Below are positions 1-64,000 of a DNA stretch of 64,000 bases, in pieces. The translations under genes were made by a program, and so were the position numbers. Below the pieces are notes generated by a model, which did not search any database, was not told the origin of the DNA, and saw only the letters and a list, made by a program, of their open reading frames with translations. This DNA comes from Carallia brachiata. Lineage: Eukaryota > Streptophyta > Magnoliopsida > Malpighiales > Rhizophoraceae. Positions within the stretch are counted from its first letter, which is position 1. Every line of letters begins with the position of its first letter. The stretch is taken from assembly GCA_021464245.1 (NCBI GenBank), contig JADCRB010000065.1:690689-754688 (forward strand). The letters are read 5' to 3'.

Positions 1-579
1 CATAAGTCTTATATTTCTTCTTATTCATGGGCTCATCGTTTTCATCAAATTCGGGGCCTTCCTCCATCAAATGCTGGGCAACTACATCCTTTAATTACAA
101 AGACTTCTTCTTTTTATTCTTTTTATTTATGTTTCCCTTGTCATTATCCCCTTCCCCCTCCCGTTCTCCATTGAAAGCACCATCAGGAGGAATATCACTA
201 TCGGCCTCGCTGCTATCAGAGCCGAAAAGGCTGACATTCTGATAGATAGAGGGATAGCGGTTGCGTACCTTGATTAAATTCTTAAAGAACTCCACTTCAT
301 GTTTTCCGCACAGCTTTGAAGCTTCGTTATTGCCATCATAATAATCGTCGTCGTCGTCAGTGTGGAGGAGGATTCGGAATCTGAAACGACGTCGTCGTCG
401 TCGTCGATGAGGCCTTTCTTTTGGAGCTCCCCGAATCTGTGCAAATCCTCCCTCTCCTTCTTGTGCTCATATCTCCGAGCGAATTCCTCGTCTATTTCTA
501 TCTTTGCAATGTTGGCCGCCGTGGTGGTCTCATCGTCGCCGTCGCCGTCGCCGAACCACTGTCTGGAGATTCTTGTCAT
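1..579 (-). pseudogene. KRI1: KRI1-like ribosome biogenesis protein, 5' part, with frameshift and in-frame stop
   Basis: Reading starts at an ATG at 577-579 and runs off the left edge, so only the N-terminal part is present. The early residues KIEIDEEFARRYEHKKERED match the conserved N-terminus of Kri1, a nucleolar factor needed for 40S pre-rRNA processing. Acidic Asp/Ser/Glu runs follow, as usual in the family. Two lesions are visible. First, near 340-350 the frame must shift by one missing base to continue from the acidic run into DDDDYYDGNNEASKL and EVEFFKNLIKVRNRYPSIY. Second, TAA at 95-97 interrupts the frame immediately before LKDVVAQHLMEEGPEFDEND, which is the next conserved Kri1 block and is still in the same frame. 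A Tyr codon is likely at that place in an intact gene. Either this is a decaying copy or the consensus has errors. The family call is fairly strong; the functional state is unknown. Confidence 0.72.
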
Positions 580-1918
580 ACCTATTGATCGATGGCTGTG
601 GTCTAAAAATTAAGGAATTTGTTTGTATCATGAAATCTGAATTTTGGCACAAAATTTTAGTATAATTAAATGTATATTTATTTTTTTTACCAATTGTGAA
701 ATGATTTAGTGGCTATTTTTTAATTATAAGAATATACTTTTTTTAATTATAAGTATAGCGATTATAGTTCATGTGTACAATAAAACAGCGTAATTTTTAA
801 TAATAAATTTATAATAAATTACCCCTTAATTTTTATTAAAAAAAAAAACCTTCCTATACAAGAAGCGCATTGTCAATTTGAAGCAGCCTTTATTTCGTGG
901 CAAAAAAGCAGCCTATCTTATCTTTATGACTTTTATCGTAAGTGTGAGACATGTTGCCAACCCACGAACTTCTTTTTGGTCACTTTATGTTTGTTTCAGC
1001 TTCCAATAGCGCTTGCTGTGCCTTTGCTAACATTAATGTAAGATGGGTAACACAATTGGACGACCCGTACTAGAGAAATAAACTAGGAAGAGATTATCTT
1101 TAGTTTGTCTAGATTATCTTCAGTAATGATGGCCACGTATATGCTTATCAAATGTTTGTGTACTCATTGGAATTGGGAAGAGATTTAACTACAATTTGAT
1201 GAATGGGTCCACAACACTTTTTGTACTTTTACGAGTTAGTTTCTGTAAATTGTTGCTTCTTATTCCAAAGCAATGTATTATCTTTTTAATGTTGATTTGC
1301 CTTGAAAGTTCCAGTACAGATCTTTGGGTGACAATTGAAAAAGACTAGTAATAATTAAAATAGAAAAATAAGATTAATACTTCACGATATTGTCAAAAAA
1401 TATTGTACGTCATTAATACAGCAAACTCAAAAAATCAAACTCATGACTTTTAGCATAATACCGAAGGAGATTCTTATCGCCAAACTAACATTTATTGGTG
1501 GGCTTTTACAATTTGACAACGTTGAATACCGACATTGAATGCCCTAATTAAACTTGAAATTACAGTACGAAGATCTAAACTGCATGTTGAGACGAGCTCA
1601 GACAAATATCATTATCCAAGAACAACTGTTACTTCAGTTGGAAAGAAGACTATGAGTTAAAAATCTTAGGTTTGTGCATTTACCAGACAACTGGTTGTAG
1701 CCCGGTGCAAAACTTCTCATCTTTTATCACCTTCCACACAATGGCAGCCAACATCTTCACTTACAGCTCTTCTAAATCATTTCGGAGCCTTTGACGGGAT
1801 GTCTCATACAATGTGTTCATATTTTACATGGACTGCTACACGAAAGACGCAGCGTGGTTTCGGAATTGGATGTAGAACAAAAACTGTACATATGCATATG
1901 TTACAACGGCAGAATCCC
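580..1918. other. Intergenic spacer, KRI1 upstream region and CNGC 3' flank
   Basis: AT-rich spacer between the start of the minus-strand KRI1-like gene and the stop codon of the minus-strand CNGC gene. It should hold the KRI1 promoter near 580-900 and the CNGC 3' UTR near 1600-1918. I see no convincing ORF, RNA gene or mobile element in it. Confidence 0.5.
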
Positions 1919-4900
1919 TTAGTTGGAACTATGGTTTGCATGCGAGGTGCTGCTCCGCTTTAGACATTTCTGCCGATATCTCCAGGCAACTTGGATCTGT
2001 GTAGCTGCCATAGTTCTCCAATATGGGGATTGATACCTGTCAATGCGCATAATAGAAATTTGTGCTAAGAAAACTCCAAGTAATAAATGAACAAGTAAAT
2101 CTACAGGGAGCATGTCATTGATATAACCTTATGGCTCCTTGAATGCGTGGATTTCGTAAGCTTCTGGCAAAAAGACGGGTGACCTCCTCAATGTCTGCTG
2201 ATCGGAGAGAGAAGGCTTCTACATTTGTTAAGCATCTTACAGTCCTACTGCTTAACAATCGTTGTCCAGCAGTCCTGATCTTCTTTCCATCTACAGCAAT
2301 ACCCAAGTTAGCTCCTTTCAGTTTGTGAGGCTTCTTTTGATGAACCAAAAATCACTACTACAAGTTTGGCTCGTCCACATTTTAAATGTTTGTGCCTGCA
2401 ATTTTCTATGAATAGGGAAGGAAAAAAAAACTATTAACATTAAAGACATGACTATACCTTTGCCGATAGAAGAATGCTCAAGACACCATGTGATAAGTTC
2501 CTCGCCACAAACATTCCCTTCGGATAAAGGGAATGGATTCCCATCTTTACCAATGCTTTCCAGTTTTCCACGCACAATAAAAACCATCTTCTCCACTGCA
2601 CCGCCATGATAAAAAATTTCACCTCCTTTTATGTATATTGTTGATCGTAGTCTCTTGCAGATGGCATCCAAGATGTGATCCTCCATCAAGGCAAAAATCC
2701 AAACCTAAAAATGTATATTCTTCAAATTTTCAGAAAATGCCTGATGATTCAGTCCTGTGATTGTGTATGACATAGATTATTCATCATGGCATTGCTCTGG
2801 AAGCTCACCTTCTTAACAAATCTGAAGAGATGTCTTCTTATATCCCTCTGCAAATCTTCAGGCAAACTCTCCAACAGCATGCCTCCATTTACGCCTCTGG
2901 TAGCAGCCCAGTTATATCTTTCGGCTTCTAGCACTTTCCTGTATAACAGCATAGAGATTGCTCAAGTAGCATATCAGTGTTGCATACCACACAACTGTGT
3001 AGGTTTTATGCTACAAGGCCCATTCATTCTAGTGTACCAAGCAATCACATCTACTTACTCCAAAATTTTCAAGACATGTAAGCATGTCTTTTTACTAGTG
3101 CCATGGTGGTTTTGGTCCATGGAACTTTTTAGTACTTCCTCATTTTAAAGTTTATCTCTTCATCACTTTCCCTTAGATCACTTGATCAATTATCAACACT
3201 CTCCTCTCTTCTTCCCAATATCTTTCTTTTTTTTTTTCACAACTTTTTCTTGAAGACATTCTTCATCGGTGTGATTTCTCTCTTGTCCTCTCCCTCCTTT
3301 TCTGTGCTTCAGATATCTCTTATGCAGCATTGGATACATTATTAAAGCACATGTCCTCAGCGCTTTACCTTTTGAACTATGAAGCAAAAGTCATTTCCAT
3401 TGCTGCCCTCATATGCATTAAACGTGTCCAGTACTGTCAGGTCTACGAAATCTGCTATTTTTGGATTCTCACTAAGAGGAAAAAGATTGAAATCCATTTG
3501 TAAGAACCATTTTCTTTTCTGCTTAAGTTACATGCCGTGAGACACTAAACGGAAAAAAAACATTACAATCCTTTTTCAGCCATCAGTCCAACACCACGAT
3601 ACTCTTGTTGACAAGTTCTAAGCACATCTTATAGATTACAGAGTACATTATTGTTACACAACCACTTGGTTATGTCCTTTAACAACACTAACAATCAGGT
3701 CACCTTTCAGGATCCAAAGAAGATAATGGAGTCAGCAAATTTGCACCTGGGCACCTTATTAGGTGTTGAACTTTTCACCGACAATTTCAATCCTAAGACC
3801 AACTTATCAGAAAAATTATTTAACTGCTAATTCACAAATTTTTTTCCATGGTAGGATCTTCATCACTTTTTGGCTCAATATGACTTTGTGATTAGAAGGA
3901 AATGAGCAATTATTACATAGAATTTAGAGCAGGAGAAAATTTGAATTAAACAATGGAAAGATAGTATTACCATACCTTCTTAGATCTTGTGGCAAACGTC
4001 GATGTTTCATCCACTGCTCAACATCACGTCGTCTTAGTGACATTTCTAACCTCCTATAATGGAGATTAAAAGGAGGATATCATCAAATTGTTTTTTCACC
4101 AAGTGAAATGATAATGCAGAGTAATCACCCTGGCTTTATCGGTTCAAAACCATAAGTAATTGCCGAATTTCATCCGGACTATGTGACATAGTGAATGATA
4201 TGCATGAATTCCTTCTCAAAATGCATTTATTGTACTTCCATAATCCACCATGAGATCCAATTTCAGAAATGAAAATGTAGAGCAGTTAATGCCAAAGATA
4301 TTGCTTGCACCTGTCATAGGACACACTCAATTGGATTGTATTAAAAATGTACACTTTTACTTCATTACTAGCAACTTCACCTAATGTGTTCAACTAAGAT
4401 AGCTAGAGTGCAAATTCAAACTTAGAGGATGAACACAGGCACATTTAAGTAAATCAACTGTCAATGTATGTACTTTAACCTCCTATAATTTCGTGCTTAA
4501 TGCAAAGGATATTATTTACTGTGTATATGAAAGAATACCATTTTCCCCAATCAAAATTCACCTGACTGCCAATGTAACATCACTGAATGAAGTGGATATG
4601 CTGAAGGACAAAAGCTAGAATTTACCTCCGACCAAGAGCCTGGAGGAAGTTCTGCATATTTCCATGAGAAAAGCAAAAAGCAAGAGTCCAAGGCCAATGA
4701 TGCCCATGGTAAAGGCGACTTCCCAAACAAAGTAGCTTGGGATTTGATTTCCAGCAAGAGTACTTATTTGCTTCATGGAATCAAAAACATAAATTGATGT
4801 CGATGGGAAATAAGGTTAGCTCCTAAATTAAGTGCATACCTAATAATCAATACAGGTTCCATAATTGTGCTTATAGAGCAAGAATATGAGAATCTTTTGA

Positions 4901-7900
4901 TATCAAGCAAGAATGTAAATCAAATAGAAACATCATACAGAAATGTCAATTCCCATTGGTGATATATCAGACAATGAAAATAATGAACAAAGGCCTCTTG
5001 ATCGATAACTCTAAATCCTAGATTGTGTTTTCTGGAACAAGATACTTGCATGCAAACATATAAGTTCTCCTCTGCATTTAGAAACTTCTCCGTTCTAAGA
5101 TACCCACAAATGTTTTCAAAAGAACCAAGATAACTAATTTGACAAAGTAACAAAGTACCAAGTTGACTCATTGCTGAAAGAAATCCATTGATTTTTGCCA
5201 TCAAGAAAAGTTATCAAAGAAATCTAAGTAGCTATCATATGTGTATATTGTTAAGGAAACAGAAACATAGAGAAAGAGTCTTAACCCTAGAAGGTAGACT
5301 CATATCTATTTATATTAAAAACAATAAGAAACATGGAAAAGACACTTATACCCTTTAACATATATATGTGCCAGGGGGCCACATACACATTGCATGGTGA
5401 GCCTGCATAAATATAATGGTTGTCAATAGAATATCATCAAGTGACAAGTTTCCTACGCAAGGCAGATCGATGAGTGTTTATTTGCCAGATCAATATACTG
5501 GCAGGCTGCCAACAGATACATTCTGGTGACAAGTTTCCTAAGCCTCGCTGCAGGGCATGTTTCTAGTCGATTAGAGAACTTTTGAAGCAAGCTTCTATCA
5601 AGAATGTAAACTATGCCGTATTGTTTGCTAGAGAGAATTTCCAATAAATAATTAATATAATGACTAAACAGAAGCTAGAAAGAGGATGCCATTTGCTAAT
5701 TACCTGAAATCCCCAGAACAACGAATATATATATCTAGTGATCACAGGTTCTGAAGTGAGATTGACAGCTTGGACATAGATTCCGTAAGGAAAACTACTT
5801 GTTGTGAAGCAAGCATCAGCATCTGTATTATGTTTCCAGTTATCCCGTCGTGGATCGGAAACAGTATCTCCAACATCCCCATGTCCACAATCTATGAAAC
5901 TCATACAGTAGTCCTTCATATCAGTATTATGGCAGGCATCCCGTAGACACTGGTTAACCCGCTGCCAGGATAAAGTTTTTGGGGATGGGGGAAGAGATCA
6001 TTTGGATACCGTTATACATTTATATTGGAATTAGTAATAACTTCACAAAACTTTTTCCAACTCAATAAAATCATAACTGAAACGGTAGGCAAAACATCAA
6101 TAGAAAAAGGAGATTATGTGCCCTCACACCTAACAAATGTTATGTCAACAAATAAAAAAAAATAAAAAAATATTGCAGATTCACGATACTTTGAAATGGG
6201 TTGTGGTATACACACATGGATATCACGATACTTTCCACGATGGAACACCGCATTTGTCATCGACTTTGAGGAATCATGATTTAAGTTGGACGTACATTAT
6301 AGATTGTTGACATAATTCATGGTCATAATTTAGTTTATATGTTATAAGAGAAACCAAAACAACTTAGAATTGTAAAATGCTAAAAATATTAAGTAGCTTG
6401 TCATTTCTTGAGGTCATAAAAGAAGAAGAAGTAACGAAATCATTTGACTTTATCTAAGTTTTATAGCTTTCAGATACCAAGATCAATAGTAAATTGTTTA
6501 AGAAAGAGAGCTCAAGAAAGAAGCATGAACTATTGTAATCACTAAATCATTTGCTTACCTGCAATCCAAAGAGGTACCAGCATGAGCCAACAAGGTGAGC
6601 CGACAACATAAAGGTCAGAAGATTAATAAAAAAGTTTGCCCATGCTGTCTCAAATACCAAGCCGCTTGGAGATTGACCAATAACAAGAGGCAAAAACCTG
6701 TACAGTCTGGGGATGTACTGAGCGAGAACTGCTGCCCGTAATAGATTTTTGGCGTAATTTGCTCCAGATGAACCCAAATGGTCAGGTAGGACAAGTAATA
6801 TAATGATCTGCACAGTGCAAAGAGCAAGGGGGAGGAGGGAGCTGTGAGGATCAGCAGAAGAAAGAAAAATGATCCAGGACGCAATTTCACATGCGCACGA
6901 ATGTCGAGAATAGTTACTTCAGTCAAAAGAGGTAGTGCATTGGAATCTGCCTTTTCTGACTCTCTCTCTGCATTCTCAATATTATTGTGATAAGATCAAC
7001 AAATCTTGAGGTTCTTTGTCCATGAATAATGAAACCCAACTCAAAATTTAGTTCTCTCTCCCTCCCCCTCAACCCCAACACATACATAGGAGGCACAAAC
7101 TATTACAAACGTGAAAGTCATAAGAACCCTTGGCTCGGTCAATCCTTCAAGTTCAGCAGAACTCTTCTTTTCCACATTTTGATGTTGCCATAGTTCACTG
7201 TTTTGACATTATGTATTAAGTAATTTGAAAGTGTTTTGGTTCTGTTTGTCATTTCTTGCACATCAAAGAACTGTTGAGGTGTGGATAGCTGCTGCAGGGG
7301 GGAGGCTGAGCAGAAGTGGTTAGTGTGTACTGAGATTTTCACATTTATTTTATCCTACTAAATAATGGTATGGTTACTGCCAATTTTCACAGTAAAAGGA
7401 AACACCGGTGATGAACTGTAGGAACAGACACATTGTTGAGCTACGCTAATCTTGGTGTTCTATATTCTCTCTTCTCTTAGTATGATCATCTTAATCTGCA
7501 TTTAACAGTACCAGAAAATATGAACAGGAACTGATGCGCCTAAATTCCCACCCAAATAAACATTTTGTTTGCTAAACAAGTTTAGCAGGATAAAGAAGCT
7601 CAAAAAGGCACATTTATGTCAAAAATTCAATGATACATATGATGATAATATAATTTCCACATAAATCATATTTAATTCTTTGCAGTTCCTTAAACTGGGC
7701 ATCCTTGTGCATCCTGATAATTAGCTGCACTAGCATGCACTAGCATGCACTCGATTTTGAGGGGGGAAACTTCCTTGATGATGGCTAGTTGTTGCTTTCT
7801 CAGAAGGCCTGTCATGCTGGGTTTAACACGAGTTCTGTTACGTGCAGTTCTCCTGTTACGTGCATCTGGACTACTGATCTTTTGATGTCCAATCATTTTG

Positions 7901-10900
7901 AAAAACTTTTAAAGAAATATTTATTCAACTAATCCATGATTAAACCTCCACCTTTGATTTTCAAGCTAATGGTCTAGATGCACCAAACATGATAGATTAT
8001 ATTCACCAACATGCAAAGAGCTAAGTGCTTATACAAGACGAACAATTTGATAGATAACATTTGGAGAAAGACACAATATATAATGGTTTTATTATTGTAT
8101 GGACCTTCCCTATGCTCATTTAAACACCTGAGTTATAGAGCTTGTGCATAACCTGGCCACTTCACCATTGATGGAAAAAATTGATTTAAGGTAACTTTTA
8201 AAATTTTTATTTCTGATTCACAAACAAAGCCAAGCCAGCCCCTTCTCTCATTTAACATTTTATTTTATATCATTTTAAGTCCCACACCCAACCAAAAAAA
8301 AAAACAACAACAGAAGGCACATGAAACGCTGCTCCACAGATATGGCAATTTGAGCTAGTAAAATTTTAAAGAAGAGAAATATAGAAGATGAGGAATGAAA
8401 TGAACTTACTTGAGGAAGTGGTAGCACTAATAAGAAATCAATCACAAAATATCCCCGCAGGTAGTTCATGGCAATTTTCCTTGGATGGTCAACTAACTCT
8501 CCGGCCCCCATCACTCTAGACTCAGGAGCCACATAAGCTAATCTAAACTGCACAAAATAAATGAAAGGTTAAAAATCAATGAGTCAATCATTCTGCTAAA
8601 TAAGTTCCAAAAAAATTTTGCTTGAAGGCCTAACTGTACATAGCCCCAAACAAAACAAATTTTACAAAACAATGATGCGTTGGAAAGTCATAAATATCAA
8701 AGCACTAAAATTTGTAGGAATAAATTAATTTGAAGGGATAAATTTATCAGAATCATAATTAGAAAAAATATAGTTTCCAGATATAAATTTATTCGAAGGA
8801 ACTATTAAACTAATCAGAGAAACAGTATAAAATTGAAAGCATAAAATATAGAGTGCCTTTTTCTTTCACGGCTTCCAGCCTGGAATAGTCTCCTCCTTCT
8901 TCGTTTCCATTTCTTTCCCAATAATGTTAAGTTGATTCCATAGAACAGTGTTAACTGGCAATGTTACTACTCTTGAACATCAAGCTGACATTTGTATATA
9001 GAGCAATCTAGACTTATCCCATAGAATATTCGCAATTCATATCATGTGTGTCCTTCACAAACATTTTTATCATTACCAGCATTGCAGAAAATTCACAAAA
9101 AGTGCAGATAGTTTGCACATCAGTTCCAAAATGGCACCACAATAAAATTTAAAACATCCAAAAATTTGCATCTCATTCATATGATAACGGTTGAATTTCA
9201 TGATTGTGCACACTATCTTGCACTGCTGTGCATATCAAGGTCTTGATCTTGAATTGAATGCATCGAAAACATGTAATGCTAGCAGAAATAAAGCGTTATT
9301 GTATGATCCTTTAATAAGTGTAATAAGTTCAGTGCACAATAGCAGGTGCACATTAAGTGACCTCTGGGACTGGGCAACTTCTTGGAGGCAAAATATTTTT
9401 TTAGCAGCAAGTAAACATGATAGATTCAACTGCGTGAAATAAATAAATAACAGACAAATCTGAGTATCAGTACAGGGAGCTGAACAAGAAGGCAACGCAC
9501 CTGAAGAAGCATATTTAGTAAGTAAACAAAATCGGTTATGCTCCTAAAAGCCACAATAATGGTAGTCATGCGCCAATCAATGACTATACACTTGTTATTC
9601 TGCATTTGAAAAGAGGAAAATTATGAAGATGCTGAGGTAACAAACTAAGAGGAGATGAAATTCGTGGTTTGAACTTTGATGGAATATGGAGTTTGTAGCT
9701 TTGATAACTTGGACAGTTAGGCATTGATCCTGCAAATAGTGGTGTTGCCTAAAGGAGGGGAGAAATGTAGTGAGAAAAAAGAGTTAATATATCTCATACT
9801 TTTAGGTCTGGGTTTGAATTTTTGAGGTCCCAGAGAGAGGGAGGAGCTCAGGCAACTTGGCATAGAATTTTGCAACAATTGAAATTAAAAAAAAAAAAGA
9901 GCACAATGTGGTATTGTAAGCATGGATCTTGGAGAACGAAATTTCTCATGCTGGGATTCGATGCAATATCAGGAAAGTTTGCAGCTGTGCTGTTGATAGT
10001 TGCAATAAATGTCGCTTGATTACAAATGAATTTCAGTGCAGTGGCATTCTCCAAGATGTGGTGATTACTAGATGTGTATCGTTTGGTTTGCCTGGTTTAA
10101 AAGCACTAAAAAATTGGAATGTATAAACATTGTATCCTCACAACTACAATGTCACTCTTTTTCATAAATTCCAGAACTAAACACAGCTAGAACTGTACCT
10201 GTTGCACTGACAGTAAGAAGAAAAATAGAGGATCTATGAAAATTGCCAGCAAACAGGAAATGACGAAAAATTTGTTCCAACACTGAACAACATTGGCATG
10301 AGGATTCATGACTCCAGGAATATGTGGACTCAGAAATGAGATGAACCTCCTTGCCCAGCCTTTAGCATCCCCGTAGAGAACACTATGAATCTGCAAAGAA
10401 CCACAAACAGAAAGCTCCATGACCTTGCAGATATAGCTGCATAGATAGCTAAATTAGGTAACAAAAATTCCGGAGAATAAACGGTAACACTGTTACTAAC
10501 AAATAGGTTTTCAAAATTGTGATCCCACAACGTCAAGCAATTTAGAATGAAAATATAAACCAATTAATGCAAAAATACCTTTACTGCTTAAAAAGTTAAA
10601 AACAATGAATAATTTTCACGACAATTGAAAAATAATGGGAAAATTTCAAAATTTTGAATTATCAAGAGAATAAAAACAACTGAGAATCACCACTTGAAAA
10701 TAATGGCATATTCAAATACTAATCCATCAAAAAGAACAGAAAAGAAAAAAGACCTAAGGAAGAAGTGCATATAGTTCCCCCAGTCTGAAGAAAAAGGCCT
10801 GTCCAAAACCTTATTTCATAACTTGTTCAAAAGTTTTGACAATAAGAGTGTTTTATAAGGACTAGAAAGTAACAGGTCTCTGTCAACCACAAAACACAGT

Positions 10901-11929
10901 CTAACAGGCAGTCCTCACAAATGATGTCAAACCTAACAGGACCATTGTGTTCTTATTGTCTTTCATGGAACATCTGTAGATTCAAGAAGGTAGGCTATAA
11001 AGCACACATGAGTGTGTTTGTGTGTGTGCGTGTGAGGGCATTGTGTGCACATCTGTGTAAATCTGCTCCGTATTTATGAGCCAAAAATTTTGAAGGAAGT
11101 GCTCAACAGCAATCGTAATGATGAACATTCAAGCTTATGATGAAAAATTGCTCCTTTTACAGTAGCATCAGGAATCCAAGTAAAATTAGCTCAAGAACAA
11201 TCGCTGCACACGGAATTTTGTCCACTAAGCTCCAAACAGACTCCCGGTTCATACAAGAAAACAATAGGAGATATGGCGCCGGTCATCAAGTGAAACTTAG
11301 TAGAATGCACAATACGCAGCTTAATGGATTATTGAGAAACAGATCTAATCATCTAGGAAAATAGATGTAAAATTAACAATCTCACAGCCAAAAAAAAATG
11401 TTCTTTGTATTTACGAAAGAAGAACTCACTTGGGGTCAAATATACTTGAAGCTCTTTTGTTCTGTGCTGCTTGAGTATGGTAATATGTTGGGCATGTTGT
11501 GCAGTAAGGGTCATTGCACATCCCCAGCTGCCCAGACTTCAATAAATGTTCATTTTTCGCATAATTATCATCTGTCCAATCATTCTCATCCATTCCTTTC
11601 AAAGAAGAAAAATTTTCATCGTTGAGGTCCACTTTTTGGCGACCAGCTACAGACTGATTTTCCCCAAAAGGAACAACACCTTTGCGGTTAATAAATAATG
11701 GACCACTCATCTGAAGCTCTGGAGTTCTTCTTTGAGCACGCAGTGGACCAGTAAAGCCAACAAGGTGGCTTTCAGTTTCATAGGACTCCATATAATTCAT
11801 GGGAATGGCAATTGACTCACTCCTATCGCTGGAAATGAATGCTTGAGATCGAGAATCTGCATTTTCAGGCACTGACCGTGGATGTCTGTTTGATAACATA
11901 GGAACTTTATCCTTTTCGTGACTAAACAT
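1919..11929 (-). CDS. CNGC20: Cyclic nucleotide-gated ion channel, CNGC19/20 (group IVa) type, 12 exons, two 1-bp frame breaks
   Basis: Exons (minus): 11929-11430, 10390-10199, 9599-9501, 8547-8410, 6807-6559, 5961-5704, 4770-4626, 4050-3976, 2938-2809, 2704-2458, 2290-2128, 2036-1919. All junctions are GT-AG. The long N-terminus has the group IVa cysteine motif GMCNDPYCTTCPTYY. Six-helix channel blocks follow: LAIFIDPLFFFLLSVQ, DFVYLLNMLLQFRLAYVAPESR, YAKNLLRAAVLAQYIPRLYR and the pore FWGFQQISTLAGNQIPSYF. The C-linker contains LRRRDVEQWMKHRRLP. The cyclic-nucleotide-binding domain has MVFIVRGKLESIG and CGEELITWCLEH, then a calmodulin-binding IQ motif ATQIQVAWRYR. These proteins are Ca2+-permeable membrane channels in immunity and stress signalling. 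Exons total 2314 nt; two missing bases (near 10386 and 4663) would give 2316 nt, or 771 aa, close to the roughly 765 aa of Arabidopsis CNGC20. As written, translation would stop early. Identity is strong; whether the gene is broken or mis-assembled is open. Confidence 0.85.
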
Positions 11930-12392
11930 TCCTTATGAATAAGACCTGAATAGGAAAATAGGATCTCAAGATAACTGAAGGAAAATATGACATGAACATA
12001 TAATTTTGTTAAACTGGAAACAAACCCACGAATTAGAAGAATAAGCATGCATCAAAGCAGGAGAAACTTTTAAGGCTCCAAGCATAGCAATAGTCCAGGA
12101 AAGTTCAGCATCAACTTGTTGCCAGAAGTGAGAACAACGAAAACAACATAAAACATAGGAGCAAAGAAACCAGACTATGGCACACGCCTGCAAATCAAGC
12201 CAATGTACAGGAGCTCGGGGACTCAAAATCAAATGCATGATAATAAAAACTTGTTAATCAAATTGCTAATTTTAGAGCTGCTACAACAGTACTGATGCTA
12301 GGCAGCATTTCAGCTTGGCATTCCACTTCCTTCTGTTCTTAATGCAAAAAAAAAAAAAAAACAAAAACAAAAACAGTAAAGCAAATTCTTAT

Positions 12393-12655
12393 GGTGTGTT
12401 TGGTTGTGTATAGAATTTGATAAGAAAAGAAAATAATTGAAAAATTTTAGTCAAAAAAATATCATCATTACTATACTATTTTCTCACAATTTTTCTTTTC
12501 TCACAAATTTCTCATCAATCCAAACAGCAAACTTTTATTTTTTCTCCCACAAATTACTATTTATTTTCTATATTATTATTTTCTTTCTCACAACTTTCTC
12601 ATCAATCCAATCAACTTTATTTTCTCACAGCTTTCTAACAATCCAAACACAACAT
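12393..12655. mobile_element. MITE-like element with short terminal inverted repeats
   Basis: The left end reads GGTGTGTTTGGTTG and the right end, reverse complemented, reads GTTGTGTTTGGATTG, giving imperfect terminal inverted repeats of about 14 bp. The interior is AT-rich and repeats a TTTCTCACAA..TTTCTCATCAATCCAA motif several times. There is no coding capacity. It lies 5' of the CNGC start codon, probably in a leader intron or the promoter. I could not define a clean target duplication. Confidence 0.5.
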
Positions 12656-13120
12656 TGATGAACCTATATGCACTTCTTTGCTCTCATTGCAATTAAAATT
12701 TCATAGAAACTATCAATAAACCTTTCAACCCAAAAGCAGAAAAATTGTTTAACACAACGACAAATTCTAATTTGTTCAGCAGGAAGCAGGATTGCTTATA
12801 CCCCAAAAGAAGAGGCCACATGTTCATCTCTCAACATCAACCGGCGCCCACTAGCTGCCATATCATCCTACATCTACTTCATTCATTAGTGAATTTCAGT
12901 ACGAAAGAACCAAAATTTTACGAGATGGGACGCAAGTCAACAATGTCAAGAGTCATTCTGGAGTACAGTATCATATTACTATGAAAATCTATCACAGCTT
13001 TAAAAGCAAAACCCACTTAAGAACGGAGTTCTTAAGTTCCAACTAACCATATCCATTGGAGCATAAAAAGGAAGAAGGAAATGAGCAGTAAAACAAGGAA
13101 GACCAAATTCAAGGCAAAAC

Positions 13121-13325
13121 CTGCAACTTTGGAGCAGAAATCCCAATCACAGAATTAAAATGTGCCGTTCGTGTCCACTCAATGCAAAAGAAAAGGTAGA
13201 CACGGAGAGAGAGAGAGAAAGCACAGGAATTGAAAGGAGGAAATACATAGAAACTTGAGAAATGAGAAGAGCTGACCAAAAGAGAGAGAGAGCACAAACA
13301 CTTTGAAAAAGTCGTGTGCTAGTTT
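13121..13325 (-). promoter_or_regulatory. Candidate 5' leader exon of the CNGC gene
   Basis: On the minus strand this is a CT-rich stretch with several CTCTCTCTCT runs, typical of plant 5' leaders. It ends in AAGTTGCAG followed by GTTTTG, a plausible donor site. The coding start at 11929 lies downstream after possible acceptors, so a leader intron of about 1.2 kb is possible. This is inferred from composition and a splice-like site only; no transcript evidence is available. Confidence 0.3.
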
Positions 13326-14118
13326 GTCAGGTCTTTGATTTCGTACATATATATTGATATAAAAATAATACATATATAAAATATTTTTTTTGACAAATTA
13401 ATTATTTTTATAATTAATATTTATTATTTTTATAACAAAAATTAATGTATTAAATTTTTATATTATATTTTATTAATTTTATATAAGAATGATCAAATTT
13501 ATCATAATATAGATATCAAATTTAAATACTAATACGTGAATACTGAACTTTTTTAGGTAGAAAATGAAGAGAAATGGGAAAGGCGAAAAAATAATTATTT
13601 GAATAAAGAAAATGAAAAGTCTGTGGAATTGAAATCATTAAATTTATTATTCTAATACCAAGCAGTCTGACATTTTCTTTTTATGATTAAAATTATTTTA
13701 TTATTATTTTAAAATATCTTTGGTGAAGCGAGACAAATTTTTTTCGGACATAAAGTATGGCAAACTGGCCCACTTTCTTTGGAAGCAAAGTACACAGCGC
13801 AGACAGGCGCCAACCTCTTGCAGTCAGCTCCAAGGTTCCCACCTCATAATATTCTTTCTTTTTAACGTGCAACCATACAAGCAACGAGCAATCACCTCGC
13901 CGAGTAGAACTTTTTTTTTTTTTTAAATTAAAAAATTCGTTGAATTATATATTATATAATAAAAATATTTTTTTTTATAAATAATTTTTTTATTTTAAAA
14001 TTTGAATTTAAAATTATTAAAATAAAAATTTTAAACTTTAATCATTACGTTGAATAAAATAATAAGAAGCAGAAGGATTAGGAAGAAATGTCAATGATGA
14101 AAAAAAAAAAAAAAAAAA
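13326..14118. other. AT-rich intergenic DNA
   Basis: Low-complexity AT-rich DNA with several poly-A/T runs, ending in a poly-A tract at about 14100-14118. No gene or clear element is seen. Confidence 0.4.
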
Positions 14119-14318
14119 CAACCAGGCTTAGCCTGGTTGGCAACGGGGGCATGCTTAAGCATGCCCCTTTGGGCAGGTGGGGGGTTCGATCCCCACCTGC
14201 CCCCTTGGTCCATTGGTGGCTTTAAAGGGCATTTGTCCATCTCTCCTCTTCTCTAACATCCTAACTTACTACCCACTAATCGTTATAATGGTAAAAAAAA
14301 AAAAAAAAAAAAAAAAAA
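14119..14318 (+). mobile_element. tRNA-derived SINE with A/B boxes, three perfect hairpins and poly-A tail
   Basis: The head carries an A-box-like TTAGCCTGGTTGG (14128-14140) and a B-box GGTTCGATCCC (14183-14193), spaced as in a tRNA gene, so it could be transcribed by RNA polymerase III. The body ends in a poly-A tail at about 14294-14318. Three back-to-back palindromes cover 14120-14202: 8-bp arms around TTA (14120-14138), a fully symmetric 22-bp palindrome (14146-14167), and 12-bp perfect arms GGGCAGGTGGGG/CCCCACCTGCCC around the B box. A functional tRNA is unlikely because the arms do not form a normal cloverleaf and no acceptor stem is seen. The SINE identity is inferred from promoter boxes plus tail; target duplications are hidden by flanking poly-A. 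Confidence 0.6.
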
Positions 14319-15719
14319 GACCGAGTAGTAGGAGAACCAGAAAAGAGATTAATTTTTAATTTTGTTGAGCATGCTTTGCTTTTCCGTAGGAAACTTCCGT
14401 CTTTCCCACTACGTTTCTCCTTCTGACTGGGTACGCTTGTTTACTGGGCATTGGCCGGCTTCCTCTTCCATGTACGCTTGTTTTTGGTACATTAATTAAT
14501 TATGTTAAAATGTAAAGACATGACATAACTTTTAAAAATTTTTAACTTTATTAACTTAAAAAAAAAAATTTATGAATTTGATATGGCATTACTATTTAAT
14601 ATAACTTATCAAAGTTTCGTTGTATGATAACGCTTAAATTAATATTAGAGTCGTCTTTAAAGATAAAAGTTTTGAGTTTGGATCTTAAATAAATTTAATT
14701 AACCAAAAAAAGATTTTTTTATACAGGACAAATACATGTGATTTGTATCATTATAACTGTTGATTGGAGTCTTTATCTTAAGTGACAATTTACATCAAAT
14801 AATTACAACTGTGTGAAAAATAACAACAATAACGATTATAATAAGATGTTATATGTATATGTTCAAGCATAATGTAAGATTTTCCATTACATTATGCCGC
14901 CGCAAGGGTTTGCATTGTTGTCGTGTGTTATTCAATGAAATTGCACTTCAGTATTTTATTAGATATGGACGTGTTACTGTATAAAAAAACATTACTTAAC
15001 ATAGTATTCATCTAATAAATTGTCTTTTCTGTTTGTATTCCTTTCTTTGCATTTTTTAGTTTTAGTCTGAACGACTAAAATAGTAATTTTTTGTGGGATT
15101 ACACAAATAGAGACTTAGTAAGTTTAATGCTATTAAATACCAAGAAAAAAAGACATTAAAAAACGGCATTTGTTCTTGCTTGCGAAATATGAACACATTG
15201 GTTGTGGTCTGACCTTATAAAGGAAAGTCACTGCAACACATATCATATAATATAGCTTTTTTATTTATTTATTAAAAGACTCATCAAACTATAAGTTAAA
15301 TAATAGACATAATTTATAAATCTCATACCATTTTGTTTTATAATTAGATGTTAAAATTTTTAAAATATAAGTCTTAATTCTAATAACGAGTGCAACTAAC
15401 GATAGAAAACTTTTATTAATGCTTTTACCTCTCTCCGAAAAACCCAATGACCATGGATTAATGTAGGTAGAAGTAAACAAAAAAGGAAAATGTCGGTAGA
15501 GCCTAATAGCTCAACGTAAACTTGCTGCTCTTCTTATTGGAAAAGAATTTCAAACTTATTAATAACATGGTCAAATTTGGAAGAAATTTATTTTAAACCC
15601 AATAATACTCTGATAGTTGGTCTTCCTTATAATGAAGGTTGAACGATAATATCAACGATTTAAAAATCAGTTTCAACTCATAAATCGGACGATCGACATA
15701 CTAGTAATAGATTTTTTAT
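14319..15719. other. AT-rich intergenic DNA without recognised genes
   Basis: AT-rich spacer with homopolymer runs. No coding region or RNA gene was recognised. Confidence 0.4.
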
Positions 15720-16086
15720 TTTTTATTTTTTGTTTGGTGAAAAGGGTGGCAAAGCCTTACATAGTGTGAGTTATACTTATATCTAGAGGAATCATACTCG
15801 GCCAATGGACTCCTACCAAGTCCTGTTCTAACAAAGGAGCAGCATGCCTTGGGGGTCTAGAGAGAGTAACAAACTCCGTGCCACCAAGCTACTGTTGAGA
15901 GAGGGCTTCCCGTGCTAGACTGTCCGCTACTTTGTTGCCCTCGCGATAGACATGGGACAACCGGACTTCCCACTGTTTCGACATGGGATAAGCTGCTGTT
16001 GATGGATTTTTTTTTATTCTTTTTGTTCTGTCAAAAAAAAAAAAACAAGTAAACTTGCTGTTATTGGGCTTGCTTCTCAGGCCCAA
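15720..16086 (-). pseudogene. LINE-type RNase H domain remnant (3' end of a non-LTR element)
   Basis: On the minus strand the peptide WEVRLSHVYREGNKVADSLA matches the C-terminal part of the RNase H-like domain found at the end of plant LINE polyproteins, where a REGNxxAD motif carries a catalytic Asp. A stop at 15889-15891 is followed in the same frame by GGTEFVTLSRPPRHAAPLL and DLVGVHWPSM, resembling the variable tail of such proteins. Only a short 3' fragment survives, so it is a dead copy. An orphan host gene of the RNase H-like family is the alternative, but the truncation favours a LINE relic. Confidence 0.6.
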
Positions 16087-17149
16087 TGAGCCACGACTAG
16101 AACAGCGACGTCCAGGCCCAACGGAAAAAGCTCACAGGCCACCGCGCGCCACCGAGATGCTCGTGCGATTCGATGCTACGGCTACTTGACCTTTTTCCTT
16201 TTAGTTGGCCCTAATATTGTTGCATTAAATTCCTACACAATGAGATTCTTGTTCCATTTAGAATTAGCGGGGAATTTTTTTTAAGAGAAAGAATTATAGT
16301 ATAATTAAATATATTTAAAATAATATTAAGTAATAGTTAAGGTCTAGTTTAAAAAACTAAAAAAAATATATCTTGCTAAAATGGCAATTCGAGGTTGGGA
16401 CTTTTGTCCTAACTCATATAATAGCTCTCTTATTTTTTATTTGAGCACTATTACGTAAGTATAGTTTAAAAAGATACACTTAAATATACAGTAAATTCGA
16501 TAATATTTAATAATTTATTTATTATGTTATTCTTATAAATTTTATCGTCGAATAACTCTTATCATTTATTTTTACTTTAATCTCTCTTAACCTACACCCA
16601 TCAAGCATTTTCCTTTTTATTTTAAGAAAAAGTAAATTCTAACGTGAAATTGAATGCCCTCACAATGGAAATTTAGTGGTCCATTGTTTTTGTGCGCACC
16701 CAGAAAAGACGATCTACGGGATTATTTAAATATAAGAAAATTTATATAAGCATCTAATAACAGAAATAAAATTAATAAGTGAAATCTAAATTGTTAAAAT
16801 ATAAAAATAAAAAATAGATAAATAGTTAAATCAATTATATATATGTTTTATGCTTCACAAATTACATATTTAAGTAGTTGTATTCTTTAAAAATTCACGA
16901 ACCAAAACATTGTGTGCTCTAACGATAATGCCTCATTCGTTGTCATCTTAAAAGTTACCAAATAATAGATTGAGTGACAATTCAGTCCGGCACGAGCACT
17001 TGGCCTTTAAAACATTTGAACTGGATTAGCAACCTCTACAAACCATAAACTTTTATCGTACTCTGACTCTTTCTTGAATGAAGCCAACTATCCCTTTCGG
17101 TCAAAAATTTTTTTTTTTTCTTTTTCAAGATATTTAGTAGATTTAAATG
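16087..17149. other. AT-rich intergenic DNA
   Basis: AT-rich spacer; nothing recognised beyond homopolymer runs. Confidence 0.4.
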
Positions 17150-17208
17150 TATATCCACACACCACAATTATAAATTTTTTTTTTTTATGATTGTGATGTG
17201 TGGATATA
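17150..17208. repeat. Snap-back inverted repeat, 24-bp arms around a poly-T loop
   Basis: The left arm 17150-17173 and the right arm 17185-17208 are reverse complements apart from two mismatches (core TATATCCACACA.CACAAT.ATAA), with an 11-nt loop made almost only of T. It could be a minimal foldback MITE or a solo hairpin from a larger element. Confidence 0.75.
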
Positions 17209-18085
17209 TATATAGATAATTAGAGTAAAAGTAGGAACATTTTTTTATCAGTGGACAGAGAATTCGAAGTCAAAAGTTTACGTGCAAATCTTAAATTTAA
17301 TAAAGTAGTCATAAAATTTTAGTTTTTAACCTGTGCAGTCTTTCAAAAGAGTCAAATTTAAAATGAATTTTATTATATAATTTTATTTTATATAATAATA
17401 AAATAATTATACAGTTAATTTAATATTATTTAATAATTTACTTAATTTTTAAAAAATTTAAATTGATGTATATTATTTTGTTGATACTTTATTATTTTTA
17501 AAGGATTAATATAAAAAAATTATTGATTTTATATGGAGTAATAAATTTAATATTAATTTGAAAAAATAACAGTTTACTCTCATAAAATTTTTTGTAATAA
17601 ATTTAACTTACTGTAGTTTCTTATTAATAGAATCTGTTTGTTTTTATGACATTTTTATAAGAATCTATCTATTTTGATAATATGATAATCATATGTATTA
17701 GTGCTTACTGATACATATAATTATCACGTCATTAAGACAAATAAATTTTATTTAAAAAATATTATAATGTACTAAATTTATTAAAAAAATGAATAAACTA
17801 TAATGAACATCCATTGATCTGAATGACAAAAGACTCAATTCTTCTTAAGTAAGCTCTCAACTTCAAACGTTGTAAATGGAACATATGAAAGTTGTCCCCT
17901 TTATGGGTTTACTTGACTTGATTCCAATTAATCCGACCCAGTAGTTTTGGAATTGTTTGATGCTGGTAGTCAAAAAAAAAAAAAAAATTGAGTAATTGTA
18001 ATTTTTTAAAAATTTTGTTAAATTTGTTAATTTATTAAAGATTTTTTTTATATTAACCTTTTCTCTAAATGTTTTTCATTTAAGA
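17209..18085. other. AT-rich intergenic DNA
   Basis: AT-rich spacer; no gene or RNA recognised. Confidence 0.4.
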
Positions 18086-18087
18086 TT

Positions 18088-19016
18088 TTGAATGCGTTTG
18101 TTTCATGAGATATGATAGAATAGAATAGGTTAGTAGCCAACTATCTCACTTTAATTCATATTTGGTTGATTAATAAGAAGATAGATATATGATAGACTAG
18201 TGTGGTCTTACTATCTCATAAATATGAGATAGTACTATCTCTCTAATTCCTATGAGTTAGTCTATCTCATATCATGGATTAGTGTTAATAAATTATATAT
18301 TTACTAAAATATCCTCTTAATTAAAATAAATTTTAAATATTTTTTAAAAAATTAACATAAAGTTTAAAAAATTCATTTCTCTCTCATTTTCTCTCTCTTC
18401 CCTTCGCTCTCTCACTCCTCTCCTCCCTATTTCCTTTCTCTCTCCTCCCTCTTCTCTCTCTCAATCCTTGTCTCTCTCTCTTCCCTTTCTCTCTCCTCCC
18501 TCTCTCTTCCTTCCTCCCTTCCTTTCTCTCTCCTCACTCTCTCTCTCCCTCGTGCTCATTCTTTCTTTTTTATATAAATTTAAAAATTTATCTCTTAAAA
18601 TTTATTTAATTTTTCCTCAAAAAATTAAAAAAATATTAATCTTTTTTTATATTTAAATTTTATTTGTATAAATAAAATTAATACTTAATTTTTAAAAAAT
18701 ATTTTTTATATAAAATTAAAAAATTATAAATAATATAATGTATAATAACATGTAAAAAAAATAATTTCATTACTTAATTTTAGTTATTTTTAATAAAAAG
18801 ATTAAAATTAATAATAAATGTAAATTAATTATTTCTAAAAATAAAAAAGTAATTTTGATATATTATATTATTTTATTTCATATTATCTAAATATTAAATA
18901 TGATAATTATTATATATTATTTGATGATATTCAAATATAACATAAACTAATAATATAATATATTATATATTATATTAATCTATATTATTTTATATTATAT
19001 CAAACACTCCTTTTAT
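18088..19016. mobile_element. AT-rich non-autonomous DNA element, tentative, containing a long pyrimidine tract
   Basis: The left boundary GAATGCGTTTGTTTCATGAG and the right boundary, reverse complemented (GGAGTGTTTGATATAATATA), are similar, suggesting weak terminal inverted repeats like those of plant MITEs. Inside, 18371-18566 is nearly pure pyrimidine with TCTCTC and CTCCCT units, a purine-pyrimidine asymmetry that could form triplex DNA. There is no coding capacity. The boundaries are uncertain. Confidence 0.35.
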
Positions 19017-19923
19017 CTCCTAGCACGACGGCGCTGGACTTCAGTCTCAACTCTTAAGACAACAAGCCACAGGCGCGAAACACATGATTGGATGAGGAGA
19101 AGATTGGACAAGGAGCAGTTATGAAAAAAGCAAACGTTAAAAATAGAAAATTGAATAGAAACTGAATGAAAAAAAAAAAAAAAAATAGTATAATAATATT
19201 ATTTTATAATTAATAAAAAATAATTATTTAAAAAATTATGAGAAAGAAAATAAATAGTGAGTTGTGAGAAAAAAAGTATAAAATAATTATTTAGATTGAT
19301 AGAAAATAAAAAAAGATGAATAAAAAATTTTATTTTTTTTTCTGTTTTCTTGAAAAAATGACAAACATAACAGAAATTTTGTGTTTAAATAAAAGGAATT
19401 TAAATAGGAAGAAAAAAAATTATAAATTAAAAAATATTATTATTATTGTATTATTTTTATAATTTTTTTATTTATTTTTTAATCTAAATAATTAATTTAA
19501 TTTTTTTTACACAAATTATTATTTATTTTATTTTTTATAATTTTATAATTATTTTTTCTCATTACTTCCTCTCAACCATAATATTATTAATACTGTATTA
19601 TTATTTATTTATTTATTTTATCATTTTTTATCGATTAAAACACACTATTAATAAATACAAATACCTAATTAATCAAATAATATTTTTAAATATTTTTTAT
19701 TAATTTTTTAAAAATTGATAACAATTTAAATTACTACCTATTGATTACGCTCCTGCTCAAGAAATTTTTCCCATCTTCTTGTTTCCTAACCATTGGCGAT
19801 AAGGGGGAATCGGCAATCTTGAATTTCCAGGAGATCAGCAATAAGCCAATAGCAACTTGTAGAAAAGAGCAGCAGCCCCCAGGCCCGAGCCCCCAGAGAG
19901 TTGTGTTTTTCCAATGAAGTGAA
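19017..19923. other. AT-rich spacer and promoter region of the D-cysteine desulfhydrase gene
   Basis: AT-rich up to about 19740, then mixed-composition DNA that should hold the promoter and 5' UTR of the next gene. No specific element was identified. Confidence 0.4.
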
Positions 19924-22900
19924 ATGCTTTCGACCCGTTGCTTCCACACAGCCCATCATCTAATCAACAACAACTTGTACAACAACATTAACAACAACAA
20001 CAAAAAGCTTGTCCTTTTGAAATCCAAATCCAAACCCCACTTCACTGTGACATCTACTTCTATCTCTCGTTCTCTGTCTCACTCTCAGTCTCAGATTATG
20101 GACAACAACAACAACGACAACGACAACAGCAAAAAACAACAACTGGGTTCGGGATTTTGCCGGAAAGCCTACAGCCCTCCGTCGTGGGCCACCCATCTGA
20201 GTCCGATTCCATCCGGCGTCTTCTCTATGGCCCACCTTCCCACTCCTATCCACAAGTGGAACCTTCCCGGTTTGCCCGACGGCACCGAGGTTTGGCTCAA
20301 ACGCGATGACCTGTCCGGCATGCAATTGAGCGGCAACAAAGTGAGGAAGTTGGAGTTTCTGTTGGCGGACGCCGTGGCTCAGGGCGCTGACTGTGTTATT
20401 ACTATCGGTGGCATCCAAAGCAATCACTGCCGTGCCACCGCCGTCGCCGCTAAGTATCTCAATCTCCCGTGTCACCTCATCCTCCGCACCTCCAAGGTCT
20501 CATTTTCTTGTCTGCGTTTTCCTATTGTTGTCATTTTGATTTTCATTTCAGGGACCCAAAAAAAGGAAAAAAAAAGAGTATATTTTTTACTTTTTAATAT
20601 GTTGGTTGCAGGCTCTTGTGGACAAAGACCCGGGTTTGATGGGCAATCTGCTGGTAGAGCGTTTGGTTGGAGCTCATGTTCATCTTATTTCAAAGGAAGA
20701 ATATGCAACAATTGGCAGTGAGGTTTGTCATTGTGCCTTTTCAACCACAACTCTATTTTTTGTTCTGACTTTTTTTTTTAATGATTTTTTTTGGTGTTCT
20801 ACATAGATTATTGGTGATCTTTGATTAATATTGTTGCCTGTTTGTTATTATCCTTAGTTAGTTTGAAGCATTTATGCATTTTTACTTTATTGATGTGGAT
20901 TCGAGGCTTTTGCTTGTTTTTGTTGGGTTCATGTATGCGATCGACCAGAAGGTGTACAACTTGAAGTTAATTATGTCATATAGTATTCACCGTTGCTTAA
21001 AACGTTTGCCAAACTGTATGTTTAATTCCATGGTTGTGCCTGTACTCCCAAATTGGTTCATAATTTTTGCTACTTGTTTGAGATTGTTTTAAGTTTGTGA
21101 GTACGCCATGAGGGCCTCTCTATCTCATGTTGCTCAGCCAACCCTGCTATAATGCAATTGGCTCAGCTGCCAACGTCCCTAGTAGCTCTACGATATGCTT
21201 CATTGTTTCAGTGCCACGGCTATTTACCAGATGACAGCAGGGGGATATCCAGGGATTGTGAAAGGAACATATATAATTTATTCATCTATGATGATTCGAC
21301 AAAGAAAGCATCACTTGATCTGCCTTTTTTCTCTTTCACAAGTCTCTAAATTTAAGGGTCGTTCATATCTCTAATTTCCCTGCTCCCACCGGATCCCAGC
21401 ATAGCAATATTTTAAAATTACTAAACAATGTTGTCTGTTATGTTATACGGGTGAATTAGCTGACTGAAAGTGGGGAGTGAAACAGGGCATACTGCTATTC
21501 TCCTGGCTGCCTTTCTAATTTCAATGTAGAAGCTTAAACTAAGTCCCCTGGTTCTGATGTTTGGAAGCCAAAATGTGAGAGAATCTTTGTCTGTGTTGGA
21601 AATTGGAACTTTGCAATTGCAACCTTGTTGATGCCTTCTGGAATCCTTTTTAAGCTCCATCAAACTGATCTCTTAAACTGCGGTAGAGTTAGTCTCTAAC
21701 AACCTTGTTTAAAAGGCAATGCATCTACAATGGACCAGAGCTAATTCCCTATGGAAGCAGGGGAGCGTTCTGGACCTTTGACCTGCCCCACGCCTACATA
21801 ATAGTGGCTATGGACACCAAGAATACCACTTGAAGTTGTGATAGATCAATATCTTGGTATCTCACCGCTATATGCTGATCTCCATGCTTTGGCTGTTGGT
21901 GTGATATTTAAATTGGCTGCACCAATTAAGCTGGTTTCATGTTGCTTTTTTTTTTTTAAATGTATCATCTGTTTTTTAAATGCAACTATTTGATTGGTCT
22001 GTTGTTTGTTTTCTTTTCCTTTTTTTTTTCTCGTAAGAATTTCCAACCTCCTTTCTATTATCTTTGGTTTCAGACTCTTACTAGTATCTTAAAAGAAAGG
22101 TTGCTAAGAGAAGGGAGAAAGCCGTATGTTATTCCTGTTGGTGGATCAAATTCCCTGGGAACCTGGTGAGTTAGGTAACTAGTGTACATCTACTCTTCGA
22201 CATGTCATTTGATTTTTTTTTTCTTTTTTTTATTGTAAGAACTTGATACAATCTTAGGAACTTAAACAACTGATTCTGTATGATCTTCATGTTGGTCATT
22301 TTTAGCAAATTCAACCCATTTGATTAATGGGTATATCCACAGGGTACCAAAATGACACAACCGAAACCACATGACCCTATGTGGCTCCTATGAAACCACA
22401 TAGTATAAAAGTGGACTATCCCCTTCTTTTATGCTGTTCTTACCCAAACTACTTTCCAAAGTTTATTTTCTTCCCATTTCTTTTCTTTTTCCCTCTTTCT
22501 TTGGACGGTCATATGTTTAGCTTACATCCTTTGCATGATAAAGAAGGATTGGCAAGCAAGCAGTGGAAGCCTTGAAAACCTTCCTTCTCTAGTTGGGTTT
22601 TCCTAGTATGCATATCTAAATGTGATATGCTGATCTTCTGGATTTTGCTGACGCCTACTTCCATTTCATTTAACTTCTTTAGTCTCTGCTTCTAAATGTA
22701 CCCTGCATTAGTTGGTCTCTTTTTTGTTCATAGTCTTCTTGGTAGTTAGCCCTCAATTGGGCATGCTTCCGATTTTTCTTCCATGATTCCTTGCTACCAG
22801 GATAATATTGCAGTTACGTGTTTTCTCTTACTTCTTATTTTATCATTTGGTAGTTATAAGATTATAATTCTCGAAGTTCTCTGCTTGGAAAGTACTCTAA

Positions 22901-24927
22901 TGGCAGTATCTTGTGCTTGTCGCCAGTCAGTAATTTAGCCTTGCTTTTAACAATTCCATCAGGGGCTACATCGAAGCCGCCAGGGAAATCGAGCAGCAGG
23001 CTTGCCATAGTGGATTAAAATTTGATGATATAGTTGTAGCGTGTGGCAGGTTTGATCTTCTCCATCTGATTTCTGTAGATGATAGCATAATTTTTCTCCC
23101 GTGCTTTCTTTGGTGCATTGTCAGTTGATACATTCTTTCAGCATTTGAGTAGACTTTGACTAATAAATTATTAGCTGTTAACACTTGAACGGTAAGTGAT
23201 CTTTAGGCATCTATTACATTTAAAGTGATGTGTATCTTTTCATTGATTTTTAGTGGGGGCACAATTGCTGGTTTGTCTCTGGGGTCACATCTTGGCACAT
23301 TGAAGGCGAAGGTGTGCTTCTCTTTTGATTGGTTTGGTCCTGTGTCCTCCACCCATTGATTAATTCCACCTGTGTTTCCTTGTCTTGTAGGTTCATGCAT
23401 TTTCGGTTTGTGATGACCCTGATTACTTTTATGATTATGTTCAAGGCCTAATCGATGGACTCAATGCTGGTGTCAACTCCCGTGATATAGTAAACATTCA
23501 AAACGTTAGTTCTTCGTCATGTCAACTCCTCTTCATTTATTCCATGGTTTGAGCTGTAATATATCGTTAGATGTATTTGGACACTGATGGAGGGTGAAGA
23601 CCACATCTTTCATCTGTTTTGGCATCCTCCAAGGGTGGGAGTGGGAGCATCTATGTTCCAGCCTCAGTCCTCTTTGTCTTGTTCTTTCCTCTGTGTGTGT
23701 GTGCGCGAGAGAGAGAGAGAGAGAGATCTTAGTGTAGTAGTGTAGACATGTCCGCAAGTGATACAGATTGAGGTGCCGCAAGTGATACAGATTGAGGTGT
23801 GAGATTATGTTCAGTTTACTTTCTTTGATTCTTTAGCCTTTTCTTTTTTTTTAGCTTGTGACATCAGTATTTTTAGGAAACACTCTTTATGCAGATTTGG
23901 CTAGGGAAATTTGTATATTTCTATTTTCGCATCAGTTTTTTTTTTTTTTTTTTTTTTTGGTTCTTGTTTCATTTTGCAAAGCTACAGAAGTGAAAGTTCA
24001 GTTGCCCCTCAGTGGACACCCCCAGTTCTTCAAATAGGTTCTAATCTTGGGAAAAGAGATTTGGAGCATGGGGATGGAGAGAGCTACCCATTGTGTGGCT
24101 CATAGTCCAATAGGTCTTCAACTGGTTCCCTTCGCCCCCACACCCCCCCCCCCCCCCCCCCCAAAACAAAAAAAAAAAAACCAGGAAAGTTCAATTCTAT
24201 TCTGATATCATGAGATTGTCTATCAAACCAGCAGAAAATGGGGAAAAAAAAAAATTCAGCTATGACATGTTATGTTTCCACAAGATGTACACATGATAGT
24301 TCAGTTTGTGTAGTTTTCCTTCTCTTTAATTGTTTCTTCCTATAGGCCAAGGGATTGGGCTATGCAATTAATACTTCTGAGGAGCTCAAATTTGTGAAGG
24401 AAATTGCTACGGTGACGGGAGTTGTTCTTGATCCCGTATACAGGTATATCTCTCTTTTGTATGTTATTTGTTGCTCTCCGTCACTTGGCTATTTAATCAT
24501 TATGTATGTTAAGTGAAGGAAAACTACAGTTTGGGGAGAAATGGTACAAATTTGGATTTCAACCACTGAAAACCGGAGAAAAAGAGACCATCATCTAGAG
24601 AAACTTAGAATGAGCGAGGGATGTGGGCACCTAATAGAAAAAAATATTGATGGGCATTTGCCTTTTTCCCTCGCAAGTTCTCCTTAGATTTTACTAGTGC
24701 TTTGATTTTGCACATCTTACAGTGGGAAAGCTGCTTATGAAATGAAGAAAGACATGGCTCAGAATCCGACCAAATGGGAGGGGAGAAAAGTCCTCTTCAT
24801 ACACACGGGAGGGCTCCTAGGTTTGTACGACAAGGTAGACCAGTTGGCTCCATTGGTAGGAAATTGGAGTCGGATGGATGTCCATGAATCTGTTCCGAGG
24901 AAGGATGGTACAGGAAAGATGTTCTAG
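19924..24927 (+). CDS. DCD1: D-cysteine desulfhydrase, PLP enzyme of the ACC deaminase family, 8 exons, intact
   Basis: Exons: 19924-20496, 20612-20722, 22074-22165, 22963-23049, 23254-23311, 23391-23504, 24346-24443, 24723-24927. They sum to 1338 nt, a clean 445-aa frame with GT-AG junctions. The enzyme converts D-cysteine to pyruvate, H2S and ammonia using pyridoxal phosphate. The lysine in SGNKVRKLEFLLADA is the expected Schiff-base residue. IGGIQSNHCRATAVAAKYL and ACGSGGTIAGLSLGSHLG are the family's substrate and phosphate-binding blocks, and KVLFIHTGGLLGLYDK is the conserved C-terminus. The first 58 residues are basic and rich in Ser and Asn, fitting an organelle presequence. A second in-frame ATG at 20098 (Met59) precedes an Asn/Asp-rich stretch and could start a cytosolic form. 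Arabidopsis DCD1 is mitochondrial and about 400 aa. Bacterial ACC deaminases are homologous, but plant members act mainly on D-cysteine. Confidence 0.92.
23690..23727. repeat. Microsatellite (TG)n followed by (GA)n in an intron
   Basis: Simple repeat in intron 6 of the D-cysteine desulfhydrase gene: a TGTGTG stretch then about ten GA units. Confidence 0.9.
24143..24162. repeat. 20-base poly-C run followed by an A-rich tract
   Basis: An uninterrupted run of 20 C residues followed by AAAAC and then poly-A, inside intron 6 of the D-cysteine desulfhydrase gene. Long C homopolymers are rare in AT-rich plant DNA and are hard to sequence, so its exact length is doubtful. Confidence 0.85.
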
Positions 24928-26394
24928 AGAAGCTACACAATTCATTCCGGGTAAATGCAAATCCTATGGCATATCATAAGCAAATAACAATCATGCAGAT
25001 AAAGTTTCTACTATGGTTCATGACTTCGTGGCGTGCTTTGTTTATGTCTTTTTTTTTTTTTTCCAGTTTGGGTGCAGTGTGGCTTGGAAGCAAAATAAAT
25101 ATTATCCAGCTGTATAAACGCAAGAGAATCAGCCTTTGATGCAATTGCAAAGTAGTTGTGATTCTGATTTTTCAAATGAATCAAAAGCACAATTGAGCGG
25201 TGGGAGAGAGTTTTATTGTGGATTTCTTGAACAGTTAATATGCTGTGCTGTTTTGATGGTGCAAACCCTATTTGTTACTGGTCTTCAATGTATAACACAA
25301 ATGATACCATAAATAAGCAATGAAAGAGCTGGTTTGAAATCCCATTTTGACACGGTTTTTGGGCATGGTTACCTCGCAAACTTCTCCTAGCAAACCTAAA
25401 AGCATAATTCATGGAGCATCTCCTAGTACCAAGTTACAAATTTTAAACCAAAATGACCCGTAATATTAGTGATTTTGAAGTGTATATCAGAGTTTAAAAA
25501 AATTTTGGAAACAGGAATTAACCAATAATTTTTTATTATAATTTTCTTCTTCTCATAAATATGTATTGCTACCCTAATTCCCATTTTTTCAGTACTTGAC
25601 CATGTAGTACTAAAAGAGGGGAAAAGGTTTTCGTGATCCAACTTAGATTTGAGATTCGAGCCGTACGTGCCAACGGCCATTCCAATTAAATTTCCACCTT
25701 ACATCACTTTTTTTTTTTTTTTGGGTCAATGCACCTTGCCACATTAAAATTAAGGTATTGTGCCTTTTACGCTCAAAATGGGCCTTATCATAGCAAGCTA
25801 AAGCCCAAATAATGCCGATAAGATACCATCATTAATTGGGCCAAATAGAGCCCTATCATGTTTCTCTTTATAATAACAAAAAAATAAAAAAAAAACACAA
25901 TCATATGCTCCAATTACTTAAGACACTTAAATTTCAAATTTCAAATGAGAAATCTTGAGTTTAAATGTCAAGTACTGTATGAGATTAAAATTTATTTGTA
26001 TAATTAAATTTAGATTTCTTTCCGTGAGTATTTTATTATAATTATTTAGATTATTCAAATTATTTAAAAGAGACTATATTTTCTAGTAGAGGCACCACTT
26101 AAAAACAAAAGAAATATTGAAATTTTGTTTTTTGGTCAATTAGTTTAATAGTTAAGGGTGTTCCATTAGAAATCTGATTAAGGAGAAGTGAGCTGTGGGG
26201 TTCAAATTCCGTCTGACCGAGCATACTTACTCCAATCACTCAAACAAAGCTCGAGGTTCAAAACATTGAAATTTATTAGAGTGACCATCTACCCAAAAAG
26301 AAAGACAGATGAGTTCAAGTTCCAATTTTCCCATCTCCCTCTCCATCGTTAAAGAAAAATAAATAAATAAATAAATAAAACACTTTGATCAGAT
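24928..26394. other. Intergenic spacer with 3' UTR of the upstream gene
   Basis: The start should be the D-cysteine desulfhydrase 3' UTR. At about 26140-26215 a TTTAATAGTTAAGG stretch and GGTTCAAATTCC look like weak A and B boxes, hinting at an old SINE, but without a clear tail or duplication. Nothing else was recognised. Confidence 0.35.
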
Positions 26395-26420
26395 TCTGAT
26401 CTCAGACATTCACACTTTCA

Positions 26421-26461
26421 TTCCCGCCAGTTGGACGTACAAAAAAAGGCAATTTTCCCGC
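26421..26461 (+). promoter_or_regulatory. Two E2F-type sites in the DPB2 promoter
   Basis: TTCCCGCC at 26421-26428 and a perfect TTTCCCGC at 26454-26461 lie about 155-195 bp before the DPB2 ATG. TTTCCCGC is the consensus bound by plant E2F/DP factors, which switch on DNA-replication genes at the G1/S transition. Their position upstream of a replicative polymerase subunit makes S-phase control likely. Confidence 0.7.
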
Positions 26462-26614
26462 CCAAAAAGGGGGCCAAAACCACCATTCTCATCCTCTCCA
26501 TCCAAAAAAAGAGCACGGCCCAGCCATCATCTTCTTGAATCGAATCCGTGTGAAATTTACATACGAATACACATTAACAAAAGGGGAAAGCCAAAAAACC
26601 AAAGAAAAGAAAAA

Positions 26615-29600
26615 ATGAGTAGTTCGATGAGGAAGAAGATACAGAGGAAGTTCAAGATCAGAGGCTACACGCTGAAGGTGGACGCCCTCGACGAGATCCT
26701 CTCCTTCGTCGACCGCTTTCACGGCGCCGAAGACGAGGCCCTCGATCTTCTCCTCGACCACCTCCAATTCCAATCCCGTCCGTCCCTTTTACCCCCCTTC
26801 TCTCTTCCTATTTTATTTTCATGAATTTTTTTTTAATTACAATTTCGCTAGTCTTGAACCCTAATTTTTTTGGGTTAAATTTGGGCGGTGGAATTTCCAG
26901 AGAAATTGGAGGTGAAATCTTCGATAATAGATAAGGAGCCGGTGCGTCGCGTTGTAAACGCATTACTGCAAGCTGATGATGCTGCGGAGGAGTTCCCGAG
27001 CGAGGTTTCTACGGCCCATTCTGCTATTCGCGTTATCGATGCCTTTTTAGTCCTAAGTTTCGGTTCGACCCCATCAAGAAGCAGTTTTATCAGTAACCCC
27101 TCTCTCTCTCTCTCTATATATATATCTCTCAATTTGGTTAAATTTTTATTTGGTTTTCGTTTTAATTGATGCGACGGAAATTCGTTTTAGGGTTTAGCCC
27201 TGTGTTTGTTGTCTGGGGAAATTGAGGGAAGAGGACGGTTGAAGTTACTTAGTAATTGTTGTTGATATGTTTTTATGTCTCTCTGAAATCTGAGATGCAG
27301 AATTTTCCATTATCCATTTATGTTTGTTGATTTTCTTTTTACTTTTTTGCACCCTTACAATGGATGTATTTTTCAGAATCTAAATTCTTTGATTTCAGTG
27401 GGAATTTAGTAAGTCTTGGTTTTTGTTATTCATAGGAATAACGGCCCCCTCCGATTCATGGTGAGGCTTCTGCAAAAGCAGCTCTTTACAAGGATAGGTT
27501 TCTGTTACTTTTCCAAAGAGTTTCTCGTGATCAGCATTTCTCGAAGCCTGCTTTTGACTCTGAACTGTCTCGTTATGGAAACTGCGAGGTGCTCCCTCTC
27601 GTATTCATTACCTTTTCTTATGCATCTCCAGATGCGCACTTTTTGCCAACAAAATGTGGCTTATTATCCCTTTATGTGCTATTTGGAACAGATAGCTCCG
27701 ATTCAGTCTTTGCTTGGGCAACGGGAAGGAAATGGCTTATGGGTGTGATTTCACAGTTAGAAGATGGCATTTCTACTTGGAAGATCTTACTGCTTCTGTC
27801 GAAATAGATTTGTCTCATGCAATATCCTTTCTTTTCTGCTATTTTCATTCTTCTTCTTCTTCTTCTTGATTTCCGTTTTTGTTGTTGGGTTTTGATCCCT
27901 AATTGCTTTTGTAATATTTCTCTCTCTATTTATTTTATTTGAACATTTATGCTTACAAAGTATTATGCTAACCTTTGATGTCTCCTGTATGTCTACGAGT
28001 GCCTATTTGCTTGGCATGGACTGACTTAAGAAAGAAATGGGTGGATGATATCTGGTCTTTCAGCTATGGAAATAATTAAATGATGCATCCCATAAGTTTG
28101 ATGCTCTACGAGATTTTGTGATCCTCATCAGTCATCAGGATTTCAGTGGGACCTTTTGGTGTTAAGGTTTAGTTGAATTGGGTATCAATTATAGAAATTA
28201 TAGCTCTTATTGCAATAAGAAGATATAAAAGTTCCACTGCCGTTGAAATGCGTTTATAGTGACTTTTTCCTTGACAAGTAATACAAGATAACCAGTGGAT
28301 TCTTATCAGAGAACACCATAGTTGTTGCTGAAGGTGAGATGCTCGTTAATGGGATTTTCCAGGTTAGTTATAACTTCCGCTTGTTAAAGCCTTTTAGCCA
28401 CTAATTTGTGCCATCAATTTTGAGGGTAATTACCTGTATATAGTCTTTAATTGGATATTGATGCAAGATCTGAACCATTCCCAGTGCCTTATTAATTGAT
28501 TTTTTGGCCTTCCTTTATCTTTCTCAGTTATCACATTCAACTTTACCAAGCCTTTGGCTCCACATCTCATGTTTTGTGAACTTTTACAGACATGGATATG
28601 AATTCTGGTTGGACACATCTACTTTTGAAAGTGTAGACATGGGATGGCTAATGCTTAATGTCTGTGTATAGTTGTAAACTTACATAGGACCATACATGAT
28701 TGTTTTTTGCTGCTTGTAAAAGAAAAATAGGCAATGGAGAGGACTGAAGGAATGGCCATTTTTAAATTGATTGGTAAAGTCATAATTCTTGTAGGTTTTG
28801 ATATTTTGTTGGCTGTAATGATTCTCTTCTTTCATGCCAATTAGTGTGCTGTATTCAGGCAGATGGTGTGTGCTGTTAGAGTTGCCCCCAAAGTTTGCAG
28901 ATCCTTTGTGTTCTGAGCCTTTACAGGGTTTGGACTAGCATACCATTATGAATACAACCAGGAGAAGAGTTAAAATCAATTCATAAATACTGATGTACTT
29001 TCTTGCCAGGGTCTGCTCATATTGTGACAAAAATGAAAATTTCCCAAAAATAAAGAAATAGAGAATAACTTGGAAGAAGAGATGACAACCTTGAAAAGAG
29101 GAGATACTGGGTTATTCATACTCGTGGATAAATTCGATGATCTTTATAGATTTCTATTGATATGGAACTAATACTGACATATGTAACTAAATTCCTATGC
29201 TCACTAATCCACTGTCTTTTTGGCATTGGACATATTTATACATTGAATTGGCCTTTACAATGCTATAATTTGTGCAAACATAGAAATGTTTTGCCGTCAT
29301 GTCTAGGTGCTTCTGCCCAAAGAAATTTAACGCCAACTTTTGGTACGTGCTCCAACTACAACATCTACCTAGTAAGTAACAGTTTAAAAAATGCTAGGGA
29401 GCATTGCCCATGACATTTCTTTCTTGAGCTTTGTTTGTCTTTCCTTTTTTCCCTTGAACTTTGCAGAAGGTTTGGTTTGTGCTTTTCTTTCTTGCTGGCA
29501 TTAATGCATTGGACAGCAATTCTTCCACTTGATGGCAACAATCTTTAATTGTTTGTTCTTGTGAAGGTGCATACTTGTGGGTTTCCTCCACTAGAGGATA

Positions 29601-30833
29601 GGGGAAAGTCATTGAAATTAGTTGCGCAACATGATTTCTTTGGCAGCGGCACACTCACAAAAGAGGAGACTGTATCCATAACATGCTTTCATTTGTTTGG
29701 AATTGATAAATAAATATATTTGCCAGGAATTTTCTCCAGTAAATTTAGACATTGATGAATTGATTTTAGTTTTCCTATATACTTTGATAGCTTAGACTTG
29801 CAGAGTTGGAGAAAAGAGCTGTTAATGATATGTTTGTCATATTCTCTGACATTTGGCTGGATAATGAGGAGGTTATTCGACCTTCCCTTTTATTTATTTC
29901 CTGCTTTTGTCAGCATGTATCTGTATGTTTCAGATGAGATTGCAGATTGCCAAGTAGCTAAGCTAAATCTTTACATCTCTTTCCTTAGAGAAGGTCATGG
30001 GAAAGCTGGAGACTGTTCTTAATGGTTTTGAGGTTCAGGAGGTGGTTCCTTCCTTGTTTGTTTTCATGGGCAATTTTTGTTCTCATCCTTGCAACCTATC
30101 CTTTCATTCATTTTCAACTCTTAGGTGCGAGATACTTATATGGGTCATACATTTATTTACTTATTTATGTTTCTTATTCTCATTGCTGCACTGTTCTTAA
30201 ACAAGCCATGTTAGCATGACAATGTATAAAATAAACATGCAGATCACAGTTTGGCAATCTGGGGCAAATGATTGCATCCCATTCACGGCTGAAAGAACAT
30301 AGCCGGTTTCTCTTCATTCCAGGCCCAGATGATGCAGGTATTTCAAGCAGAAAAAAACAGTGCATGCTTCATTAAATACCATTTTTTTTTCCAATAAAGA
30401 AACGTAAGGGTGATTGGCATTTTGTCTATTTCAGGTTCATCAACAGTTCTACCTAGGTGCCATTTGCCAAAATATCTAACTGAAGAGCTTCAGGAGTCCG
30501 TTCCGCATGCCATATTTTCCAGTAATCCTTGCAGGTTAACCTCTCTGATTGTTTAATGGCTAAAACAATGATAAAGATAAACTTGCTTTAGGCCAGAGGC
30601 AATTCTTCTGGAGCAAATGCAGAGTGTTGAATGCTCTTTTGACAATTGTTGTATGTCTTAAATTGTTCTGGGATACAAATGGTCCTTATATAACCTTTTC
30701 TTATTTACCCACAGAATCAAGTTCTATAGCCAAGAAATTGTATTTTTCCGTCATGACCTCCTATATAAGATGCGTCGGTCATGCTTGATGCCTCCTTCTA
30801 CAGAAGAGACTGATGATCCCTTTGAGCATGTAT

Positions 30834-30868
<35 letters not shown>

Positions 30869-31615
30869 CTAAGTCTTTTCTGATCCAAATATTGTGCTCA
30901 CGGGATTTCTTTATTGAGGATCCTGGTCAATGGCAATAACGGCTTTGATTTCCATTTACAGCTTGTTGCCACCATTACCCACCAAAGTCATTTGTGCCCT
31001 CTGCCTCTTGTTGTTCAACCAATTATCTGGAATTATGATCACAGTCTCTATTTGTATCCATCTCCACATGCGGTAATAATCTCATCTTGTCTTTATTTTC
31101 TACTTTGTCTTTTTAACCTTCTCTGATCTTGTTTTTTCATGCAAACATAGTATTGAGTTTCATCTTTTCACTATATATGAGATGTTATAGCTTGTGCTTG
31201 TATGACCCATCATATTGCTCATATGAGATGAACTGTTTGGTTTACTGGGTGGTTGAAAATTTGATCCAATCAGTATGCTTATGAGTGCTAAAGATGTTCT
31301 TTAAGTTGAATTCTGGTAGAATCTTGTGGTGTTAATATCTTGACTTAATAAACTGACAGTATTTATTTAGATAATAAATTTGTAAATAATCATATTGCTT
31401 TTAACCTTTTTAAATTGACGCCTACCTGATAGAGGGAACATAGCAATTTGATGTATTTCAAAATTCGTATTCAGATAGTTTTAGGTGATAAAAGTGAGCA
31501 GAAGGCATTCAAATACACAGGAATCACTTGTTTCAACCCTGGATCCTTCTCCAATGACAGCACTTTTGTAGCATACCGACCATGCAACCAAGAAGTTGAG
31601 CTTTCAGCCTTGTGA
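26615..31615 (+). CDS. DPB2: DNA polymerase epsilon subunit B (DPB2), 13 exons, with a U12 AT-AC intron and five 1-bp frame breaks
   Basis: Exons: 26615-26777, 26901-27092, 27436-27588, 27692-27821, 28285-28362, 29568-29671, 29791-29871, 29994-30124, 30243-30337, 30435-30534, 30715-30829, 30962-31072, 31475-31615. DPB2 is the essential B subunit of leading-strand DNA polymerase epsilon. The N-terminal helical domain starts RKKIQRKFKIRGYTLKVDAL. The OB-fold part has EGEMLVNGIFQ and TCGFPPLED. The inactive phosphoesterase domain carries VFMGNFCSHPCNLSF, SRFLFIPGPDDAG, HAIFSSNPCRIKFYSQEIVF and THQSHLCPLPLVVQPIIW, ending VAYRPCNQEVELSAL. Single bases appear missing near 27052, 27447, 27728, 27767 and 29581. 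Exons sum to 1594 nt; five more bases give 1599 nt, or 532 aa, matching the roughly 526 aa of Arabidopsis DPB2. Exons 7-13 are clean. The gene keeps its introns, so it is not a processed copy. Confidence 0.88.
27822..28284 (+). other. U12-type AT-AC intron (intron 4 of DPB2)
   Basis: The intron starts with ATATCCTTT, the exact U12 5' splice consensus, right after codon GCA. It ends with AC, and the branch-point motif TTCCTTGAC (28267-28275) fits the U12 consensus TTCCTTRAY. The probable branch adenosine at 28274 is 10 nt from the 3' splice site. The next exon opens with AAG ATA ACC AGT GGA TTC, encoding KITSGF, which continues the conserved DPB2 protein. No GT-AG alternative keeps the protein intact here. 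Confidence 0.85.
30836..30864. repeat. (CT)n microsatellite at the start of a DPB2 intron
   Basis: About 14 CT/TC units beginning a few bases after the exon 11 donor site. Confidence 0.9.
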
Positions 31616-34600
31616 GTATCACAATGGTTCCAGAGATATTCTTTACTAGATGAATATGATTCAGAATATGAGGCTGATAACATCATTGTAACATTATCAC
31701 AGAGATCATGGTCAAAATCAGTGAGTAGAAATTACTATTTTATTTTTGACGATCACTTGTAAAGTGAATTAGGAAATTTTCCTTTCTTGATGGGGATACA
31801 TTGCATTTCTAATTTGGTGAGTACCATTTGTTGCTAGAAATTCTTCTCTATGTAAACTAGTTGTTGATGTCTGTAACTGTCTCCTGTTCAATAAACAACA
31901 ATTGTTAATTAGCCAGGGACCCAAGATTGTGTGCCTTAACGTTCTATATTCTAGTGCAAGTTCCCTATAAGTTTCTTTGTTTCTCGTCTTTTGAACATTT
32001 TCTATACCTGTTTAGCTTTAAGATAGTGGCATCAAGTGACTGCGCTTGAGTTTCTTGTGGTATTTCCCTTCTTTCTTTGTTGCATCTCTTTGATATTCCT
32101 TGTGTCACTGGTAGCTCCTTTTATTTTAGCTAGAAGCCTAGAACTCTATTTCTTTCTTTCAACGAAAGAGGTTTTGTCTTACTAGCTGCTCAGGATTCTA
32201 GGTTTTTCTTATTGCCTTTTTTATTTTGAGTTACTATAAATTGGTTGGTCTTAGCTTTTGGGGATCATTTCCTTCCTTACCCATTTGATGAGCTGATCCT
32301 AGTCTATCCTATTCTCTGAATTACTGCTCATTAACTTAATAATGCTTCACATCATATTGTAATGAAATAACTCCACTTTCACGCTGCTTGTGGAGGTCAT
32401 GATCACCTTTTCTCAAGTTGGTGTACAACTAGTGTTGTTACTAGTTCCAAAAAAATCCAAGAGATTGTGGTCCGTTAGTCCATCCTCAGTTTGTTTTGCT
32501 TTATCCATAACTTTATTAACCCCAGTCCTCTATGCTGCACTTGCTACTTCTCTTTGATTATGTGGGGAGTGGGGTAGATGATTAAACTTATTATGGCTAC
32601 TTAGTGGAACAATTGGGTTTAGGTTATGGCATTTGATGCAACCTTGTCCATTTTTACTTTATTTGTGGACATGCATGGTTCAATAACGCTCTACCAAAAA
32701 TTCATAAGTGCAAGACCAAATTTCTTTGTGAATAAGAAGCAAAATATTAATTTTTGCAATATTTTTCTATTTGGTAATTAACAAACGTTACTAAAAAGAA
32801 TGTGTTAAAAAGATCATGCACTTTAAAACTAGAATTAATACTTCATTTGTTTTTCATTTCCAGTTCGTTGGCTTTAAAGGTCTGATAATTTTGTTGCTTC
32901 TATACTATTTTTGTTAATTTTCTGTTAGTTCTATGCTTATGAGAACAAAATTTTGGAAGTGAAAAGTGATTAACAACTTCCCACTGTAACTGACATGAAA
33001 AACAGTAGCTAACCTTGTAATTTTGTCAGATCAATTACCGGATGCTTAGCAAGAGTTTACGGTCCAATAAACATTGAGTTGTTGAATTTCTGTTCACAAT
33101 TTTTATCAAGGCTTTAGACTGATATACATTAAAGTCAGACATTGCGGCACCCAGCAGATTCTCAGTTTTCTTACATACTGTTGGACAGCTTTCTCCACTT
33201 GGAGTATGGAAGTAAAGGTGTCAGTATGTAAGTGGCCTGGTAGGTGATTGCTGCTAAACTCAGGCAGTAATGAAGATTCTTGATCTTAAGATGTCATCAC
33301 AAGTGCTTGCTATTTGTTAAATGTGACAAAATGTTGATATCATTTCGGACTTCTTAGCTTATTGCGTCAACCAACACTTAAGCCGAAAGAAATGTAGTGC
33401 CTTAGTTCTTGTTGTTACTCATAGATCTTTCACTTATACCATATAGAAAAGTGTTCTTCGACTACACGTCCAATGCTATAGTGGGCGATTTAAATATTGT
33501 GGAGAGGTATTTTAATTGATGGAAGAAGGTGCTTGTATTCACAAACATCAACAATAACAAAATCTTAATTTTAGGTCTAATTATGCAACATGTTGCATGA
33601 ATTTTTGTTCATCATTCTCTCTCTACTCACTTGAATTTGGCCCTCCATCTTAATTGGTGCAGTTCTAGTAGACATATCTAAACTAACGGCAAATGTGGTT
33701 GAGATTTCATTCCTTTGTTTTAAAAGTCACCAGAAATTCATCTAACATTTGAATTTATTGACATCAAATCACCTATGAATTTTGATTATTAGTCGAATTT
33801 CGAAAGTGTTCATACCTCAAAAGATTGTTGGAACATGGCCATATGAATCTGTTTCCGTGGTCAAGATAATAGAGGCGTATCCTTTCGTCCCTGAGGCAAG
33901 CGTTTAGTGGCATCTGGGTTTTCAGTGGAGAATGTAAAGGTGTTACATTCCATCAAGTTTAGTACAAAAATTCACTTAAAGGAATGTATCCATGCCAACA
34001 GTCGACAGTTACACCCATTGTCTTCTACCTTCTACCTAATAGCAACAAGCATAAAAGTGAGTTGTACTCAAGGTAGCATTTTCCCTCATTCCATTGTATA
34101 TTTTCTAAAAGATTCACAGAAGCAGAAGGTGGATTCGCAACATTCACGTAATGGGCAATTCAAATGGCTAAAAAAGATGTTCCTAAGCCACTCTAGCTAT
34201 TCTGAAACAGGTTTTTGGAAGTGTTCTTAGTTGTGAAAATTTATGGTAATTTTTGTCTTTTCTCCCCCCAAAAATTTAGTTTAAGATAACTTGTAGCTGT
34301 ACATGACTTGTTTATGATCTTGGGGTAATCTTTCTCACATGGAAAATAATCCAAGGTTGTGGGAGACCTGTAGCAGTGTGCTCTTGGTAGGTGAAATCCT
34401 CCTAGTGCACTTATTCTCTACATGACCACCATGTGAAAGTGAACCTGGCTAGAATAATATCAGCAACTGCAACAAAAGAAAGGCATTATAGTATCTTTTC
34501 AAGGATTGCTTTGTTGACTAACTGAGCAGGATATATCCTGCCGACGGAATAACAAAATGGAAAGTTTCCCTGATCATAAAGGATTCCAATTATATGATCA

Positions 34601-35410
34601 TTCTGCATATGACTTGTTTATGATCTTGGATAACAGCTATCCTTCCGGTTGGACGTTAGACTTGGATAGACTGCTGCGAGATATTCTGCAGTTTTAGAAT
34701 GTTCGGTGGCACTAAAGTACCTACAAAGAGCACTAGGCATACTTTATTAGGTTGAGGCTTGGTACCTCAAATCTCAAATTTCAGACTTAACACTCACATT
34801 TTTCCTCTCTTTACCATTGAGTTACCACTTTTGATGGACAAAAAAAAAAAAAAAAGAACAAAAGTAGGTACTGGGTACAAAACAATTCGAAATTATGCAG
34901 TTGAGCATTGGTGTTGAGGAGTAGGTAGAAATTGTTAAAACAGTCTGAAAAAATAGATATGTATTTCAAGACTATTCAGGGGAGGCCATTATTTGCTTAC
35001 ATAACAGTAACAGGCCGTTGGGATTGTAAGATTTGCAGTTGCAATGCTCCACCATCCTCTTGTAATTCTTATAGATTAATGCCTTATTTTTCTAGTTGCA
35101 TCAATTTGATACTAAAATTTGTTCTCCTCTCCAATCAACTCTTTTATTTGTATTTAAATCTTACCTTCATTCAATTCAAATACAATAATAACAAAACCTT
35201 TATCCTAAATTTAATTTGAGATCAATTACATAAATCTTTTTTCGCTATTCTATTTTTTTCATAGCTTAACACTTACTACCATAGAGTTTAGCTGACATAA
35301 TTATTGACCAGTAGAATTTGCCTTTCAGCTAAATATAAATTTTGCAGTCACACAGAATTACAGTGGCACTTACATTCAACCGGACATATTAGAAAGTTTT
35401 TTGAAATTAA
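31616..35410. other. Intergenic spacer between DPB2 and the MITE
   Basis: About 3.8 kb after the DPB2 stop. The start is the 3' UTR. Composition is moderate and several short ORFs exist, but none has a recognisable domain. I see no clear mobile element. Confidence 0.4.
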
Positions 35411-35690
35411 GGGTCCATTTGTTTACTGTAAAATAACTTACATTTATAAAATATTTGCAAGAAAAAATATTTGCAGTGAAAATAATGATTTTCCTTTGTC
35501 ACTTACTTATAGTACAATTTATATTTTCCCTGAAAATAATTTTAGCTCTACAAAAGGAGAAGTTATTTTACCTGAAAATCTGAAAATTTTTTCCAAATTT
35601 TACTTATGTAAAATATTTTTCGCGAAACAAATGCCGGAAAACCTGTAAAATTTTTTCCTGTAAAATATTTTATAGGAAACAAACATACCC
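35411..35690. mobile_element. Tourist-like MITE (PIF/Harbinger group), 280 bp, TAA target duplication
   Basis: The left end is GGGTCCATTTGTTTACTGTA and the right end, reverse complemented, is GGGTATGTTTGTTTCCTATA, forming imperfect terminal inverted repeats of about 25 bp. The element is flanked by TAA on both sides (35408-35410 and 35691-35693), the 3-bp TWA-type duplication expected for PIF/Harbinger insertions. The interior is AT-rich and non-coding. Confidence 0.75.
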
Positions 35691-35693
35691 TAA

Positions 35694-37514
35694 AGCGTAA
35701 TTCTTCTCCGGATTGGGCTGTAGAAGAAAATGAACTACATTTCCTGAATTCTAATCCCTTTGTGCGCACTTTTCAGAGGTATGCAGAAGGAAAACAAGAA
35801 GTTAAACCCTCAGGAAAAAAAAAAAAAAAGGGGCTAAATGATAGATTCAATACGTACGTGGAGTTTTGAAGTCGTAAGCCGAAGATTGTTGGGTTGGTGT
35901 GAAAGGTTAACAAAGCGTACGCACAAGTCCAGACTCCTTAGTTCTGTCTCTCTATATATCATAAACATAACACTATTAGTGCGGTACTTCTGGCACAACT
36001 AAATGCAACACTTTTGTTGAAAATTTTTAAGTTCGTATTCAAGATTTGATGACTCTAATTTTTTTTTCTTGCCTTTCAACCTCCATTCTAATGAAAACAC
36101 AAAAAAATGGAAACGTAACATTGCCACCTGCACGTTATTTGGATAACGTGTGACATCTTGTTGCTGTTAGCAGTTAGGACGGCTGAATTCTCTTTTGGTC
36201 AATTTACAAGTGAAGCAGTTTATTGTACCTTCGTAATTAACTAGATGTCCATTTTTTAATATTATTACACTTATGGGATATGATTCAAGCATCTCTGTTA
36301 TTATCTATGCAAAAACAAGGGCTATTTTTTTTAAAAAATTTTCATTCCAGTTATTTAATTTGACACGTACACGTTATCATGATACAAAATAATAGTATAA
36401 GTCAAAGAAAATTAATGTTAATCAAAATGATAGATGCATATGAAAGAATATATTTTAAATCTAACTGAAGAGCCTATTTTAAAAGAATAATGTCATTTAT
36501 TTGTGTTTTTTCAGACATTCATCGTTGATATAATATCACATCAAGATTAATTTTATTTATTATCTTATATTTGCGTTATATTCTACATTATTTAATTACT
36601 TAGTAGTCATTTTAATTTGTCACACACACGACAAGTAACCAATATTCAATTTTTTTAACTGAAAAAAAAAATCAACTGATTGATCATTGATCACGTATAT
36701 AACTTATAAAATAGACGAAAGGGCACAAATATTCTTGGTGGGTTAAGTAGACGTTGTAGGTTAGAAGCTGGCGAAATAAAGACGTTGAAAGCAGAACGAA
36801 ATTCAACCCACCAAGCAACCTCTCTCTTCCTCTCTCTCTCTCTCTCTCGCTCTCCATGAGAATTAACAAATGTGAAACTATATGAAGATGGTGTTGAATC
36901 GTTTCGGGATTACTTAATTATAAATAAATATAGATAGTGATCATATATTTAAAGAGTACCACTATATAATTTTATTTAAGTAACATTAAAGTAAAAATGA
37001 TGTCTTATATTACACCGTACATCTTTTAACGATTCATATTAATTTACAACTCTTTGAAACTGCATGTATAAAGAGCTATCAAGTTCTTGTATACTTAAAT
37101 TAATGGTTCTGTAAGCGATTTGTTAGCCAAGACGTTGCATCAATAGCTAAGGGGGGGTCGGTCCAAATCTTCCTACTTCCTAACGGAACAACATTTTTCC
37201 TCCATAATCCCATCCCTTCTACTTATCTTCTCTTTGCATTTCTTCCCCTTCTCTCCAATAAATCTCTTCTGTTCTCTCTCTGCATGCGTTGTAACTGTAT
37301 GTGTGCGTGCGGGCGTGCTCAGATCAGGAAGTTTAATTGCCCTTGATGAATTGAATGTTTGAACTAGCTAGGGTTTCTAGTATATATTTTCTTGGATCTT
37401 GGAGCATAATTAGATTTAGATATATATATATATATCCTGCATGAGCTAAATTCTATATTGGTTTTAGAATTAATATACCCACAGATACAGATATATATAT
37501 TATTTATATATATT
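35694..37514. other. Intergenic and promoter region of the MYB gene
   Basis: AT-rich DNA with a (CT)n tract at 36821-36855 and pyrimidine-rich sequence from about 37190 to 37300 that may be the MYB 5' leader. A (TA)n run sits near 37425. No gene is seen. Confidence 0.4.
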
Positions 37515-38860
37515 ATGTATGGAACAAGAGGTCATTGGAGGCCTGTTGAAGATGAGAAGCTTAGGGAGTTGGTGGAGCGCTATGGTCCTCATAACTGGAA
37601 TGCCATCGCTGAACAGCTCCAAGGAAGATCAGGTCAAATTCTAAATTTCTTTTACATTTTTTAACCAACATATATATATATATATATATATGATACATAT
37701 ATGCTTATTTTTCATCATTTCTTAAGCTAGCCAAGCCAATTTAAGTTATAATAGAAAATCTGTTGAAATAAAAACATGGGGTATATATATATCAACCTAC
37801 AAATGTCTTAATGAAAAAGGGAATATTAATTTGGAACGGACTGCAACCAATATATTAACAACTAATAAAATAGATTATACATTAATTAATTCATTATTAT
37901 TAATTAATTATATATGAAATGAAACGAGATCATCATCAGGGAAGAGTTGTAGGTTGAGATGGTTTAATCAGCTGGACCCAAGAATCAACAGAAGCCCATT
38001 TACACAGGAGGAAGAAGAGCGACTTCTTGCTTCTCACAAGATTCATGGCAATAGATGGGCGATGATTGCAAGGCTGTTTCCTGGCAGAACAGATAATGCA
38101 GTGAAGAACCACTGGCATGTCATCATGGCAAGAAAATGTAGGGAAAGATCCAAGCTTTATGCTGCCAAAGAAGGTGCTGCTGATCATCAATCTCAATTAT
38201 CTGTATCATCATCGTCAGTTCATCATGGGCTGCATGATCAACATCATCATCATCATCATGATTATCTCTCTTCAAAACATGCTTTGCAAGTGAATTCTGA
38301 TCACAGGAGGAACTTTGCTTTTTTTGTGAAGAAATACTGTGAAAGATACGGTCGTCAGCATCCTTATTTCTTGCAGCACAACTATCCGCCCTCTTGCAAA
38401 CAGTTCTACAATGAAACTAGAGGTGATTATGAAGGTAATTATTATATAATTATCTTACATGCAGTTCATACTTCCGTAATTACTTACTAATCCAGTATTG
38501 TTTCATGCCTCTAATACAATTTATTTGAACACTTTGTTGAGACCTCTTGGCCCTATGTTTGTGTTAGAGTCCCAATAAATCTGTTTTTCTTTCATAGCCT
38601 TCGGGCCATCCTTATAACCCAAAAAAATAAATGTGGGTATTGTAGATAAAACCCAGCGGACGGTTGAGTTTTATGACTTTCTTCAAGTAAATACAAGCTC
38701 CAGTAAAAGTGAAGTGATAGACAGGGACAATGCGAGAAGAGATGACGAGGAGGATGAGGAGGAAGTAGATCAAGAAGGCATGTTGGAACGACAAAGCAAA
38801 TCTTCTGGGGTTGCCTTCATTGATTTTCTGTCTGGTGGAAGCTCTTCAAATATAGACTAA
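37515..38860 (+). CDS. R2R3-MYB transcription factor, MYB52/54/56/105/117 group
   Basis: Exons 37515-37632, 37940-38434, 38646-38860 give 828 nt, 275 aa, with clean GT-AG junctions at the usual R2R3-MYB positions. The R2 repeat starts [20 protein letters not shown] and holds [19 protein letters not shown] and [13 protein letters not shown]. The R3 repeat has [35 protein letters not shown] and NHWHVIMAR, with the regularly spaced Trp residues and Phe as first R3 aromatic. This wording is typical of the MYB52/54/105/117 subgroup, nuclear regulators of secondary walls, organ boundaries and branching. After the DNA-binding domain come a His-rich tract (about residue 115), an acidic [10 protein letters not shown] stretch and a C-terminal [10 protein letters not shown] motif. 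The start at 37515 is the ATG nearest the MYB domain. Subgroup is likely; the exact orthologue cannot be fixed. Confidence 0.88.
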
Positions 38861-38917
38861 TTAAAATTGTATATGTATACTTCTTAATATCTCCTCAACG
38901 ATCTCCTCAACGATGAT

Positions 38918-39823
38918 TAGGGCTGCAAACGAGCTGATGCGTTCGTTAAAAATTCGGTAGTTCGGCTGAAACTCGTTCATTTTGCTAAACGAGTGATACA
39001 CGAGTTTAAAAGTAAAGTTCGTTTAATAAATAAGCCGAATCTGAATAGGAGTTAATTCAGTTCGGTTCAGACTCATGAACAACTCGTTTAAAACTTGTTT
39101 AGAATTCGACAAATATATTATTAATAATTCGTTTAATATATATCGTTATAAGCTTATTTAATATATTAATAACACTTAACTGTATCATTAATATCTTTTA
39201 TTTCATATATAGTTATTTGAACAAAACTTATACGTGATTAAGACTGTAAATAAGTCAATACTTTTGCTAAAAGTTTCGTGACTTAATTTGGTAAAAATTT
39301 GACTAAAACTCATTCGTTTAACTAAATAAGTGATACATCATTTTAAATTCAAAATTTATTTAATAAATAAACTGAGTCTAAATAAAGATAAGTTTAATTA
39401 AACTCATGAACAGTTAATTTAAGAATTTATTTACATAATAATTAAAAAAAAAACTCATTTATTATATTATAAAAATAATTTCATCAAACTCATTTTCAAA
39501 ATTATATATTACATATATTTACATTTATACATTAAAATTGAACATTTATTTTTAATTATTTAATTTTATTTAAATAAATAGTTTTTATCCTTTTATTTTA
39601 TGTATAATAATAAAAAATTTTAATTTTAATTGTTTTATTGGTATTATAAAATTAAATGATACAGTTTATTAAAAGTTCGAAAACTCGACTTAATAGTAGG
39701 CTCGGCTCGAAACTCGGCTTATTTATAAACGATACTGATACCGAACTTATTTTTAAGTTCGTTTAATAAACGAGCCGACACCTAAATCTGGTCAAATTCG
39801 ACTCGACTCGGCTGTAGCCTTAA
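38918..39823. mobile_element. About 0.9-kb AT-rich TIR element, non-autonomous
   Basis: The left end TTAGGGCTGCAAACGAGC and the right end, reverse complemented (TTAAGGCTACAGCCGAGTCG), form imperfect terminal inverted repeats. The outer parts are full of CGTTTAATAAACGAGCC-type palindromic units, and the centre is very AT-rich. There is no ORF. A flanking ATGATTA/ATGATAA pair may be a degraded target duplication. Superfamily is uncertain (hAT or MULE derivatives are possible). Confidence 0.5.
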
Positions 39824-40171
39824 TGATAATTGCTTAGCACCTTCAGTTGAATGACTTAAATTCATAAGGTAAAAATTAATATATAAATATTTAGTTATGA
39901 CTCAAATTGACTCTGCCTGCATGCAAATATATATATGCCGTTACTACGTTAACTAGACCAAGAAAATGCACTTAGCATATGTATGTACAGAATAGTATAA
40001 CAGCCAAACACCCCCACAATTTTACGATATAATTCATTTCCAAAAATATAACAAACATATATTGCATGAGTTATGTTGCATTCCCAAATAATCCAACTCA
40101 ATGACAATGCCTCGTAGTATCACTATGTCCGAGTATGACGGGACTCTCACCCTCTCTGACCCCTCCTCTAT

Positions 40172-40309
40172 AGATTGGATAAGATTGGTATTCGTGGTCT
40201 ATTCGTTTGTTGCTTATTTTTGCTCATATCGTCCAATAATTGCCCTCTGTTATTGGGCTTGAACGGGCATATTTGCTTCCGTAAAATTTTCAACAATTAG
40301 TATCTGAGC
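40172..40309 (+). mobile_element. Left part of an older LTR element, with a primer-binding-like site
   Basis: 40172-40294 is about 70% similar by eye to 50257-50380, both ending in ATTTTCAAC. Immediately after the left copy, ATTAGTATCTGAGC (40296-40309) resembles the initiator-Met tRNA primer site (TGGTATCAGAGC). This suggests the end of a 5' LTR plus primer site of an older element into which the Tat retrotransposon inserted. Confidence 0.45.
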
Positions 40310-40457
40310 ATAAATAATTTTACGGGACCTGTGAATCTTAAAAAGAAACTGCACCTTCAATGGAAGCCTAAAAAAAGGAAGTCCAATAGGAAGAGTAGTC
40401 CATTCAGCATGGATTTCCAATGAAAGACCCAAAAAGAAGTCAACAAGAGGAGTATGT

Positions 40458-41068
40458 TGTAAAGCGTAAATTTCGAGCCTAAAATAATTAAACTCGAAAA
40501 TACAAAAATAAATTACAAATAAAAATTGTAAAGTAAAAGAAAATTTACGTGGGGTCGATCTCCGTACATCCTCTGATTAGTGTTCCTTTTTTTGACTCCG
40601 TCAAGGGCTGCACGAGCTTGATCTTGACAGAAATAATTTCCACCGCTTTTTCTTGAACTGGATAGACTGAAACTGTGTCTGATTTGGATATTTTGACTAC
40701 GTTTAGGAACCGTAGAGATTTGATCTGAGCCGATCTGGATTAATTTCACCGAGGGTCGAATGGACTTGTTCTCGGATGAGCTGCCTGAATTTTGCTGAGG
40801 GCCGTATGAGGCTTAATCCCAGCCGGATTTGTAATATTTTGATTTTTTTTTTCGCCTGCTTTCTTTTTTTTTTTTCGCTGCGCTCTTCGCTTACTTTTTT
40901 TTTTTTTTTTTTTGCCTGCCAATTAGGGAGGCCATTTATAGGCCTCCCCCATGCCTGCCTGCCACCAACCAAATGGTTGGTGGCATTAATTAGGTTGGCA
41001 GCTGCCAACCTTCAAGGTTGGCGGCTGCCAACCATATAATATATATTTTTTTTTTCGATTAGTTTACA
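40458..41068 (-). repeat. 3' LTR of the Tat retrotransposon, 611 bp
   Basis: The repeat runs from TGTAAAGCG to the CA of TTAGTTTACA and is matched by 49325-49924, with scattered substitutions and one roughly 20-bp insertion here. The element is transcribed on the minus strand, so this is the 3' LTR. Just inside it the minus strand reads GAAGTGGGGGCATT, a polypurine tract. The LTR includes T-rich tracts and a TATAAAT box held in an inverted repeat (40926-40948). Confidence 0.9.
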
Positions 41069-41808
41069 AATGCCCCCACTTCAAGGGTCGGTAAGAAAGA
41101 TTTTTTACAGAGATAATTCGAACCGAGTCTTGAAGTCCAGTTTGAAATTTGGAAAGTCCTGATGAACATTGAATCTTGGAGTCTTCTATCTTTGACCATG
41201 CCTGCTGTTGTTGGATCGCAATAGGAATCCGATACGATCTTGAGAAAGTTAGCAGCCCAGCCAATATAAAAATTGACATTCTAGCTCCAGGTGCATTCGA
41301 GCTTCCATAGCTAGAAAAGGCTGGCAAAGGTTCTTTGAAGTTCCAAAGCTCTGGTGAGGATGATCCGGTAGGTAAAGAACTTGAACCTCCCCAAGAGGAA
41401 GGCCCAGGACCTTGGAACTTCAAGACCGGCACACAGAGAGACTGACTGTAGTGATGATTCCTAAGTCTGCTTCGACGTAAGGAGAGTAGTTGGAACTTCC
41501 CCGTACATCGCCGCATCCAAAGGAAGATTAGGATAATTGCAGCGTCTCATCCCTCTGTAGTAGATGTGAACTAAGGAGAGTAGTTGGAACTCCATGACAC
41601 CGATGGCGTTAGGGATCCCTCGAGGAAGACTACTCCTTCTTTTCTTAGCTCGTGCGCCTCCAACTTCTTGATCGAAGAACTTCCTGAGACAAGTGCAGAG
41701 ACTAGCCATTTTCTTTTGAGAAAGAAGAGCTGAGGGGTGAGTTATAACTCGGGAATGCAAGATATTATACATATGCGATAAAGTTTTTTTTTTTTTTTGA
41801 AAAGTCAA
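41069..41808 (-). CDS. Unidentified ORF region next to the 3' LTR
   Basis: Two overlapping minus-strand frames (41461-41808 and 41064-41516) hold a peptide starting MASLCTCLRKFFDQEV and a Pro/Ser-rich stretch. I recognise no domain. A short direct repeat, AAGGAGAGTAGTTGGAACT, occurs near 41480 and 41573. The region could be the decayed 3' part of the homeodomain ORF or non-coding element sequence. The confidence refers to a real coding region being present. Confidence 0.25.
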
Positions 41809-41895
41809 AAAGAAGGTACGCAGATTCGAGTAGGGCCATCCACGTCCCTTTCCTGCATAAGAGACAAAAGAGGCAGCGGCTGACGCGTGTCACGA

Positions 41896-41974
41896 AAGTC
41901 GTTACCGTGTGTTGCAGAAGTCGTTGCCGTGTGCTGCAGAAGTCGTTACCGTGTGCTGCCAAAGTCGTTGCACC
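41896..41974. repeat. Tandem repeat, 22-bp unit, about 3.5 copies
   Basis: The unit AAGTCGTTACCGTGTGCTGC plus 2 bp repeats three and a half times with one or two substitutions per copy. It lies inside the Tat element between the homeodomain ORF and the 3' LTR. Confidence 0.85.
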
Positions 41975-42221
41975 TTATCTTGTCGGCCGTCCTAGCGGGG
42001 CCCGAGGTGCAACTCCAAGTCAAGCTCGACCTCGTCTGGTGGGCCGATGATGTTGACGTCGCTTTCCGGCTGGTTGATGCCGGAATATTCTGGAAAGAGA
42101 GGCAAAGTTTCGCCGGAATAACTCCTTTCTGCTAGAAAATTCCTCCTAGACTTAAGTATCTAGGAGGGATGAACCCTTGGCTGACTCCGTAAGACCACCA
42201 GGACCAGCATGCTCCCATGGG

Positions 42222-42669
42222 CTACGCTTTGATGAACATACCGTGGAGAGACCATTGCAGTGGAAGAACTCGGACCTGCTTCATTTGAGGGCGAAGCTGT
42301 ACAGTGGGATTTACTATCGGAACGACAGACTGTTCTTTGGAAGAAGCAGTTCTCAGTGCTGGTTTCTTCCTGCTTCTCCGATTCTGGAACCAATAAAACA
42401 CATTTTTTCCTTCGATTGCCCCGAGCGGGCGCAATCGTGAGACAAGTTGGTAAATTTGAGATGCATTAGGAATAATACCTCCATTGTTGTGGAAGACTTC
42501 CTCCAAAATTTGCAGTTGTGCCATGGTCGGTTGCCACCTTGTGCGGGTGATCTTTCTTCTCCCTTGTCTTGAGGTTCTGCAACTGGTTCCATCTTTCTTG
42601 TGGCAGAGGAGCAAAGGTCTTGGTATGTGGTGAAGATCGGTTGAGACTGATGCTGAGTTTCAGACTCAA
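42222..42669 (-). CDS. Retrotransposon-borne ORF with a WOX-type homeodomain
   Basis: The main frame 42614-42222 gives 130 aa; an upstream ATG at 42669 may be the true start after a one-base frame change. Residues 24-84 (42363-42545) form a complete homeodomain. Helix 1 has TRWQPTMAQLQILEEVF, the loop and helix 2 have PNASQIYQLVSRLRPLG, and the recognition helix has IEGKNVFYWFQNRRSRKK, with the invariant Trp, Phe, Asn and Arg. NVFYWFQN is the hallmark of WUSCHEL-related homeobox factors. IEGKN resembles the WUS clade, while NRRSR resembles the other WOX clades. No intron interrupts the domain. It lies in the sense direction between integrase and the 3' LTR. I see no WUS-box or EAR motif downstream. 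It could act as a DNA-binding protein made by the element, or be a non-functional captured piece. Confidence 0.75.
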
Positions 42670-42714
42670 ACCCTCCGTGCTTTTATATTTTTGGGCCGTT
42701 CACAGTTTATACTC

Positions 42715-43055
42715 ATGCGGGCCAGGAGTTGGATTGGATTTTGAACTTGGGTTTTGGATTGTGTCTGGAACTTGGAATTTTTGGGTTTTGGGCTTTGGAT
42801 TGGATTTGGGTCGAGTGTTTGGGCTTCTAGACTTGGATTTTTGGATTTGGGTCGAGTGTTTGGGTTTGATTGGATTTTTGGATTTGGTTTTCAGGCTTTG
42901 AGTTGGACTCTGAATTGGGCTCAAGTGTTTGGGTTTGGATTTTCGCTTGGTCTTTCAGATCGGGACTTCACAATTTTTTTTTTGATTTTTGATTTTTGAT
43001 TTTTTTTTTTTTTTTTTTTTTTTTGATTTTTTTTTTTGATTTTTTTTTAAACATA
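42715..43055. repeat. G/T-rich degenerate tandem repeat and T-rich tract
   Basis: 42715-42960 repeats TTGGATTTGGG and TCGAGTGTTTGGG units with strong G/T strand bias. 42966-43050 is nearly all T with interspersed GA. Both lie between the end of integrase and the homeodomain ORF inside the Tat element. Confidence 0.8.
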
Positions 43056-43073
43056 TTTACACATAATACTGTT

Positions 43074-44140
43074 TCAGAAATTTACCATTGATGGGCCGAT
43101 TCGGACGCCTTCTTGGTCTGACAGCATGTAAGCGTTGTGAGTGTAGGCCTCCTGCACTAAGTATGGCCCGTCCCATTTGGAAGTAAGCTTGTCACCAGGC
43201 CGATGCTTCATGTTGATGGGCCGTCGCACTGCAAGAACAAGGTCTCCAACTTGAAAAGATCGAGGGCGGACCCTGCGGTTGAACGTGTTGGTGAGCCGGG
43301 CTTGGTAGCACTCAAGTTGCTGTTGTGCTTCGAGCCTCCTTTCATCGATGGCTTCTAACTCATCCAGACGTAGGCGAGCATTCTCCTCTTCTGTGAGTCC
43401 TTCCAGAAAAGCCATGCGTAGAGATGGATCTGTGTTTCCAACGGCAGTATTGCTTCGACACCGTAGACAAGTGAGTATGGCGTCGCCTGTGTTGGAGTCC
43501 GGTAAGTTGTACGATACGCCCATAATGCCTCCGGAATTCTGTCATGCCAATCTCTTTTGGATTTAGAGACTACCTTCCGCAACAGGTTGCATAAGGTCTT
43601 GTTGAATGCTTCGGCCAAGCCATTTGCTGGGGCATTGTACATGGATGACTTGTACTGCTTGAACTTGAACTTCTCGCAGAGCTTGTCAATCAAGCTGTTG
43701 TAGAACTGCTTACCATTATCAGTGATGATGAATCGAGGGACTCCATAGCGATAGATCAGCTGAGTCCGGATGAAATTGGCAACATGCTCCTTCTTTACCT
43801 CTCTAAGTGGAATGGCTTCAGCCCATTTTGAGAAGTAGTCTGTTGCTGCGAGGATGTACAGGTGACCAGGGATGACTTTGGCAAGGGCCCCACTAAGTCG
43901 AGACCCCAAGCTTCAAAGGGCCAGGATGAGACAGTTGGATGCAGTGGCTCCGGTGGTTGATGTATGTAATTCGCATGAAATTGACAAGCTTGACAGTTTT
44001 AGCAAACTCAATTGAATCACGTACCATGGTTGGCCAGTAGTATCCCATCCTTCTGAGTTGGAAGTGCAACTTAGGCCCTGATTGATGTCCGCCACAAACA
44101 CCAGAATGTGCTTCAGCGAGAGCTTGTTTTGCCTCTTCAT
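43074..44140 (-). pseudogene. Integrase of the Tat element, frameshifted
   Basis: The catalytic core shows AATDYFSKWAEAIPL (first Asp), FIITDNGKQFYNS (second Asp) and NGLAEAFNKTLCNLLRK (Glu), the DDE triad that joins element DNA to the genome. Upstream fragments (AEAHSGVCGGHQSGPKLHFQ, MGYYWPTMVRDSIEFAKT) belong to the zinc-binding N-terminus. The C-terminus has QVGDLVLAVRRPIN and KWDGPYLV, a gypsy GPY/F module. The pieces sit in at least three frames, so the protein is broken as written. Confidence 0.85.
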
Positions 44141-44351
44141 TCCTAGGCAGCGAAGTAAAACTCCATCAAAAGACCTTCGATACAGAGCATCCTTGAGATA
44201 TATGAAGCGGGGAGCTCGTCGTTGAATTTCTGTCTTATGACGACGATCTTCGGGCAGCTTCCCGTGCTGTAGATAGTCAATGATTGGTTGGCGCCAATCT
44301 TCGTCCTCCGCGAGACGTATAGATACAGCGTTGGCTGCTGTAGTTTCTTCA

Positions 44352-45149
44352 TCATCCTTCTGGCACTATCCATTTCTGGCATACGGCAACAACTGTAGCC
44401 TGGATTTCTGACTTTGCAAGAGAGGTGGCCAGGTTAGCCAACGCGTCTGCCTGAGTGTTTTCTCGTCGAGGCACATGCTCCAAGGTGATGCTTTCAAATT
44501 CATCCATTAGCTGTCGAGCACGTTGATGGTAAGGCGCAAGATCCTCTTTCTTCACGTCATACAATCCTGTAAGTTGGTTGATGACGAGCTGGGAATCTCC
44601 ATGGACTTCTATAGTTGGAATCTTCATATCGACAGCCATTTGAAGACCAATGATCAAAGCCTGGTATTCAGCAACATTATTTGAACATAACTCACCGAGA
44701 ATGATAGCATATGGTAGTATTTGTCGTTGAGGAGTGACAAACACTATGCCGGCACCAGCACCATCACGCCTTGCTGCACCATCAAAGAACATCGTCCATG
44801 GTGGCAGTGTCTCAATGTAAAAGACCTCTTCATCTGGAAGATCATCTGTGAACTCCCAATCTGACGGAACAGGGTGATCTGCAAGGAAGTCTGCTAGAGC
44901 TTGTCCTTTGACTGCTTTTTGAGGCACGTAGACAATGTCGTAGCTTTGTAGGATTACTGCCCACTTGGCAAGTCGTCCTGACAAGATTGGTCTGGATAAG
45001 ATATATTTGACAGGATCAGCTCTGGCAATGAGACGTACCGTGTGAGCTTGCATGTAGTGCCTCAGCTTGTCAATGGCAAAGAACAGTGCTAGACATGTCT
45101 TTTCAATGGGCGAATAACTCAGCTCCGGACCGTTTAGTGTTCTGCTCAA
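44352..45149 (-). CDS. Connected RNase H plus second (archaeal-type) RNase H of the Tat element
   Basis: One open 265-codon frame holds two RNase H modules. The first (about residues 1-95) has SYSPIEKTCLALFFAIDKLR and SGRLAKWAVILQSYDIVYVP, usual after gypsy reverse transcriptase. The second (about 115-255) has FFDGAARRDGAGAGIVF (Asp), NNVAEYQALIIGL (Glu), EVHGDSQLVINQL (Asp) and ENTQADALANLA (Asp), a complete catalytic set. Dual RNase H is a hallmark of plant Tat elements; the extra domain is thought to have been acquired. It cuts RNA in RNA:DNA hybrids during element replication. Confidence 0.88.
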   Translation of the reverse strand: MSRTLNGPELSYSPIEKTCLALFFAIDKLRHYMQAHTVRLIARADPVKYILSRPILSGRLAKWAVILQSYDIVYVPQKAVKGQALADFLADHPVPSDWEFTDDLPDEEVFYIETLPPWTMFFDGAARRDGAGAGIVFVTPQRQILPYAIILGELCSNNVAEYQALIIGLQMAVDMKIPTIEVHGDSQLVINQLTGLYDVKKEDLAPYHQRARQLMDEFESITLEHVPRRENTQADALANLATSLAKSEIQATVVAVCQKWIVPEG

Positions 45150-45249
45150 GTAGTACAGGCAACTTCCTTTCCCTGCTCATTTTCCTGCTGTGCAAGAGGC
45201 TCCCAAAGATCTTTCCTGCGCTGCAATGTAGAGAATCAACGACTTTCCT

Positions 45250-46142
45250 TGAATTGGAGCTCCTAGGACCGGTGGATGGAAAGGTACTTCTTTATGCTCT
45301 CAAGGCTTTGCTGCAAGCTTCGTCCCACTCGAAGTTGACATCCTTCTTCATCAACCGATGGAAATGTTGACATCTCCCAGCTAAATTGGAGATAAAACGG
45401 TGAATGTAGGCCAGCTTTCCTTGTAGACTTCGCAGCTCGTGCAGGTTTTTAGGTTCAGGCATCTTTTGAATTGCCTCAACCTTTGACTGATCAATTTCGA
45501 TTCCACGATGGCGCACCACGAACCCAAGAAACTTTCTTGATGTGACCTCGAATGCGCACTTGAGAGGGTTCATTTTGAGCTGATGCCTCCGAAGTCTTTC
45601 GAACACTGTCTTGAGATCCTCGAGGTGGTCTTTGCACTTCTTAGTCTTTACAACTAAGTCATCAATATAACATTCTACAATCTTGTGCAGCATGTCATCA
45701 AAATTTTTTTGCATAGCACGTTGATAAGTGGCGCCAGCATTTTTCAATCCAAACGGCATAACTTTGTAGCAGTAATACCTTTTGGGGTGCGGAATGCTGT
45801 CAACTCTCGTCTTCTGGTGCCATTCGATTGGTTATAGCCTGAAGAACCATCCATGAAAGACAATGCTTCGTGACCGTTGTTGCATCGACTGTGATCTCCG
45901 TTATGGGCAACGGAAAGTCATCTTTCGGGCAGGCCTTGTTAAGATCTCGAAAAATCAACACATACCCTCAACTGTCCATTCTTCTTTCTTACTGGGACAA
46001 TGTTGGCAATCCACGTTGGGTAGGTGACCTCTCGGATGAAGCCGCATTGATCAGCTTGTTCACCTCCTCCTCGATTTGTGGAATGAGTTCCGGGCGGAAC
46101 CGTCGTTGTGGCTGCTTGACAGAACGGACACCCTTCTCCTGA
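45250..46142 (-). pseudogene. Reverse transcriptase of the Tat element, frameshifted
   Basis: Pieces in order are an N-terminal block with PTWIANIVPVRKKNGQLRVC and DLNKACPKDDFPLP, then MPFGLKNAGATYQRAMQKNF, the catalytic YIDDLVVKTKK (the YxDD motif) and the thumb part RKFLGFVVRHRGIEIDQ. It copies element RNA to DNA in virus-like particles. Fragments are in different frames around 45760-46000, so it is interrupted. Confidence 0.85.
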
Positions 46143-46749
46143 TAGCTTAAGCCAGGTTGGGACTGTGATGTTTGAGAAGCAGCGCCATGTGTGGACGGTA
46201 GCGTACCCATTGTGCTCGGGTTTGAGAAGTCATAGCCCGCCTTGGCCAAAAGCTTGTATGCATTAGGATCAAATCCTTCATGTGTTCTTCTTTCTGGAAG
46301 TGAGCCGCCTTCGACTGTTGCTGTGTGTGGTTTGACGAAACCTTTTAATGGTTTTGAGGACAAAACCGGCTCAATCTTTGGTATCGGCAGAGTGTAAGTC
46401 CCCTTCAGGTTGTGCAGTTCCTTTGTTTTGGGTTGGCTATGACTTTGCTCCTGTTTAAGATCAATACAATATGAGAAAGGGGGTTGACCTTTTGAGCGTC
46501 GTGACTTCGGCACATAGCGTAGGACTGGAGTGGAGCTTGAAGATGCAACATCCTTCGGACGGAGTTCAGCAGACTGTGGCAGCTTTTCTTTTGCCGAAGT
46601 CTGAGGTTGAGCATTAGCAGGTTCTTCAACAGCTTTTCCCTTTTTGTGGATGCCCCCAGTCCAAGTAGCTTTTGATGGAATGATCTCCGGATTGTCTGTA
46701 TCGGTGTAGAAGACTGCATCCGCCAAATGTGATTCAGCATCATCGAACG

Positions 46750-47110
46750 GCTTTAAGTCAGCATTGACCTTTTGAACGCCACCATTGTAGTACTTGAAGC
46801 ACTGATGCAGGCTTGAGAGCACAACTCCATTTCCATGAATCCACGGTCGTCCTAGCAACATCTTATATGTGGTACGTGCATCAATCACGTGAAATAGAGT
46901 GCTAGAAGTGAGATTACCGATAGTTAGCTCCAAGCGAATCATCCCAATTGCTTTCTGTCCTCCTTGATTAAAGCCATGAATCATCAAGCGGCTGTCTGAT
47001 AATTCATCAATGCCATGCCGAGCTCCTTTATGGTGGATTTTGGGATAATATTGACTGCTGAACCATCGTCGATCAGAATACGTCGGACCTTCTGTCTCAC
47101 ATAGCCTGAT
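46750..47110 (-). pseudogene. Aspartic protease region of the Tat element, frameshifted
   Basis: The minus strand shows RRILIDDGSAVNIIPKSTIK, with the retropepsin-type active-site Asp-Asp-Gly-Ser, then after a frame change DELSDSRLMIHGFNQGGQKA and the flap/loop part LLGRPWIHGNGVV. This protease would mature the Gag-Pol polyprotein. A frame break lies close to 46990. Confidence 0.75.
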
Positions 47111-47799
47111 ACATACAGCGGCCGATTGTGGGGTTTGGACCCCAGCAGGAGATCCTCATCTGAAAATGAGATAGCAGAGTAACATCCGACGTGATTTTGG
47201 TCCGCCTGTTGCTCCGTGAGTTAGAATCATTTGATGGCTGTGATTCAGCTGAGGTCTGGAGAGTATTGCTGACTTGATTTTGCCACTTGTTGTTGATTGC
47301 AAAGCTATAAACAGCTGAGGGTTAGCGAGAAGGGTTTGGAGAGCTTCATATACCTTCTCCGTTGTCGACTTTTTGTTGTCGAGCGGCTCCTCCTTACGGT
47401 GTGTCACCTCTTCTGATGGTTTTGAAGTGATGGTGGTTGGTTTGCAGAGTTATGCCTTCCTGGTCCAGAATGATTTTATTCTGGCTTTTGAGCTTCATGA
47501 TTAGCTCCTTCAGGACGAAACACTTCTCGTTGGATGACTTACTATCCGGTGATATTTGCAGAATCTCGGATCGCTGACTCGATCCTTTTCATTCGGCCGC
47601 TTGCACTCTGGGAGTTCGATCAGCTTCGCCTCCAAGAGTTGTTCAAGAATGTCGGGGACGTCTGAGTCGGGGAATGGATACTGCTTCTGCTCCAACTCTC
47701 GCAATGTCACCTTCCGCCTTTCCTGTTGTTTTGGCTGAGTTATTTGGGTCGGAGGATTTACCTTAGCTTTGGCGCCCACTTTTACTGGTGCGGCTTCAA

Positions 47800-49086
47800 C
47801 AGTCATCACTTCTTTCCTTTTCCGGAGCTGTTGGGTTTCTTAATCTCCCTTCTGCCCCCTTGCTGGTCCAACTGGATGGGAACCGTGCCTCCGGAAGTCT
47901 GGATGCTTATCTCCATATCATGTGCGCGGGTCGCCAGTTCTTCGAAAGTTCGGGGTTTGACACCCTGCAGGATGTATAACAGCTCCCAATGCATTCCCTG
48001 GATGCACATCTCTACGGCAGAAGTCTCCGTCAGGCGATCTTTGCAGTCCAAGCTGAGGGCACGCCATCTGTTGATGTATTCGACAACGGGCTCTCCTTTC
48101 TTTGTTTGGTGCTGGTAAGCTCCATCATACTTACCGTCCTTCGAGTGCTGAAAAATCTGTTGAGGAACTCTCGTTGTAGCTGTTCCCAACTGTCGATCGA
48201 TTCTGGTTCAAGATTTATGAACCAGGTGAAAGCGGTCTACAAACTGCTTCACCAAGAGATCTCCATAAGTCCCTGCGTTGTTGCAGGTTTCAACGAAGTG
48301 GGCGATGTGCTGTTTGGGATCGCCTCGTCCGTCGAATTGTTGAAATTTGGGCGGCTGGTAGCCCAAGGGCATGTTGAGACTTTCGATCCGTCTGGTGTAC
48401 GGTTTGACGTACATCTGCGATCCTTGGAAGGATGTAGCTTGTTGCAGTCGGATCGTATTGGCTATCATTTCCTGCAATTGTTGAACAGATAGCGAAGCTA
48501 TAGAATTTGAGGGTGGCAGCTGTGTAGAACTACCTGGTCGCTTTTCTGCAGGGAAGACGTCGGCTGGTGTGGCTTCTGGAGTGAAACCGGGTGGATATGG
48601 TTGCTCCTCGCGGATTTCGGGATCAACTTGGATCGGGGCTTTTCCTTTGAGAGCTGCGATCTGTTGATCTTTTTCCTCCACGACTCTGATCAGCTGTAAA
48701 ATTTTGTTCTCCAATTCTGAAATCCTTTCCTCTGTGCTGGTTGTGTTGGTCATCATGACGGCAACAGATGAGGCTCCGGGAAAGACTGGGGGAGAAAACT
48801 CTTCTGATTCTTCTGTGTGGTCGGATTTGTTGAGCAGGTTCGTCGTGTTGCCCCCGATTCGATCGGGGTGGGTGATCGACTCCTCCATGCGGCAAGAGAG
48901 TCAGGGGAGATCCTGTTGTGCAAGCTGTGGACTCTCCATTTCGACATTTTGTCGGGTTTGGACGGCAAGAAATTGTGTCCGTCCCCGGGTTTCTGGACCT
49001 GCGTACCCAGGTAGGGTAGTTGATGCAGGCAATGGAGCCGTTGCCTTCTTTTTTGTGGCAGCAGTTGTACTCCTTTTCGGTGCCAT
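47800..49086 (-). pseudogene. Gag region of the Tat element, interrupted
   Basis: A likely start is at 49086 (MAPKRSTTAATKKK). An in-frame TGA at 48901-48903 and later frame changes interrupt it. The retrotransposon gag domain shows PKFQQFDGRGDPKQHIAHFV, then in a second frame AFTWFINLEPESIDSWEQL and REFLNRFFSTRRTVSMMEL, then in a third EYINRWRALSLDCKDRLTET and CIQGMHWELLYILQGVKPRT. Gag forms the capsid shell. A run of acidic and Ser/Thr residues precedes the domain. Confidence 0.8.
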
Positions 49087-49103
49087 TTGATGTGCTGAAC
49101 ACC

Positions 49104-49276
49104 TGTAAAATTTTTTTTTTTTTTTTTTTTTTTTACTTTTTACTTTTTTTTACTTTTACTTTTTTTTTTACTTTTTACTTTTACTTTTTTTTTTTTTTTT
49201 ACTTTTTTTTTTTACTTTTTTTTTTTTACTTTTTTTTTCTCTCTCGGCTCCCCTTTTACCTCTTTTTTTTTTTTTA
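49104..49276. repeat. T-rich tract with TTTTTAC units inside the 5' end of the Tat element
   Basis: Almost pure T interrupted by AC and TTTAC units, between the 5' LTR and the gag start. On the coding strand it reads as an A-rich leader with GTAAAAA units. Confidence 0.85.
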
Positions 49277-49324
49277 GGAACAAGAGATGGGAGGTGAAGT
49301 GTCCCACCGAGCGTGCCAAAAATT

Positions 49325-49924
49325 TGTAAAGCGTAAATTTCGAGCCTAAAAATTAAACTCGAAAATACAAAAATAAATTACAAATAAAAATTGTAAAGTA
49401 AAAGAAAATTTACGTGGGGTCGATCTCCGTAGATCCTCCGATTAGTGTTCCTTTTTTGACTCCGTCAAGGGCTGCACGAGCTTGATCTGACAGAAATAAT
49501 TTCCACCGCTTTTTCTTGAACTGGATAGACTGAAACTGTGTCTGATTTGGATTTTTGACTACGTTTAGGAACCGTAGAGATCGATCTGAGCCGATCTGAC
49601 TTAATTTCACCGAGGGTCGAATGGACTTGTTCTCGGATGAGTTGCCTGATTTTGCTGAGGGCCGTATGAGGTTTAATCCCAGCCGGATTTGTAATATTTT
49701 GATTTTTTTTTTATCTCTCTCTTTTTTTTTTTTCGTTTCTTTTTTTTTTTTTTTTTCGCTGCGCTCTTCGCTTGCTTCTTTTTTTTTTTGTTCGCCTGCC
49801 AATTGGGGAGGCCATTTATAGGCCTCCCCCATTCCTGTCTGCCACCAACCAAATGGTTGGTGGCATTAATTAGGTTGGCGGCTGCCAACCATATAATTTT
49901 TTTTTTTTTTTCGATTAGTTTACA
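49325..49924 (-). repeat. 5' LTR of the Tat retrotransposon, 600 bp
   Basis: Matches 40458-41068 from TGTAAAGCG to TTAGTTTACA. It would hold the element promoter: on the minus strand a CTATAAATGG box lies between arms GGGAGGCC and GGCCTCCC (49806-49828). The expected primer-binding site just outside it on the minus strand reads AATTTTTGGCACGCTCGGTG; I could not assign the tRNA. Confidence 0.9.
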
Positions 49925-50099
49925 TAGGTCTTAATGGAAAGTTCAAAAAGATGCCTAATAAGAGAAGTCCAAGCATTGCAAAAGTAATAAAAAATACACA
50001 AGCTCAGAGGTAGGACGACTCAATAGCAAAGTTGTTCATCAAAAGACCAAACGGCAAAGTAATCAGATGGCCAAGAAGCAAGGTGTAATAGTTCTTGAC

Positions 50100-50380
50100 G
50101 TATTCTAAAAGAGTAAATTCACTCACAATTGAGAGAGAGTGAGTATTGGAGTAATAATTGTGATTTGTTTGAGACTTAATTGTCCCACATGGAAAGTGAG
50201 AGGAGTGGTCAAATATTATATAAGTGTGGCTCATAATTCATAATCTTCATTTTAGGGTTTTAGATAAGAGTGGTATCCGTAACTTATTTATTTATTACTT
50301 ATTCTCGTTATTACTTTGTAGTAATTGCTCTCCGTTATTAGGACCAAACCTGCATGTGTTTGCTTCTGTAAATTTTCAAC
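50100..50380 (+). mobile_element. Right part of the older LTR element
   Basis: 50257-50380 is similar to 40172-40294 by eye and ends in the same ATTTTCAAC. Upstream, ACTTAATTGTCCCACATGG near 50175 resembles wording common in plant TRIM or copia LTRs. Together with the left part it suggests the Tat element is nested in an older LTR element. Confidence 0.4.
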
Positions 50381-51060
50381 TAATAAAGACGTAACCGCAC
50401 ATTACCAAGGCATCTCCTCCACGACACGCATGAACTAAAGCAATCAAATAAATTTATGAGGCGCCTATGAAAAATGCAACCATGCCATGCACTTTGATTA
50501 TTTTTTTTTTTGTACTCATAACAAGGCTTGATAACAGATATGAGAAACATACCAATCTCAAATTCCATAATAACCAATAGATACCATAATATACAATCAG
50601 CTTATCAAAATAACATTGACGACGCCAATAGCAATTTGCATAATAGAATACAAATAATAATTATACACATGATTAAGATTCTGGATAGTGTTTGTTTCAT
50701 GTTTTCCGCAAAAAGCCCACGTTTCAAATAAAAAACATAAATTCTAAACTTGTTGTACCATTTTTTTTTTTTCCCTTGGCTGTTGAACATTTCATTCTCC
50801 ACGTCAGAAAATTCATCAATTTTTCATTACAATCGTTCAATTACTAATCATAAGGGTAGACAATTACATAAGTCAAAATGGAATAGCATTATAATGAGCA
50901 GTGAAGATGAATTATGTTTTTTTCAAAGCGGATAAGCCCATAATAAATTATAAATTTTTATGAATTTTTTAAATATAACTTTAACATTTTTTACTTTTTT
51001 ATTTGAATATTATATTTTTATAAAGAAGGAGAACAACAATATAGGTTGTCGGCCTAAAAC
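50381..51060. other. Intergenic AT-rich DNA
   Basis: AT-rich spacer with a few homopolymer runs. No gene or RNA is recognised. Confidence 0.4.
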
Positions 51061-51061
51061 T

Positions 51062-51888
51062 AGCTAGATCCTGATTTTTTTTTTTTTGACCAAGAAAGAG
51101 AACAGCTTCATTACACCAAAACGAGTACATAGTCAGGACCACAAAAGAGCCCAAAACATACATACAGAACCCTACCAACCCATGCCCATCCTAGAGGTCC
51201 AGAGGCAAAGAGACCATGAACAGAACACCAGCGGCCTGGACAAACTGCCAGGCCCAAAGCCCAGCACCAATCCGGCCCAAAGGCCAACAGAAACACCAAA
51301 GCTCCACAGTCTCTCCTCACCGGAAGAAGACCGACTCCGACAGTTGCCGGTGTGAGCAGTACGCCGTCAAAGCGGCCATCGCCATCAAAGCTACCATACG
51401 ACCACCACCTGCCACCAGAAACGAGCACCACCAGCGGAAGGAACACAGGGGACAGGTAGTGAAACCAAGCCAGCACAGCGTTCTGAACCGGAACCCACAC
51501 CCCCACAGCCACAGGAAAACAGCCGATCAAACACCGCCCCATGGGAAAACCACCCAAAGGCACTGTACAAGGCCCAACTGCCCAGCAAAAGAAGACCTCC
51601 CCCAACCCGACGCAGACTGCCAAAACAGGTGCATGGGTTAGGGGAGAAGAAACACCAAAGACGAAGCGCACCAAACGAAACAGGACAGCAAAATCACAGC
51701 AACGAAGAAGACGAAACCCAACCCCAACCACCAGAGACCAACAAAACCAAAGAAAAACAAAACAAAACGACCACAAACGGGCCGACAAAGCGCCACCACG
51801 GACGCACGAAGCCAAAACAGGGTCTCGGCGCAGGATAGCAACTCCAGCGCACGATAGCCCTGTTTGGCAGGGGGCTAGATCCTGATTT
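51062..51888 (-). mobile_element. GC-rich non-LTR retroposon with poly-A tail and 16-bp target duplication
   Basis: The same 16 bp GCTAGATCCTGATTTT occurs just left (from about 51063) and just right (51873-51888) of a GC-rich insert of about 790 bp. On the minus strand the insert ends TGTAATGAAGCTGTTCTCTT..GGTCA followed by poly-A, as in plant L1-type LINE ends. The 5' end begins CCCCCTGCCAAACAGGGC. A 234-codon frame (51815-51111) is open, but its very Trp/Gly/Val/Leu-rich peptide has no domain I recognise, and long frames are open on both strands because of the base composition. Probably a 5'-truncated LINE or its non-autonomous partner. Confidence 0.75.
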
Positions 51889-54800
51889 TGTTACGTTATA
51901 TTCTTAATATTTCAATCTGTGAGTTGCCTGTTGTACACTATATGACATAAAAAAAAAATTACATTGTCATTCTCTCTATTTTTTTTTTTGATCTTTTAAA
52001 AAGTCTATCAAATAATAAATTACACAATAGAAATATTTTATCATATTCTCATAAACTCTACGTTCTCTTCTTATAAATAAAATTTAAAACTTTTAAAATA
52101 AAAATTTTAAATTTTAACTACTAGACTAAAAATATTCCATAAAATACCATTATCAATATGCTCTTTGCAATTGATTATGTTGAAATGTTTTATATTATTC
52201 CAATGAACAAATGGTCATTTACGATTTTTTTTTTTTTAAATGAAATCTGTGTCATGTAGCCCAATAAGGTCCAAATCCAAAACGTCTTGGTTCAACACCC
52301 CAAAGTATCCACATATCATGTTAGTTTTCTTGCAATTTTGATCGTTGTATGATTAAAAAGTAAAAATAAAAAAAATAAAAAAAAGGGGGGCAAATACATT
52401 GAACCACGAGGGAAATACGCAACTTCTAAGAAACCGAGGCGGGGGACAGCTGCCTCCGCAGCCACTGTAATCTGTTGAAAACTTTTCGCACTCACCACCT
52501 CAGCAGATCTTCTTGGTTGGGCAAATCGACCAATATTACTATGGAGTTAATAGGATTACCCTATTCTTTCCCAACTTAATTTTTTTGTTTAATTTGCACG
52601 CATACATTTAAATACATTTAAAAAATAATGAGATAATTATTTTAATAATTTTTTTCTCTTAGTATTTTTATTTTGTTAAACTAGATGTGGATTCTATTCC
52701 TGCCATCTAATCAGATTTTATTCGAATTTAATTGATTTCACTAGGACTGAATGCTTAAAAATCTACACGATTATAAAAAATATTGCAGTTATGTGGAGCA
52801 ATTCTTTTTTTGTTTGTTTGGTAGCATGAGAAAAGCGAGAAAAAAAAAAAGAACACCATTTTTATCTCTCTAAATCTAAAAATAATGACTATTAACGTTC
52901 CCTAACAAGTCTGATAGAAAGCTAGCTTGTCCCTATATATACATATATTCATCTTGAATAAGATAATTATGGTAAGATTTTTCTTGTGATAATTTCATGC
53001 TAACCAGGATAATATATATAGCTTTTTTTTTTTTTTCTATTTAACTTTTGACATCATATTGCGTGCGATCTATTATAGTGGGTGATAGAATAATATGATT
53101 TTTTTTTTCATAAATGCTTTTTTTTTTTTTAACAAAGTGGAGGTGGGGGCGAAAAATTTAGTCCCTCGTTTCCCAAGCCTAAGGACTTGGAGTGACTAGC
53201 TAGTACACAGAATTACAATGTGACAATTTATGAAACTGACTTAATTAAACAAATTAAATATCGGTGATTCAATTAAAAAATGACTTCTGACAAAAAAAAA
53301 TAAAAAATGACTGAGAGTCACACATCTTCAACTGAATCAAGTACAGAGCTCTTATGTAAGTTAACCTAGACAGCAACTAAGGTATTACCAATTAAAAGCA
53401 TAGTCGTGGCCTTGTAAAATTAAATTTAAAATTTATTATCAAGCGTAAAAGATATCTTAATCATTCTATTTATTTCTCATTAAATATAAATTTTAATATT
53501 TTTTAATAAAATTTTAAAGTACCATTCAAAATTTTGATTTCTCGAATAAAAACATACTTTTGGACAATCCATGCATGCTGACCGATGGGGGCGGTGTACT
53601 ATTCATGATGATGGGATCCGACCTGTACTTTCCACCAGTCTTTTCCCGATCAATCCGCTGAGGAAGCTATACTTTCTTGGCCTGGGGACAAACTTTCGTG
53701 CCGTGTACGACACTTTTAAGTTCAAGCACTGCTCAAATATATATTTTGAACAATAAAATAAATTTATTATAAATATATTAATAATTAATTTTATAAATTA
53801 ATATTAAAGTAATTATTATTTATAATATTTTATTTAATTATTTTTAAATAAATAAATTTATTACTCAAATATCAATAAAATCGAAACGTGTCTATATTAT
53901 TGAAAACTAAAAAATTATTAAGTCTGAAACTTATTATTGTACTATAATTTTTCTTCATTTTAGTGGACATCTAGTCATTTATCAAAAAAATGTGACAAAG
54001 CCAAGACTTAAATTTAAATCATGCAAGTCAATTTACTATCAAATTATTATTTAGAGTAGTGTCCCTCTACATGTAGATATGTGTCCTCCGAGTTTTCTAA
54101 TGTCAATGTAATCTTTTTGTAAATGCTACGAATAAATTACATAACAACCCATAGATTATTTGCAATTGATTTTTAAGTTTTTTTTTTTTAAGAGGAGAAT
54201 CGATTTTTAGGTTAATGTCATGTTGCTTTGGATGCCACTTCCACTCCGGTCTGTGTTTGCTTATTCTTGTCCAGAAAAAAAATCCCTGGACTTTATGCCA
54301 TGTAATTATTTGCAAAATTTTTCTCACTATCCCTTAAGAATTCTAAATTAATTTAAGAATAATGTTATATAATTTTAAATAAGTAATAATAATAAATAAT
54401 AATATAATATTATTTAACGATATGTGATAATTTATTAATTTATTTATATAAATTTAATTATTTAATGATTTATATTACTCTGTTGTTAATTTAAAGTTAT
54501 TTAAATAAAGTTATAAAACTTTTTTCTTTGGTTTGATGTTAATTAAGGACTGTTGCTTGGCATGATTTGTCGAGTTAAATTATTTTGTCCGTGTGTTTAG
54601 TTGAGCTTGTTAAAAGAAATTATTTTTTCAAAAAAAATATGCACTTATGAATAATATAAACAATCCCTGAATAACAACTGTATTCAGTGTGATCTTATTA
54701 GCATAATTAAAATATATTTATAAAACTATTGCATGATATATTTTTATAAATTAACAAGATGAATTATTTGTATGCAAAATCTTTTAGATTGATATCCAGT

Positions 54801-55038
54801 TTCATTTTGAATTTTAATAGTTTTTTATTGCCGTGATTGCATCATTCTTGGTGTCCCAGATGACCAAATTCAAACATTCATAAATGTTCTTGCTATATTC
54901 CACTCTCGGATATGTTTTTTTTTTTTTTTCCCTTCTTTTGGCCAGCCGCCGCTCTATTTTACCTTTATTATTTTATGTATACCGAACTTTGTAGAGCTAG
55001 AGCTGTCTTCTTCTTAATATTCTTCTTCGCATCGTTTC
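51889..55038. other. AT-rich spacer and WRKY promoter region
   Basis: About 3.1 kb, mostly AT-rich with homopolymers. The last few hundred bases should be the WRKY promoter and leader. No other gene, RNA or clear mobile element was recognised. Confidence 0.4.
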
Positions 55039-58000
55039 ATGGAAAGGTTCCAAATGTTATTTCCATTTTCATCGAATTCTTCTGGTTCAGGGTCTTCATC
55101 AAGCATGGCTAGTCCTCAAGTTTTCAGGAACTTTCAAGATGATAGCTCCAAAGGGTTGATGGTAAAAAAATCAGAAAGTCTTCAAGTAGCACCAAGCGCG
55201 GAGCTTAACACTCAGAGTGCAAACTCTGTTAATTTTGAGTCTGCAGAAATTGAGAGACCAGGCAAAAATAAGAAGGGAGAGAAGAAGATTAGAAATCCCA
55301 GATTTGCTTTTCAGACTAGAAGCCAAGTTGATATATTGGATGATGGATATCGATGGAGGAAATATGGCCAGAAGGCAGTGAAGAACAACAAATTTCCAAG
55401 GTTAGTTGTCACTTTCTACAAGCCAACTATCATTATTATTATTATTATTATTATTATTACTACTACTAAAATTATTTACTTCCCTTTGATTAATTTATAG
55501 CTTAATTAGTTCATTTTACTCTTTTCCAGACCCAAACAATAGGAACGTCATTTTCTTTTTCCATGTCCAAAAATTTATATAAGAGAAGCCTTCTAAATTC
55601 TAGACCGCTTGAGGAAAACTTTGAGGAAAAGTAGTTAGTGTTTTTTTTTTTTTTTGTTCCAATAGAGCCATAGAGGGATGAACAGCAGCTTAAACAGCTA
55701 TAGAATGGGGCAAACATGATCCGTTACAAATTGACTAGGATTGCGGAGGTGATGGTATAGCAAACATGTTTGTTGTCGTTGCAATTATTTGAAGTCTACC
55801 ATGCAGGCAGGCAGGAACATGCATCCTTTTGAAGTGCAAATATGCAGTGAGGGTGTGGTAAAAGTTACCACTTTAGGAGATGTTTCCTCAGTGTGATCTG
55901 TTTAATTGGCATAAAGTTCTTTTCTGTCCTTCCATCAATATGCAAGTACTCTTGTAGCTGCCCCTAAGCACCCTGTTCAATATTAATGGTTCTCTTTCCA
56001 GCTTGATCATTTTCATGACCGTTTGACCAATTCATTAGGCGTTTCAAGCTTGGAACTTGCTTTTTCACTACTATTTGAATATTTAGTATATTTGATAGGC
56101 TTTTTCGATAAGGTTTATGGGGAGTTTAGCTCAGTCCATGTGAAGAAGGAGCGAGAATTTTAAAAGCAGTCGTGCGGCATTGGTTGCACTAAAACAATAA
56201 TATTTTAATTCTTTGTTCAAAATTACAATAATTTCTGGCGGCAGTTTGGTCGCTAGGTCTCCACGAGGATGGAATGGCAAATTAAGGGAGCAACAAGTTA
56301 TCCGTGGAGTTCAGATTAAGACTTGAGATGATGCTTGATTGCTTTTATGTTGGTATCAAGCTAAGTCGTCCTTAATTTGATACATTAGTGTTTGATAACA
56401 TCAATAAATCTATATACTTATATATATATACAAGAATTTTAATGTGAAACTTTCGGCTCTACATACGTCTCCAATGCCATTACTTTCAACTCATTGGTAT
56501 GTTTAAGCTTCCTCGTCTATTTAATTAGTATATTGAGGAAATTTAGAAAAAGCACCGTCGCATCTACGACGTGAGAAAATTACAAATTTTTCTTTTAAGC
56601 TTCAAGGAGGTATACTAATGGTGCTGTTGTTTCTTTGGTCTAGCCACATCCGCTTCCGTAAGAGCAGTCTCCTCAAGCTTAGCCCTTGTCTTCGCGTCAG
56701 TTTTAACTTATAAGAAGTTGTACCAGTTAATCCTCAAATATAAGAGTGGAAAGAAAGGGAATGTGGCTCCAAATCATTACAAACTTCAGAATCCATGCCA
56801 CGTAAACTGGAAAGCTGTTCGAAAGACATGCTCAAACCAAATTGCGGTGCAACTCTAAGATAGAAATAGTGGAAGTTAACGGACGTAGAGTAGGGATACG
56901 TTACAAATAGTGGAAGTTATGGATGATTCAATAGAATAATAATCATTTTTTAATGAGATACAATTATTAATGTCAATTACATAGCATTCAGTTAGTAGGA
57001 ATTATAAAATATTTTGCATTTCATTTGAATATTATTTTTTAGAATAAATATAATAAATTTAGAGAGTGAATTAAGGAAGTTTTCTCTAAACTTCCCCATA
57101 TATATATATACATATAACTTAAGGCAGTGGCCATGGTAAAGCAAAGAAACTATGGACACCACCTTAAGGCTCAATAAACTTCTTAATTAATCAAATGAAA
57201 TAGAAACTATAAACTCCAACCTATCATATATCCCGTTTGCCTAAGGTGCTAGGCACTTCTGAAGATGCCATCAATCTTTTATCAACGACAACAAGAATTA
57301 GGTTACCGACTAAATATAACGTTCCGATCACGTAGTTAATAACAGATCATCAGGGATCAAGACAATTTATACATGGAAAAAAGTTATATCGATCCCTGAA
57401 ATACTTTTAAGCTTGTGAGCTTTGTGTCCTGTGAAGCCACTTTATTTATGATGCAAATGAGCTTCATGGTAACATTTCAATGATTTTCAGCTATGATTAT
57501 TGTACTTATGTGTGTTTGATTGGGAATGAACTTCAAACGCTGATGCAGTAAGACAATAAAAAATTTAGATGAACGCAATTCAGGAACCAAGTAGTTGCAA
57601 TTAGAAGTTCAAGAACGAACTGATCAAGACTAGGTCCATGTACATTCGCTGTTTTAATAAACCACTTATATTTATTTCCAATTTTTTTTTCTTTTGCAAT
57701 GACAACCTTGAATGGCGTCTTTTTATGTGCAAAATGTTACATGGATGTAGATATTATGCATCGCAGTCCGCAGACACAAACTCATACATTACACTATATA
57801 TAATATTATTACTTACATATTGTTAGTTCTTTAATATATGATCAAAGTTAATGATGAAGACTCTCAATATGCATCTACTGGTCATTATAATTCAATATAC
57901 ATCTCGTCTAGAATACAGCAAGTTGATTGTGCATGAACTCGTCATGGATGGATGGTTTTAGATAATGTGTTACTTAATTTGACATTTTTTCGCATCTGCA

Positions 58001-58179
58001 GGAGCTATTATCGGTGTACGCACCAAGGGTGCAATGTGAAGAAGCAAGTTCAGCGCCTGACCAGGGATGAAGGCATAGTCATTACTACTTATGAGGGCAT
58101 GCACACTCATCCCATAGAGAAACCAAGTGATAATTTTGAGAATATCTTGAGCCAGATGCAAATTTACACTCCTTTTTAG
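55039..58179 (+). CDS. WRKY75: WRKY transcription factor, group IIc, WRKY75-like
   Basis: Exons 55039-55400 and 58002-58179 give 540 nt, 179 aa; the 2.6-kb intron falls in the WRKY domain after NNKFPR, its usual place. The DNA-binding domain starts [19 protein letters not shown] (WRKYGQK from Trp106), and the zinc finger has C-x4-C in YRCTHQGC and H-x-H in [22 protein letters not shown] and the C-terminal [11 protein letters not shown] are close to WRKY75 and its relatives (WRKY24/43/56). These nuclear proteins bind W-boxes (TTGACC/T) and act in phosphate starvation, root hair growth, defence and senescence. The N-terminus is Ser-rich with a basic [10 protein letters not shown] stretch that may be a nuclear signal. 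The nearest paralogue could be WRKY43/56 instead, but WRKY75 fits best. Confidence 0.88.
55431..55458. repeat. (ATT)n microsatellite at the start of the WRKY intron
   Basis: About nine ATT/TTA units roughly 30 bases after the donor site. Confidence 0.9.
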
Positions 58180-60443
58180 AAGTGAGTTCGAACTATAACT
58201 GAATACTGCATGCATTTGTATTCACATGTCGAAATTTGGCACTTGTTTGACTACAGAAATAAGGTTGTGATATCTTACCATCATAGTTATGGCTGAAGGG
58301 CATGTTGAACTTATGGTTGCCTTTGTTTCTCTTTTGTTTTTTGTTTTTATTTTATTTTATTTTTTGTCTTTCGGTAATTGAAAACCAGCTACTAGAAGAC
58401 GAAGGAATGAAGCACTAAATCTGAAAATCAAATTCTAAACTTAGTGGTCAGAAAAAAACTCTTCCAATCACTACAGTTAATACTGCACTTCTATTATTTT
58501 CTTTTTTTGGACAGTTCATTATGAGATTTTGTTGAGATCCAAACTATATAACAAGTAGACCTGACTAGGGGCCTGGAAGCCTGCTTGTCTGACGTGGCCC
58601 ACTCATTCCTTCACCCAAAATTTGAGAGTTAGAATTTAAATCTTTTACTGCAATTCCACGACTCCTTAACTGCCCTCTCGTGTGTTCGCATTACAGGAGA
58701 CAACTTATACCAAAATAGGTTATTTAGAGTAGTTGGTTTACTGGGTAGTAAGTTATGAAGAAAGTCAGGGGATTAATTTTCATTTCTTTTAAATTTTTTT
58801 TCGTTTTAATTGTAATATGAATTTTGACATTTTTTTAAAATACAAAAAAAAAAAAAAATCAATTCATAACTACTAAATACAATCTAGTGGTCACCAAACT
58901 TAGTGTTTGAGGATGAAGTGTGAGATTCTGATCTTATATTTCATTTATAGCAAATGTCTCCTTACCCAATCTAACGAGACCAAAAAAAAAAAAAAATCCG
59001 TGTATGTATTTGCAATTTTGCATATATGTTGTATATGATCATTTCCAATAGCCTATGATGAGGATGTTCTTTTGTTTTCTTACCAAGGGTAAGGAAGGTG
59101 TTCCAATACCTATAATTTTCATAAAGATGAACGCAATGCCATTTTATTTATATTTATTTAAACGTAAGTTTGTGGATTTGCAATACGGAGCACTCAAACT
59201 TTGTTAGTCTAATTGGGTTCTCAGTGGAGCCCATAGAAAATATCATGGGTGGCACTTACTTTTTTTTTAAAAAAATATTATTGTATTGAATTTTAGCATC
59301 TCGATTAATATCCCAAATAAAATAAAATTAATAATATTTGTAATAAAAAAATTTTAATTTTTATTACAAAAATTATTAATTTTATTACAAAAACGTCCAG
59401 TTTTATTACAATTAAAATACCAATTAAAACGCTGAAATTATGTACATATATTAACACCTTTTTTTTTTAAATCTTTCTCTCCCCTCTCTCTCTCAGACAC
59501 ATTGCTTCTTCCCTTTCTATCTCAATTGCTTCCTTCCACGCTTAAATTTCACTCTCCCGAACAAAGCATTAAGATCGATTCTTTGTGATGTCTCACTGCC
59601 CAAATTCTCTTTGTTATTTCCATTTTTGACCGTTGCCCGACAGGCCCAGTTTCACTGGGCTCGCTCAGCTTGGTCTTGGGCTGCAAATAAAAATTGGGTT
59701 AATTTTTTACATGAAAAGCCCAAATGCCTGCATTTAGTAACTCGATCAAGTAGGTGCTGGCACTGATTTTATTTTTTGGTATTTTGATCTTTTCTGTCTT
59801 TAAAATTTCATGAGGCACACAAAATAAATCTTTGACAACTATTAGATAAATTAGGGTGCAAACTTATAAAATATGATAGCAATTATTAAATAGATATTTT
59901 ATTTATTAATTAATTTTAATTAGATTCAAATTTACGTCTACATGCCACATTTGTTATTACAAATTCTTCCATTTATCACATTATATTTGTAAAAATTTTA
60001 AAATTCATAACATATTAATAATTTAATATAAAAAAGTGAAAAAAACTAAAGAAAAAATAATTTCTATCCAGAGAAATATAAGAAAATTCCTTTTTTTTTT
60101 TACATCAAGTTTATTTTGTCATGAAAAAAAAAAAGAAACATAGCGATGTAATTTCCAAATTTATTTTCGATTTTTATAAAATTTTTAATTAATTATAAAA
60201 CAAAAAAACAAATTAATTTCCTCTTCATTTATTTTTTTCCCCTGATTTTTATGCAGTCCACACAACGGAATTTCCTCTCCATTTTTGACCCCTCTCCGTT
60301 TGCTTCTCCCATTTCTTCCTCCTCGCCCGGTCGGTGAACTTTGCGAGGCAGACGCCGGGGAGAAGAAAATAACACCAGTGGCCGGTGGATAGGATTTGGG
60401 AGGACGGTTTGGCTCTAATCTCCCCAAGAACTCCCGCCTTATA
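58180..60443. other. Intergenic region: WRKY 3' UTR to ABC ATPase leader
   Basis: AT-rich spacer. 60230-60443 is more balanced in composition and is probably the leader and core promoter of the next gene. A 114-codon minus-strand frame there is an antisense shadow. No element was recognised. Confidence 0.4.
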
Positions 60444-63400
60444 ATGGCGCCGACCGCCGCTTCCCCAGTCTCTTTCCTGTACAGTTGCCGGCCAACAATC
60501 CGGTCACCGTCAGTCCCTCTCTCACCCAATTCACGCTCTAGGCAAGGTTATTAGCTTAACAATTTCTTGACATTTTTTTCTAAAAAAGAAACATTGTCGA
60601 TGATGAGAGTGCTGTTTGTGTTAATTTCTCACTCAGAATGCTGTTGCGTGATTCTTCTTCTTTTTCCCTTTTTTTGGTCGTTCTCAGGAATTTGAAATTT
60701 CCTCAAGTTCTCAGAATCTCCTGTGATTACTCTTGCTTTGAAGTGAGTTCAACTCGCGATTCATTTATTTATTCTCAGCAGTATTTCTTCGACAGTAATT
60801 TTCTTGTGAACCAAACAGAATGCATTGGGCTTGAAGTTAGCAATTATATTGAAGTTTTTACTGTCTTTGAATATTTAAGGTTAGAAACGTTAGCTACCGA
60901 CCTCCGGGGACAGAGATTAACCTTTTGAGTGGAATTAGCTTTTCTCTTCCTGAGAAAAGGTGCATTTTTTTAATCTTCTTAGCTTGCTTGTTGATACCTT
61001 TTGTGAAAATTTGTTGTCTTCTGTGGGCTAAATTGATCTTTTATATTGATTGTTGCAGTTTTGGTTTGTTATTTGGACGGAGTGGGAGTGGAAAAACTAC
61101 TCTCTTGCACGTATGACATTTTTTTTTTTTTTTTTTTGTGTTAGGGGAGTTATTAAGATTGTTTTCCTGTTTAGTTTTGATGGCTAGTGAGTAACTTCTG
61201 TATAATCTTATGCGCGCAGCTTCTTGCAGGTCTAAGTAAACCGACATCCGGTTCCATATGCATTCAGAGTTATGATGATCAGGGAAATCCGAATCAGTCT
61301 TCTGTACTGCTGTCTCCAGAAAGAGTTGGTATTGTCTTTCAGTTTCCTGAGAGGTATCCTAAGATCGCAGGAGTATCTTTTTATTAAAGTTTTTCTTATA
61401 TGCTTCAACAAACAAATAATCCGTTGATATAAGATGGTTTAACTGTTATATGCCTCTTCTAACCTAGCTTACATTACTGGATAATGATCCTTTCCTCTAT
61501 GGACTGTATGTCAACTCAGGCTCCTAACGATGTTTCCCACTGCTTGGCAGGTATTTTGTGGGGGATACTATCCTTGAGGAAGTTACATTTGGATGGCCAA
61601 GGCAAAAGGGCAGCATTCTGTTGAAGGAGCATCTGGCTTCGAATCTTCAGAGAGCATTTAATTGGGTACTTCTCACCTTCTCCTCATTTTTTCTTCATCA
61701 TATTCTATTTACCAAGTTGGATTGTGTATCACTAGTCATTGCCAATTCTGAACATTGTTGTTTACTTTTATAACAAACTCTAGGTTGGATTGAATGGTAT
61801 TCCTTTGGATAAAGATCCACACTCCTTAAGTGGTGGCTTTAAACGTCGGCTTGCACTAGCAATCCAGTTAGTAAGAACATATTATTTTCCCAAGTCAAAT
61901 TCACTTGTGTAGGCTCATCTATTCATAGTATAATACATTTATCATGGTTGGGCATTATTTGATGTTCAGGTACAGGTCCCAGATCTGCTAATATTGGATG
62001 AGCCACTTGCTGGTCTTGGTATAAATCACATTATACTGGTTCTTATTCTTCGGCAGTTCTAGTTCTCATATTTTCTTCATTTATTGCCCATAAAAATGAC
62101 AATTTTTTTCATAGCTTTTGAGAATTAAGTAGTCATATTGCTAACAGTACCTTGCAGTTTTGATTATTTAAATGCCTGTTTAGTCAACTGGCATCCACTC
62201 TAAGCTTATTTTTAAATCAGCGACAAACAATTGGTTGATATTACATAACTAGAGTCTGATGATGAAGTCACAAGTTTTGCTTTGTGCTTACTGTTGACTT
62301 AACTCTCTGCTCCAACGGAGTTTTGCTATCACCTTTGAGAGGGACAGATAGCATATCCTTGCCAGGCTAGTAAATTATAATTTTGCCACTTTTTGGCTGG
62401 TAATTAACTTCCCTCATATCAAAAGGGAAAAAAGAATCACCATTTTAATTTCTTAATTTCATTGCACAACCTGGTAGCTATTGATAGTCAAACTTTTTCT
62501 TCATATTGCAAAAACTGGGCATGGTAATGTTTGCACTGCTAGATTGTATCTCCTCCTTGTTTTCTTATTTTCTCCTCCTGTTTAACAAAATGCTGCATTA
62601 GTTATATCTATGGGATTGCTATTTGTCAATTCTTTCGATTTCAGATTGGAAGGCACGTGCAGAAGTTGTAAAGCTTTTAAAGCATCTGAAGAAAGAACTT
62701 ACTGTATTTGTTGTCAGTCATGACCTCAAGTGAGTTTTTAATTTCATCAAACATTAAAAAATTTGAAATTGTTGGTTTTCAATTTTTTTTAATTCTAGTT
62801 GTTAGCCTTGATTCAATTTTGTCTGCTGTTTTTCCTTTCGTTATTTTGTTGTCAAACAATGAAGTGGTGAAAACTATCCATGTTTTAGGCACATTAAAGT
62901 AATAAGTGAAACCAAACTGACTTAAGAATTGTCCATAAAAAGAATTCACAAGATAATTGTCTGCAAATATGAATATTCAAAGTCCTCCAAATCACAACTA
63001 ATTAATGTTCGTCTTTTTTATTATTCAGATTTATGAAATACTATGATTTAACTGAGAACTGAATGACTTATTTGATAACTTATTAGAGCCTGCACCTTGC
63101 CAAGTTGAAACTTCTGGATTGGCAGGTTGAATGATGGCAACTTTCTGTTTTCTATTCGCCATCTTCCTGATTAAGTCACCAATTACTGATTCCTGATCCA
63201 CGACTGGAGAAAAGAAATAGCATGATTTTTCCTTCATCCTCAACTAGCATTGTTCCCCAATATATTTCATAGGTGTATATCCAAGCCATTAGGGCCTGAT
63301 TGACTTCCTTTTCCCTCCCTTCTCATTTAGAGTAGGTGAAAGATCAGTTCAACGGCAATGGACTTAAGAGTACCTTCACATGGTACTTTTGCAATGATGT

Positions 63401-63693
63401 TTGATGCAGAAATGTGAGAGATAATCAAATTGGCCCCTTTTTTCAGTTGTTCTGAAGTTGAGATTGGGTTACTTAAACCCAAGATTCACTTCAATGATGA
63501 TTTTGCAGACCAATATGTTGAACCTTAACCCGTCTGAATATTGCAACATGAGTTTTTCTTGTTTATCTTCTAGGCGATATTGACTAGTGAATTCTGCTCT
63601 CCTGTCTTTTCCAGAGAGTTTTCATCTCTAGCCGATTTTTCTTGGAGGATGGAAATGGGTGGATTGTTGAGGGAAGAGCAGCTTCCAGTATAA
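60444..63693 (+). CDS. ABCI11: Plastid ABC transporter ATPase, ABCI11-like, 10 exons, intact
   Basis: Exons: 60444-60541, 60688-60742, 60880-60959, 61059-61110, 61220-61353, 61551-61665, 61784-61870, 61970-62018, 62645-62729, 63615-63693; 834 nt, 277 aa, equal to the family length. All ABC motifs are present: Walker A GRSGSGKTT, Q-loop VFQFPER, signature LSGGFKRRLALAIQL, Walker B DLLILDEPLAGLD and H-loop VVSHD. The first 30-40 residues are rich in Ser, Pro and Arg and lack acids, like a chloroplast transit peptide. ABCI11 (NAP14) is a soluble nucleotide-binding subunit of a cobalt/ECF-like plastid transporter linked to metal balance. Intron 1 uses a GC donor (AG|GCAAGG): the GT alternative 4 nt later meets a stop at once, whereas GC-AG keeps RNLKFPQVLRISCDYSCFE in frame. 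The end WRMEMGGLLREEQLP matches the family. Confidence 0.88.
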
Positions 63694-64000
63694 TCCGAAA
63701 TCTACCATATACGAAAAACCCAATATGAGCAACATGTTATGCTATAACGTTTGATTCCGAAGGTCGTAGTTGCTTTACTTATTCTTTACAAATTTTTAAC
63801 GATTGGAATAGAAGATCCCAAGAAATTAGGAAATATATTGATTACTTCTGCACGGTACCAAATTTGGGGTAGTTGGGCTATAACCGGCATGGTAACAAAA
63901 GGTGAGATATCTAATCGGAATCATTTGGACTGATTTTCAACTTTAATATAAATGGTATGGTCGGATTGATGAAAAACGAAGTTGAAACCAAAACACGTTT
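63694..64000. other. Downstream flank of the ABC ATPase gene
   Basis: 3' UTR and beyond. A 60-codon plus-strand frame starts at 63751 and another opens on the minus strand across 63800-63880. Neither matches a family I know. The wording is slightly organelle-like, but I cannot place it in any chloroplast or mitochondrial gene. Confidence 0.3.

What the first reader, a model, noticed from the sequence alone, without database searches (positions are those of the whole stretch)
42222..42669. A WUSCHEL-type homeodomain carried in sense orientation by a Tat retrotransposon
Between integrase and the 3' LTR, on the element's coding strand, residues 24-84 of an ORF form a full homeodomain with TRWQPTMAQLQILEE, a WOX-like helix 2 and IEGKNVFYWFQNRRSRKK. 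LTR retrotransposons normally encode no homeodomain. The domain mixes traits of different WOX clades (WUS-like IEGKN, intermediate/ancient-like NRRSR) and has no intron. Inference: the element captured a host WOX-related mRNA and may have kept it long enough to diverge. Its product could bind the element's LTR or target host genes, for example to drive expression in meristem or germline cells. I do not know of an established description of this arrangement.
Basis: partly seen in the sequence, partly recalled or inferred. Interest (0 to 1): 0.88.

Follow-up and report, generated by a model that had tools for sequence, protein, structure and literature searches.

The report
Jumping gene carrying a stem-cell regulator
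A plant retrotransposon family carries, as a regular part, its own divergent copy of a WUSCHEL-type stem-cell control gene, and natural selection appears to have kept the gene's DNA-binding part intact while the family multiplied through the genome.

Summary
The homeodomain lies in sense between integrase and 3' LTR of a Tat-type Ty3/gypsy element (40458-49924, minus strand). Other frames of this damaged copy hold the rest of a WUSCHEL-type gene: ATG, WUS box (TLPLFP) and EAR-like end. It is not a one-off: in the unnamed host genome (337.5 Mb) three family queries gave 2,302-3,047 first-look candidates, and all 150 scored in each were strong matches. At 12 of 12 sites chosen by integrase the gene sits downstream; many copies hold it as one open frame of about 207 codons. 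The homeodomain is under purifying selection: omega 0.37 (0.23-0.58) in that sample, 0.13-0.19 in samples chosen by protein similarity. Single-copy changes look near neutral, shared ones conservative. None of 14 host WOX genes found exceeds 54.4% identity, so capture was old or divergence fast. WUS-site enrichment in LTRs was not consistently found. WOX copies between LTRs were reported briefly for two Vigna species (2023); I found no account of the Tat context, complete gene or selection. The protein's use to the element is inferred.

The parts
40458..49924 (-). Tat-type Ty3/gypsy LTR retrotransposon, 9,467 bp, carrying the WOX gene
49325..49924 (-). 5' LTR (600 bp), TGTAAAC...TTTACA
40458..41068 (-). 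3' LTR (611 bp); K2P to 5' LTR 0.037 (579 sites, 14 transitions, 7 transversions)
49301..49318 (-). primer-binding-site-like TGGCACGCTCGGTGGGAC, beginning at the seventh base after the 5' LTR
   Evidence: sequence; that it is a PBS is by position and recall
48208..48888 (-). gag piece (open frame); no Pfam match above its cut-off
   Evidence: recurs in the same order in other copies
45292..45759 (-). reverse transcriptase piece (RVT_1, E 2.8e-17)
44352..45149 (-). RT RNase H followed by a second RNase H (RVT_3, E 2.9e-25)
43355..43909 (-). integrase core piece (rve, E 6.4e-10)
43074..43523 (-). integrase C-terminal piece, another frame (SH3-like match E 3.6e-4, below its cut-off)
42681..42687 (-). 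TATAAAA, 95 nt upstream of the WOX ATG; TATAWAW at -83 to -98 in 45 of 47 copies
42590..42592 (-). ATG of the WOX gene (MEPVAEPQDKGEE...), out of frame with the homeodomain in this copy; starts a natural 207-aa frame in other copies
42222..42614 (-).
42363..42545 (-). homeodomain, residues 24-84 of that frame
42091..42108 (-). WUS box TLPLFP, in another frame of this copy
42004..42024 (-). EAR-like LDLELHL
41992..41994 (-). stop codon of the WOX gene
41896..41969 (.). 22-bp tandem repeat between WOX gene and 3' LTR

Best explanation
The element belongs to a Tat-type Ty3/gypsy family that captured a WUS-clade-like WOX gene long ago and has kept it as a resident accessory gene between integrase and the 3' LTR. 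Shown by sequence: the gene encodes about 207 aa with an N-terminal homeodomain, a WUS box and an EAR-like C-terminus; it has one continuous frame in many copies; it sits at the same place and in the same sense in nearly all sampled copies; it amplified recently; and its homeodomain evolves under purifying selection between transpositions, then decays nearly neutrally after insertion. This copy (open frame 42222-42659) is one of the decayed ones. Inferred mechanism: the gene is transcribed from its own TATA promoter about 95 nt upstream of the ATG. Its product binds WUS/WOX-type DNA sites in trans as a WUS mimic or competitor, possibly recruiting co-repressors through WUS box and EAR. It benefits the element by shifting meristem or germline-precursor cells toward a state in which new insertions are made and inherited. 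I put that trans-acting mechanism at about 0.3; the confidence below is for the resident, selected DNA-binding gene.
For: Family-wide presence: homeodomain query 3,047 first-look candidates, 150 of 150 scored at E<=5e-47; whole-ORF query 2,302 candidates, 150 of 150 scored at E<=2.4e-117, 104 of 150 without a stop inside the match (counted by eye, twice). Linkage: 12 of 12 sites taken from the integrase list carry the gene downstream in sense. Structure: 17 of 20 fetched 9.9-kb loci show RT, RNase H, integrase and homeodomain in order on one strand; LTR-pair K 0.003-0.052 in 19 of 20. One open frame through homeodomain, WUS box and EAR-like end in 7 of those 20. Selection: homeodomain omega 0.371 (CI 0.23-0.58) in the 12 integrase-chosen copies, shifted frames 0.65 and 1.37; 0.133 (0.05-0.35) in 47 copies, shifted frames 1.12 and 2.07, integrase C-terminus 0.320; 0.185 (0.10-0.37) in 20 others, shifted frames 0.67 and 2.96. 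Homeodomain singletons 6 synonymous/18 nonsynonymous against shared 13/4, Fisher P 0.0016; 10/31 against 16/10, P 0.0042, with 67 copies. Recency: three copies on three contigs have 0 differences in 624 bp and 23 rows share one score. DNA contacts R38, N90, R94, anchor W39 and dimer residues I66, F85 of WUS are kept (roles from PMC7203112, passages). TATAWAW upstream in 45 of 47 copies.
Against: Linker and WUS-box/EAR regions show no constraint distinguishable from shifted frames, so conservation supports DNA binding, not co-repression. In several samples the interval of one shifted-frame control overlaps the homeodomain's (0.37-1.20, 20 copies: 0.30-1.52). In the singleton/shared test one control (linker, shifted frame) also reached P 0.025. 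Many single copies are broken: an ATG frame covers homeodomain and WUS box (first and last residue of the box allowed to vary) in 4 of 12 integrase-chosen copies, and with a strict box in 1 of 47 of the biased set. No expression data. WUS-preferred TGAA pairs are not enriched in the LTRs. The benefit to the element is untested.
Confidence: 0.82

Rival explanations
1. Neutral passenger: the gene was transduced once, the carrier element happened to succeed, and the gene hitch-hikes without function.
For: Many copies are frame-broken; linker and C-terminus look unconstrained; lack of a close host gene would also fit fast drift.
Against: Homeodomain omega is 0.13-0.37 with shifted-frame controls at 0.65-2.07. 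Singletons are near neutral while shared changes are conservative. None of 16 family-conserved homeodomain residues is among the 28 of 60 core positions that differ from WUS, P 4e-6 (part of that divergence may have arisen in a host gene). A short element without gag-pol matches still keeps it (L020).
Confidence: 0.09
2. The sequence constraint is on RNA or DNA (packaging signal, enhancer) and not on the protein.
For: The region lies where cis signals could lie; the TATA-to-ATG stretch is well conserved (mean column identity 0.92-0.96 against 0.77 further upstream).
Against: Synonymous differences in the homeodomain are about as frequent as elsewhere in the gene, or more so (pS 0.097-0.160), which a nucleotide-level constraint would suppress; reading the same columns in shifted frames weakens or removes the signal.
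Confidence: 0.05
3. The gene mainly regulates the element itself by binding its LTRs.
For: TAAT cores are mildly raised in the window's two LTRs (12 against 6.8 expected, P 0.039; 15 against 8.2, P 0.017). The homeodomain has R at the WUS S36 position, and S36R moved WUS-HD toward TAAT in PMC7203112 (passages).
Against: TGAA and TGAA pairs are not enriched; TAAT is not enriched in LTR pieces of 5 other copies (P 0.24-0.98; pieces cut by self-BLAST, not exact LTRs); many motifs were tested, and the window's two LTRs are near copies of each other.
Confidence: 0.15
4. A host gene fragment that lies in the element by nested insertion.
For: None beyond the finding itself.
Against: Same place and sense at 12 of 12 integrase-chosen sites and 17 of 20 others; none of 14 host WOX genes found above 54.4% identity.
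Confidence: 0.01

Closest known systems
WOX copies between LTRs in Vigna marina and V. riukiuensis (meeting report PMC10714607; passages read; primary preprint 10.1101/2022.03.28.486085 not held)
   Same: Many WOX copies (more than 1000 in V. riukiuensis), mostly flanked by identical LTRs with target-site duplications.
   Different: The passages name no retrotransposon lineage, gene structure, position or selection. Sequences could not be compared, and the host here is unnamed, so same family, related family or independent capture is open.
WUSCHEL / modern-clade WOX transcription factors
   Same: Homeodomain fold and DNA contacts, WUS box, EAR-like end.
   Different: About 53% identical to host and Arabidopsis WUS in the homeodomain core; helix 3 reads NVFYWFQNR; long branch (1.32 changes per column); lives in a retrotransposon.
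Retand/Tat elements with extra ORFs between pol and 3' LTR (PMC11963269 parts 1-2 and passages; PMC7264820 part 1)
   Different: Those ORFs are mostly antisense, with TRP28; PMC11963269 reports no known domain in the sense ORFs it examined there (over 600 bp). Here the ORF is sense and a homeodomain; no TRP28 found.
Orchid Ty3/gypsy elements with an AlkB m6A demethylase (PMC9289625, passages)
   Same: Captured host-type domain kept through several rounds of replication.
   Different: An enzyme, not a transcription factor. The word stem 'homeo' does not occur in that paper's main text, which surveys 121 plant assemblies.

Membership tests
Tat-type Ty3/gypsy | second RNase H (RVT_3) after the RT RNase H (recalled as a Tat hallmark) | tested here: met
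   RT_RNaseH residues 1-70, RVT_3 residues 122-241
Tat-type Ty3/gypsy | pol order PR-RT-RNaseH-INT with flanking LTRs | tested here: met
   (the protease piece is assigned by position; it has no Pfam match)
Tat-type Ty3/gypsy | RT falls among Tat references in a tree | not testable with these tools
   no plant retrotransposon references held
Retand | antisense TRP28 ORF between pol and 3' LTR (97% of clusters in PMC11963269) | tested here: not met
   no TRP28 in the six antisense open frames tested of this copy; other copies not tested
WOX homeodomain protein | WOX homeodomain with 16 conserved residues | tested here: met
   16 of 16 kept (list from PMC11548557, passages)
modern (WUS) clade WOX | WUS box TLxLFP | tested here: met
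   some copies have variants such as TLSLFP or ILPLFQ
modern (WUS) clade WOX | EAR-like end (in all WUS and WOX5 subgroup members but AtWOX7, PMC5977200 passages) | tested here: met
modern (WUS) clade WOX | helix 3 signature ...FQNH (PMC11548557 passages) | tested here: not met
   reads NVFYWFQNR; so filed as a derived relative on the modern side, not a plain member
modern (WUS) clade WOX | homeodomain tree groups it with modern-clade genes | tested here: inconclusive
   split from the ancient and intermediate host genes at 90/86, but on a long branch and unresolved inside
Vigna LTR-borne WOX | sequence homology with the Vigna copies | not testable with these tools
   no Vigna sequence held

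The most novel reading that the evidence does not exclude
A plant retrotransposon has evolved its counterpart of a retroviral oncogene: a captured master regulator of stem-cell identity, kept by selection, that makes or prolongs meristem-like or germline-precursor cells so that the element can copy itself into the next generation. The host, in turn, faces hundreds of mobile WUS-like genes.
Probability: 0.22. Interest if true: 0.93.

Novelty: new variant of a known kind. Interest (0 to 1): 0.77.

Why it matters
Accessory genes of plant retrotransposons are mostly of unknown use. Here one is a recognisable DNA-binding developmental regulator with a solved relative, evidence of selection, and many recent copies, so its role can be tested directly with ordinary binding and expression experiments. 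It would link retrotransposon success to the stem-cell system that decides which plant cells give rise to gametes. It also warns that counts of WOX genes in plant genomes can be inflated by transposons; a Vigna genome paper reports WUSCHEL-related homeobox expansion without mentioning transposons in the one passage read (PMC10357499).

Tried and rejected
Intron between homeodomain and WUS box: the window copy allows GT-AG joins of 110/113 nt, but 108 of 2000 shuffles give some in-frame strong pair, and other copies run straight through that stretch in one frame. Rejected.

Chance occurrence of WUS box and EAR: rejected by shuffles.

Nested DNA transposon around the gene: two inverted-repeat pairs were found at 41000-43500, neither flanking the gene (one arm lies inside the homeodomain).

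LTR auto-regulation: not supported. TATAWAW by count alone is unremarkable in the internal region (1 against 0.95 expected); in the 150 nt before the ATG it arises in 19 of 2000 shuffles. Its conserved place speaks for a promoter, but the copies are related.

Relatives elsewhere: none in the protein database or viral contigs, as expected for plant sequence. No tRNA or Rfam match in the window.

Vigna as host: suggested by prior reports, not shown. The host WOX1-type homeodomains differ from Medicago STENOFOLIA at 6 and 7 aligned positions (counted by eye from the alignment), which does not favour a close legume, but this is weak.

Sampling bias: copies were picked by homeodomain similarity with a query that includes the window's N-terminal frame, those by whole-protein similarity (every seventh row or so). 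The integrase-chosen set was planned as about every ninth row, 16 rows; rows already fetched were passed over for neighbours and 12 were asked for and got. It gives a clearly weaker homeodomain signal (0.37 instead of 0.13-0.19), and it is itself limited to the 150 integrases most like the window's.

Not used: the second structure job, genome contigs, phage, plasmid and E. coli collections.

Full report

Three-frame translation of 43100-41060 shows a TATAAAA at 42687, an ATG at 42592 opening MEPVAEPQDKGEE, the homeodomain, then TLPLFP at 42108 and LDLELHL before a stop at 41994. ATG, homeodomain and WUS box lie in three different frames in this copy. TLxLFP appears in 17 of 5000 shuffles of the region, the whole ending in 0 of 5000. 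The window copy thus looks like a broken version of a complete WUS-type gene: homeodomain, WUS box, EAR-like end. PMC5977200 (passages) says the WUS box is present only in the modern clade, apart from a partial form in WOX11, and finds the EAR-like domain in all WUS and WOX5 subgroup members except AtWOX7.

It is a family trait. The homeodomain query gave 3,047 first-look candidates; 150 were scored, all 150 at E<=5e-47. A natural 207-aa open frame found at another site gave 2,302 candidates; 150 of 150 scored matched, 104 of 150 with no stop inside (my count from the table). The tool calls such counts lower bounds because only the best are scored. Of 20 loci of 9.9 kb fetched from the first list, 17 show RT, RNase H, integrase and homeodomain in order on one strand. 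The exceptions are a rearranged site with two homeodomains (L018), one without RT or integrase core matches (L021), and a short LTR element without gag-pol matches that still holds homeodomain and WUS box (L020, LTR K 0.006). LTR-pair K was obtained for 19 of 20 and runs from 0.003 to 0.052, many pairs truncated by the ends of the stretches. In 7 of these 20 one open frame runs through homeodomain, WUS box and EAR-like end. Of 20 more copies spaced down the whole-ORF list, 13 have no internal stop. Open copies therefore exist, and no intron interrupts them.

A test free of homeodomain choice. The integrase query gave 2,761 candidates, 150 scored. I took 12 sites spaced down that list without looking for the homeodomain; 12 of 12 carry the gene downstream in sense, DNA identity 87-96%. 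An ATG frame spans homeodomain and WUS box, the box allowed to vary at its ends, in 4 of these 12.

Selection. In 47 copies chosen through the homeodomain search, omega is 0.133 (bootstrap 0.05-0.35) for the homeodomain, with shifted-frame controls of 1.12 and 2.07. The integrase C-terminus gives 0.320 (0.21-0.49) in 45 rows, linker 0.68 and box-EAR 0.71, the last two no different from shifted frames. In 20 further copies from the whole-ORF list the homeodomain gives 0.185 (0.10-0.37), controls 0.67 (0.30-1.52) and 2.96. In the 12 integrase-chosen copies it gives 0.371 (0.23-0.58), controls 0.65 (0.37-1.20) and 1.37 (0.78-2.92). That is the least biased and weakest figure. Changes seen in one copy only, mostly after insertion, are near neutral (6 synonymous, 18 nonsynonymous, 3 stops), whereas shared changes are conservative (13 and 4; Fisher P 0.0016). 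With 67 copies the counts are 10/31 against 16/10, P 0.0042; of the other 11 region and frame comparisons one, the linker in a shifted frame, reached P 0.025. Near-neutral singletons also argue that the search did not simply pick conserved homeodomains. At the 16 family-conserved positions 5 of 745 cells are minor residues, against 64 of 2327 elsewhere.

Recency. Three copies on three contigs are identical over 624 bp, and 23 rows share one score.

Origin. A WUS query found nine exons at 66-83% identity, well above the other 141 rows at 52-56%, many of them known element copies; a second probe found three intermediate-type and two ancient-type exons. I take these 14 as host genes; their subgroup labels are from recalled signatures. 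In a tree of homeodomains the element rows form one group (98/97) on a branch of 1.32 changes per column, on the modern side (90/86), unresolved within it. The closest host gene is 54.4% identical. So the copy was not taken recently from any of the 14; an old capture or very fast divergence followed. DNA source or RNA source remains open.

How it may work. Residues that read DNA in WUS (R38, N90, R94), the anchor W39 and dimer residues I66 and F85 are kept, while S36 is R (roles from passages of PMC7203112, which reports that S36R shifts WUS-HD toward TAAT). A TATAWAW lies upstream of the ATG in 45 of 47 copies, so I infer a separate promoter. LTRs are not consistently enriched in WUS sites, so action in trans on host genes is my preferred but unproven reading.

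What is known. The 2023 meeting report PMC10714607 (passages) describes WOX copies between LTRs in two Vigna species. PMC10357499 (one passage) reports WUSCHEL-related homeobox expansion in V. reflexo-pilosa. PMC11963269 (parts 1-2 and passages) finds no known domain in the sense ORFs it examined in Retand pol-3'LTR regions. PMC9289625 (passages) surveys extra domains in 121 assemblies; the stem 'homeo' is absent from its main text. Passages of PMC13175896 and PMC12903786 proved unrelated. My ten searches listed no paper that I could see describing a homeodomain gene in a Tat element or selection on it; most subscription journals and bioRxiv are not in that library.

Noticed in passing
41064-41808 (-): Between the WOX stop and the 3' LTR lie two further overlapping sense open frames (115 and 150 codons) without a Pfam match above cut-off and a 20-nt exact direct repeat (41478/41572).
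   Followed up: partly
L064, L073, L074: A second homeodomain version (FYNDG..VPNSTQILQ; in L073 and L074 also ..VYFWFQNRRHRE) occurs in some copies with otherwise similar surroundings, as if parts of the domain were swapped between subfamilies.
   Followed up: no
L020: A short, young LTR element (LTR K 0.006) without gag-pol matches that keeps homeodomain and WUS box in one frame; it has no match to the window LTR.
   Followed up: partly
L018 (G000:C92:308900-318800): Two homeodomain copies about 1.9 kb apart, a rearranged or nested site.
   Followed up: no
L059, L060, L061: Identical 624-bp gene copies on three contigs; 23 rows share one score, pointing to a very recent burst.
   Followed up: partly
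19924-20721 (+): Host exon resembling D-cysteine desulfhydrase / ACC deaminase (PALP domain).
   Followed up: partly
37954-38490 (+): Host MYB-domain exon beside the element.
   Followed up: no
55039-55500 (+): Partial WRKY-domain exon.
   Followed up: no
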